In this document: positions 1 through 64,000 of the stretch, piece after piece
How positions within the stretch are numbered: position 1 is the stretch's first letter
Layout: each line of letters starts with the position of its first letter
NCBI GenBank assembly: GCA_003024175.1
Contig: MDYQ01000003.1
Coordinates: 273,962-337,961, forward strand
Direction of reading: 5' to 3'
Length of the DNA stretch: 64,000 nucleotides
DNA from: Planoprotostelium fungivorum
Taxonomy: Eukaryota > Evosea > Variosea > Cavosteliida > Cavosteliaceae
Position numbers and translations under genes: made by a program
Notes under the pieces: model-generated
Seen by the model: only the letters and a program-made list of their open reading frames with translations
Database searches by the model: none
Told to the model about the DNA's origin: nothing

Positions 1-1921
1 CAGCTCCACCATCCACTCGGACTCACTCAAGGCTCTCATTCTCGCAGTGCTGGCGAACTGCGGAAAGGCGGACATGTTCAAGAACACACCCAGCAAGGAG
101 GAGAGGAAGAACGCTCTCTTCAGCATGGACCTCTTGACTTCCATCGCTCTGGCCAACAGTCAGAGGATCACGGAGATATGGTGCGTACATCTTCTCTCAA
201 GATAGGATGATGAGAACGAGTGGAATGAGAGGAGATGTGATGATGAGAACGAGTGGAATGAGAGGAGATGTGATGATGAGTGACTGAATGGATGAACAGG
301 ACACCCATATCAGATCACCTGTCTTCCGTCATCGAGACGAGCTCGAAGATGAACGAATACACCGAGAAGAGCATCGTGAACCTGCTCATCATCGCCATAC
401 GATTGTCGCAGAGCAACACATTGGATGTCACCGTCATCATGACCCTCCAATCTCTCATCAAGATGAACACCAATCTCGCTGATGTGGCCGCCAAGAAGGT
501 GAATCATCGATTCGATGATCTCATCATCTGATTCGATGAAGGTGACATACGGCATCTCTCAGCTCGTCGAGACCTCCCCCGACATGATCAAGTGATGTCT
601 CATCCACGATGAGATGGATGGATGATTGACGATGTGTAGGACATCGATCGGTTGGGCCACGCTGAGCGCATTCCTCGATTTCTCTTCGAGCTTCTCGACA
701 TCAGAGAGTGGGGGATTCAAGATCTTAGCCAATCTGCTGACCAAGAGCAATCTCATCACCAAGAGCAGCTTTTCGAATTGGATCACCCTCATCATTTTCT
801 TCACCAAACCGAGGTGATCATCACATCACATCGATCATCACATCACATCACATCACATCGAACCCGTCTGAAAGAGAGCCAGATGTTCAGCCAGCACCGC
901 CAACTCGGCCATGGAGCTGTTGTGGTCGTTGTTCAGATTCATCCCCGAACTCTTACAACTTAAGCCCGACACACCCAACACCGAGGAGACACAAGAAGGT
1001 GAGGAGGAGTGACAGATCTCGCTCACTGTCGCAGCTTGGGACGGCTATTGGTATCCCATCTTACATCAGTTGAGCGTATTATGTCAAGATCACAGGAGTG
1101 AAGTCAGGAGCCACGCCATCAACTTCTTGCAGAGGTCGCTGCATTACAACCACCTCCAAAAGTTACCGCCCTCCGTGTGCTATCAGTGCTTCCAGCAGGT
1201 GAGAGGAGTAGAAGAATAAGGGTTGATCGATTGAAGGTGATCTTCCCACTGCTGAGAAGCATGTTGCAGACACCGGAGAAACAAGAAGTAGGAAACAACA
1301 ATGCCACGCATTCTATGGAAGAGATCAGAACGAGAGGATTTAATTTATTGAAGTCAGTTTATCTGCAGTATCTGCTTCAGGTGAAATCATCCCATCGTTC
1401 GTCATTCATCGATACAGGTCACACAGCTGCCCAACTTTAGAGACCTGTGGCTGCAGATCTTGGAGTTCATGGAAGCTTTCGGTCGACCAGACAATTCGGA
1501 ACACCTGGTGAGTGTAGAACGTGAGGAGGAAACTGAAGCGTCACAGGTGGAGGGCGTTCGAGAGGGCTGCAAGATCATCCTGTTGATCATGAGCAACAGT
1601 GGACTCTTCAGCGGAAAGAGTGACGCGTCAGAGCAGAGCAAGAGGATCTGGGAGGACACGTGGGAGAGGATGGATCGATTCTATCCTTCTCTCAAGCAAG
1701 AGTGGATCTCCGTCACACCCGAGGACTTCCCGCAGAATCCATCCACAGCCCAACCGCAGGAACCAGCGCAACCACAAGCACAGCGCAGCACACCAGCCCA
1801 ACCTACACCAGCACCACAGAGTGCACAACAGAGTACACAACCGACGCAGAGCACACAAGCACATCCGGTGATGGAGTTGGCATCGAGGCCAAAATCACCC
1901 TCATCGGCGACGGACGTGTAA
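1..1921 (+). CDS. GBF1: GBF1/GNOM-type Arf guanine nucleotide exchange factor, C-terminal part
   Basis: Large Arf-GEFs of this family activate Arf GTPases at the ER-Golgi interface to recruit COPI. The Sec7 catalytic domain lies before the window; only the C-terminal helical (HDS) region is here, so the gene is cut at base 1. Exons joined across GT-AG introns give helical-repeat sequence with family hallmarks: WDGYWYPILHQL near 1037, NFLQRSLHYNHLQKL near 1121, and LWLQILEFMEAF near 1446, followed by IWEDTWERMDRFYP. The tail after about 1740 is low-complexity Gln/Pro/Thr/Ser. One intron at 1510-1548 is only 39 nt. The stop TAA is at 1919-1921, 44 bp from the convergent SARAF-like gene. A BIG-type Arf-GEF is less likely because the C-terminal HDS wording fits GBF1 better. 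Confidence 0.85.
206..271 (+). repeat. Two-copy 33-bp tandem repeat in a GBF1 intron
   Basis: The intron starting at 175-181 contains two consecutive copies of a 33-bp unit beginning GATGATGAGAACGAG. It is a simple local duplication and has no coding role. Confidence 0.8.
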
Positions 1922-1965
1922 GCACATGTGCCTTGTAAAGGATGAATCTACGTACATACATTTCT

Positions 1966-2918
1966 TTATCGGTTATTGGTCGAGGCAAAGGCGGTGGCCG
2001 TCCTCGTGTCATCGTTGCTGGAAGAGGCGTAGCTGTCGTTCGATGCGTAAGGAGCGTAGGCGTGGGGTCTCTGTGGACTGTAGTAAGAGGACCTCTGGTT
2101 TCTCCCCAGCATGTATCCCATGGCTGCACCTCCACCCGCACCAGACCAGAAACCTGGTGTCCAAGAAGGTCGTGGTGGGTTATAATCTGGAGTAGTTGTG
2201 TAAGAGCTATCTGACGGGTAGTAATCGGTGTGGTGATAAGAGGTTGAGGAGGCTGGTCTACCATCGGCGACAGAAGTGCAAGCCTTGAAAAATCCCCAGG
2301 CGATGAAGCCCAGGACTCCAATCATGAACAAACTTCCGATCCAAGAGCCTTCGTTCTCAACGACTATCATATGTTCATTCAGGCGTGTGAGATGACGCCC
2401 ACCATCGGTTTCGACTGAGGGATTGTGATGTTGTCTGCTGGAGGGTCGCCCTTGTTTAATTATCCCAGAGTAATCCAATGTATATTCTAAACCGCAGCTA
2501 CCTCTCAAAACATTGGGATCCGATGAATCGTGGTAACCTTCACAAGACACAGAAGTTGCTCCGAACTTGACTTGCTTATTCAGATCTGCCTCACATCTCC
2601 ACTGAACATCTATACATCGTCAATCACAATCATCACTAACAGCAACTCACTCTGCCCATCGGTTCCAACATTATAACATTGTACAGTTGAGGGATACAGA
2701 TCTGTTCTAGAAAATGCTGAACCGCCAACGCATTTCAACTGAGATACGGGAGATGTCCTTCGGAAGGTGGTCTGTTTACCAGCCGTGAATGTGAGAGCCT
2801 TGATTTCGTCTAAAGAGACTGATGCAGATGCTTGATTCTGTCTGCCATACTCATACTGTGGATTCGCTGCCAAGGACGATGCGAAGAGAATGAAGAGGAA
2901 TTTGTAAGTTGTCCTCAT
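1966..2918 (-). CDS. SARAF: SARAF-like ER membrane protein (regulator of store-operated calcium entry)
   Basis: SARAF is a single-pass ER protein that slows store-operated calcium entry through STIM/Orai in animals. Here the start ATG (2916-2918) opens a signal peptide (MRTTYKFLFILFASSLA). The luminal part holds the family landmarks IKALTFTAGKQTTFRR, PVSQLKCVGGSA and, after one intron near 2550-2640, VSCEGYHDSSDPNVLRGSC and LEYTLDYSG. A transmembrane segment (GSLFMIGVLGFIAWGFF) follows, then a Ser/Tyr/Pro-rich cytosolic tail with the conserved GFWSGAGGGAAMGYMLG block. The length is close to metazoan SARAF. An upstream in-frame codon at 2945 is GTG, so the internal ATG is preferred. Assignment to the family is strong; the calcium role in this organism is inferred. 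Confidence 0.88.
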
Positions 2919-3243
2919 GCTGTTGATTTTGATGTGGCACAACAACAGACCAGATCAGCTGAGGACGTGGATGTTTATTGCCTTCAGAGAACCAAGAATT
3001 CCGGAACATTCCAAGTTGAACCGTTCAAGTTGAATCATTCAAGTTGAATCAGATCCTAAATTTCCGCGCAATTCGAGCGGCATATGGTCACGTGTCTTAC
3101 AAATGTGGAGGGTCAATCCAGCTCGACACATCACCCTTCTCCGCCCACTCCCGTTGAACAACTCACGCACGTTTCACGGTGATCACTCCCGATGTTTCAG
3201 CTGACACTAATCCTTCGCAGCATCAAACACATTGACACCCAAG

Positions 3244-4080
3244 ATGCCCTTCGATTACAGTCGAGATTACAGAGAACTCAATCTGAGAGAACATCCAGAG
3301 TTATACGCAGTGGGTGCGTTGTGTCCAGCTGTGACCAACAGACTGACGCTAGACAGGGAAGGGAGAGCAGGGAGTTCTCATGGTACAACCTTACAAATCA
3401 GAGATCCTCCCTCACTGGCGATTCAAGAATCCAGAGATCGCTAGAGAGTCATCTCAGAAGATCTACGACATGTTTCTCGAATACAAAAAGAACGACGACT
3501 TTGTGGGTATGGACATGGCCAGGTGAAGTCTTCCCGTTGTGACGATGTCACTCACAGAGTACAGAAAATTCCTGATGATGGGGTGGACGAGAGCGAGAAG
3601 ATACGCCAACCACAAATCAGGACAGAAATACGAGAAGAGAACGAAGAAAGAATTGGAAGAGTACCACGCCATGACAGCAGAAGAGAAGGTGAACTGATGC
3701 GAAGGATCTCCTCTGAACAGAGAAGGTGGACACCAACTCAGAGAGACAAGGGAAGCGGACGAAATTGGAGAATGAGGAGGATCTGGTGAAGGCTGAAGCA
3801 GCGGCCATATTCAGAGTCTTGTATCTGAAAGGTGAGAAGCCGATCACGCTGGTTGATCCATCGTGAGCTGATGTCTCCAGCCTACGAGGATCCAGAATAT
3901 CGCCAGAAGATGGTAGAATTCAAAGACAAGTATGAGGGCAGTACAAAGAAAGTCAGTGCGAAGAAGAAAGTGAGCGTCAAGGGGGAAAAACCAAGTGTGA
4001 AGGAGGAGAAGAGGGGAATTAAGAGAGAGCCACAAGACGATCAGCCAACACTGGAGCAAGTCATAAAGAAGGCCAAATAA
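3244..4080 (+). CDS. DUF4385 family protein
   Basis: Four or five exons give a protein starting MPFDYSRDYRELNLREHPELY and continuing through GEQGVLMVQPYKSEILPHW and DDFVGMDMARKFLMMGWTR to RRYANHKSG. These blocks are the core of DUF4385, a family of unknown biochemical function found in bacteria, phages and some protists. After the core comes a Lys/Glu-rich tail (KKVSAKKKVSVKGEKPSVK) that is likely disordered and could be a nuclear or nucleic-acid-contacting extension. The stop TAA at 4078-4080 sits in an AAATAAATAAG context that could double as a poly(A) signal. Introns at about 3313-3356, 3522-3565, 3689-3724 and 3831-3880 were placed by GT-AG signals that keep the frame. Distribution mainly in prokaryotes and viruses makes ancient transfer possible, but the introns show it is now an endogenous gene. 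Confidence 0.8.
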
Positions 4081-4496
4081 ATAAGATATTGTCAATTGCC
4101 ATCCACTCACACCACTTGCTCAATCCTCTTTGCCTCCCTAAATTGTGGATGACGTGAATTGGTTTTTCTGCAGTTTTTGTGTCAACAAACTGGGCAGTCA
4201 AGTAGCTGAGCAGTGCACCACATGCTCTTGTTTGGTCGCTGTGTCGGACCAAATCACGGCTCTTTCCGCATTTCCTTATCTATTATTAGTAAGATATTAT
4301 TAGTAAGTAAGATATTGTTCGGCGGGTTCGTTTTCACACCAATAAAATAAAAAGGCTCGGTTTTCGCTCAGTTTTCGTTTGCTGAAATTTCAACTGCTTT
4401 TCAACCAATTTTTTTCGATATATTTACGTAAATATCCTAGGCTTTGTTATAGCCTCGATCATCAATTTACAACACTGTAGTGCCTCTTTATATAGT
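4081..4496. other. Gene-free spacer
   Basis: I see no gene here. The stretch is AT-rich from 4260 onward, with a short direct repetition of TAAGATATTATTAG around 4285-4310. It separates the DUF4385 gene from the transposase 3' end and probably contains one boundary of the transposable element; I could not define a terminal repeat by eye. Confidence 0.6.
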
Positions 4497-5832
4497 TCAA
4501 TATCCTCGACCAACCAAATCGCAGTGTTTGTACATCTTGGCTACATCAGCTGTCGTGACTTGAGCCACTTCTTGAATGAGATCTCCAAGGATAGGGCGAT
4601 CAGATGCACGTCCACAGATCTTGCCTTTGAGACGAGCAAATAGCAGCTCAGTGGCATTGAGTTCTGGCGAGTAGGTGGGGATGAAATAGAAGTAGACTCC
4701 ATACTGTGCCGTTAAAGCCTGGTATTCCTCTCTCAATACCGCTGCACTATGTACCTTTGCGTTATCGAGCAGCATGACCTGCCTGTGTTGTATTGCGCCG
4801 CTACTGCAGCAGTATCTGATAAATCTGGCGAAGTCCTGTCAAGCAATTAGCACAAATATCATCAAATTGCAAACCTGCGCTGTATTTGACCCTTCTCAAT
4901 AGTCGAGTACGACTGGGGTATTTGGATTCAACGTGATCAGCGCAGTAATAGAGAACGTTCGATCTAGTCTTGCTCGATCGCTAAGCACTGGAACTGATCC
5001 AATAGGTGCTATCGCACAGATTCGTCTCAAATCCCTTCGTTGAATTAGATGGACAAGGTAATTGACCTCACCGAGCGGCAAAATGCGCTTCATCTGTGTA
5101 CACAATTCGGTTGGGATCGATCCTTGCCCTCCATTGACCAAATTCTGCATATCTCTGCATATTGTATGCAGTGTATTTGGCTCTCTGTACTAACTCAGTA
5201 TTATGAAACAATCGGTGTGTTGCACCTGCTGATAAACTGGGCGCTTCCACGACCAGTGCCACGATTGGAAAATGCTTTGTACAAAGTCTCGCGATACATT
5301 CTGATTCATGTCTTCGGAAAGTGCTCGCACAAATTGCATCAAACTGTAGGCCGGATGAGCATCTACAAGAGCCGCCAATCGCGCTCTGGCTCTCGCTCTG
5401 AATTGAAGGGAGTATTTTCGAACATTTCGCCTGAGAATGGTCATCATGACGATGCGATGAGCTCATTGAACGATGATGGATGAACACTCACGTATAATAA
5501 GAGCCACCATTGGGTAAGGGATGAAACGTTAGGAAGTTGCGAAATTTCTCTCTCCAATACATCCTCTGATTTTTGGTGGCTGGTATATCGATTCTTGCAT
5601 ACCTCGGCAGTCGAGAGAGGAGGTAACGGCTTCTCGTCTTCTGAGCCCGCGCATGCTGCCTTATGGGCTGTTGGATGTCCCTCTGTCGCATCAGGAAGAA
5701 GTGATATGCCGATTAAGAGCTGCGAGAAGTGAGGCCGCGAATCTCGTTGTAATGATTGACAGAATTGAGCGAGATGCTTAAAATTGCACACGCAGCTTCA
5801 TTGTTGCCTGCTCTCCGGTCATCAATTTGCAT
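4497..5832 (-). mobile_element. IS630/Tc1-mariner superfamily transposase (DDE)
   Basis: Read on the minus strand, exons from about 5832 to 4497 give a DDE transposase. The N-terminal part (5832 to about 5490) is helix-rich and plausibly DNA-binding; the middle holds RRNVRKYSLQFRARARARL and IFQSWHWSWKRPVYQQ. The catalytic part shows VYTDEAHFAAR (first Asp, about 5070), MLLDNAKVHSAAVL (second Asp, about 4770) and YSPELNATELLFARLKG (Glu, about 4650), so the triad looks complete. Several short introns are needed. In the N-terminal stretch (about 5715) the simplest reading contains an in-frame TAA, which is either inside a small intron or an inactivating change. The 5' third of this gene is repeated downstream at 6383-6600. 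I could not find convincing terminal inverted repeats. Activity is undecided. Confidence 0.75.
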
Positions 5833-6268
5833 CTCCTTGCGTGACCAAGTCCAAACTCTGCATCGGTCACGCGATGATCAGGTGTGACGAGACTTGTCCA
5901 TGGGCAGGAGTGGGTCGATCGCCAAATCTCCACTAAACTCCTAGCGTGACTTCATTCCTTCACGCTCAAAGCTTGAGAAATCAAATCTTTCGTTCATCAA
6001 GTCATCGCACATCACCACCCATCATCATGCCCGGCAAAACCAAACCTACCAATATGGCCACTAGCGTCAACAACGCACGTCGTCTCAACCTGGCCATGGG
6101 ATTCATCACCTTTCCCATCACTGTTGAGAACACCAACGAACACAACCAGCAGTGCTGCTTCTTCTGCCACAAGTTCATCGCACCTAAGACGAGCCACGAA
6201 CACTTCGGCCTTGAGGAGATGTGTATCGAGATCGATAAAGAATGCAAAGGCTCCCAACGTAAGTGTGA
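5615..6268. repeat. Tandem duplication, copy 1
   Basis: This segment is repeated, at high identity, at about 6379-7034 with an offset of 762-765 bp. It carries the 5' part of the transposase gene on the minus strand, the shared intergenic region, and the first exon of a small plus-strand gene. Copy 2 differs by point changes and a 4-nt insertion near 6493. Confidence 0.9.
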
Positions 6269-6378
6269 TCGTCATCCATCGATGACAGTCTGCAGATCAC
6301 TCAGAGGCAGATAAACTGAGATGGAATACCCAGAAAGACCTAGAAGAGTCAAAGAAAGAGGAATCAATGAAGGCAGCN
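6027..6378 (+). CDS. Small Cys/His-containing protein, divergent from the transposase
   Basis: An ATG at 6027-6029 opens MPGKTKPTNMATSVNNARRL, then a hydrophobic patch and QQCCFFCHKFIAPKTSHEHF followed by EMC. The spacing of C-x2-C, H-x-H and a later Cys suggests a metal-binding knuckle, but I recognise no family. A GTAAGT donor follows at about 6259; a candidate second exon (KDLEESKKEESMKA) runs into the single ambiguous base N at 6378, where the tandem copy begins, so the 3' end is not recoverable here. It shares a bidirectional upstream region with the transposase and may belong to the same mobile element. A second, broken copy lies at 6792. Confidence 0.5.
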
Positions 6379-7034
6379 GAGGAGATAACGGCTTCTCGTC
6401 TTCTGAGCCCGCGCATACAGCCTTATGGGCTGTTGAATGTCCCTCTGTCGCATCAGGAAGAAGTGATATGCCGATTAAGAGCTGCGAGAAGTGAATGAGG
6501 CCGCGAATCTCGTTGTAATGATTGACAGAATTGAGCGAGATGCTTAAAATTGCACATGCAGCTTCGTTGTTGCCTGCTCTCCTGTCATCAATTTGAATCT
6601 CCTTGCGTGACCAAGTCCAAACTCTGCATCAGTCACGCGGTGATCAGGTGTGACGAGACTTGTCCATGGGCAGGAGTGGGTCGATCGCCAAATCTCCATT
6701 AAACTCCTAGCGTGACCTCAATCCTTCACGCTCAAAGCTTGAGAAATCAAATCTTTCGTTCATCAAGTCATCGCACATCACACTCATCGTCATGCCCGGC
6801 AAAACCAAACCTAACAATATGGCCACTGGCATCAACAACGCACGTCGTCTCAACCTGGCCATGGGATTCATCACCTTTCCCATCACTGTTCCAAACATCA
6901 ACAAACACAACCAGCAGTGCTGCTTCATCTGCCACAAGTTCATTGCACCTTAGGCAAGCCATGAACACTTCGGCCTTGAGGAGATGTGTCTCACAATCGA
7001 TAAAGAATGCAAAGGCTCCCAACGTAAGTGTGAC
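6379..7034. repeat. Tandem duplication, copy 2
   Basis: Near-identical to 5615-6268. It begins directly after the N at 6378 and contains a truncated 5' end of the transposase on the minus strand and a degenerate copy of the small gene on the plus strand. Identity decays after the GTAAGT donor at about 7024. Confidence 0.9.
6792..6953 (+). pseudogene. Decayed copy of the small Cys/His gene
   Basis: The ATG at 6792 opens a protein matching copy 1 (MPGKTKPNNMATGINNARRL) with about a tenth of residues changed. It ends at TAG 6951-6953, exactly where copy 1 has an AAG codon within APKTSH. The remainder of the original exon is still recognisable to about 7022. One copy intact and one stopped is the usual picture after duplication. 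Confidence 0.75.
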
Positions 7035-8763
7035 TAGCAAAGTGTTTGAGTCAGAGGAAGACTTGCTCTACAATGATCCTTCTGCCATTGTGAGCCAGGT
7101 CTGTTTCCAGAATTCATTCTCAGGTACTATTACAAGGATAGACTTCATGGTTGCGGTCGTTTTGAGCCCAGTGCCAATACGTTCAGGCATGTTTTCTCCA
7201 AAGTTGGAAATTTGGGGAAAATCCAACCATTGTAATCAGGGCAATTATTTGGTCCATTTGTGATCTCTCACAAATTTGGTCTTATGTAATGTTAACTTTT
7301 TTAACGCACATAACCATATGCATCATTATGTAATGTTTTTTTGGCCCTTTGACAGGGATATAACTCTGGGCAAGATGAAGCTGGAATGTGAGCTGAGAGA
7401 GCTATATTTGTAAAGCCTAAGACTTGTAGTTATGTGAAAATGCAGCTTTTGTAAATGACATGGGGATTTCTGTTTCAATTCTTCATAGTTAGATATTTTA
7501 GCCTGCATGTATAATATTCTCTGTGTCTGTATATAAGAGATCTACTTCTGCTCTGTCATGATACTGATACAAACAATTGTACACAACATTAACACTTGAC
7601 ATGATAGGATTGCAGATCCTACATGCTTAGCACTCTTCATATTACATTTGTCTTTCTGTTGTCTGACTTCTATTAGCCCTTTGTGTTGTTTATCTGCATG
7701 TCTCATCATACTCTAGTCTGTTATTGTGCTGCCTATAGTTTGTTTCATGAATCACTCAGGTGAGTGCAGAAAAAAAACAAGAAAACATAGGAATCAGCAA
7801 ATGCCAAAATGGATGTGATTGATGAAGTTTTACAACATTTTTGATTATGATCAGGGACTGCACACCATATAGGCAAGATCTCCCTGCCACTGTATGATTA
7901 TGAACAGATGTCCAGAAAGTATTGACATGCCACCCAAACCCCATCATTGCCTTGATTTACATTTCCCTTTTCTCCCCCCTTTTTTTGGTCTTCCCACTGG
8001 GCTGCAGTTCAAGGTTATCAGTTGGCCAGCAATGGCTTAGCAGCCCCTAATGGGTCAAATGGTATCTGAATAAAACCTAAAACTGAGCCTGATTGAGTCT
8101 ATGCCCACACTTTGCCAGAGAACAAACCCTTCCTCAAATTGCTAATTACTTTTTTGGGACTGAGTCTAAAAATAAGCAATACTTGTCTGAGGCCATCCTC
8201 AAGCATTATTTGCAAGCCTATCATCTCAGAAAGGTCACCTTTTCTGAACACTGGGCAGTACTGCCCCAAGTCCAAGCTCACAAAACAAACTTGTCCAAAA
8301 GTTCCACTGATGGTGGTCTCTCCTGGGGGATGCACATATGATGCTAGCTGATAGTGTTTGTTAATGCTGTCCCTGAGCTCCTACTGGACTTGTGACCATT
8401 TTGGACAATTGTGCAATAGTTAATTGAGATGGTGGCTGCTGTCCAGCCAGATGTTTTCACGTTCCAGTCTTAGCTACAATTGGGTATCTCTGCTTAGAGC
8501 CTTGGCAAATTTCCTCCAGTATGTTCAGGGATATAATAACATCCTTTTAATGAAATTGGCAGAAGTTTAAGAAATGCAAGTTGCAACAAGGACAGATATA
8601 GAGCCATTGCTATGTACATCCTTGGTTGCCAAAGGGTTTGTCTTATGCAACACAGGTACTGCATCATCATCTCAATATTTGACTGCATCAAATACGATCA
8701 TATAACACTCAATTTAGCCACAGATACACCAGTACTTCCGCTTTCTGTCACATCATTTAATTT
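7035..8763. other. CpG-depleted non-coding block
   Basis: No credible gene is present; open frames are short and lack splice-joined continuity or family likeness. From about 7310 to 8690 I count only one clear CG dinucleotide (at the 8460/8461 line break) plus one near 8694, while nearby coding DNA usually has two to five per 60 bp. TG and CA are abundant. The block ends at the stop of the HECT ligase, whose last coding 700 bp are also CpG-poor. Confidence 0.7.
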
Positions 8764-11700
8764 CTAGTTGAAGGAAAAAGCCCCCTGACCATGCTGAATG
8801 GCAAAGAGTAATTTCTCCTTCAAAATCTTAGGATTTGAGTACTCTGGTAGTTTGAGGTAGTAGAAACAGCAATTGACGGATGGCAGATAGATGTCAGGAT
8901 TCTCTCCCTCTGGTTCCTATATCTCTTCAGTACTGAATTGGACAATTGCTTCACCTTTCTGACAATAGTCAATTTGGGCTGTAGAGAGGAGAAGCCTCCT
9001 GCTGGGAGTTTGGGAGAGCCTGTAACAAAAAGTAGAAATTTTCTTCTTTCTTCTTTGCTCATCTCTGATAGCACTTGGAAGAGATAATGTACTGTTGAAC
9101 TGCTATGATTGAATCCATGCTCGCACTTTGTGTTCTCCATCAATGCTGTTCTTGTTAGCGCTTTTTTTCTCATTGTATCACTTTGCATGTCCCATGATGC
9201 ATCCTGTGCTCCAAAATACACTTGATTCAGCTCTGTAATGCTGAAGGAGCTCAATTCTTCCATGTCCATGACGCTGTTAAATCCTGTCCCTATCAATCTT
9301 GTCTGAACCTCTCTCTCACCTCTCTTGAATGCTTCCATCTGTCTCTTTACTCCTCTTTGAAGGTGGAAATCGACCGTGAGATGAATGTATTCTTCAAGGT
9401 TGTGTAGAGTTACCTCTACATCCTTTCCACTCTCTATCAGCTCCACACCTTTGAATGTCATCTTCATTCTTCTCATTCATCTCACCTGGCATTCCTATTA
9501 CAGTGAAATCAAGAGATAGATCTTCCATGTTAACGTCTCCCAGCTTCAATCCCTCGATGTCTTTCTTCTTTTCATCCTCCCTCTGTGCCGCTGAGAAGCG
9601 AAGATGAATGATTCTACCTTATCACTGGAGACAATGGCCTTGTATTGAAGGTGTAGATTCATAAGCTTCTCCACAGATTGAGAGAAAGAGGGATCCAATG
9701 CTTTGAGATCGACAAAGTGAAGAGGTAGATTCAACATACTCTTCAGCATAGCATCAGACATCTGCAGATCGAGTATGCGGCTGTCCAATATACCCTTGGC
9801 CACAAAAGTTCCCAAGAATTCAAACTTGCTCAACTTCTTTGTGATTGTATCGTCGTTCAGTGATGGACTGCTGATAGTAAGTCATACCATACGGGGTGTT
9901 ACATACTCAATGGGAGAGGGATAGAGACCACCATAATTAAGTACCATTCCTTCTGTTGTGTTCATGCATGATTCACTTCTCCACAAAGAGTGCTTGCTCT
10001 TCTGTATCTCACGGCACACCAACGTGAAGAATTCTAGAGTGGGACCCAAGCCTGTCCCAACCTCGCCAAAGTATTCCACCTCAAGGATCGATTTTGACTT
10101 TCCATACATCTCCATCACCTACCTTTGTTACTATTCGTTCATTCTGGTTCTCACCTTCATGGCAGAGGGAAGGATCTTGCTCCTACTCACTCGAACCTGT
10201 TCTCACCGTCAGCATCCACTGTGACAATGAAGAAGTGATAGTTACCTTTTGACGTGGAATCCTTCCCACACGAAATGTGGAGTGGGAGTCAGATGGGTGG
10301 ATGGGGTGGTTATACATGTGATGTAGAGCTCTGGCCACACCGAAGGAGGTAGTAGAGAAGAAGTGGACTCTCGATTCGCAGGTGAATAAGAAGGGGAACA
10401 TCCTCAGCATGTAGCATACCCAGTCAGGGTAGCTGTTGGACAAGAGAACGAAGGGATCTTTCAATTGCCGGCTCAATTTGGCACTCAACTTTGTACTGCA
10501 GAATTCATTCAAAGTAATTTCGTTTCCTTGTTCCTGTCCCTTTTTCAGTTCCTCATCCCTCTCTATCCTTACCTTCATCCCTTCAAATTCCTTATAGTAG
10601 AAACAGCAGTGGTACAGAATCTTCATCAGGTTCATCGCCTGACCGAGTGTCCTCTCACCCTGGAAAATATCCTCAAAACTGTCTTCTGTTAATCTCTTCT
10701 ACTTCTCTTGGTCTCACTCGAAGTTTTTCATGTCTCGAATCATGTGATTGTAGGTCGGAATATGTACATAGACTGACAACGTCACTCTCCCTCCTCTCAT
10801 CGTTCTTCACCTTTCTGTTCCTCCTGCCCCAAAGTCATCTTGTCTTCCGTAGATAATTTGTACTCTATGGTCCAACTCTTCTCCCACATCTTGTGGACGC
10901 TCAGCATCTGTGTGTCGTTCTTGTTCTTCTGTCCCTTTCTTTCTTCTCTCTCGATTGACTGTTCATAGATGAGATCATTATCGACAAATTTAGATGATGT
11001 CTGATGATCTATGATGTAGTCACCTTTAGAACAGTTTCCCATGGATGTAGAGGAGAACCATTGAGAGAGAGCTGTATTCTGGGTGCTGAAGGAAGGGATT
11101 CTTTTCCCGTCCTGGCAATGTCTGCATAGATTTTGTTGGATACATAGTTCTCTACAGACGATACCACAGAGAGGGGCTCGGCCAACACGTTACCCGTGGC
11201 ATAATTCTGAACCTGTTTTGATCAGTCTCTACCTCTGCAATCAAGGTCTACCATGGGATCTATCTCTTCCTCTGATTTGACCAGTTTCAGCTTGAAGGGG
11301 TGGGCCAGTAATTTCAGACCTGACGCTGTGCCTGAAATTTCGTTGGCTGCGACGGTGAAGTTTTCTAGCTTGTTGATGATATCATGTAGCTTTTTGATCG
11401 TCATGGAGATATCCTCTCTCTTTCGCTCTATCATCAATCTACACATCATCGTTCCCCTCGTGGTGATCCATCGTTCCCTCTCTTCTTCATTTGTCTCAGA
11501 CACTTTCATCTCTCCTGATTTGTTTAGAGATTCTTCGCCTTTCATGGTCTCACCTTCAGAAGGTTTGGGAGCAGAGAGCGTGAGGTAGGAATAGAGAGAG
11601 GTCAAGATGTTGGATTCCAATAGCTCAAAGGTGGAGATTCCTTCATTTCCTACGATCAAGTCGATCATCTTCTCCAGTATCTCATATTCTGGGCATATGA

Positions 11701-14357
11701 GAACATCACTCCTGTGCCTCTCACCTTCTACGTTCTCTCTCCCATTAACTCTTGCGCGCCCTCTCAACTGCTCAGCGATGTCGCAGAGACCAACATATTG
11801 AGGGGTCTTATCTTCTTCCTATGTGTGATCAATCAAAGACGACACGATTTGAATCACTTTTCCGAGAAAGTATAGATTGTGAATCAATGCAGCGTAGTGT
11901 CCAATCCATGGAGGGAGCAATGTACCCTCCAGTTCTTCCACAGAAGTGGAGGCAGGGGCCTACTTCGTGTTATAAAAGATGAAAGAAATGTACACACAGT
12001 GAATAGATGATATGTACTGTCTGATGAATCCTTCAACGTGAGATGCTCTGGCCTAGGTGCATCCTTGTACTTGCTGATCAGCTTCTCTAACTCGAAAACC
12101 AGACCCTCTCTCTTGAAATGATGGATGAAAACATTTGGCATCTTCACAAGAAGTACATGACCTATCTGGAGACATGCAGCAACGATGGATAATTCAGAGT
12201 TGGCAAGGAGGTTGGCAAGAAAGCTAGATACACTGAGGTCCTATAGTTTTCATCAGGAGTGTACCTCTGTGTGACTCACCTGCAATACAGCATACAAGGT
12301 GGATTCGCTGGATAGAATCACAATCTTGGATAGAGCAGCGAGACTCTTCGATCTATACGGTTCAGTTGAACAGAGAAGAGAATTCGAACCTGACAATCGG
12401 ATTTACGGCAGAAGTGAGCACTTGAATCAATGGACCGGCCAATAAAGAACCGAATGATTTGAGGAGCTCAGGATCTCCAACCAACATCGATTCCTTCTCG
12501 CTAGATCTCTATCATTTTGTCAATGACTCATCAGTGATGCACATCAACACACTGCAGTAGAGGCAGAGGCCACAGCCGGTTGGGTTTCCAAGAGGAGTTG
12601 AGAGTTGCCCAAGAGAGCAAGAATGTCTTCATCAGTGTCCATTCGATGTAGATCCTCTTCTTCCTCCTCTCTCTCTTCGCTCTCGTCCTCTTCCTCTTCT
12701 TTGTTCCCCTCCTTCTCCGCCCTCTCTTCTCTCTCTTCTTTTTTCCCCTGTTCTTCTCTCTTATTTCCCACCGGCGGCCCTGTTAATCTGGACTCCAAAT
12801 GGCTCAATATCCCCTCACTATCCCTCCTATTTCGTTTTAATCTTTTTCTACGACTCGTCCTATTCCTCACAGTGATATCCTCGCTGCGTTGAGACGTTCA
12901 ATAATTCTCTGCGGAATGCGCATCAGATGCTGTCTTCTATCATTGGTTGTTGACGCCTGAGGTAATAATAGTCGCATATCTATCTCAATTTACACCATTT
13001 CAACAACATGAATCACCTTGAGGTAGAGATGGGAACAACTCATTGATGAGACTGAGGACTTGAATCAATTGATCGATAGGAACTGCCGCAGTCAGATCTT
13101 GTTGAAAGTGTGTGATGTGTTGTTTTAACTCACGTAGAGAGGAAGGAGTGGTGGAGGAAGAGCCAGATTGACAAGAGGAAATCCACTGACTCAGAACTTC
13201 GATTAACCCCTCAGATACGACTCTCTTCCACAGATGAGGAACGGTGCATAGCAGACTAGAATCGTCAATGGTCTGATCGATATACGAGTGGATCATCACG
13301 TGAGGGATCGGATGATGTTGATGAACACTGAATTGTGATTGTTGGCTGATGTGGGTGTGGCTGTGCTTGCATTCTGTGGTGTGACCAGTTTGCATAATTT
13401 ATGAATTAGCTGATTCCTGCACATGCTCAATAGCTTGTCCTCGCTTCCGAGGAACATCTCAGTCAAGCGAGCGAAACAGACCACTGTCTTCTCCACAACT
13501 GGCGGTGATCAATGTCAAATCTTACGTCAGCCCACAAACTCACTCTTTGTGTCTGAAGAGTCCAGGAGATTTTCTAAATTGAGGAAGGAATCCTCAACCA
13601 TGGGATAGCACTCGTTGGGGACCTATGAATATGAGAAGTGACAATAATGATCAACTGAATCACTTGTCTGCACAGATTGGCTGCTATAGACACACAGATG
13701 CGTTGTGTGTTGATGGCGAAAAAGTCGATGTACGACAACACCGCCATCAAGCCGCCGGATTGTAGCACAGCCGTGGGATATTCTATGGAGATCTTCTCCA
13801 GGCACTATTGGTGAATCAGTCTTTTCCGATATCCCTCCTATACCTGGATAGCCTGTTCTGCGAGGTCGATGAACTCGATCGATAACAGTTTGGCGCAGAG
13901 AGGCTCTACTCCTTTGTGATTGACAATTGATTGACACGATGAAGGTAGTGCCTATTCAACTGATCAACCACTGAACAGTGACTCGATTGTAACTCACTTC
14001 CATGAGATACGCTAGAGCTCTGCAACTTATGAGCATGATCTCCGGATTATATTCCACGTTGAGGAGTTGAATCAACACTGGCACAAAAGAATCCATTGAA
14101 ACGTTAGCCATGTTTTCTTCTGTACCCATAGATAAGAAATCGCACAATTCTAAGAGACATTGGAGCTGCATCCCCTCGTTTCCCTCCGATTTCAGACCTT
14201 GTAATAGTGTGTTCAATCTACCTCGACCTGCGAACGGGTTAGTTGAATTTCTTATGTCTGAGACATTACTCATGGGGTTCTGAGAAGAGAACAGATCTTG
14301 ACTAGAATGCGACATGGCTTGAGTGGAACTTTCCTCCGCATTAGCGTCAAACTCCAT
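8764..14357 (-). CDS. HECT-type E3 ubiquitin ligase, UPL3/TRIP12 family
   Basis: HECT ligases accept ubiquitin on a catalytic Cys and pass it to substrate; UPL3/TRIP12 proteins combine armadillo repeats with a C-terminal HECT domain. The N-terminal exons (14357 to about 13000) carry armadillo-like sequence including LLQGLKSEGNEGMQLQCL, DSFVPVLIQLLNVEYNPEIM and LMAVLSYIDFFAINTQR. A very acidic, low-complexity exon lies at 12544-12870. The HECT part starts about 10120: SILEVEYFGEVGTGLGPTLE, then FLGTFVAKGILDSR, and FVTGSPKLPAGG. After a 38-nt intron near 8940, the last exon reads LPSVNCCFYYLKLPEYS and ends GQGAFSFN with TAG at 8764-8766. The second Cys aligns with the catalytic Cys; the usual preceding Thr is Cys. 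The ATG at 14357 is preferred; it faces the CH-RhoGAP gene across about 215 bp. Confidence 0.88.
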
Positions 14358-14573
14358 GACAGTATGTTTGAATCAGAACCAAGCGATGGATTATCTTGTT
14401 TAAGTGCTTGTTCTTCGTGATCAGCAGATGAATAAATTCTGCGACTTACGTATGATTGTCTCATTTTACAACACCCAAAAAAGCTACCTGAGCTTCCGAT
14501 CGACTGCTGCCATCGAATTCCTCCTTGTCTTTAACTATACAGCCAGAACCATACTCACACAATATCTCACCTG

Positions 14574-16964
14574 ATGTCTGCAACTGGGAAGGAAGCGCTC
14601 CTCCTCTGGTGCCAAAGAAATACAGAACGTGATGAGACATTATCTGAGAAATATTCACGGGAGACCAGCATACTCTAATGTGAGGGTGAAAAATTTCACT
14701 TCGAGCTGGGCTGATGGGTTAGCCTTTTGTGCCTTGCTTCATCGGTTTTTGGGTGAGACGTGATGTGGTGCAAGTCGATTGATAGCAGAAAGGTGATCAA
14801 GTTATCAATTTCAAGCAACTTGAGGCAAAGAATGGGGAGGACAACAATCGTTTAGCCTTCTCTTTGGGAGAAAAGAATGGTAGATAAGTTGCACTCCGTC
14901 AACTGAAGAAGACTTGTAGGAATACCAGCTTTGTTGGATGCAGAGGACATGTCTACCCCAGAACAGTTCTCCATCATCACTTATGTGTCTCAATACTACC
15001 ATCGTTTTCAAAATAGTTCCAACGCAACGTCTGGTGTTGCATCCATCACCTTCTCACCTAATGATACAACGAATTCGTTCAGGTGAATGCTGGCTGTGCA
15101 CATATTGATTTATTCTATTATAGTGCAGTTATCGCAGAGAAGCCTCACCCAGAACAACGTCGCATCCCCGTCGCTGAAGTGGAAGAGAGAGCTATAATGG
15201 TAGCACAGAACTGCATCACACCGGAAACGCAGTCGACTATTACAATTGCCGGACAGGAGCTCATTAATGCCGGGGCGTATATAGAGAAACAAAAGAAGCC
15301 TACCTCGGAAGATATACCCTCTGTGAGTGAATCCAACATCAAGCGACGCTAACACCGTCAGATTACAAGAAATAAGAAGGCTGCTTCTTCTTTATTCGGT
15401 CTTCCCATTGAACATGGTTTAACTGAGAACTGCTCAAACATGGACGTGCCACAGATAGCGCAGGAGTTGATTGAATGTCTGTCTAGAAAAAGTGAGATTA
15501 TTTTGAAAGTTCGCAAATAACTCAGCACAGAGTATCTCCACACTGAAGGAATATTCCGAGTGGCATCTGACAAAAACAGAGTCAAATCATTGAAAGCAGA
15601 TTATGACAAAGGTGAACGAATCAGTGGTATTTGGGTCTGAATATTTCAAGCGTTCACAACAGGATACAAGCATAAAGTGGACCTTCTCAAATATGCGGAT
15701 GAGAGTGCTCACACCGTGGCTGCAGTGTTGAAATTGTATCTCTATTACTTACCAGAACCTCTTCTACTCCCATCGCCGTCCTTCATGTCACATTGGCATG
15801 ATGTAATTCGAGATCGAGGTGATACTGAATAATCGTGATGATGGATTCCTCTTACACCTGTTCAGGTGTCGAGAGAGGCATTGACAGTCTCCCAGCCCGA
15901 TCAAGAGCTTTAGTAGAGTATCTCTTTGACTACTTGGCCAAACTAGTGGGAGCTCAGCAGAACAACAAGTTGAGCGCGTCTACAGTCAGCAAGATATTTG
16001 GGCCCATTTTATTGCCTAACAAGGCGGCACCATCCCCAGAGCATACGAAGATGGCAGAAAGTATTCTCAAGATGCTCATCGAATTGCGATCCGAGCATTC
16101 ATCATCTACCAGAGCAATAACGACTAGTAAAGCTCTACCTGTATACCATCCAGATAGTGAACTGGAGACCGAAGCCACTAGGATCAAAAAGAGATCGGAA
16201 GAGAACACCTCTGTAATGAGCATAGCTGCTCTACAGAAACAGGTGCAGATGCTCACTGGAAAGATTTCAGAGAAAGAGAAGAGCATAAACAACTTGAAGC
16301 AAGGAAACGAAGCCATAGCTAAGAGGCAGAAGGATTCTGAGATGAAGATGGCCGAGCTAGAGAAGCTGTGGAGGATAGCAGATAATATGCAAAATCAATT
16401 GAAGGTATATGCTGGCCACCCTCATCCTTCTTGATTGACAAGATAGGAAAAATTCGCTGCGAGAGACAAGAAGCTCGTTGAACAAGAGAAGACTGTAGAG
16501 AGCTTGAGAGCAGGAGACAGAACGAAAATTGTCGGTGCACCACCAGAAGACAGAAGAGACGTTTTCTCGCAACAAACAAATGCGATCAATCAACAGATGC
16601 AACGACTGCAGTCACAAGTGAATGAACAGCAGTGGACTATTCTAACGGATGCACTAGATTGGTGATAAGTCCAAAGAATTGGAGCAGATGCAGAAAGACA
16701 TGCAAAGCTTGAGACAGAGTCTGCTGGATTTAGAGGCGAAGTGAGAAGACATGGGAAGTTGCACCTGACATTCACAGGAGCACGCAAGAGCAACAGAATA
16801 CTATCGAACTCCAAGACATGATGAAGCAAATTAAGACGGACAATCTGTCAGTGTCTGAACTACAGAAGCAGATCTCTACATTGGAAGGCACCATTAGGGA
16901 GGAAGTGTTATTGAAAGAAAAGTATCTCGATATGTACAACAAGGAGAAGAGTCAACAAGTGTAA
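14574..16964 (+). CDS. CH domain - RhoGAP - coiled-coil protein
   Basis: Start ATG at 14574 opens [18 protein letters not shown], the first helix of a calponin homology domain, continuing across short introns through [20 protein letters not shown] and [17 protein letters not shown] to [14 protein letters not shown] linker leads to a RhoGAP domain (about 15365-16090) with [31 protein letters not shown] holding the arginine finger, [13 protein letters not shown] and [17 protein letters not shown]. The C-terminal third (about 16170-16964) is heptad-rich coiled coil. The CH domain suggests actin contact and the RhoGAP domain GTP hydrolysis on Rho/Rac proteins, so a cortical cytoskeleton regulator is inferred. 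The stop TAA is at 16962-16964, only 11 bp from the stop of the convergent peroxidase gene. Confidence 0.87.
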
Positions 16965-16975
16965 GATAAAGTCGT

Positions 16976-18164
16976 TTATAGCTTGGATTTGGCCTCCTTT
17001 CCCTTCTCTGTCATGGGCTTTTGAGGTGCTGCCTTTGGAACATCTCCGCTTCTCGCTTGCTCTGCTGTCTTATTCTTATCCTTTCCTTCGTTGTTTGGAT
17101 CTGTTCCATCTCTTCTCACTCCCAACTGCCATCATATGTCACTCTCTATGTATCGCATGATACGATCACCTCCAGAAGCTTGGAGAACACAGCAGCAAAA
17201 TCTTCGTAGAACTTCTTTTGATCCTTGGCATACAAGTCAACGTATTTGATGAAGCTATCGTCCTTGATGAGAGCAATGTCCGTGGGAAGCATCATCAGAC
17301 GATCTTCCTCGTCGGCATATTGTAACGGTCCGTCCCACTTCTTTGGCTTCCACTCCAGCGATCGTAACAACTTGAAGCTGTAGAGATGTTAAGATACGAG
17401 GATGTGCTTATATGTGACAGTTCCATAATGGATATCATATTATCTATGTTCAATGATATACAAGGAAAGAGTACACACTATTGGTTGGAAAACTTGGTGG
17501 GGTTGTTGACCCAAGGACCACTGAAACCAGATCTATCAGGGTGGCACCTTCCCAAATTGTGGGCGCCGCTAAGAGCAACAATCTCTTGGTCATTGAATCC
17601 CATTCTGTAGAAGATGTGTCGGATATGGTCGGCTCCTTGAGCTGCGTCAGGAAGCCGTCCGCGAGGTGGGCATTTGTTGTCGTCAGTGTAATCAGTTCTT
17701 CCTGTTGCATATCAATTCACATATTCGGCGTCCACAGTCTCACCAGGCTCCCATTTGATCTTGGGACCGCCCATAGATTCTACGGCAACACAACCAGCAA
17801 GGGTCCACAAGTCTGAGTAGGAAACCCAAGGGTTCTTCTCCTTCACAGGCTCCAAAAACTTTCTAGCATGTTGAAGGCCAGCATTAGCTGGATCACCTGC
17901 GGTTGTCAGGCGAAGTAGATGGTTGGGCCACACCTCCTTCCTTTTCATAACGCATTCCAGCACCAGATGAACCACCTGTGCCAGTGGCCTTATCGTAAGT
18001 TCCGGCTGCATGCCTGTTACAGGTTAGCCGTTGAAATTATTCTCGTTGACAGACCAGGCAAGTCGGACGAGAATGGGGCCAATGTGTCCATCGTCATAAC
18101 CGGGCAGGTGTAACAATTTTACGATATCTTGGCGGACAGTGTCGTAGTCTCCTGGTTTGCTCAT
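16976..18164 (-). CDS. Class I haem peroxidase (cytochrome c/ascorbate peroxidase type) ending in a PTS1
   Basis: Start ATG at 18164 opens [18 protein letters not shown]. The distal site reads [14 protein letters not shown] (Arg, Trp, distal His), restored across an intron whose donor falls inside the Trp codon. [20 protein letters not shown] and [20 protein letters not shown] follow, then the proximal site [11 protein letters not shown] with GPW (the CCP Trp191 position), and [17 protein letters not shown]. These are class I peroxidase residues; the enzyme reduces hydrogen peroxide using cytochrome c or ascorbate, and sequence alone does not choose the donor. The last residues are KEAKSKL before TAA (16976-16978), a canonical peroxisomal targeting signal. 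No N-terminal mitochondrial presequence is apparent. Confidence 0.88.
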
Positions 18165-18371
18165 GTTTGTTCTGTGAGAAGTGCCTGTTTGCTTTGGGGA
18201 ATTCTTTATTCCCCGGAACGGTAGTTGTAGAGGAAGAAAACAACAATTAAGCGGATTTCATCGGTTCATTAACACAAGGGATGGAGGATAGTGTTATTGA
18301 TCGTGTTGGGAAGCATCTGATAGGGTAAGAAGCTCTGTCAAATGTCTCACGACCCCAATTAAGTCTTCTGT

Positions 18372-21037
18372 TCAACCTTAGCTTTCGTGAATTGCTGCGG
18401 TCTTCTCACCTGCATTCTCTCGTTGATTGGTCTCGGATTGTGCAGCCAATAGAAGTTTTCTCAGAATCTGCATAATTCGATCTGTTTGAATTTTCGAGAA
18501 TGTCTTCCCTTCTTCCCCTTCTATGCTTGAAGATTGTTAGATTCGTAGTATGTTCGTACTTCTTATATCACCTGAAATTGTACAACGTTTTACATACAGT
18601 AGAGCAGAGAGTGAGATCCAACTTGTCCTCTTCTTTACTGTTACTCTCGCTTAAATGGTTAGCGCTATCTTGGAGGATGTCCATCAATCTGTTTTAATGA
18701 GATGCATCGTCTGAAATGATCTCACTTGTCGACACCACCCTCTGAGACGATTGCAGATCGATTTTTTGGGTCTGTCATGAGATTCATCAGCACGCCAGCT
18801 GTATTATACACTACTTCTCTGTGACTGTGTTCTAATAATAGCAACAGGCTCTCGTCAGCTACCAGTGGTCAGATTTCAATTGTATCCATTAAAGATTACC
18901 TCCAGTCAGAGACATCAGCTTGCGGACTTCTGGGCTTCGAGAAAAATTACCCAGCGCCCTCGCTGTCTCTATCACAGCCTCTTCATTCTTGTGCATCAAT
19001 AATTTGAGAATCACTACATGATGAGGTCATCACTTCTGATTATTATATCCCACGGGATACCCACATTTCGAAATCTCGTATTGATTTCTTGTGATGACAT
19101 TCGAATCACTTGAGTAATAAGACAGGTTCGTTATGAAACCAATAACGTTCAACACAAGTTCTTCGCTCTCATCCATTGATTTCTTCTCTATACAAGGTCT
19201 AAATGTATCATACTTCATTCAGTCCACCCACCTAACAGGACATAAAGCAGGTTGATCTCCCGTCGCTCAGATATGATCGGTCCGATAGTCTCAGATATGG
19301 ATAGATTGGCCAATATACGAATCAGTTTTGTAGAGAGATCCTCAAGATCTCTGTCTTTCTGAGTGATAACTTGCTCACACCAACGTTCGAACATACTGAA
19401 TAGTACCTGGAACATTTAGACCTCATTATGTTTTGGCTTTCGATCGCACATTGGTGGCGTTGAATTGCTCGAAGATGATTTTTCTGGCTTCTTCCGATGA
19501 GCCTGTCAAATTACCCAGAGAGAACAATACCCGAACGCAAATGGGATAGTAATCTGAAAATCGATCCAGCAGATTGATTAAACTCAGAATTGCTGGTGGG
19601 GAGGCTGTGATTGCATTTCTAGCATCGTTGATGCAGGTGATCTTAGCTAATATACGAACAATATTCAAGACGAGCTCCTGCTTTGTGGAGACTCTGTTGT
19701 CATCGCAGAGAGTGCAGAGAGTCACAGCATCTTGTGCAGAGAGATTTGATCCCCCAGAGATCAAGTTGCGAAGAGTGGCTGTAACCTGCACTAATTCAGA
19801 CATACACGGTGTGCGGTATGTCGATCACCTGAATCAAGAAGGACAAAATGCGATCGTATGATTCTTTTTTCGTCTCTGTGGTTTCAGATTTGGTCTGAGA
19901 CAGCACAGCCTCCAGATCTGCTATGCGAGAAATATCTAACCACTTGGTAAGACTCTCCACTACTCCTAAATCGATCAGATCCCTCAGATTCTGTTCTTTA
20001 GAGGAGATGTTCTTCCACGTTCCGACTGCATATAAAATGATCTGCGCCAACCGTTACATGTCACTTTTTTAAGTGAAAGACTCACCTCGAAGAAAGCAGT
20101 TGCGGAATTGGACGAGAGATTTTTGAATGGTAGTTGAATGATGCGGTTCATCAACTCCAACAAGTTGCCCTCCTCTGAGAATTTTGAATCATTATCCTCC
20201 ATCTTGGACGTGCGATAGAGGAGCCTGCAGGCGTGGGCTAAAGGTGGGGTACGGTTTGCTACCTTCCCTTATGTCACTTATCATTCAGTTTCATTCACAT
20301 CACCTTCAATACAATCTTGCAGTGTTTCATGAGGATAGACGCATTTGTGTGTTCCGCAAATCGAGACACTCCTTCGAGAACCTCCCTCCTACCATCTTTT
20401 ACCTTGAAATCCCACTGACAACACTGCTGAAATAGGGAGTCCAATAGTGTGCTCAATACCTGGGTGTCCGAGAAGTCGGCACTGCTAAGCTCCTCGAGGA
20501 GATGTTCGATGCTCGTCCATTGTCTTTCTTCGACCTCATTCTTTGGAGTCACCGAGGGAGACGTATGTGGACTGTCTCGAGAAGCCACCTTCTGCAGAAA
20601 ATTGTTGGATTCGCTGAGATCTTCTTTCATCTCACCTTGATTGGAGAAGATGTGATCGGCTCTAATTGATCAAGTCTTCGAGGCGTCGTTTGGAGTCCTA
20701 CAAAGAGTCAATTCCAGACGTTTGCTTCATCAAAACATCTCATACCCAGACTGAGCTTGAATTGTGCAGCTCCTAATTCTTGTGTACCGATCGCAGAAGT
20801 GGGTCTAGTCTCAGACTGAGATAAATTTCTGAACCCACTTAATTTTGTATACCACTCAACAAACTCTCACCTCTTCTGCGTTGGCGTTAGAGGTCGGGTT
20901 GGGCTCTTCAGAGAAGCGTGAGGGGAGGTGTTGCCCGCAGACGACTTTCTCTGAGAAGGTGGAGAAGAAACGGCATCCTTTGCTGATGACAGAGCACGAG
21001 CGATAGAAGACGTTTTCTTTGGTTCCATTGAGCTCAT
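18372..21037 (-). CDS. ARMC2: Armadillo-repeat protein, ARMC2-like
   Basis: Start ATG at 21037 opens MSSMEPKKTSSIARALSS, a basic, disordered N-terminus (to about 20640). From about 20430 onward the exons give armadillo-type helical repeats: WKNISSKEQNLRDLIDLGVV, LVQVTATLRNLISGGSN, ICVRVLFSLGNLTGSSEEAR, LIRILANLSISETIGPI and LVLNVIGFITNLSYYSSDSN. The order and spacing of these blocks resemble ARMC2, a protein needed for axonemal radial-spoke or central-apparatus assembly in animals and algae. If correct, the organism has or recently had flagella. The last exons (18660-18372) were joined by splice signals and end at TGA 18372-18374; the 3' end is less certain than the repeat core. Another armadillo family member is possible. 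Confidence 0.6.
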
Positions 21038-21129
21038 CGTGAGTCAGCCTCGTCCCACAGCTCGGATAAATTGGCCAATTTTGGGTGGCTGTGTTGTAAA
21101 CCGACGCAGAAATTAAAAAGGAATAGCTT

Positions 21130-23869
21130 TTATTCTCTTGACACGCTCAAACTTCCTCCCTCTACGATGCCTCTCATTCCTTTGATAAACCTCTCTGAGT
21201 AGAACCGTGGATGCTGTGCAGAAATACCCCACTGCTGATGTCAATACAGTGCACGATTTCGATCTCTCACCTTGTCTTTCTGAAGCACATACACCTTGAA
21301 AAACCTCTCCCTCTTCTTTGCTGCATCCCATGCTTGCAGTATGTCAATTACACCGACGAAATAGATCTCCGTTCCATCTTCAGACAAGATCCCTCCATCG
21401 GCTAAACGGAAGAACGGCTTTTCATCACTCGAGTGATGTCAGTGCAACGATGAGAGAGGTCACACCTTTGATCGTCGTTGATGAACTCCTCGTTGTCTCT
21501 GATTTTGTGAAAACCAAGCAAGAGAGAATAATCCATGATGTTCTGTGATGCAAAAAACTGTTCCATTGAGATGCATCTCAGTTCATCCCCTTACTTTCGA
21601 ATCAATCTCGATCTGTCTGAGAAACAGTTCTCTCATTCTGGGATTCATCTTCAGTTTTCTCTTGGTGCCAGCAAAATCGACATCCATTCCCTGCTTGCCA
21701 TTCTCATCGTGCAATTTTCCCACCTATCTCGCTCAGTTTCTCCACTCCAACTCTCCACTCACTCTACGATTGACCCAAGAGCCCTTGAGATCGTACGTTC
21801 TATCGATGATGCGGGACGTGTCGATGACGTTCTCCATCACAGCCACGATCGTCGTCTGACCATGAGACACGTTGAACGCATGAAGTCCATAGAATCGATT
21901 GATCAGCGTACCCGGATGACTGTTCATATGCTGTGCTCATTTAATCTTCACGTCTCACTGTTTCAGCTTCTCATGTTCGGTTGATTGTGATCTAGTCTTA
22001 CCCTATAAAACTCTGGGAGGATATCGATGAGAAGTTGTGCCTCGTATTGAGTCAATGTCTTGAGGATGTACTTCTTGTCCGGAGAAAACACAAAGAAACT
22101 TCCACTCCGACCGTCTGAGAATTTCTGATTCTTCAGATTGGCCATGAAGTGACGTGGCTCCATGGCTGACAGATAATCCTTGTTCGAAACCCCCGCAATC
22201 CGTCTCAAGTTCATGAATACCAGCGGTGCATAATCCACAAAGAAGGTGTGATTCGTCACCCTGGATACCATCGATTCACTGCACTTCAATCAGAACGATA
22301 TCGATGGAACTACTGTGTGACTCACTCTTCTTGGATCTCTTGAACGTCAGTGAAATCAGAGGTGACGATGCTCCTCTGTGAATCTCCACTCTCAATCAAT
22401 CGGGTCACCTTATCTCGTTATTCTCCTCACAGCCCATATCCTCACACTCTTGGTGATTCCACTGATGATGCATGAGATGACGTACTTCCTCAACAGAACG
22501 TCTACGTTCTGTACATCGGCCTGCCTCTCGTGAGGGTTCTTCCTGAATTCCCCCGATCCTTGAGATGGTCACTTTGGTATATTCCATCGAACTTCACCTC
22601 CTTCTCCATCGGTGCTGCTGGAATCTGCACCACCCGTGACACGAATGATGTGAGCGATCGGAGCTGGTAACACCTATCCGGTCAATCCTTGTTCCACGAT
22701 AATCTCACCTTCTTCTTGAACGATCTCCAAATGGGAGGATTGGTGATCCACACCAGAGCATTGCAGAACCCTTGTAGTGCCACACCGATGATGTCTATCT
22801 CTCAGTCTCCTTCCATCATCACGAATGTCTCACCTAGATACTGAATGAGGGTGGCTTCTTGATAATTGTTCTCCAGCTCAGGTTTGATGATTTGTTGGAT
22901 TCTGTGTGCCAGGGGAAGGGACCAGAGTAAGAGGAAAGTGAAGACATAGAGACTCATACGGATCAAGAGTTTGTAGTATTGTTGGTTCGCCAGTGATGCC
23001 TCCGTAGAAGATTGTGGCATGAAGCGACCAGAATCTTTCTTCTGGTGTTCGTGTTGGTGATGCGAATGAGGTTTGCTGATGAGAGGTGTCCTGGCGTTAC
23101 GGTGTGTCGTGTGCTCGATGTCTCTGTCTGGTACAATCGCTTGATCCAGCTGTCTCTGTATGCTCTTTGCTCGTACGGCCGCTTTCGAATGTGAGATGAA
23201 GAAATCGAAGTGAGTGATGTAAAGAGTCACCAAGAACGACGGTAATGATTGCTATGAAAGAATAGAAGGCTAGAGGAACGAAGAAGAGCAGTCTCCAATT
23301 GTTGACGACCCAACAGGTTCCATCACCAGCAGGACCGTATCTCCAGGCCGCCTGATTGTTTGGGTCATTCTTTGGGTTACTACCCGACATCATGATGGCG
23401 GTTGTGATGATGGATAAGGACCAAGTCCAAAGGTGAAACCATTTCGACATGAATCTGTTGCGATCACTCTCTATGAAATGATCGATTGATATTCACCCTG
23501 TGTCTACGAATGGGTTGTACATTTTAATCAACAGATTCACAGAAATCATTCCATTCCAGCTGATCGACGCGATGCCCCAGAATTGAGCAGCTAGAGCTTG
23601 AGCTAGGCACCAATCAGGGAGGTTCTGTTTGTTTTGTGAATCGTAAGCGAGAGCTGTGATGACAAATTTGAGCGAGAAGAACAAGTCGGCCACCGCCAAC
23701 CAGAAGACAAGATTCGTCGGATGTCTTCGTAAGTCTTTGACGACGAGATAGGTGATGACGATTAGAGCTGACGCTACAGGGGTCAATCGCGATTGATGAT
23801 ATGAAAATATTGTAACTCACCAACAGTTGAGAACCCAGCGAGGATACCCTCTACCTGGAAGAATCTCAT
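21130..23869 (-). CDS. GPCR - phosphatidylinositol phosphate kinase fusion (RpkA type)
   Basis: One gene encodes a seven-helix receptor followed by a PIP kinase. Start ATG at 23869 opens MRFFQVEGILAGFSTV; helices include SALIVITYLVV, LVFWLAVADLFFSLKFVI, WGIASISWNGMISVNLLI, WRLLFFVPLAFYSFIAIITV, MSLYVFTFLLLWSLPLA and GVALQGFCNALVWI. An open frame across introns at about 22690-22720 and 22580-22618 links the seventh helix to the kinase region: VDVLLRKYVISCIISGITKS, then GRSGSFFVFSPDKKYILKTL (glycine loop and catalytic Lys), LINRFYGLHAFNV, RTYDLKGSWVNR, LDYSLLLGFHKI and YFVGVIDILQAW, ending after QWGISAQHPRFYSERFI at TAA 21130-21132. Such proteins in Dictyostelium and Phytophthora couple receptor signals to phosphoinositide synthesis. 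Ligand and product (PI4P 5- or PI5P 4-kinase) are unknown. Confidence 0.87.
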
Positions 23870-23956
23870 CTGCGACTATAATGTAGCTCGTGTGTAACTT
23901 CTCGTCTCGGGTGTTCGTGTGACCACAAGAATTCTGAACTTTTTCAGGTCTACTTT

Positions 23957-24086
23957 TATTGTGCGGCCCAAGCGATTATTTACCTTTTTGAAAAAAAGTG
24001 CGTTAAGAAGACAAGTATCCATGGTGATTTTGCGTTATCGTACCGCATGCTAAAGAAAGGTAAATATTCGCATGGGCCGCACAATA
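23957..24086. mobile_element. Short inverted-repeat element (MITE-like, TA target site)
   Basis: Positions 23957-23987 and 24056-24086 form a 31-bp inverted repeat with two mismatches; the outer ends read TATTGTGCGGCCCA on both sides. Taking the terminal TA as the duplicated target dinucleotide, the element is about 126 bp with TTGTGCGGCCCA termini and no coding capacity. This is the form of a Tc1/mariner-type miniature element. It lies between the start of the GPCR-kinase gene and the 3' end of the next gene. Confidence 0.7.
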
Positions 24087-24351
24087 TTTCATTGATATGA
24101 ATTTTTGATTGGTGGTGTACAGGCTGATTCTACCGGTGCAAGATCTAGTTGTCTGACTTTCATGCATGACGGTGGTTGGAAGAGCCGAGAACAGTGTCGG
24201 TGTGTGAAAGCTATGAATGTTCGCATGAAATTTCCAAACTGATCACAGGGGTGGGAGCAGAGTTGTAGATAAATGCACACTGCACAGACATGTCTTTTTC
24301 TATGGGATAAAGTGAGTGGGGAAGTATTACATATTTATAAATAGGCTGGCA

Positions 24352-25222
24352 TTACACCCGCATCTTCTTTGACATCCAAACGTCCTCTTGGATGCACACT
24401 CGATATACCTCCTCCAAGTTGGCATAGTATTGGTGCGATGACCACACTTCCTCTTCCAGTGTCACCTCCTCGAAGCTTCTCTTCAACTCCGCACGCAGAA
24501 TTTCACCGCTGTTCAATCTCACTGGGACGGTGGGGATCTGAGGTGGTTGGTTGAAAGGGTCGAACTCCTCCTCGATCGGTGGAGGCACACCGCCCGATGC
24601 GGCGATGGCCATTCTTTGCAATCTCTGGGCTCTCGTGAGATCTGTGCAGCCCTGAGGGTCGCAGAGGAAGCGTGCCACGGTGGCAATGAGGGTGGTGAGG
24701 TCGTATTGAGGAACATTACGAACACTTTGAACACACGTGGGCACGCGTGTGGAGCCACAAGTATATTCAACGAAGCACCAGCGGTGGTCGGTCTTGAGGT
24801 ATGATACCTGATGGATGTCATGTCGGTCGGGAGTGATGACTCCCACCTGTCTTCGCAGTTTTACTCCATTGAGCGTCGTGTAGTGGTATCGTCTCAACAG
24901 CTGACCACCGACCAATACTTCCCCTCTAGATGGTTTCCAGTAGAGTCCGTCACTATTGCCGCTCGGTAGAAATTTTCCTCTGAAGAGATAATAAGCCGGA
25001 AGTGTTGGAACCTTCTCTCCGCCCTCTGTTCGCATCAGTGATTGGAGTGCGATTCTCTATACCGAATAATGAGAGTCTCTCAGTTGCGTAAGAGTCTTCG
25101 GGAGGATGATGCTGACTAACCCAAGTCAAGAGTTGCTCGTTAAATTGCGTCCACTCTGAATGCTCCCATCGCATGCGACCTGTGATCAAAAAGGTTCTGT
25201 AGCGTTGTTCCAGCACCGTCAT
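24352..25222 (-). CDS. Unknown protein, possible CG-1-like DNA-binding region
   Basis: Start ATG at 25222 opens MTVLEQRYRTFLITGRMRWE. An intron at about 25034-25067 joins to EGGEKVPTLPAYYLFRGKF, giving roughly 280 residues ending WMSKKMRV at 24352. I do not recognise a family with confidence. The central stretch, with DGLYWKPSRGEVLVGG, LLRRYHYTTLNG, then PDRHDIHQVSYL and WCFVEYT, has the order of landmarks of a CG-1 (CAMTA) domain (DG-x2-W-K, a basic segment, an H-x-x-Y-L segment, a V-x-Y strand) but many consensus residues differ. The C-terminal part is Pro-rich, then acidic and helical (FEEVTLEEEVWSSHQYYANL). No signal or membrane segments are visible. Confidence 0.55.
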
Positions 25223-25501
25223 CGCAATGCGAGAGACCGAGATGTGTTGCGTAGCCGTTTAACCTGACACGATAGTCACCCTGACGTGCTCCACCTCCCT
25301 TTGCAGCGAAGTGGTTTCTCTTGGAATAGATTGGGAACAAGTGGAGACCGACCCGACAGGCTGTTACGTCAAAGGGGTGAAATTTATTCGCAGGAAGGTG
25401 TCGATGACGAGAAACTCACTCGTTAGCGCAGACGAAGGCGAACACTGGGAGTGCGACTTGTATCTCTTCTCACGAAACGATATTTACTCCATTTACATAT
25501 G

Positions 25502-26262
25502 ATGGAAACGCAAAGCCTTCGTAAGTTACCAATCAATATCCCTTTGTGGGGGTAGGTTGTTGTCTTGGATCATAATCCTCTAAAGAGCTATCAACTCCTG
25601 TACATGCAGACCAGCCAACTTGAACAACATGTAACTGCGTCTACACCGAGCTCAGACCTGCCATGTGATGCAAAACGTCACGCAAACACTATCGACGAAT
25701 ATGATATACGCCCTAGCTTTAGACTTTTCCAAGTCCTCAGACAAGATCATCAAATACTTTCTCAAGATGGTGAGCCGGATTTACTTTTCACCTTTCCTTT
25801 TTGAGCATCCATCAGGCCAATCGAGAGGAAGACAGAGCGGTCATTATCTCTGTCTTAGAACAATACGACCACAGTCTCGTCAATGCCATTCGAGTAGATT
25901 TCGATTTTCAAATCTTGGATGGAGCCAACAAGGAGCTCGCAAAAGCCAACAACGGTGGGCAACTCTTACGTCTCTTCTCTAACCCTTGCAGAGATGTTGA
26001 AAGAGTTTCAAGAGAAGTTGGACCGTGCACAGATCCAGTATGAGGTCGTCGTCACAGTAGGTAAACCTTCAGAAGAGATCTGTAAGCATGCGAAGAGCAA
26101 GGGAGCCGATGTGTTGATGGTTGGTTCTCACGGTGGAAAGAATGTGAAGAAGTGAGTGCTCCAGTTCAACCGTCTCTAAATCGATTCAGGTTGATCTTGG
26201 GTACAACCTCAGACTACTGCCTCAACAACGCTCAAGTCAGTGATGTCATCGTCATCCACTGA
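25502..26262 (+). CDS. Universal stress protein (USP/UspA) family protein
   Basis: Exons joined across four to five short introns give MQNVTQTLSTNMIYALALDF with SKSSDKIIKYFL, then RAVIISVLEQYDHSLV, EMLKEFQEKLDRAQIQYEVV, CKHAKSKGADVLMVGSHGG and LILGTTSDYCLNNAQVSDVI ending VIH at TGA 26260-26262. This is the Rossmann-like USP fold: an N-terminal strand with D-x-S, the V-x-V-G-x-P region (VVVTVGKPSEEI), and a C-terminal G-S-H-G-G followed by the L-G-x-T-S nucleotide-binding loop. The glycines suggest an ATP-binding type. The role is probably stress response, by family only. The 5' end is uncertain: an ATG at 25502 may start a short first exon, otherwise translation begins at 25668. Confidence 0.75.
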
Positions 26263-26345
26263 ATAAATCCACTGTGAGGCATCCCTACTTTATTCTCTCA
26301 TCCACTCTCACAGACCTTCCATCCTCTCTACTTCTTCTCCACGTG

Positions 26346-29069
26346 TCACTCTTCCATCAGCCCTGACCCTGTGAGAGACGATCGATCAAGAGACGAACCT
26401 GCATGCACTTGACAGAATCGAGTAATGGTGGAAGCCAGTCTGGCGTATCTCTCAGACATACAACGTCCCTCGTACGTCATCACGTTGCTCCTCTCTCCTC
26501 CACACTCGAACCCTACCTCTTCAGCCTCATCCTTCTCTTCCCTCACCCAGTACAGAAGGATATCCATTGGCCACAGCTGATTCCTCCATGAGAGTGATGG
26601 CCACTACGGCATCCTCCACGATCACCCTGTCTCTCAGACACAGCCTACCGTGTGCCTCTGCCATCTTGTACAGCGTCAACACTGTCAAGGCTCCACTCTT
26701 CCTTCCCATCCTCTCCCTCACTCTCCGCACTCCTATCCAGTACGACTGATGATGTCATCCCGTTTATATAGAGAGAGATAGGATGTGAGAGAGATATAGG
26801 ATGAGAGTGAGATAGGATGAGAGTGAGATAGGATGAGAGTGAGATAGGATGAGAGAGATATAGGATGAGAGAGAGATAGGATGAGAGTGAGATAGGATGA
26901 GGATGTACCTGGATGAGGTGTGAAGCATCTGAGGTGAAGTGAGGTCTGGGTAATCGTCTAGCACATTCGAAGAACTGAAAGAGAGATTCCTCCTTCACTG
27001 TGGGCTGAGGGGGTGACAGCAGTTGTTCCATCACTTCCCCTCCTTCTTCCCTGGGAGACGTACGTAGTGTCACGTCGAATGCCCTGACGGGGTGAATCTT
27101 CCGTGGGAATTGGGACTCACTCGATGAATTGGGACGGAAGGCCCGAGGCACCAGAGAGGGAGGGATGATTGGACTTGGCTGTCGATAGACAGATGATGGA
27201 TGCATCTGTCGGTACCTTCATCGTCATACCCCCTCGACGGTCTGCGATCTGCACCCAAGGCTTCTCCAGTGCTGATGGTTTCAACTTTGAAACGTCACGT
27301 GATCCCTCACCCTCGGATAAGAAGAGCAGATCTTTCTTCTTCAGATGTGAGGCCTCGGCGATGACACAGACACCTCCACGTGCACTGAAGAGGCATCCCG
27401 CTGTGATGACTCAACACCTCACAGGTTATCTTCTGAGTCACCTTCTACCGTCCAGCTCCTTCCCTTCGAAGAGTAGGTCACCTTGGGTGCCACATTTCCT
27501 ACGACGTGTGTCACATTCCTGAGAGGGTGAGATGACGTGTGATGTTGTATCCACCTATCGTAGAATTTGGATGCGTAGTCGATCAATCTCCGAACGAGGA
27601 CATCAGCATCGTTGAGCAGGAAGAGGTTGATGTTGCCGTCGTCCTGGGCTCCACGGACGACTCCAGATGCGACGATACTATGGGTGTCGATACGTAACTG
27701 GGAGAGTGCCTCACCTGAGCAAGAGAGACAACTTGATGTTGTAATACATACCTCGTGGTACAATCGAGCATCCAAACTCGTCACACAATCGATCGACTTG
27801 CTGCCAGGGACACACGTGAGGGGATTCCAAGGGTCCAAAGAAGGGATCCAATTCAGGCACCCCCACCTATGCATTTCACCTCTCTTGATCAAGTACGCAC
27901 ACCTTGAACCAAGTGTTCGCTTCTAACACGTTGACGGCCTCCACGTACACTTTGGTGGGTATTCTACAACCCGGTACGGGGGCTATCTGCACCTCAGCTC
28001 GAGTCGAAAGGCCTCTCACATCACCTTCGAAGCCAATCTTTGGAAGACCGATGATGTGAACCGTCTCACCGAGGGTCACAGTTTCTACCAATTCATCGGT
28101 CAGCACCACACGGATGCATTGTCTGGGACATCCTTTCTTCTGTGAGCCTTGGTATAGGATGATCTCTTGTCGCTCTGAAGATGTGTTATGATCTCAGTGT
28201 GGTGGTCCTCACACCCGTGTAGATCCTTCTCTTTGCATCTTCCTCTGGTGCGTGGTCACACAACTTGATAGTATCGATGGCCCTGATAATATGAACCAAG
28301 GCAGAACGATTCGAATACCTCTCTCCCCAAACGACCTTCTCTTTAAGACAAATCTTGCATTCGATGATTCTCGTTCTTCTGCATCTGAATAAGGGCTGGT
28401 CTGGCGAGACCACTCACATGACCGATTCGGGGCTTTGAATCAACACAGCTGTACCCCAAAACGAGTACAGAGGAAACGACTGGTCGTTTCGTATGGAGTA
28501 GAAATCGCACTTGTATACAGATGGGATATCGACATGATGTTCTCTGTCAACTGTGAGGGCAGAAGGAACACCAAATCTTCACCGAGAATAGGGTATGGTT
28601 GATAGACGTAGACAAACGTTGAGCTGTTCCGTCTCAGAGAATAGTTGTCCTATCTTCGGCCAATCTTCTTTGATGATGGCAGCGACAACATCACGAACCA
28701 CTGTGGGCTGATTTATAAAAGGATGCAGGAGATGAGCTCACCCGCTTGAGACTTCTCATAAAAATGAGATAATAACCAGTTTCCAAGGTTGTCTGAGTTG
28801 GTGTCACCGTTGACATCTCATGAAGATGAACCTCACCGTCTCTCTCCAAAAGCAGAAGTGGGTCGACGTTCAAAATGATATACAATCGATTTTGAAACTG
28901 TTGTGTCTGTATCTATTGAAGGTTAGAAACCGTAGGCTCCTGAAGGTGCACCTGTGAGGAGATATCACACAACAGATCTTGTCGGAGCCAATCTTCGATC
29001 CTCTTAAACTGCGACGTCTATTGTTGAGTCAATTCCAAGTCATGCTTGGCATGCACGACTCACTTCCAT
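26346..29069 (-). CDS. MCMDC2: MCMDC2-like degenerate MCM protein
   Basis: Start ATG at 29069 lies in a two-codon first exon (GTGAG donor directly after ATG GAA), then TSQFKRIEDWLRQDLLC and RLYIILNVDPLLLLE. The OB region follows with LTDELVETVTLGETVHIIGL. The AAA-like region lacks the ATPase signatures: where MCMs carry G-x-x-G-x-G-K-S the sequence reads INLFLLNDADVLVRRLI, and the Walker B D-E is replaced in ARGGVCVIAEASHLKKKD. The C-terminal winged region resembles other MCMs (LTLYKMAEAHGRLCLRD, VVAITLMEESAV). Loss of both Walker motifs with retained MCM layout fits MCMDC2, a meiotic recombination factor in animals. The last exons (26346-26560) are poorly resolved. A separate, catalytically intact MCM9 lies at 55862-60366. 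Confidence 0.68.
26771..26905. repeat. Minisatellite ATAGGATGAGAGTGAG in an MCMDC2 intron
   Basis: About eight imperfect copies of a roughly 16-bp unit (ATAGGATGAGAGTGAG or ATATAGGATGAGAGAG) occupy most of an unusually long intron of the MCMDC2-like gene. It is purine-rich on the plus strand and has no coding role. Confidence 0.85.
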
Positions 29070-29562
29070 AATCTTTATGATTTACTTTATAAAATTCGTA
29101 TATGGCTAGTTGTAGATAAAAGATGTAGATCGAAACAAGGGCAAACCGAATTTCTTGGTCGAAAAAAAAGGTTGATGTTGGAAATGTGTCTGCCTTGTAG
29201 CCGGCGAGGATTGGGCTCGAGAGCTCATAAGTTACTCTATGATGCATAGGCATAGATTCATCGTCCTGATTTGGGCTGATGAAACTTCACTGACGTACTG
29301 CTACGCATTCAAATGGGAATAAGAGGATACATGGGAGTAGCCAACACATAGGCTCATACATCATACATTATTTGAAGAAGGTTCTGCATGCATTTTCCGG
29401 GAGAGGAACCACAAACAGAGGTTTAGAAACACGCCAGAAACTTGTCAGGAGTTTTCGGCGCCGAAAGCTCAGCGTCCGGTAGCTTACCGTGAACACGCAG
29501 TCTCAACCGCATCCAATTTTTCTTGCGATCTTGAGGAGGTCTCCTCATTCTCCCCTGGCAAG
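29070..29562. other. Intergenic region between divergent genes
   Basis: Nothing coding is seen. It separates the MCMDC2-like start from the chitinase start and must hold both promoters. The part from 29080 to 29380 is AT-rich. Confidence 0.6.
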
Positions 29563-31273
29563 ATGAAGGCAACCACCATCCTTCTTCTCGTCGCTTTTTT
29601 CGCCCTTGCCGCCGCCCAGCTGCAATGCTCTGCTGATAAGCCCTGCCCTTCCCCTTTCGTGAGTGGCGGATCCATCCATCGAACAATGTTCTAAAAATAC
29701 GACAGTGCTGCAGCAAGTGGGGATGGTGTGGTATCGGTGAAGCATGGTGAAATGTCAGATCCATTAGAACCATTCTCACCATCTTCAGGTGCGGAAAGCC
29801 CACGAACCGTCCTGAGCCCACCCGCGAGCCCACTCACGAGCCCACTCACGAGCCCACGAAGACTCACAAGCCCACTGAGAACCCTACTCACGAGCCCACC
29901 AGGGAGCCCACTAAGACTCAAGAGAGGTAGGTTATCATCCACTTCTTCCGGACTCTTTCCAATATGATGGAATGCAGAATCACAAAACCACATCTTCTTA
30001 CTTTGTATCAGACCCACCGTCCCCGTCCCTCCCAACAACAACGATCCCAAGTGAATTATCGCATGAGAATTCTGTCTTCTAATCGACTCCAGGATCGTTG
30101 CTTACCTGGATCAGCCCCTCAGCTGGAACAGAGACGCTCGTGAGTTCGCTGTTCCCGGTAGCGTCCCCAAATACAGCTACAACGTGATCAACTTGGCCTT
30201 CTGGTTGTCCACTGGTGTCGCTGATGCCGCCTTCGACTGGGCCGCTCTGGATGATGCCACCAAGCTCGGTTTCGTGAAGACCTACCACGACAACGGTGTA
30301 AAGGTTATGGTCTCTGCCTTCGGTGCCACCGAGTTCCCCACCAGTGAGTCCCTCTGATGATGCATCATTGTTCGCAAGGAGGAACATGATGGTAATGGAT
30401 GTTGATGGATCTCATCGTCCGCAGACTTGGACCCCGTTACCGTTGCCACCAACCTCGCCAACTTTGTCAAGAACAACCACCTCGGTGAGTCCACTTGAAA
30501 TTCAAATCTCCCGCCACTGACTCCCCTCAGACGGAGTTGACATCGACTGGGAGGACAGCGCCGCCTTCGAGGTCGGTCAGGTGAGGCTCAGCACTTCCCA
30601 GGAAGCTTCTGACACCACCCAGGCTGGTAAGGGAGAGGCTTGGCTCGTCAGCCTCACTCGCACTCTTAGACAGTTGCTCCCCAGACCTTACCTCATCTCT
30701 CACGCCCCTCAGGTGACCACACCTCTCTCTGTCATCACATCACCTCTCCATGATCACATCACCTCTACATCATCCACATCGTTTCTAAACCGATCAGGCC
30801 CCCTACTTCATCAACAGCACCGCCCAGTACCCCAAGGGTGCTTACCTCACCGTAGACCGTGAGGCTGGAGAGGACATCGACTTCTACAACGTCCAGTTCT
30901 ACAACCAGGGCGACTCTTCTTGTGAGTTTCAGCCAACTCTCCACCTGACGTCACCCAGACGACACCTGCGAGAAGCTCTTGTTCACCGCCGGTGGATTCT
31001 TCCACAGCACTTCCCTCTTTGAGATCGCTGCCGCTGGCGTCAAGCTGGACAAGATCGTCATCGGTAAGCCCATCGGGCGTGCCGGAGTGGTCAACACAGG
31101 TTTCATGGAGGTGAGTCTCTCCTTATGGACGTCTCTGAAGGCGACAGGTCAACGATATTGCCACTTGCGTGAGACAGGCCGTCAGCAAGGGATGGAAGGG
31201 AGGTGTCATGGGTTGGGAGTTCAAGTTGGACAACAACAACTGGTCCAACACTTTGGCTGCCGCTTTCCACTAA
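29563..31273 (+). CDS. Secreted chitinase: hevein (CBM18) domain, Pro/Thr linker, GH18 domain
   Basis: ATG at 29563 opens a signal peptide (MKATTILLLVAFFALAAA). The mature protein starts QLQCSADKPCPSPF and, after an intron, CCSKWGWCGIGEAW then CGKP, the cysteine pattern of a hevein chitin-binding domain. A linker of EPT repeats (about 29800-29930) follows. The catalytic domain begins IVAYLDQPLSW and carries DGVDIDWED at about 30535, the GH18 D-x-D-x-D-x-E motif with the acid Glu. YDTCEKLLFTAGGF and GKPIGRAG follow; it ends NTLAAAFH at TAA 31271-31273 with AATAAA at about 31290. It likely hydrolyses chitin of fungal or yeast prey, or cyst wall. Codons are strongly C-ending compared with neighbours, suggesting high expression. 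Confidence 0.9.
29818..29925 (+). repeat. Coding repeat of the chitinase Pro/Thr linker
   Basis: Degenerate 12-bp units of the form GAGCCCACTCAC encode repeated EPTH/EPTR/KPTE tetrapeptides between the hevein and GH18 domains. Such linkers are typically O-glycosylated spacers. Confidence 0.8.
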
Positions 31274-31591
31274 GCTCTAAGCTTTTGCAATAAATTGACT
31301 GCTACCTTTTGTGTCTTATTTGTGGTTGATCAGTCGAACCACAAGAACTTACAAGTAATGTCTTCAGCGGGAACGATCTCCTGTTTTAATATTCCTCGCA
31401 GTCCTCTCCGTAGCACGAAAAAGAAGATACAAATTGAGTAGTAATGACACCCCACATTAGCTATATGCCGCCATCAATGATATCACAGAAAAAGCACAAC
31501 CAATAGCCAAACATTCGGAAAACATATCGTACAGAAATTTTAGACTTTTGCTTTCTCTCTAGGTTGAACCAGAAGTGATAGCGGCATCAAT
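31274..31591. other. Convergent spacer
   Basis: No gene is seen. It holds the 3' ends of the chitinase (poly(A)-like AATAAA at about 31290) and of the RasGEF gene on the opposite strand. Confidence 0.6.
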
Positions 31592-34500
31592 TTATCCTGC
31601 GATTCTATTCAGATCATCATCATCGCTTCGCTTCACCTTGTGTAGATGTGGCAGTTCAATGAGGAAGGGAGTCAGACTCTCATTGATCTCCAGCTTGTCG
31701 TACTTGATCTTCTGTGCTCTCATGATCTTTGATATGATCTTCCCGTTCATCTCCTGTTTCTGCCAATTGATGTACACTTTGTTGTCGTCTAAAAAGTCGA
31801 TGTTTCCCTCGTCCTTCACTCGTCAGTCAAATAGATGAAAGAAACAAGATCACCGTGAAGACGAGGTCAGTGAGATACATTCCCATGAATGGCACGCAGG
31901 GAGAGTCACCCACTGAGTTCAAGAGATCTCTGTACTGTTTGAAACTTCCCTTTGGATTCATGACATCCAACAGTCGGTTGTACAGGGCTTGTTTCCTGGC
32001 CTGGATCGATTGACCCTCAAAGATCTTCGTCAAGATCCTGCGTAGATTAAAAAGTTGTGGAAGAGAAAAATGAAGAAGGGCTTACCGATTGATGGCAGTG
32101 AATTGAAGGGCGGCGACGATGGCAAAGAAAGAATTGTACGATTTCAGATTGAAGAGGTGCTCTGATAACAAGATGAATCTCTGGATGCATTCGACTCTCT
32201 CGGCGGGCTGTGCTCACGTCAGATTCATCCTTCTGTTTCTCTGAAGAAAATCCTCAGACGAACAACTTCACCTCGTATTGCCATAAGATCAAACTGGCTG
32301 CCCACAGCGAAACATTGTTAAACCGATTGATCTAGAATGACGTTGGTCATACCCACACAAATCTCAAAACACACCATAGAATTCAAGTGGTAGGCTTTGT
32401 GCTTCGTCTTGTCCTTGTTCCAACATTGATCCAGTAGTTCTGCATTCTGTTCCAATTCAGTGAACGCTCTTTGTGAAAGGAAAGATCACCGTGATAGAGG
32501 CAAATATGGAATGGTCCAGTAGAGTCAGTTGAGATGCGATGTCCTCCAATGGTACCTTTCAACGTCAGATCCGTTTCAGCAGAGGACATCTCACTTGGAA
32601 GATGAATTTACTACAACTGATCTTCTCCATGGAAGACAACAGCGACTGCCTCACGTTAGCATCGAATCGATTCCTCCACGAGACTCACGGAGGAATCGAA
32701 GATGGTAGAAGATAACTTGGTGATGTCGGACACACGCATGGATTGCATGACCCTCTTTGCGATGTACATTCTTCTCGCCTTCTGAGGCCCCGTCTCTTTC
32801 GACATCTCCTTCTTGCACAGTTCCGTCACAGCCTGTCAGGTGTCACGATCGGATGAATGGGTGATGGTTCACATTTCTCGTGTCCCTCGCGATGACGTGG
32901 CTCTGCTCTTCCACCCACCGGACGAGGAGCTCCATCGCGTGGTCTCTATGTTCCTCTAATGTTTTCCCGGTGCTCTAAATATCTCATCGGTATTGCGTAC
33001 ATATCGCACGGAAGAGTGAACGACCGATTCGATGAACATCATGATATGTTCTTGATCTCCTGCTCACCTCTAGGATGGCCTCAGCGACTTTGTTCTGTGG
33101 GCCTTGTATGAACTCGTTGAATTTCTGGATGAATTCCGTGGGATCTCTCCAGCCGGGTAACGTCAAGATGAAATGATCCACAAAGACCGTGTCCTTTGTC
33201 GTTAAAAAGTGAAAGACGATCTGATTGAACGTTCCTCCTCTTAGTATCTATCCAAATGAGTCTTTCCTCTTGTAGATGGATGAAATGGAATCTAGTGGAC
33301 TCACCGTTACACCGTTCTCTTGTAAGAATTCGATGTCCTTCAAGCCTCTCTCCCTCTCCTACTCTCATCAGATCATTCCATCTTCCGTAGAGATCTCCCA
33401 CCCAGATGTTCGTCGTCTTCTTCGGTTTCATCGTTGTAAATCGAACAGATTCTTGTCTCCTGAGGTCTTTGAGATGTGCTACAGTGTCCAACAACTTGGC
33501 AATGTTCTCTGCGATGGCATTGCAGGCGGCAGACAGTTGTAGATAAGGTAGGGGGGTGAACACACCGCTCTCGTTCAACTGCTTGATGTCTTTCATCCCG
33601 TCGATCATCTTCTTCAGCTTGCTCTCGTTGCTGACCTCCACAAGCGATCAGATTTCGACGGAGTTTCAAACTCACTTCGTCGATGGAGACTTGAAGGAGG
33701 ACGAATGCTCCGCGGATTTCCCTCGAAATGTCAGAGACTCTGTCTCGTGCCGAGGGCTCCTGAACATTATCAATATGGATGGAAATGATTCTTCTCAGAC
33801 TCACCGGTGTAATGGCGCCTGCAGCCTTCACGGCCCTCTCTTCTAATTTGACGCTGAATTCGTGCATCGCTTTGAGGAAGAAGTCCATGGATAAGTGATT
33901 CATGATTCCACTGGAGGAATGTTGTAGTTCACCCCTCTCTGAAGATGCAACTGATGATGATATCAGATGATGATTCGCATTGTAGTAGTCTTCTTTCTTC
34001 TTCACCTTGTACAGATGGTGCGGATAGATCCGCAGAATTACCCAGAGCGTGTGCCAGTTTCTCCATCACTATTTCTCCGTCAGCTCATCATCCAACAACG
34101 AAGCACACACCTGCAGAAACAGAGGCGGCAGTTTTGATGACCTCTTCGATCTCTTCACTTCCGTCCTTCTCCACTTTGTTCACGTTCTTCAGTCCATCCA
34201 CCGCCAGACTGATCAGATTACTCGCTTGACTCACATCCTATGACTCATCAGTGACTCGATGACGATGAACTCACCTTAGATGCGATGGATTGATGGGCCA
34301 GAACGGAGAAACTCGTTCCGGATAACAGTTCACTGATTTCTCTGTTGCTCTGTGCGAAGGAATTGGATACTGTTCGAATCAATCGATCTGCATCTGAACA
34401 TGGAAGATGGACGCTCTCACTCTTGGCGGGATCTTTCTCAGCGAGAGCTTCCAGAAATACGGCCACTGACTTACAGATGCTGGCCGCTCTGTGGTCCAAG

Positions 34501-35357
34501 TCTTCCCTCCAATGCTTTTGTGTCCTGGAGAATATAGAGGAAGATATGTGAGCCATATTACTGCTGTACTTGTTGAAGAAGGTCACCATCTGCGTGAACG
34601 TGAGATGGCGTCATGCGATGCTTCATCACCTCCGAAGAAGTCTTGAAAGAGGGGATGGGTTTACGAACTGCCGCCTTGGTGGTCGCTGATACAGGTGGTA
34701 CCACTGTGTTCTGGATGATCTCTGCGAAGGTCTGCGGGATCATCAATTGGTAGAGATAAAAATCCGACCCACCTTTATGTTTCTCAGCAGCAAGTCTTTC
34801 TCCATTTCACTGTATCATCATCAGACGAGATGTCGTGAGTTACGCACCTTCCATCTCTCGAATTGATATTGAGTTGCAATCGAGCGATGCCCAACGTGAT
34901 CTCGCTGATGACCCCTTTCCTACGGTCAGTGATTTGAAGGCGATGTAACTACATACCACATGCTTGATCATATGCGGTCTTGAAGATTGCGCGTGAAGAA
35001 CGATTCAGCTCCTTCTCAGGGGTATTGATTATCTCCTCGTCGGTTGTGACGGAAGATTCGAAGATCTGGCTGACCAGATTCTGTCGTAGACTCTTCTCTA
35101 GAGCCCTGAGGGGACCTGCAATCCGTAAGATGATCGACATTCGCTAAATAACATGCAGAGGCAGAAGAGACGTCCATGGAGGGCTCATCACTTATAGAGG
35201 TCGTAGCTCGTACTGGTCTCTCTCTACTGGGTCGAATGTAATCGAATGGTGGCTGTGGTGAGCCCTCCACAGCGTTCTTGATATAGAATATGACGAAACT
35301 GAATCCATAGATCAGAAAGAGCAACAGACCGAATAATCGGAAGCGATAGTCCCCCAT
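31592..35357 (-). CDS. Membrane-anchored Ras guanine nucleotide exchange factor (RasGEF_N + RasGEF)
   Basis: Start ATG at 35357 opens MGDYRFRLFGLLLFLIYGFS with one hydrophobic segment to FYIKNAV, so the protein is anchored at its extreme N-terminus. About 500 residues of mostly helical, Ser-rich sequence follow (for example HRAASICKSVAVFLEALAE and DRVSDISREIRGAFVLLQVS). A RasGEF_N (REM) module is seen at about 33240-33090 with GGTFNQIVFHFLTTKDTVF and LPGWRDPTEFIQKFNEF. The catalytic domain (about 32360-31650) has FNSFFAIVAALQFTAINR-type sequence, RLLDVMNPKGSFKQYRDLL, CVPFMGMYLTDLVF and GNIDFLDDNKVYINWQKQE. It should load GTP on a Ras-family protein at a membrane. An N-terminal transmembrane anchor is not a usual feature of the family. 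Confidence 0.85.
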
Positions 35358-35534
35358 GATCGTCGTCTTCCGAAATGGCGAGACAAATCAAAAGACATTT
35401 TTGACATCCATTTTAGCTTCATAGAATCAGCCGCAGAATCTCCCTATCTGTGTGGGTAGGTCGAGGAAAGAACCCAGGCGGCCTGATTTTGCTAATCGAC
35501 ACTGACTGCTTCTGGCCCACTACACGAGAGTGGA

Positions 35535-35912
35535 ATGCTTCATGACCTCTCATGGAAGAACGTGCCTGCCTCAAACTATGCGGGTTGTTTCTCACATCAA
35601 TGTCGATGTTTCACCAACATGCACGTGGAAGTTCCATTGCATTCAATTGAACTTAGTCCGTCTGCAAGATTTGATGATGAACAAAGCCTTGAGGACACAG
35701 ATGAGACCATCACGAACATGATGACGACGAAGATGAGGTTATCGATCGCACAAGAATCATATAACGTAGCATTATTCTACTGTATTGAATGTCCAGCGAA
35801 TCACTCTCCTCGACTACCGTTTCACCGCCCGAGAATTGTGTCAGCAATTGAAAATCATGAAACCACTTTCATTGCTCCGCCTTTTTGTGGAGTTCAAACT
35901 GCCTGGGTGTAG
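35535..35912 (+). CDS. Hypothetical single-exon small protein
   Basis: An ATG-initiated open frame of 125 codons (MLHDLSWKNVPASNYAGCFS to FCGVQTAWV) is the only feature seen in the 690-bp gap between the RasGEF start and the CAP-WSC-protease start. No signal peptide, membrane segment or known motif is visible. It could be a chance frame; the absence of an intron is unusual here. Kept as a low-confidence candidate. Confidence 0.25.
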   Translation: MLHDLSWKNVPASNYAGCFSHQCRCFTNMHVEVPLHSIELSPSARFDDEQSLEDTDETITNMMTTKMRLSIAQESYNVALFYCIECPANHSPRLPFHRPRIVSAIENHETTFIAPPFCGVQTAWV

Positions 35913-36043
35913 TGCCTTCAGCACGATCACGTGTATACGCTGAATGTTCAGCGAACCTAACTATAGGCAGGATCGGGGTATGACACAAAGGCTGATTGAG
36001 GTGATTACCCGAAGTGTGGTATTCTCAACGGGCAGGACAAAAG

Positions 36044-39000
36044 ATGAAGGGCCACCTCTTCCTCCTCTGCGCTTGCATATTCATCGGTTCTTCTGCTCAA
36101 TCGGTGAGCTCCCCTCACACATCCAAGAATGACGGGTGACAGACCGAATTCATTTCCGCAGTGAACAGCGTTCGTTCTAATGTGCACCCTCCTGCCGCCG
36201 TAAATCTGACCTCTCTCTCTTGGAGCACGGATCTGCAAGCTAAAGCTCAGATTTGGACAAACCAATGCATAATTGGACCCAATCCCGCAAATCGGTGAGC
36301 CGAGTTGATGGCAAGATCTTCAACTGATTTTGACTATAGATGGTTAAGAACTGAGGCTTACGTTCTAGATACCTCTCGAAATCTCACCATCGCTCAGGTG
36401 AGATTCGATTTGGAATCAGCGGTTGATTCCTTCTAGATCGTAAAACAATGGAGTCTTGAGAGCAGAAGTTTCAACTGGGATCTCTTTCACATTAGAAATG
36501 CCAAGAATTACACCGCCATCGTCTGGGAGAATACCACCCAAGTAGGTTGTGCCTTCACTAGCTGCAAGGAGGGAGTCTTTTACCAGTGTGTATTCTCAAC
36601 CCGAGGCAACTATCCAGGTATGCTCATGTCAGATCATCTCGATCGACTTACCATTGGACAGGTCTTCTCCCTTATAAGGCGAAGTGTAATTACCAGCCCA
36701 ACTTCAGTTGTACAGGAAAGTGTGGTACCGTCTTTGACGGCTGCACAAACCAGAACTGCGGTCCGTGCATCGCTCCCAGCATCCCCAAACGAGGGTGATC
36801 CTTCACATTTCATCATCATCTCACCCGATCAGAAATTACAACCACAAGAGAGATATTACCAGCCAATGTCTCAACTACGAAGGCTGCTTCTCATCTCCCT
36901 CCGCTAAGCCCATCATGACAGGTGCGATCGCATCATCCACATCACCTCACACCTCCATCAGGTGCCAGCTGGACCGACACGAGTAAAGTGAACGTGGAAT
37001 CCTGCTCTCTCTACTGCGTCAACCAAGGCTTCACCTTCGCCGGTCTACAGAATGGTAGCACTTGTCTCTGCGACAATGGCTACGCCGGCAATAACGGAAC
37101 TTGTGACGTGGCTTGTGCTGGTAACAGCGCAGAATACTGTGGAGGCAGCGATGCTGTTCAAGTCTACGACGTGTCGGCTTGCAACGGTACGGGGCAGTGT
37201 CAGCAGTTTGGCTGTCTCAACTTGAACAACTTTCACTGGGAGACCGGGTACACCATGTCCTCCGTGGCCAGCTGCATCAATTACTGTTCCAGCAAGGGAT
37301 ACACTTACGGTGGTCTCACGGACCCTTACTGCTACTGTGCCAACAGTTTCGGTGAGAGATCTACTCGATATTTCGTCTGACAGACGGTTCCAGCAAACTC
37401 CTTCGAGACCAGCTCCCCTGCTTGTCCCAGCAACATCAACAAGTGTGCAGACGGTTCTTACTGTGGCACTACCGATGGAAACTACGTCAATGTGTTCAGC
37501 GTGATGAACTGTGCGGCACCGAGGTGGGTGGTGCATGGATATGCCACTGACATGGATAGTTACAAGTACACTCCTGCTTTCGATTGGAGAACTCGCGGAA
37601 ATATCGTAGGTGCCGTACGTAACCAAGGGTCTTGCGGTTGTTGGTGAGTTTTCTCGCAGATTCCACGTCACTGACACTGCACCAGCTGGGCCTTTGCTTC
37701 TACCGGTGAAATTCGAAATTTGAATCTCCCGCGTGACGACTCAAACATTACAGGTGCTCTCGAATCGACATGGGCCGTTGCTTACGGACAGAACGTCTTG
37801 GCCCTCTCTGAGCAGCAGGTTCTCCCTCTACTTCATCTCCATCTCACTCTGAACAGATCGTCTCTTGTGGAGAAGCTCGGGGGTGCCAGGGAGGTAACAA
37901 TGGCATCGCTTACGACTTTGTGCAGTCCAACAAAGGACAAGCCTTCGCTTCTGATTTCCCATACACTGTACAGGTACGATGACTGATGATCTCACGTGAA
38001 AAATCTCATCATATCATAGGATGCATCCAGCGGAACACCTTGCCCCTCCACTCAGCCCACCAATAGCCCCATTCTGATACTCCCCAATACTACTGCACCC
38101 AGCTCCATCAAGAGAGCGGGAGGTAATAACGAGGATTCGATCAAATATGCCCTGCAGTTTGGCCCCGTTTACATGGGTGTAGGTCTCTCCAGCTCCTTCA
38201 ACTCGTACGCCGGTGAGTCATAAAATCACAACTCGCACGACGCTCATTGCCAAAGGTGGTGTCTACACTGACGACAATTGGGCCACCGAGACGAGTGAAG
38301 GAGGTCACGCCATGCTCATCGTTGGTTACGGAACCGATCAGGCCACTGGTTTGGACTACTGGCTCGTTCGAAAGTGAAGATATGTCTGTGAATGAGAATT
38401 GACGCCCATAGTCAGTGGGGTGTCGGATGGGGACTGAATGGATACGTCTTATGGGCCAGAAACAGAGCTGGAGGTACTGGTGGTATCTTGGTGAGCGATG
38501 ACCATGAGTCGATATATCTAACGTGGAGATCAGTCGCAGATTGCGCAGCCCAACATCTACATCCCCGTTACAAATGACACGTTCGCGAGCCAAACCTTTC
38601 AGATCAAGCAGAAGAGCACTGGAAACTGTCTCACTGACTCTCAGTGGAATCAACTCAGTGTCTCCGCCTGCTCTTCGACCAAGAGTCGAATCTGGCAGGT
38701 GAGAAGAATACATCGAGAGTCTGCTTACGAATGCAGCTCACGTCTGTCACCATTCAGAATCAATACATCATCCAGAGTCAGAACCAAATTTACGTGGACG
38801 ATTGGTACTACACAAATGTCAACTCACAGGTGATTTCAGCACTGATGAGAGACGATGATGACGTGTTGTCAGGTGATGGGAAGTAGTGGATCAGGTATTG
38901 ATTTGAATCGCATTGTTTGGGTGGTTGAGCCTCAGACGGACGGATCCTACAAGATCATGAGCGTCTATAATTCTTTTACTCTGGGTACTTCCGCCGGATC

Positions 39001-39070
39001 CTCTCAGGTCATCCACACAGACCCCACACCTCTCTCAGATGACAACAGATGGGACATCATCACCGCTTGA
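36044..39070 (+). CDS. Secreted multidomain protein: CAP/SCP, two WSC, papain-type (C1A) protease, beta-trefoil-like tail
   Basis: ATG at 36044 opens a signal peptide (MKGHLFLLCACIFIGSSAQS). Domains in order: a CAP/SCP (PR-1-like) domain at about 36150-36610 with AKAQIWTNQC, IVWENTTQVGCA and YQCVFSTRGNYP; two WSC domains at about 36840-37500 with NYEGCF, CSLYCVNQGFTFAGL, CAGNSAEYCGG and CINYCSSKGYTYGGL; a C1A protease at about 37550-38480 with NQGSCGCCWAFAST (catalytic Cys; Cys codon split by an intron), EGGHAMLIVGYG (His) and WLVRNQWGVGWGLNGY (Asn, restored across an intron); then a tail with FQIKQKSTGNCLTDSQW resembling a ricin-type trefoil. Frames run through all joins, ending at TGA 39068-39070. 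It probably acts outside the cell or in a digestive vacuole, binding glycans and cutting protein. Confidence 0.85.
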
Positions 39071-39539
39071 TAAAGACTGAATTTCAGTTTTGTCCGATAG
39101 ACGGATCGATAACTGACTGAGCATCTGCTGGATAACATTGAGGATAGATCACAGCGGTGCATCGAGGAATGAAAGAAGAGTTGCTCTAAAACTTCGCTTG
39201 TGTAGCCAACCACCTGCTTTTGGGAGTTAGGCGTCATCTCAACAGTTGCAACACGAAATTAGGGACTGACTCGTCCATGACACTCATCATTAGGTTGTGT
39301 TTAGGGTTGTGTCTTCTTCGATTGTCCGCGGGACCAATCCGGAATCGCAGAAGATCGCGAACTCCAATTGGGATGGCAAATCGACAAAAACCTGTCACTC
39401 TTCATGATCACATCGACCGTGCCGATGATGAAATGGGTTCTCGATTCTCACAGTGTCACTAAGGATGAAGAAGCGGACAGACCATCTGGAAATAAACCTG
39501 TAGATTTTAATTCACTCTGTCATATCTACTGAAGTGGAT
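39071..39539. other. Spacer, possibly with 5' exons of the TSEN54-like gene
   Basis: No confident gene. Short frames at about 39372-39462 (MANRQKPVTLHDHIDRADDE) could be an upstream exon of the next gene, but I cannot join them convincingly. Confidence 0.4.
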
Positions 39540-40442
39540 CGAAAGACGAGGAGGTGAGGGGGACGAATGTAGAAATAATTGATGTGATCAGGAAAGGATT
39601 ATGTCAGGGACAGTGGTCTGACGAACTCGCTTCGGTGGAGATTACAGTAAAGCATGGAAAATGATCAGTCACATGACATCATCAAGTTCGATCTCAATCA
39701 CTACGAGGTGTCATTCCGATCATCAGATGATGGAAAACTCATCACCTCTGCTGGCGTCATCATCGTCTCATCATCACATGGGTCGTTCTCTCAATGGAAA
39801 ACTCTTTCTTTACCCAGAAGAGGCAGCGTGAGCCATCATTGACCTGTATTCAACTCGTCTCACTCATTTGATACAGATTTTTATCTGCGGCTGTATCGAA
39901 GTCACTCGATACGGTCTACCTTTGTCTGTACAGCACATCACATCTCTCGCTTTGACATCCATCGGCTTCGAACAATACACGGCATACCTCCATCTGAAGA
40001 GACTGGGCTACGTCGTATTGAGATCAACCTATACACCCATAGACGATGACAACAACGAGTCAATGACGAAAGAACCGTCTGCCCTCATCAAAGCGACAGA
40101 AGCGACCATCGAAGGCAAATGTCGTGGCTGGTACAAAGCTTCCAGAGAGTTCACTTGCAACGCTAACGGAATAGCCACTACGATTGTCCGAGCGAAACAG
40201 ACATCGAGGAAAGGGTTGCAGATCTACCGAGAAGAAGAGAATGAGAGAGTGGAAGACATAATGGCATGTTACGATATCTATCCACCACAGGGTTATGTAA
40301 AATCGAAGGCTGTGAGATCGACGTATCAGTTGTGTGTACAGAAGTGAGATGATGGTGATGACGGTGAATGACGATATTCAGGTCGAGGAATCGAGTCCCC
40401 GATTTCTATCGACTGATCAAGCCAGGTGAGAGATCTCGATGA
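39540..40442 (+). CDS. TSEN54: tRNA-splicing endonuclease subunit SEN54-like
   Basis: Sen54 is a non-catalytic subunit of the heterotetrameric tRNA-splicing endonuclease. The conserved N-terminal block is present: VIRKGLCQGQWSDELASVEI, then MGRSLNGKLFLYPEEA and, in the next exon, CIEVTRYGLPLSVQH with IGFEQYTAYLHLKRLGYVVL. The C-terminal part reads ACYDIYPPQGYVKSK and, after an intron, SRNRVPDFYRLIKP, matching the short Sen54 C-terminal domain that lacks catalytic Tyr-His-Lys. The frame between PEEA and IFICGC closes only if a GC-AG intron (donor at about 39826) is used; the nearby GT donor leaves the frame one base off. The 5' end is not determined; 39540 is approximate. The stop is TGA 40440-40442 if the last GTGAG is not a donor. 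Confidence 0.72.
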
Positions 40443-40847
40443 TAATATTTGACATCAATAGTTTTGCTCAAATTTTGCATTGTGCAGGATGCAACAATCA
40501 ATTTTTTTGGAATAGACGGATAATATTACCAATGCGAAGCTGGCTGTCCATTCTTCTGTTCAAATGCTCTCTCTTCGTAACACTGACCACACTAGAGTTA
40601 TTAACTACTCTTATCGTGAAGCTATATCAGCTCTCGAGATGAGGATGCCACAAGATGGGCAGTCTTAGGTGGGTGCACCAAAACTATTCGGCTACTCTTC
40701 AAATGATTGTGTGAATCCGTCAGCACAAAAGAACCCACACGTAAACACCAAGGGTAATAAAACCTGTCTATTTGGCATTCATCTGAGACAGATTATCTTG
40801 ATTTGGTATCATTTCTCCACATCAATCTCATGAAGATCCTTGTCAAA
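40443..40847. other. AT-rich spacer
   Basis: No supported gene. A 67-codon hydrophobic frame at 40439-40642 is AT-driven and unconvincing. Confidence 0.5.
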
Positions 40848-41485
40848 TCATTTTCTTTTATTTTTCTTCTTCCTTCCTCTTTTATGGACCAACCCTGTTG
40901 CTTCAACGGCCTTTGGACCAGAGCGTGTAGAGGATGAAAATTTGTAAAACAAAAGATGCGAAAGAGGAAGATATGTTATACCAGTATTGAACCCCATCCT
41001 GGCCTTGTAGTACATGGTCGAAACCGGCAAGAAAAGCTGGGATAATAGAGACGAGAAGGATGAAGCAGCCCACAGCATATCCAAGTGTACGGATTGACCT
41101 AGATCCTCAAATACAGTCAGCTCTGTAACCCATCAGCAAGATGAGGGAAAAATAAACGACCCCTCTCAACCGCCGCTATGCGAGCTAGAGTCTGAGAGGC
41201 CCGTAGAGCCCCATAGAGGCCCTGGGGACACCGCGACGAGAATAAAGAGAATAAAAAGAGAATAGTGGAGACTCACCGGCTGGGGCGGTGAGCAGCATCT
41301 ATCTTTGCCCAGGCAGTAATTATTTGATTTCTTCTTGTGACCTCGGCAAGGGTTGGCGGGTGGGATGGAACATATAATAAATCTATATAGTCCGCTCTCT
41401 GTGCTGCAGGAGTACCAACCACAGTATCAAATATTATATTGTTGGTGGCCAAGTCCAGCTTGAACTGATCAAAGGGTGTTGTCAT
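40848..41485 (-). CDS. Unknown small protein with hydrophobic segment and Lys/Arg-rich C-terminus
   Basis: ATG at 41485 opens MTTPFDQFKLDLATNNIIFD, continuing to DAAHRPSR. Two GTGAG/CAG-type introns (about 41224-41276 and 41110-41147) join to SLYGALRASQTLARIAAVE-like sequence and then VFEDLGQSVHLDMLWAASSF, followed by a moderately hydrophobic stretch and RGRKKKNKRK at the end. An alternative frame in the last exon reads GYAVGCFILLVSIIPAFLAG and would give a clear transmembrane protein stopping at about 40899. I cannot decide between them. No family recognised; a small ER or endomembrane protein is possible. The segment 41486-41655 upstream is open but lacks an ATG and may be 5' UTR. Confidence 0.45.
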
Positions 41486-41872
41486 CTGTGATTGTAAATT
41501 TAATTGTTAACAAGCATTCTGTTTGGACATTTAGAGTTACCTTGGATGCTCGGGCGTGTGTAATTACCTTGAGAATATTCGAGGTGGTTGTGATCGGCGA
41601 CGGGAGGATATGTCCTCGGAGTCCCCGGGGCAGTTTGTAGCTGCTCAAAGTCAACCCGATTAGCGAGAGAGACGCGTGACCGGTCGAAAGGATTTAGACA
41701 AGCGACGAACGATTTGAGAGAACTTTATCGAAGTGCTCAAGACAAGCCTCGGTAAGTATAATTGGGGCAGGATGGTTTTTTAATCTGGAGGCTTCAAGGT
41801 AAGTAACGCATCTTGGGTTTTTCCATGGTTTCAGTGAACAAAAAGCGAGTCATCTCATGATCTGAAGATCAC

Positions 41873-41894
41873 GTGATGGTGGGCCCACCATCAC
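41873..41894. repeat. Perfect 22-bp palindrome at a gene start
   Basis: GTGATGGTGGGCCCACCATCAC equals its own reverse complement. It overlaps the first codons of the CaaX protein gene (ATG at 41876) and contains an out-of-frame second ATG on each strand. It could be a dimeric protein-binding site or form a hairpin in the mRNA leader. Confidence 0.85.
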
Positions 41895-42731
41895 GCATGA
41901 CCGCCGTTTCATGTGAAACAGAGTTACTCCATTACTCACGTCAACTCCCAACATGCCCAAGAAACCGAATCCTCCTGGCCACATTGGGTGATCCGTATTG
42001 CTTCGATCTTGTCAACTTTCGCGACGAAGATTGGCTGAGGGTGGTCCTGACGACGGCGATCTCGTCGATCATTTATTATCGTCGGGGGGAGATGCAAGAG
42101 AGGCTACTGTCTTCCGACGTTTTACCCCTGTGTTATCTCTCCCACTATTTCTTGACCGCTCTGAGGGCCAGATTCTATGAAATGATTGCGCTGATTGCCC
42201 CCCATCTGAAGGTGATGATTGATCTTCATGCAGTTGACGGTGCAATTGTGTATCGACATATTTTCACCTGTAGAGGAATCGAGGACCATTCGGCTCCAAA
42301 ACGGATGGATGTACGAGATGAAAGAGAGCGTCAACCTATTAGACTTGGCCGATCATGAACTCATCTACCTGCTGGAGCCCATCATTAAAGAAAGCACCGA
42401 GACGACGTTCAATAACAGCATACTCCACGCCGTGGTACGATCAGGCCGAACAGATCTACTGAAAGCAATGGACCAGAAGATCAAGTTTGATTCTACAACA
42501 AAGAACGAAGTCCTGTTGCTGGCGATCAGAGCTGGAGACGAGGAGATGGTGGACTTGCTGATTCGATCCAATCCGGTCGATCTGTCGATCGATCTGTGGG
42601 AGGCGAAGCGAGTGGCACTGTCCGGGACTGTGGGAATGATTCGCAAGGTGAACGATGAGATTGAGAGGAGAGAGATATTAAATGAGTCGATGAGAAGGGG
42701 AAAGAAGAGGGATAAATGTATGATCATGTGA
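41876..42731 (+). CDS. Unknown protein with ankyrin-like helices and a C-terminal CaaX box
   Basis: Two long frames join across a candidate 22-nt intron (42210-42231, GTGATG...CAG) or an undetected alternative: the first reads MVGPPSRMTAVSCETELLHY through PYCFDLVNFRDEDWLRVVL and MIALIAPHLK; the second LTVQLCIDIFSPVEES, then NSILHAVVRSGRTDLLKAM and NEVLLLAIRAGDEEMVDLLI, which have ankyrin-repeat spacing. The protein ends RGKKRDKCMIM before TGA 42729-42731: a polybasic stretch followed by Cys-aliphatic-aliphatic-Met, a standard farnesylation signal. It is therefore probably lipid-anchored to a membrane, unusual for an ankyrin-type protein. No family recognised. Confidence 0.6.
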
Positions 42732-42877
42732 CATGAAGGACTGCATTTTATTCGGTGCGACGAACAGAAGGGTATTCAACTAGGTGACGCAAAAACTTGA
42801 CGAAATCTCATGATACTTGTCCATTCTCCAGAGTTATGCAAACACACCGTACAATCACTGCACTTACATCTCCGTCT

Positions 42878-44571
42878 TTATTGCGTCTCAATAAACACAT
42901 CCAACACATCGTCAAATTCAAAAACCTTATCTGTTCCTTCGTCCGTCACTCTTATCCCAGTCACCTCCTCTCATCAGATCATCATCTTCTTCTTCTTCTT
43001 CTTCACCTTCTGGACTCCGGGCTTCGTGGGAAACAATCTCAACGTGATGTGGACGCTGGCCCCAGGCTGAACGGGCTGAGTCAATCCGTCGTACCGCATG
43101 GTACCATCCACGCTGACTCCCGTCATCTTGTCTCTGGCGTAGTGTAATTTGGGGCTGATGTTTCGGTTGCTCGTGTTGGTGAGCTCGCAGTCGATGGTGA
43201 ATGGACGTTCGAGGAGAATGTGTGATGGTGCATTTCGAACGGAGAGTTCCAGTTCGAGACGTTGGGGGACTTTACGCTCTAATGGGGCCGTCTGTAATCT
43301 GATATCTCGCGTGAGAGGATGATCTGATCAGATGATGAAGAGGTGAAGATGCTGATGATGGGAGGGTGATGTCGATGAGATGTCGGTGTACCTGCCGGAT
43401 TCACCAAAGTTGGACTTCCACGTGAGTTCTAATTTTCCGATGACGCTTCCGATCTTTCCGCGAGATTCCCCTTTCGGTTCGACCTGATTCATCAGCTCTA
43501 CATCATCAACCTCCTTCACCTTGAACAAGTACTGACGCACATCACTCGGTTTCATGTAGATCAGATCACCCAATACTCCCCTGTATCTCATTCAGTACCG
43601 TCCATCTACATCGATGTAGACGAGATGTATCCCACCCCAATGATTTCGAATTGTCTTCCATCTGTGATCGCGTCAACGAGGTGAAGGTGAAATAAAACAG
43701 AATAAAATGAAAACAATTCGTCACCTGATTCAAATCGGTGGCGACGTAGAGTGGTAACGGCTCGAAGCGTACAGTTTCCAGGAAGAGTGGATTTGTCGTT
43801 AGATTTTGTATCTGAGCGGTCAAAAATATTCCATGCTGCCATATTTAGAGGAGAAGCATATGAGAGGAGAAATGGTTCTCACCTGCAGATCGTGTGTCTG
43901 CATCTTGATGCTGATGGGATTCATCACTTGGAATTTGAAGAATTTTCGAAAGCTCTTGGATTCTCCCGTGTGTCTCGTGTAACTGACGGTACAGACTAAT
44001 CTGAACAGTGTCACATAGAGGTCTCCTACATCGAGAGTTCACATGTGGATGCCGATCTCTTTCACTTCGTGTGAAACGACATAATCGTGACTCTCTCCCG
44101 ACTGGAAGCTGATGATGGGCGTGTTGACATCAGCCAGGGCGAAACGCTTCGTGCCCGTCTGCATTTCTGCCTTCATAGTGACATTCTTAACGTCGAATGG
44201 AGAGTGGTTGTGGATGCTGATGTAACTTTTGAAGGTCTCTCCCAAGAACATGTTCCTGTGCAGAATTAGATGGAGTGATGGAACACAGAGAGAGTGGCAC
44301 TCACACGAAGGCTTGAGGGAGCGTGAGGATGGTACTCACACCGAAAGCATCGTCAGAGTCTGAGTCGTGGGCAATGTCTGTCTTTTCGGAATAGATGGGT
44401 AGTGCTGTGTTGAATGAAGGTTTATACAATCTCATCACTGTCGTTTTCAGTTGCATGTTCACGACGAAGAGTACCTTTTAGTGTGAGAGAGTGAATCTCT
44501 TTCGGCTCTAGGGGATTCCCCAGATTGGACGACGATAAACTCGAGCTGCCGAGATTTCGATTGTCAGCCAT
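42878..44571 (-). CDS. TRAPPC13: TRAPPC13-like TRAPP complex subunit
   Basis: TRAPPC13 is a subunit of metazoan-type TRAPPIII, a Rab GEF for secretion and autophagy. Start ATG at 44571 opens MADNRNLGSSSLSSSNLG. Landmarks follow in family order: VMRLYKPSFNTALPIY-like sequence, MFLGETFKSYISIHNHSPFD, DYVVSHEVKEIGIHM, ESKSFRKFFKFQVMNPI, MTAQIQNLTTNPLFLETVRF, MKPSDVRQYLFKVKEV and IGKLELTWKSNFGESGRYTD. The final exon, after a GAA-rich intron, reads VTGIRVTDEGTDKVFEFDDV and ends FIETQ at TAA 42878-42880. The whole is beta-rich, as in the arrestin-like TRAPPC13 fold. Length and block order match the family well, so the call is strong. The start lies only 80 bp from the divergent Rieske gene. Confidence 0.9.
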
Positions 44572-44651
44572 GGCTTCGCGGAGATGGATCTGAACTGATA
44601 TGATGATGCTTGTCTACAACCTGAATCATCACCTCTTCACGAAAACAAAGG

Positions 44652-45321
44652 ATGACTACTCCCGTGAAGCGTGTGACTAAGGTCACAGGAGCTGTCGGGC
44701 CTCCGCCAAAGATCGTTCCACCCAGTGGACAGTTTGTTCACATGGGTGACGTTGATCAACTCAAAGCAAATGGAAAGATAAGAGGGCCAATAGACGGAAG
44801 GGATGTCACCGTTTGGATTGTTCACGGTCAGATATACGCTATGGACTCTGTATGTTATCGTGAGATCCTGTCGTACCCACCTCGTTCTCTGACAAAGGCT
44901 AGACAATGGAGGTCCTCTGGATGCAGGGCCAATCGAGGTGACGACCAATTATGATGATTTATAGATGGAATGATGTTGATCAAAAGGAATTGGGTGATAG
45001 AGTTTGTGTCGTCTGCCCTTGGCACCGATACAAGATCGATCTTTCAAACGGAGAATCTCTCTACACGAACCTGTCGGGCGATGCGTGTTCAAAGGGAGTC
45101 AAGCAACGGACACATGATGTAGAGGTAAGCACCATCTCTGATATTCGTGTGATGAAAGTGAACGGGAGAAGGTGAAGGAAGGAAAGGTGATGGTGAGAGT
45201 GAAGGCGGCAGCAGATGGTGAACAAAAGATCGAATCAGACACGTATGCATACTCCAATCTGTACGAAGTTCAGAAGGATGACCCTTCTGTTAAAAAGAGG
45301 GTACATTCCACGCGGTATTGA
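44652..45321 (+). CDS. RFESD: Rieske [2Fe-2S] domain protein, RFESD type
   Basis: ATG at 44652 opens MTTPVKRVTKVTGAVGPPPK. The first iron-sulfur motif C-x-H is created by splicing: the exon ends after VCY plus one base at a GTGAG donor (about 44858) and resumes so that the text reads DSVCYHNGGPLDAGPIE. The second motif is CVVCPWHRYKIDL. LYTNLSGDACSKGVKQRTHD then aligns with vertebrate RFESD, a soluble Rieske protein of unclear function. Two Cys and two His ligands are present, so a 2Fe-2S cluster is expected. It ends KKRVHSTRY at TGA 45319-45321. No targeting signal is evident. It is not a dioxygenase: no mononuclear iron domain follows. Confidence 0.87.
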
Positions 45322-45762
45322 TTTTGATAAAGTTGAATGTACAAATGATTCTCCGATCTCAACAGTTTACTTTGACCAATCCAAACACCGAGACCTCTCC
45401 CCGGTGGCGATGTCTCTTGAGTCTTATGCATGACATGTTCGTCTCACTTGTGCAATTTCCCTTGTGATAGATGGCTACGCCTGAATCAGGATTAGCTGGA
45501 AAGGAGATATCTGGTGTAGCTCTCTTCGTTCCACAGAGTTCGACGGCTCGCGAGTTCATCTCTGTGTGCACATGCTGTACTACAGCCTCGCCCACTGGCG
45601 AACCAAGCAGACTCTGACGAGAGTGACCCATCGCCGTTGGTGTGAGTTAGCCCATTACAACCAGCCCCGACAAGAAGGGTGGTCGCAGTGCATCCTTTCT
45701 CTGAGATTTTCAATTTAAATCTTCAAAATTCCCGCCTTATCAGAAGATACGATCTGATCAGA
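45322..45762. other. Intergenic region
   Basis: I see no gene. It precedes the CBM48 coiled-coil gene and probably contains its promoter and leader. Confidence 0.55.
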
Positions 45763-48700
45763 ATGGGTCAAGAAGACACAATCAATCGTACCTTTCGTTG
45801 GTACAATGGAGGAAGAGATGTAGGCATCAGCGGACAGTGGAACGACTGGAGAGTGATTCCGATGAAGCCAGATTCCAAAGAGCCTTCAGAGATGATTGTT
45901 GATGTGGAGGGTCTGAAACCCAACACTCAGTATCTATTTCGGTTCAATGTGGACGGAGAATGGAAGACTGATCCAACAGTGCCAACCGTCAGCAGCACGG
46001 TCGCAGGCGGAGAGATCTTCAATAACGTCATCAACACTGGGTCGCTAGACACAAACGATAGATTGACGGAGGTCGAGAAGGAGAATGAGATCTTACATCG
46101 CCAAATCAATCAATTGAAGAAAGATCACGAGAGAGATGCTTCAACAATGAGAGAAAACGCTTCGAATCAGGATGAACTTCTTTTGAACAAGTTGACGAGA
46201 GCACAAGAGGAGTACAATCTTCTGTCCGAAGAGAGAAATGAGCTCAAAAAGAACATGAAGAGGATGGAACAAGAAGCGGTGCGTGATGATTCATTCGCGA
46301 TCTTCTCCATGATCATACATCATCTGAAGATCAAAGGCGGAAAGAGATATCGAGAATGAAGATGGGGTCAGCAAGGATATCGAACAATTGATGCGACAAA
46401 CCGAACAGAAGGACAAGAGGATCGAGCAGCTGAGCCACGACCTCCGACAAGCGACGCTGCAGAACGTAGAGTATGTGAAGAAGATGGAAGAGATGGAAGA
46501 GAAGCAGAAAGATCCAGAGAGTGCAAAGATCACAGAGCTGACAGAAGCCAATGATAAGGTGAGTGGAGACGAGAAGAAGAGAAGCTGAAGAGAGAACAGC
46601 TGGAAGAAGAGAACATGGATCTGCAAGCCAAATTGGACGAGTTGGAGATGGAACTGGGAGAATTGAGGGGCGAGAGAAAGCCAGAAGAGAAAGAGGAAGG
46701 TAACTTCTACGGAGGAGAAGAATCACCAAAGGCAGTAGAAAGGTGTGGATGCAGACTATCGCTGAATTATTATTCGCTGATGAAATATAAAGGGTGAAAG
46801 AGCTGGAAGAGTTGTCAGAGAGACAGAAGAAGGAGGTGGAATCTCTGCAGAGGGAACGTGCAGATCTACAGAATCAGACGGAAGCATCAAAGAATAGAAT
46901 CGATCAATTGAGCCACGACCTTCGACAAGCGACGCTGCAGAACGTAGAGTATGTGAAGAAGATGGAAGAGATGGAAGAGAAGCAGAAGGACCCAGAGAGT
47001 GCAAAGATCACAGAGCTGACAGAAGCCAATGATAAGGTGAGTGGAGACGAGAAGAAGAGAAGCTGAAGAGAGACAGCTGGAAGAAGAGAACATGGACTTG
47101 CAAGCCAAGGTAGATGACTTGGAGATTGAGCTGCAAGAGCTGAGAGGCGAGCGAGAGCCAGAAGAGAAGCAAGACAGCGACAGCAACTCAGATAGGTGCG
47201 TAGATGTCTATCAGCTGTTGATGGCTGAGATGGATGATGTGACTGATGTCCGTGACAGAGTGAAAGAGCTAGAGGAGCTTGTAGAGAAACAGAAGAGAGA
47301 AGCAGAGACCGTACAACAGACTCTCCAAAAAACGCAGAAGAGTGTGGACGGTCAGACAGCAGCACTGCAGAGTAAAGTCGAACAACTTAGCCACGACCTT
47401 CGACAAGCGACGCTGCAGAACGTAGAGTATGTGAAGAAGATGGAAGAGATGGAAGAGAAGCAGAAGGACCCAGAGAGTGCAAAGATCACAGAGCTGACAG
47501 AAGCCAATGATAAGGTGAGTGGAGACGAGAACAAGAGAAGCTGAAGAGAGAACAGCTGGAAGAAGAGAACATGGACTTGCAAGCCAGAGTGGACGATTTA
47601 GAGTTCGAGATGGAAGAGGCAAAGAGCAAGACATCAGAGGGCACACGAGCTGATGCATCTGTGAACAGAACAAACGATGAGTCGGAAGCCCTGCAGAAGA
47701 TGAGCCACGAATTGCAGCGAGTCACAGAGCAGAATGCAGAGTATGAAGAGAAGATGCAACAGATGCAACAGATGCACGAGAGCTCAACGAAAGAGACGAC
47801 GAGAGAATTATTGGAGGAGAGAGAGAAGGTGAGGGAAGAGAGGGGAGGAGGACTAAAGGGGCATCAGCTCGAGAAGGAGAACATGGATCTGCAGAAGAGA
47901 ATTGAAGATCTGGATGGAAAGATCCAAGATGCGAATAAGGCGTCACAAAGGTGAGATACTTGACACACGAGATGATCGTCATCAACATGATCATCAACGC
48001 GAACCTCATCACTTATGTGTGACACTCTACAGAAGTCAACAACTGGAGACCAAATTGAATGAGTTGAAAGAATCTCTTGAAGCTACGAAGAAGGAGAAAG
48101 AGACAGCAGAAGAAGAACACAAGAACCAACTCCAAGCTCACCTCTCACACCAACAGACGTTACAGAATCAGTGCGAACAACTTGAGAGACAGATGAGAGA
48201 AGAGAAGGAGAAGACGCAGGAAGAGAAGAGAGGAGTAGAGAACAATACAGAGGAAGAATCGAACACAGAGAAGATGAAAAAGAAAATCGAACAGCTTAGC
48301 CACGATCTTCGACAAGTGACACTGCAGAACGTAGAGTATGTGAAGAAGATGGAAGAGATGGAAGAGAAGCAGAAAGATCCAGAAAGCGCAAAGATCACAG
48401 AATTGAGTGAGGCGAACGATAAGGTGAGTGAAGGGAGAGAGAAAGAGAAGCTGAAGAGAACAGCTGGAAGAAGAGAACATGGACTTGCAAGCCAAGGTAG
48501 ATGACTTGGAGATCGAACTGCAAGAGCTGAGAGGCGAGAGAGAGCCAGAAGAAAAGCAAGACAGCGACAGCAACTCAGATAGGTGTGTGCCTATTTATAG
48601 TTAAGCAAAGAGCTTTGTATGGCTGAGATGGATGATGTGACTGACGTCAGTGACAGAGTGAAAGAGCTAGAAGAGCTTGTGGAGAAGCACAAGAGAGAAG

Positions 48701-50955
48701 CAGAGACTCTACACCAGACTCTGCAAGAGACTGTACAGAAGAATACAGACGGTCAGACAGAAGGACTGAAGAGCAGAGTGGAACAGCTGAGCCACGACCT
48801 TCGACAAGTGACACTGCAGAACGTAGAGTATGTGAAGAAGATGGAAGAGATGGAAGAGAAGCAGAAAGATCCAGAGAGTGCAAAGATCACAGAGCTGACA
48901 GAAGCGAACGACAAGGTGAGTGAAGGAGAGAGAAAGAGAAGCTGAAGAGAGAACAGCTGGAAGAAGAGAACATGGACCTGCAAGCCAAGGTAGATGATAT
49001 GGAAATTGAGCTGCAAGAGCTGAGAGGCGAGAGAGAGCCAGAAGAGAAGCAAGACAGCGACAGCAGCTCAGATAGGTGCGTAGGTGTCTATCAACTGTTG
49101 ATGTCTGTGATGAATGATGTGACTGATGTCAGTGACAGAGTGAAAGAGCTAGAAGAGCTTGTGGAGAAGCACAAGAAGGAAGTAGACACCCTACAACAGA
49201 CTCTGCAAGAGACTGTACAGAAGAATGCAGATGGTCAGACAGAAGGACTGAAGAGCAGAGTGGAACAACTGAGCCACGATCTTCGACAAGTGACACTGCA
49301 GAACGTAGAGTATGTGAAGAAGATGGAAGAGATGGAAGAGAAGCAGAAAGATCCAGAGAGTGCAAAGATCACAGAGCTGACAGAAGCGAATGATAAGGTG
49401 AGCGAAAGCAAGAAGAAGAGAAACTGAAGAGAGAACAGCTGGAAGAAGAGAACATGGACCTGCAAGCTAAGGTAGATGACTTGGAGATCGAACTGCAAGA
49501 GCTGAGAGGCGAGAGGCAGCCAGAAGAGAAGTCAGACAGCGAATCTATGAGCCAAGAAGAACAAAGCAAGCTGACGGACAAGTGTGTAACACACGTTCTT
49601 TCATATGATCACTCATATGTCTCATCTACCGTAACGGTCGACTGACATCGACAAAAGAGTGAAAGAGTTGGAAGACATGGCAGAAAAGTACAAGAGAGAA
49701 GCAGAGACTCTGCAACAGGCTCTCAATACCCAGACAGAAGAGTCGAAGAGCAAGATCCATCAACTCAGTGACCATCTACAACGAATGACAGAGCAGAACG
49801 CAGAGTTAGAGAAGAAACAGAGAGACTTGGACAGTGGAATTCTCGCAGAAAGATCCAAAGAAGAGGACACGTCATCAGATGTCAGAGTGAAAGAGGTGAG
49901 ACATCCGTGACATCATCATCGGCTGATCACGTGATCAGTTGGAAGAAGAGAAGGCAAAGCTGTGTCAAGAGAGAGATGAATTTCAAACGAGATGTAGAAA
50001 GTTAGAGAAGAGCGCAGAGAGAATGAAGAAGGAATACTTGAACTTGAAATACCAAGAAGAAGAGAGGATGGAGAAATTGGAGGAGCTGTCCGAACTGAGA
50101 GAAAAGTTGGAGAAGGTGCGTCCACTCTCGTTCCTGACGATGACCTTTCATCATCACGTTCATGACATCGAACGATCGTGAAGACAAAGACTGATGGAAT
50201 GAAACAGGCACTGGACGAGAGAGACGAAGCTGTGGTCGAATTAGAGAGGAAGACGGACGAACTGGAGGCCCTTCAGAACCTCGATCAACAGCTGTGGCAG
50301 CAGGTGACATCCTTCCAATCGAACGTTGACTGAAAGAGGACAGATCGATGAAAAGGGCAAGGAGATCGTTCAACTCAAGAGCCAAGCAGATGGAACGGTG
50401 GTATGTTTCCATTCGTTTCATCTGTACTGAACGATTCAGATGGAAGCGCTGACCGAGAAGCTGAAGAAGGCAGAGGAGAAGAGTAAGACGCTGTATCTGA
50501 AGGTGAAGGATTCTGTTGTGTTTGGTGAATGACCTCTTTCAGTTACAAGATGTGACGGTGCGGTTGTCTAGATCAGATGATGTCACCACCTCGCTGGAGA
50601 AGATGAGGAAAGACAATGACAAATTGAAAGAAACGACGGCGAAATTGTGGAAGAAGATCGAATTCCAAGCGAAAGAGATCGGTCGTGTGAGTAATCATCC
50701 ATCATCTTACGTAGCCCACGACAGCCACCAGCCCATCTATTATCATCCTTATCAGCACAGTTGAAGGAAGAGAAGAGACAGACACTGGATGGAGACGTCT
50801 TCTATCGAGAAGTAGAGAACCGAATCGAAAACCTGAGAGAGAAGATGGAAGGCGATCGAAGAGAAAAGTCGGCAGGATCACAGCACATCCTCATGCTCTC
50901 CATCATGGCCGTTCTCCTCGGCATCATCGCGGCCAATTTTGTCACGAACCGATAA
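45763..50955 (+). CDS. CBM48 glycogen-binding, long coiled-coil, tail-anchored protein with internal repeats
   Basis: ATG at 45763 opens MGQEDTINRTFRWYNGGRDV, then ISGQWNDWRVIPMKPDS and YLFRFNVDGEWKTDPTVPTV: an AMPK-beta/PTST-type CBM48 carbohydrate-binding module (about residues 8-85) with its Trp and DG-x-W-x-x-D-P signature. From about 46060 the protein is almost entirely coiled coil, in many exons, for over 1,300 residues. Six near-identical blocks (IEQLSHDLRQATLQNVEYVK, then KMEEMEEKQKDPESAKITEL) and at least two diverged ones recur. The C-terminus has a single hydrophobic helix, HILMLSIMAVLLGIIAANFV, followed by TNR and TAA 50953-50955: a tail anchor. The inferred role is to tether glycogen to an endomembrane, analogous in layout to STBD1 but built from unrelated parts. 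Confidence 0.85.
46433..49560 (+). repeat. Intron-containing tandem repeats in the coiled-coil gene
   Basis: The motif AGCCACGAYCTYCGACAAG recurs at 46433, 46911, 47389, 48298, 48790 and 49272, with a diverged copy at 47703 and another near 49760. Most neighbouring copies are 478-492 bp apart. Each unit carries exon sequence plus its own short introns, including a roughly 41-nt intron starting GTGAGTGGAGACGAG or GTGAGTGAAGG, and intron sequence is as similar between copies as exon sequence. Confidence 0.9.
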
Positions 50956-51636
50956 ACTTCTTTTCTTTCCCTTTCTCTTTTGACCCAGCAACTCATCATA
51001 GAAAAGGATGACGGGTAAGGTATGGTGTGATTGATACAAATGGCCGAATCGATCTGAGGAAGGATATAATGCAGACAGCGGTGACAGCACACATAAGTCA
51101 AAGGAGGATGAGAAAGAGAAAGATGAAACAAGATAACTCGTTTTTTGTATTAATACATATTTGTCCCTGACGATCTTGCATTATCTGATCTACATAACTA
51201 CATCAGATCTTGCGCTGTAACATGAAGATGCATATGTGTATATATGAATCAGTGTAACTATGACTCCAACGATTAAAAAATCATCACGAGGTTGCCTCCG
51301 ATGGAAAACCCAACGAATAAACAATCAGGACTCGTATTCATCCTATAGAGAAGAGAATCGGAGAGGATGTATGTGATCGGTGCTTACCTTGCCTTGTGAT
51401 CGCTCGGGAGAAGAATGAGGGGAAACTGAGAATGGTCTCGTTGTAATCCGGTGAGTTACAATGTGATGAAACGTTGTTTTTTGGGTCTTTTGTTATTAAT
51501 TTAGATTTACAATTGTTTTTATCATTCTATAGATGATCCACCGGTCTTATCAGCTGTCTTGATGATATCAGTGGTAAGCTTGCATAATCGATGGGAGACT
51601 ATGGACAAGAATAAAATACATAATCTTTATTCTACT
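50956..51636. other. AT-rich convergent spacer
   Basis: No gene supported. It lies between the tail-anchored protein stop and the stop of the convergent calponin-type gene. Stretches at 51140-51260 and 51470-51530 are strongly AT-rich. Length near 680 bp is above average for this window. Confidence 0.55.
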
Positions 51637-53287
51637 TTACTGGGTTCCAAAGCTCTCGCTCTTTCTTCTTTCGATCTCGACAAATTTCTGCAGATCGATG
51701 GAGGCCTGAGAAATCATCAGCTGAGACTGTTCATCCATCGCTGTCTCACCTTCATAATGGCACATTCCTCCTTGGGAGAAGTGTTATAGATGAATCTCTG
51801 CTGACTGCGAAGACTGTGTCTGCCGTAATTCTGTTCCGCCTTCGCTCTCGCCTGTATCACATCAGGTCACTTCTCATCCATCACATCACCTGTCTCTGTT
51901 TGTCTTGTTCCAATCGATTTCTCATCAGCTTCTCCCTAGCCTCTGCCTTCTGCTGCATCTTCAACTTGGCCGATTCTTTCAGCATCCTCTGGAACTCTGC
52001 CTTCTCGAATGCCTCCATCTCTGCTTGAATGGGATGATTCGCGTCTGTGCTCTTCGATCGGTCTAATCTCTCTGATGGTGTTGCGGCAGTGATGGGCTCC
52101 GGAGGGTTATAGACAGTGTTGACGGTGGGAGGAGTGGGGAATTTGTCCAATAGAGCGTTCAGATCTTCTAAGAGGAAGTCGTAGCTGCTGTTGCGGACGA
52201 TGTCTCTGAGGTCCATGATCTCGTCGGGGATGTGTGATCCGGTCCATTGGCCCTCCATCAGAGCTGCTGGTGCCTTCTGTTGGGGGAGAGTCTGCTGTTT
52301 GGCCCTCTCGAAGCTCAAAATGTCCGCGATGATGTCCTCCTTTCGATCGTGGCTGATGGTGTTGACGATCTTCGTCTCTTCTGCCTTTCTGCGTGGAGCG
52401 ATGACGGGAGCGGGTGGAGCGTTCGACATCGTTCTGCTGCTGGACCTCTTCACATTGTTTTCTCTGGAGGAGCTGTGATTGATCCAGTTGATGATGCTCT
52501 TGGGTGTGACCCTCTCTCTGCTAGAGGACAGAGGAATGGGAGGCTGAGCGGGAGATGCCTTTGGCGTGCGGTTCACTTCAATCTCTACGATCTTTGGCTT
52601 CTCTTCTGTCATCTGCATCGTCTGAGTGTGTGAAAATGACGAGTGAGCTCACTTTCTGCGATTCGACACGTCGGAGGGGAGAAGGTGATGTGGAAGATGG
52701 AGTTCTCTTCACATTGGGTGACGCTTCTACCACGACAGGTGTTGCCTCTCGAAGCATGCGAACACGAGGGGACACCAGCACAGTGGCCTCTCCGCTAGGT
52801 TTTCTAGACACCGCACGACTGTGGCTGATGCTGAGAGAGTTCAGATTTCTCTTGTGTGCTTCATCTCACGTTGCTGGCTTCTCTGTGACTCTCTTGACAG
52901 CGATGACGTTTCTGGCCACCTGATCTACGTCCCTCATCTCGAACAGATCGATGGTTACAAAAATGGCAGACTCTGGTACTCCCAATTGTCTACAGACTTG
53001 GACGTAGGCGGCAATGTTCTCCTGTGAAAGATGAGATGAAGGTACAAATGACGGATCACCATCTGGGGAAATGGTCTGTCAGACAGGTTGATCTTGATGC
53101 TACCCGGTTTCAATGTGTTCATCATCCTTCAATCACTTCAATCACGACTGCCATCACTTCAGACACACCTGCACAACAAGATTCCCGATCTCAATTTGAT
53201 TCCAAACTCAGCGGGGACCAACTTTTCTTTCAATGTTTCAGAGATGAAGGCCGTTGCCTCTTCGATTCTGGACGCAGCTGAGCTCAT
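51637..53287 (-). CDS. Calponin/transgelin-type CH domain protein with disordered tail
   Basis: ATG at 53287 opens MSSAASRIEEATAFISETLK. A single type-3 calponin homology domain follows across two introns: AEFGIKLRSGILLCR, LVNTLKPGSIKINLSDRPF, QMENIAAYVQVCRQLGVPES and FVTIDLFEMRDVDQVARNVI. This single-CH type occurs in calponins, transgelins and IQGAPs and binds actin or scaffolds. The remaining 400 residues are Ser/Pro-rich with conserved-looking helical pieces (RKEDIIADILSFERAKQ, YDFLLEDLNALLDKFPTPP) and a Lys/Glu/Gln helix (FQRMLKESAKLKMQQKAEAR). It ends FGTQ at TAA 51637-51639. No calponin repeats are seen. The role is probably cytoskeletal scaffolding. Confidence 0.78.
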
Positions 53288-53521
53288 GATCTTATTATAC
53301 GTAACGTTCTCGTGGTGGTGGTGCGAAGGAGGTCGTGGTCGCGAAACTTATCATGTTCAGCCATCATAACCTCTCTGGAAGACTTCCACTCCCTTTCCAT
53401 TCTATTGCGTTCTTCCGCACGGCACGGACATGAACTGTTGACTTTTCGGTTTCCTCCACAGTTTGGCGTCGATGCCGAAAGACAAGTAAAAGTGCTTCTT
53501 TATTTTCACATATCGCCCTCT

Positions 53522-55087
53522 CTACTTCTTGTCCTGCTGCTCCTTCTGTTGCTGTTCTGACATGCTCTGCAACATCCTCTGTTCATGTGAGACGATGCTG
53601 ACGATGAGAGGAGCTCACCCTGATCTCTGGGTTGTTGGGATCCACACCTGGCAGGGAGGCCAGTACAGAGTCGACGAAAGAGGGATCGGCCATGACATTG
53701 CTCATGTCGGCGACATCACCACCAGCCATAGACATCTGAAGGGCCAATCTCATCTCTTCATCTTCATCCAGTTCACCCATGACTACATCCTATTACACGT
53801 TCAGTGAACATCCTTCGAAAGTATCCTCTTCTCTCATGAATCATCACCTGAGTAGTGTTTGTGGTGGCTGGTGCAGAAGTTTGGCTGGGAGTGGAAGTCG
53901 CTGGGGTGGGATCTCTTGTGGCCATAGACATGGCGATCGCTTGTCTCATCAGCTCATCATCATCATCGTCCATAGCATGATCGTCGGGGAAGGTCTGTGC
54001 GGGAGCTGCTGGAGTCGCGGCTGTCTCCCCTCCTTCGGGTTTGTTGGTGTTGCGGGCTGCCTCTTGTCTCGCTCTCTCTTCGTCCATAGACATCTTGAGT
54101 GCCTGTTGACGGTCAGAGGTCTCGAATCTGCGAATACGATCTCACCAGGGCCAGCTCGGGGTCCAAGCTGGGGTCCACTCCTCCGTACGAATCGAATTCA
54201 CCCGATCTAATTCTCCGTGAGTTCATCTACAACGGTGTAGACGAAGGTCACCTGCTGGGTCCTCCGGTGGCACCACCTTCATTGACGATGGGGGAAGAGA
54301 TGAGGATGTCAGACAAGATGTGTGGTCCGGGAGGAATGGTGACCAAGTGTGAGTTCTCGTCCGAATTTACAGCAGACATGAATGCTTCCAATTTGTCCGT
54401 GTTTTCGGCCTCCTCTCCAAAGTTGATGATGTCCACGGCGATGTTGTTCTTCTTCAGTCTCTTACCCAGTCGTACCAGGTTCTCCTTTAGAATGACTGTC
54501 AGAGGGGCATCGATTCACATGACTCACCTTGTCTTCTACGATGGGTGAGCCCACGAAGAAGATGATTCGCTGCTGCTGGCTCTTGTTCTGTCTGTGCTTG
54601 AGGACTAACTGTGCCACTTGGATTCCGTTCACTAAGCTCAAGCTTCCGTCGATCTTCATGCCGTACAGTGACGTCAGCACCTGAGAGGATGAGCGGGCAA
54701 TGCAAGTTCGTATGAGTCACCTTTCCAATATCGTTGGTGAGGGTGACTAAAACATTTGGACTGTTCAAGTCAATACGAATCATTGTTAAATGTGACGTTG
54801 TCCAGAGGACAGAAAATTCACCTCTTTCCTCCGCAAGCGATAATACCTACGGTGCTTTCTGGGTTAGATTGTGTCTTTGCATTGCAAATGAGATTGACGG
54901 CATCGTGTTGTGCCTCTAAACGTGTGGGTGTATAGTCACCATTCCGCATGAAGTCAGAGCTATCAATGCTGCGTTCTTGTGAGACGAATTTATGCATGAT
55001 ATGCACAAAAAAGATCGACATCATGGCAGTAATGTGGTTCGTGTATGTCTATAGAACTCACCATACGATGGTGGCCTCTAATGGCAT
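53522..55087 (-). CDS. RPN10: 26S proteasome regulatory subunit RPN10 (PSMD4), ubiquitin receptor
   Basis: ATG at 55087 opens MPLEATIVC; after an intron, [20 protein letters not shown] and [20 protein letters not shown] form the VWA domain that seats RPN10 in the 19S particle, with [20 protein letters not shown] and [13 protein letters not shown] following and [20 protein letters not shown] later. Three ubiquitin-interacting motifs are visible: near [12 protein letters not shown] (about 54075), [17 protein letters not shown] (about 53950) and [15 protein letters not shown] (about 53750). The end reads [17 protein letters not shown] at TAG 53522-53524. Domain order and length match human PSMD4 closely; yeast has one UIM. 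It delivers ubiquitinated proteins to the proteasome. Confidence 0.93.
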
Positions 55088-55218
55088 CTTGTTGTTTTAT
55101 TCTTTGAGAGGTTAAAGATGATGTGATGCCCACAAAAATGCCTACGTCACTCGCGGTCATAATCCGAATTTACGAAATAAAATTCAATAAAAGTCGAATT
55201 TCAACCATTTCAATCTCT

Positions 55219-55762
55219 TCATTCCTTCTCTTGCAGTGCGTCCCTGAGAGGGTCCAGCGCCCTCTTAATGTCTTCTGAAAAGGAAACCAATACGCCCACG
55301 TTTGCATCTGCTGTTCCAATGAAAGACAAAATGAGGGGAGAATGGCTGAGGTGATAGATAACGCGGTTGTCATAGAATGATATGACGGACAAGGCTTTCC
55401 CCATCTTCAGCTTTCCAGCTTGATCTGTTGCAACTGCGAAGGTGGATGCGAAGTGGCTGCCGATGTCTTCTTCTGATAGATCATCTGCTGTGACTGTATG
55501 CAATTCGATCAGTAACGATACGTGAAACGCCCTATTTGAACGTAGTAACTGTTGTGCGGTGATGGATTGGATGTCAATTGCAGATGGATCGATCACCTTT
55601 GACGACAAGAGCACCGTCTCTGTCTGTGATGGCCGCTGCTTGTATTCCTGGCGCTCTCTCTAATATCTTCTTCAGGTAATTACTCAGAGATTCTCCCTCC
55701 TGTGTCTGCATCAATTAGATAAGTATATACTCGATACGTATAGAATCCCATACTTTGCTCAT
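55219..55762 (-). CDS. LAMTOR3: LAMTOR3-like roadblock/LC7 protein (Ragulator subunit)
   Basis: A three-codon first exon at 55762 (MSK) joins to TQEGESLSNYLKKILESAPG, IQAAAITDRDGALVVK and, after an intron, DDLSEEDIGSHFASTFAVAT. DQAGKLKMGKALSVISFYDN, VIYHLSHSPLILSFIGTADA and NVGVLVSFSEDIKRALDPLR complete the fold, ending QEKE at TGA 55219-55221. These match LAMTOR3 (MP1), which pairs with LAMTOR2 on lysosomes to recruit Rag GTPases and mTORC1 or MAPK components. The FASTFAVATDQAGKL block is diagnostic. Length of about 125 residues fits the family. Confidence 0.87.
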
Positions 55763-55861
55763 CTTGTGTTACAACCAGAGATCTTGATGTTATATGCGAT
55801 GCGATGCGATGATGTCTCGGGATTTAATTTAATTTCTTTTTCACACAGAATCTATTCACAC

Positions 55862-60366
<4,505 letters not shown>

Positions 60367-60822
60367 CTCCCTCTGTCATTGAACGATGCGATTTCTCCAT
60401 TCTCGGAATTATCAATCTACAATGACGTCTGTATTTGTGGTGGCACAAAATGCGATTTTCAACCAGAATCTGCCACGCAGCTAATAACAATGATCATATA
60501 CGTCTCAGTAACTGTTACGATTGAAATCTTCTCCGTGAGTTGAGTTGGAGGAAGTACATCTTCCCTATCTTCCGGGTCAATGGCCGGGATATTTGTGCGG
60601 CGCACCCTTGTGAACAAAGTTGATGATGCACCTTCGGGGCCGCTTCTTCATTCAATCTCTCAGCGGTCTGCATGTAGCTGTGAAGCAGAAGCTAGGCTAG
60701 GGACTTAAGGTGAGAGGAGCTGTCAGAGGCTTCTAAAGGTGACCGTTTGTATGTTGTAAACCCTGCCAAATTTCCGATTTTTTCTGTTGTGAAAAACACA
60801 CCCACACAGCAACGCATGCTCG
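60367..60822. other. Divergent intergenic region
   Basis: No gene seen. It holds the promoters of MCM9 (minus) and the CRIB kinase (plus), which face away from each other. Confidence 0.55.
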
Positions 60823-62587
60823 ATGTGGTACAAGAGGGGTCTCAATAGTCTGATCGGTCGCTCTAAATCAGAAAATGACACAAGGAGAAGGACAGCTGAA
60901 GAGGAAAAGCAAAGGTATCACCCTCTAAAGAGATTCGAAATGATATTGATGTTTCCACAGTGGAGATTGCAACATCTCAAAGCCATATAATTTCAAGACG
61001 ATAGCACACGTCAACTCAGAGTTACAATGGGAGATTTTGGATGTCGATGCGTTGAACATTTTGGAACAGATCGGAAAAGGGTCTGTTATTTGTCAGCTCA
61101 TCTCTCTTCGCTAACTGAATGCAGGGCCTTTGGTTCCGTATATCGAGCCACTCTATCGAAACAAGGAGGTGGTGTCATTGCGGTGAAGAAGATCGTAGTC
61201 GAGAGTGCTGAAGATGCAGAGGCCATTCGAAGAGAGGTGATGTAAACACATCACACGATTTTCCTATCATTCAAAGAGTTGTGCGGACTCTTTTACTGAT
61301 CTTTCACAGGTCAACATATTGAAAAAGTGTGACCACGAATGCATTGTGAACTATCTGGGCTGTATCATTGACAAGTCCAATTACATTGGTTCATCGAACA
61401 CACGCTTATCACCGACTTTACACAACAACAAAACGCTCTGGGTGAGACTTTTCATCCATCTCTCCATCTCGCGATCTCGCATAAGTGGACGCAGAGAAAA
61501 CATCCCCACACACAAGTTGATTTCGAAATAGATTCTCATGGATTATTGTGCGGTTGGATCGGTCAAAGGCCTATTGGGTGAGTAAAGACATCTCTCCTCC
61601 CTCTTACTTGACACAACAGAATCCAAGTTGGACGAGTCACAATGTGCATTCATCATACTGGGCGCTCTGAAAGGTATAAATATTGCAGATGTAACGTGAT
61701 TGACGAGAGAAAGGTCTGAGTTATCTACATCGAAAGAATATCGTCCACAGAGATTTCAAATGCGCCAACATGCTCATCACGGAAGACTGTCAACCGAAGA
61801 TCGGTGAGTTATCCGTCAGCGATCATCTCTCTCACCGACACATCATCATCTGCATCCATCCACTCTCATCATCGCATCATCACGTTTGAGACATTCACAC
61901 CGAGACAGCTGATTTTGGAATATCCACTCAATTGATGGAAACGAAACGTGCTCAGACGATGACGGGTTCACCATACTGGTGAGTCTCTCCTCTCTTTCGA
62001 AATATCGATTGAAATCCAATAGGATGGCACCCGAAGTCCTCTCGGGTGGTTACGATAACAAGGTAGACATTTGGTCTCTGGGCATCACCGCCATCGAGGT
62101 GAAGAAGATCATGTCCGATCGACGCATCTGATGATCGACAGATGTACGAGGGAAAGCCACCCAATTATCATCTGAAGCCCTTCCAACTCATGCTGAAGAT
62201 TCCAGTCGATCCTCCTCCCACATTCAAATACCCCGACAAGGCATCTATCCTCTTCACCGATTTCGTCTCGCAGTGTCTTCAGAAAGATCCAGAGAAGAGA
62301 CCGCCAGCAGACACACTCATTCGGGTGAGAGATTGTCTTCTTCCGTTGTAGATTGACGAAATCAGCACCCGTGGATCTTGGAGAATGCGGCTCGTGGCTC
62401 GGAGTCTTTACGGGAGCACATACAGAGTCGAAATCGAACGAGAAGGAGCCGCAGCAGCACGGAGGCTTCGATCAAAGACGGTTGGCTGAGACATCAGATG
62501 AGGATGGATGACTCGCCGACCGAGAGTCCAATCTCGCAGAGGAGAAGCTCTGCCGAATCACCGAGGAGACAGTCAGTCATCCGCTGA
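60823..62587 (+). CDS. STE20-family protein kinase with N-terminal CRIB motif
   Basis: ATG at 60823 opens MWYKRGLNSLIGRSKSEND. After one intron the text reads CNISKPYNFKTIAHVNSE, a CRIB motif (I-S-x-P-x2-F-x5-H-V) with Thr and Asn at two consensus His/Gly positions; CRIB motifs bind GTP-loaded Cdc42/Rac. The kinase domain follows at once: IGKGAFGSVYRA, IAVKKIVVES, YLHRKNIVHRDFKCANML, PKIADFGIS, TMTGSPYWMAPEVLSGGYD and KVDIWSLGITAIEM. All catalytic residues are present. The wording after the DFG is closest to the GCK/MST subgroup rather than PAK. The tail after HPWILENA is Arg/Ser-rich (RRSSAESPRRQSVIR) and may be autophosphorylated. It ends at TGA 62585-62587. Confidence 0.87.
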
Positions 62588-63063
62588 AGAGAGGGATCAA
62601 GGGTGTTGAGTTTGCAATTGTCGAGATGAAGAGGGGACGGCCCATTTGTAAGATTTGAACCTGGATGAATAGATTGTAATGTCTTAAAGGCTACTTCGTC
62701 GACGCCTCTAAACTCGTGACTCTTTAAGATGGGTCTGACGACTTGATTCGTGCTCGATGGGCGATCCGTCCTCAACTGAGGCAAAGTTGGCGAGGAACCT
62801 CCATCAATTGAAGATGGTGTGAGTATGGTGTTGCATCTTCCATAGGATGGTGAATTCCCCTCTTGTGAAGAAGATGAACAGGACAAAAGCGGCGTTGAGG
62901 AAGGATCTTCCACAGAGTAATCTCCGATCTGGTGTTCGTTCCTCAAATGACTGAGGAGATACCTTCTCAACACTTGCTCAAGGGATCGACTGAAATGAGA
63001 CTCCTGACGAGCTGATGTTTTATTTGTTAATCTCCTCGGTTGTCTCTCTATTTTGGGCATCAT
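62494..63063 (-). CDS. Uncertain Ser/Pro-rich open frame, possibly part of a spliced gene up to about 63330
   Basis: An uninterrupted frame of about 190 codons (MPKIERQPRRLTNKTSARQE, then FSRSLEQVLRRYLLSHLRNE) runs antisense and overlaps the last 94 bp of the kinase gene. Upstream on the same strand (63097-63340) a frame with FVRPRLWAVGAIYIWIAPD could be a membrane-associated exon joined by an intron, but I cannot connect them without ambiguity. No family is recognised. It may be a real gene of about 250 residues or partly chance. Confidence 0.3.
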   Translation of the reverse strand: MMPKIERQPRRLTNKTSARQESHFSRSLEQVLRRYLLSHLRNEHQIGDYSVEDPSSTPLLSCSSSSQEGNSPSYGRCNTILTPSSIDGGSSPTLPQLRTDRPSSTNQVVRPILKSHEFRGVDEVAFKTLQSIHPGSNLTNGPSPLHLDNCKLNTLDPSLQRMTDCLLGDSAELLLCEIGLSVGESSILI

Positions 63064-63525
63064 CGGATCGTCTGAGAGGGTATAACTGTCTCCTTCTTAG
63101 CTTCGTCTGAATTTAGACGTCCACAAGCTAGTGCACTGTTGATGCGATCTGACCTGATGTAACACTTTTGGTCCCAACAACTCCAAGATAGATACATCAG
63201 GAGCAATCCATATATATATCGCTCCCACAGCCCACAGACGGGGACGCACAAAATCTTCGATGCGGAAATTCCACACGAAACACATTTATACTCCACAACG
63301 AAAGAAAAGCCCAGACGATGGCTGGATTTGTCTGGTCATACATCAAACACAGACAGCTACATGGTGTGCGGGACCCTGAGGTGTCAACTGTGACAGGATA
63401 AGGTTTTTATACAGCGTGACCGGAAGCCCAGCACGTGACTGAAACCCTGCCGAGCCGAAACACCATTCGAAAAGAAACAGACCAACGAACAACACGCGAA
63501 CAACGACCAACTACTCAACGACACG

Positions 63526-64000
63526 ATGAAACAAGCGATCGCTCTGCTGTTTCTCTCTCTCTCGGCCACTTCTGTGTGGGCCGGCACGTGCCAGACGGGC
63601 TACTCTTGGTGCTCTGGAGTCAACAAGTGCTACGATCCTTCGCAGTACAGCTGCAATGCCGTCGGATCATTATTGCCCTTGAACAACGCCGTCGGTTCGG
63701 TGTTAACCAACGCCGCCGGTATCGTCTTACCCTTGACCAACGCTGCCAACGCTGCCACTTCAGTGGTGACCAACGTCGCCGGTGCTGCCTTGCCCCTGAC
63801 CAACGCCGTCAACGCTGCCACTTCCATCTTACCCTTGACCAACGCTGCCAACGCTGCCACCTCAGTGGTGACCAACGTCGTCGGTGCCGTGTTACCCTTG
63901 ACCAACGCTGCCAACGCTGCCACCTCAGTGGTGACTAACGCCGCCGGTGCCGTCTTGCCCTTGACCAACGCTGCCACTTCCATCTTACCCTTGACCAACG
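63526..64000 (+). CDS. Secreted Ala/Thr/Asn repeat protein, truncated by window edge
   Basis: ATG at 63526 opens a signal peptide (MKQAIALLFLSLSATSVWA) followed by a small cysteine module, CQTGYSWCSGVNKCYDPSQY then SC, with four or more Cys in about 25 residues. From about 63660 the protein is made of near-perfect repeats of about 20 residues, alternating LPLTNAANAATSVV and TNVAGAV, encoded by about 60-bp DNA repeats that continue past base 64000. No introns are seen in this part. The layout of a secreted adhesive, matrix or wall protein is suggested; the cysteine module may bind carbohydrate. The C-terminus is not visible. Confidence 0.75.
   Translation, partial: MKQAIALLFLSLSATSVWAGTCQTGYSWCSGVNKCYDPSQYSCNAVGSLLPLNNAVGSVLTNAAGIVLPLTNAANAATSVVTNVAGAALPLTNAVNAATSILPLTNAANAATSVVTNVVGAVLPLTNAANAATSVVTNAAGAVLPLTNAATSILPLTN
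63660..64000 (+). repeat. About 60-bp coding minisatellite at the window edge
   Basis: Units such as TTACCCTTGACCAACGCTGC recur with small changes at roughly 63673, 63730, 63790, 63829, 63890 and 63955. Codon choice is uniform between units, consistent with recent expansion by unequal exchange. Confidence 0.85.

Follow-up and report, generated by a model that had tools for sequence, protein, structure and literature searches.

The gene at positions 45,763 to 50,955 of the window (the whole 64,000-nucleotide stretch of Planoprotostelium fungivorum DNA analysed here) raises the question of what a protein does that begins with a CBM48 domain, continues as a very long coiled coil and ends in a hydrophobic helix. 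Most of what is known about where cells put glycogen with respect to membranes comes from STBD1 and the animal PP1 targeting subunits. A preliminary description read this protein as a rod that captures glycogen at one end and sits in a membrane at the other. The features of the gene are:

45763..50955, + strand, whole coding region of 21 exons and 1,379 aa (gene model and intron-by-intron check)
45787..46035, + strand, CBM48 (AMPK1_CBM), residues 9-91, in exon 1 (Pfam, PDB match, contact residues W, R, W, N)
46036..46278, + strand, CBM48-to-rod junction and first coil, in exon 1 (TGS....RL..EKE..L.RQ resembles the junction of the rod paralogs)
46337..50886, + strand, introns inside the span, coiled-coil rod with Pro/Gly-containing breaks (heptad z 15; P/G positions)
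46422..49542, + strand, tandem repeat array (TRF; DNA period 482; six coding copies)
50887..50943, + strand, C-terminal hydrophobic helix, residues 1358-1376, a putative tail anchor (hydropathy, translation, AlphaFold2)

The gene model has GT-AG borders at every intron, introns of 39-82 nt and no internal stops. Retention of any single intron leads to an early stop for 17 of the 20 introns, while introns 5, 7 and 12 would be read through in frame. At each of two settings a simple gene finder also made a single gene of 45862-50955; it placed 19 and 18 exons, where the hand model has 21, and a start ATG later than in the hand model. Since its splice model was seeded from the splice sites of the hand model, this is not independent support. 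Its first settings, which fused almost the entire window into a single gene, were not used further, and other settings fused adjacent genes at several loci. The seeding, the placement of introns 15-20 (beyond the repeat array) by splice consensus and frame only, and the ambiguous acceptor of intron 16 (50184 or 50208, a difference of 8 aa) would all be compatible with a gene-model artefact that joins the head of one gene to the tail of another. However, the frame is continuous through 21 exons, and the CBM48 and first coil lie within exon 1, so their join needs no splicing. The stops on intron retention and the recurrence of the layout at other loci also make a two-gene artefact unlikely, and overall it is considered very improbable.

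The N-terminal CBM48 of the preliminary description, with its Trp and DG-x-W-x-x-D-P landmarks, was recovered; the Trp is there and the motif reads DGEWKTDP. The profile search that it proposed gives exon 1 (45763-46278) a Pfam AMPK1_CBM match with an E value of 1.1e-13 and 51.6 bits, against a curated cut-off of 26.8. The best PDB sequence match of exon 1 is AMPK beta1 (1z0n, 4.3e-11), and the CBM48 has 16 PDB sequence matches, all to AMPK beta chains or to yeast SIP2. In rat AMPK beta1, experiments are described in which W100, K126, W133 and N150 matter (PMC4032982, PMC6274970). Aligned with AMPK beta1, the target is identical at three of these four glucan-contact residues (W100, W133 and N150) and has Arg in place of K126, as does the AMPK beta of the same genome. 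L146 and T148 of AMPK beta are not conserved in this alignment. Single-sequence AlphaFold2 of the CBM48 gave a mean pLDDT of 37 and no usable structural model; loss of the contact aromatic residues in such a model had been named as grounds for dropping the glycogen idea, and both Trp are kept, by alignment only. Judged from these matches, the head is an AMPK-type CBM48 that keeps the majority of the key glucan-contact residues.

The target shares its CBM48 subfamily with AMPK beta, but no AMPKBI domain was found in exon 1 or in the further 10 of its 21 exons that were scanned. Genome-wide, AMPKBI (PF04739) has two matches, both on contig C384, in a separate AMPK beta gene. The possibility that the target is AMPK beta itself was therefore rejected. 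The Arg at position 126, the loss of L146 and T148 and the coiled-coil, tail-anchored shape would suit a golgin-like membrane tether that works independently of glycogen, with its CBM48 turned into a protein-interaction domain. However, the target keeps both contact Trp and the Asn. Both Trp are also kept in 14 of the 14 aligned CBM48 domains of the genome, AMPK beta included, in an alignment that excludes seven places, four of which read DGKVC at the W133 position. A glycogen-independent role is thus improbable.

The rod had been described as more than 1,300 residues of coiled coil; this is corrected to a segmented coiled coil of about 1,250 residues, interrupted by breaks that contain Pro/Gly. 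Its heptad score is 0.444, compared to 0.259 +/- 0.012 in 300 shuffles (z 15), and a Pfam scan of 10 of the 21 exons gave no match above threshold in the rod. The last two protein spacings in the repeat array are 126 aa, or 18 heptads. The six copies diverge mainly at silent sites, with a pS of 0.34, a pN of 0.037 and a pN/pS of 0.11 (0.107).

The hydrophobic helix that had been reported three residues before the stop was confirmed. The segment ILMLSIMAVLLGIIAANFV has a mean hydropathy of 2.57 over residues 1358-1376 and is followed by TNR and the stop, while 19-residue windows that begin over 40 residues before the C terminus reach 0.73 at most. Single-sequence AlphaFold2 of the last exon predicts one helix (residues 11-62 of the exon, mean pLDDT 83). 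The composition supports a putative tail anchor, that is, a lone hydrophobic helix near the C terminus. A hydropathy of 1.58 within the last 50 residues is reached by 7 of 49 gene models, so a hydrophobic tail by itself is not rare in the genome; the value of the target is the highest of the 49. Low tail charge together with a hydrophobic helix is described as favouring targeting to the ER (PMC5450235). The helix is very hydrophobic and the tail charge is +1, so by these rules, which come from mammals and yeast, the membrane is most likely the ER.

The genome has 20 CBM48 matches, the target included. At least five further proteins combine CBM48 with a coil, and three of these also have C-terminal hydrophobic helices. 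The paralog models were made in this analysis; for L021 and L018, splice sites were used to place the ends manually. L021 has an N-terminal CBM48, a rod of about 900 aa and a C-terminal helix. In L018 the rod has CBM48 on both sides, and there are two hydrophobic stretches at the C terminus. L010 has two CBM48 domains, a rod and a C-terminal helix of moderate hydropathy (1.58; 1.44 at residue 605), and L017 is a CBM48 rod protein with no hydrophobic tail. In L023 the CBM48 sits on a calcium-binding (EF-hand) rod; the 3' end of this model, and hence any tail, is provisional. L022 and L011 are filamin-type proteins with CBM48. The heptad z of the rod is weak for three paralogs (2.0 for L021, 1.4 for L018 and 0.5 for L017).

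A hydrophobic tail is found in four of the six modelled rod proteins. If the chance per protein is 0.12, as among 150 six-frame ORFs (18 of them), the binomial probability of this is 0.0025, and it is 0.017 if the chance is 0.2, in a post hoc comparison where the threshold of 1.58 is the value of L010 itself and the paralogs are not independent. Since L017 is tail-less and the tail of L010 is moderate, membrane attachment is not general to the family. One rod exon and the last exon, each used as a query, had no other match in the genome, so the anchors of the four proteins may not be homologous. In the CBM48 tree, 2 of 14 inner branches are well supported and the target is placed weakly beside AMPK beta. 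An alignment of seven paralog domains, the target excluded, gave 27 pattern matches in viral contigs and 46 in prokaryote genomes, of which tblastn showed none to be a relative, and NCBIfam gave no result for two queries.

The tail-less L017 is also what would be expected if the target were a PTST-like enzyme carrier, in which glycogen enzymes dock on the coil and are brought to the polymer by the CBM48, and the anchor does no more than park the carrier. The coiled coil of PTST is described as binding GBSS while its CBM48 reaches starch (PMC4339375). However, the CBM48 of the target is N-terminal, its repeated rod of about 1,250 residues seems over-long for a docking coil, and tails occur in the majority of the modelled rod proteins. 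A carrier role is rather unlikely.

The preferred reading is that the target is a tail-anchored, cytosol-facing scaffold that would tether glycogen to a membrane, probably the ER. It is held with moderate confidence because the target retains the contact Trp and Asn, the tail resembles a tail anchor and the layout is repeated in other genes of the same genome. In its favour, the genome also has the substrate pathway, with two phosphorylase loci and a GT5 glucan synthase. The CBM48 head would bind alpha-1,4-glucan (glycogen) particles. The rod would dimerise and could span up to about 185 nm if fully helical, and the tail would be inserted post-translationally, most likely into the ER. Together they would keep glycogen close to the membrane, and partners that bind the coil may come along. 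Other family members would differ in head number and anchor. The layout and the idea of the preliminary description are thus upheld, while glycogen capture and the membrane seat are inferred. It is also possible, but tentative, that a dedicated glycogen-positioning system exists, in which one CBM48 head type was duplicated onto many chassis and would link glycogen to membranes (target, L021, L010, L018), to the actin network (L022, L011) and to an EF-hand rod (L023), and rod length was varied by duplication of whole tandem units such as the 126-residue, 18-heptad blocks of the target. A separate set of AMPK-type CBM48 long-rod proteins would mean either several origins of glycogen tethering or a greater age than has been assumed. 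The heads, rods and anchors differ among genes of one genome, which makes them a testable set.

STBD1 is described as a membrane-anchored, glycogen-binding ER transmembrane protein that projects into the cytosol and as a proposed selective autophagy receptor for glycogen (PMC5358331). A similar receptor role for the target would use its anchor and glycogen binding to bring glycogen into autophagosomes, and the target has eight matches to W/F/Y-x-x-L/I/V, a loose form of the Atg8-interacting motif. However, this motif is loose and common, and of the eight matches two fall within the CBM48 and the other six within the coil. The polarity of STBD1 is also the reverse of that of the target, with a C-terminal CBM20 and an N-terminal anchor, and the target has neither feature. 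A glycophagy receptor is therefore a distinctly unlikely alternative to the scaffold reading.

The glycogen-binding module of PPP1R3A and PPP1R3F is CBM21. Exon 1 of the target matches AMPK1_CBM instead, and a genome search for CBM21 found no match, although no control matched either. The only regex match to an RVxF-like motif is at residue 1304, inside the rod, with none in the N-terminal part. Having neither CBM21 nor an N-terminal RVxF, the target was rejected as a PP1 glycogen-targeting subunit. Mammalian PPP1R3A (RGL/GM) is described with N-terminal glycogen- and PP1-binding parts and a C-terminal hydrophobic segment that attaches it to the sarcoplasmic reticulum (PMC2214798), an order that the target shares, but the target has a CBM48 head and a giant coiled coil between head and tail. 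PPP1R3F is described as a potential PP1 regulatory subunit that is tail-anchored and observed at the ER (PMC5450235). PTST combines CBM48 with a coiled coil and is given a scaffold function (PMC4339375). PTST/FLO6 is plastidial and its CBM48 lies towards the C terminus, whereas that of the target is N-terminal. Neither a membrane helix nor a giant rod is known from PTST/FLO6. The claim that a protein of this layout has not been described is thus overstated when taken generally, given PPP1R3A, PPP1R3F and PTST; the combination of CBM48, giant rod and tail anchor was not found described in literature searches. Golgins and SLMAP have a ligand-binding N-terminal end, a long coil and a C-terminal tail anchor; they share the shape of the target but are not known to have a carbohydrate-binding module. 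A glycogen-binding head with C-terminal membrane attachment is already known as a general plan from PPP1R3A. What is new is that the target is one of a small family of CBM48 and coil proteins in one genome, a family that probably keeps glycogen stores at membranes.

The gene for the target protein, and its layout, are real. The genes adjoining it are ordinary.

42974-44456, minus strand, TRAPPC13, upstream beyond the ferredoxin
44906-45321, plus strand, Rieske-type ferredoxin, upstream
45763-50955, plus strand, target coding region of 21 exons and 1,379 aa

All introns are GT-AG and 39-82 nt long, and a single frame continues through the exons after exon 1. Retention of one intron at a time results in an early stop for 17 of the 20; introns 5, 7 and 12 read through in frame. 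One acceptor has two candidate positions (50184 or 50208). Since exon 1 by itself encodes the CBM48 together with the first stretch of coil, the join of head to rod is independent of splicing. A simple gene finder gave 45862-50955 as one gene at both settings used (19 and 18 exons). Its splice model was seeded from the hand model's own sites and its codon table was built on long ORFs, coils among them; therefore, this result is supporting and not independent. The first 33 codons are absent from the gene-finder models and were added because the CBM48 begins there.

The preliminary description proposed an N-terminal CBM48, a coil and a C-terminal hydrophobic helix, and this layout was borne out (Pfam 1.1e-13, heptad z 15, hydropathy 2.57). 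The Pfam match, to AMPK1_CBM in exon 1, confirms the identity of the head. All 16 PDB sequence matches to this exon are to AMPK beta chains, with a best value of 4.3e-11, or to yeast SIP2. The glucan-relevant residues reported for rat AMPK beta1 are W100, K126, W133 and N150 (PMC4032982), and their mutants are described in PMC6274970. The alignment places W, R, W and N at these positions in the target, with V and I at L146 and T148; the P. fungivorum AMPK beta likewise has R at 126. AlphaFold2 without an alignment gave the target CBM48 a mean pLDDT of 37.

The rod (Glu 20.6%, Pro 1.0%) has a heptad score of z 15 against 300 shuffles, which supports the proposed giant coiled coil, although its length is about 1,250 residues and not the more than 1,300 first suggested. 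Much of it is encoded by a repeat.

46422-49542, tandem DNA array with a period of 482, six protein copies

The copies are spaced by 129, 125, 249, 126 and 126 aa, so that only the last two intervals are whole heptads (126 = 18 x 7). Over a 69-residue core, differences between the copies affect 34% of silent sites against 3.7% of replacement sites, a replacement-to-silent ratio of 0.107. Introns of the unit sit at matching positions between copies; each of the six has a first intron of 40 or 41 nt, and the second measures 50-76 nt in the five copies for which it is listed. Judging from its sequence, with Pro and Gly concentrated at breaks, the rod is probably jointed. A search of the genome with a single rod exon and with the last exon gave no match elsewhere, and a Pfam scan in frame of 10 of the 21 exons gave sub-threshold matches only.

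The tail of the target carries a charge of +1.

Residues 1358-1376, C-terminal hydrophobic helix, mean hydropathy 2.57, then TNR

The last exon is predicted to form one helix (residues 11-62, mean pLDDT 83), which says nothing on membrane insertion. Under targeting rules from mammals and yeast, high hydrophobicity and low tail charge lead to the ER (PMC5450235); the very hydrophobic, weakly charged tail thus points to a putative ER location. Among 49 gene models, seven have a tail hydropathy of at least 1.58; the target ranks first and L021 and L018, two of the rod proteins listed below, come next.

The target is one member of a small CBM48 family. The genome (36.9 Mb, 471 contigs) has 20 AMPK1_CBM matches including the target, all in the window and 16 other loci (L009-L024); 17 are above cut-off, one of them only together with its neighbours. 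One locus is AMPK beta, with AMPKBI. Six proteins combine CBM48 with a long coil, namely the target and the following.

L021, 1,029 aa, CBM48 and long coil
L018, 520 aa, two CBM48 and long coil
L010, 717 aa, two CBM48 and long coil
L017, oriented 3310-6973, 1,139 aa, three CBM48 and long coil
L023, oriented 389-9822, EF-hand pair, coil, CBM48 and very long charged coil

In L021 and L018 the CBM48 is at the start of the chain, as in the target. Leaving aside the 3' end of L023, whose gene model runs on into the next gene, a C-terminal hydrophobic helix is found in the target, L021, L018 and, more weakly, L010. The L017 C-terminus has no hydrophobic tail; by eye, its last residues are GCNGC, which may be a lipidation site.

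Two further proteins have a CBM48 inside filamin-type chains.

L022, oriented 410-5007, CH domains (2e-23), filamin repeats (1e-20), CBM48 (1e-9)
L011, oriented 4353-6639, CBM48 (7e-12), sub-threshold filamin match (0.001), no CH domain seen

By eye, their CBM48 appears to be placed within a filamin repeat, and these proteins could link glycogen to actin. In an alignment without L009, L012-L016 and L024, the target CBM48 is 42-48% identical to eight of the nine rod-protein domains and 36% to the other (L018b). Its identity to P. fungivorum AMPK beta is 38%, to rat beta1 36%, to the two filamin-type domains 38% and 34%, and to L020 34%. A tree built from 17 domains, L015 and L016 among them, gave good support to just 2 of 14 inner branches. 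L009, L012, L013 and L024 are four near-alike 120-aa frames on separate contigs, matching CBM48 without the second Trp (DGKVC at the W133 place); they may be copies of a repeated element or lie on duplicate contigs.

A polymer for the CBM48 head is expected, because the genome has two phosphorylase loci, a GT5 glucan synthase (L035, 512-5493, with a long N-terminal part) and 11 CBM20 matches; the search gave no match for GT3 glycogen synthase. The L035 N-terminal part resembles GH13 by eye, with no Pfam match at 1e-5. The chain at L036 (contig C299), with two CBM20 matches, looks by eye like a DPE2-type glucanotransferase.

It is plausible, and on balance somewhat favored, that the target would tether glycogen to a membrane. 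Among the titles listed for CBM48, coiled coil and glycogen, most concern plant starch, and others deal with bacteria, a cryptomonad and archaea. A joint search for glycogen, amoeba, carbohydrate-binding module and coiled coil found nothing, and among the matches listed in the broader literature no title or abstract opening describes a protein like the target; most subscription journals are outside this coverage. A Dictyostelium genome paper names glycogen-binding proteins in general terms and points to its tables for them (PMC3188802). PPP1R3A shares the target's order, with glycogen binding N-terminal and the membrane segment C-terminal (PMC2214798), and STBD1 has the opposite polarity (PMC5358331). 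PTST joins a CBM48 to a coil, as the target does (PMC4339375). The target unites traits of PPP1R3A, STBD1 and PTST, yet is outside all these families.
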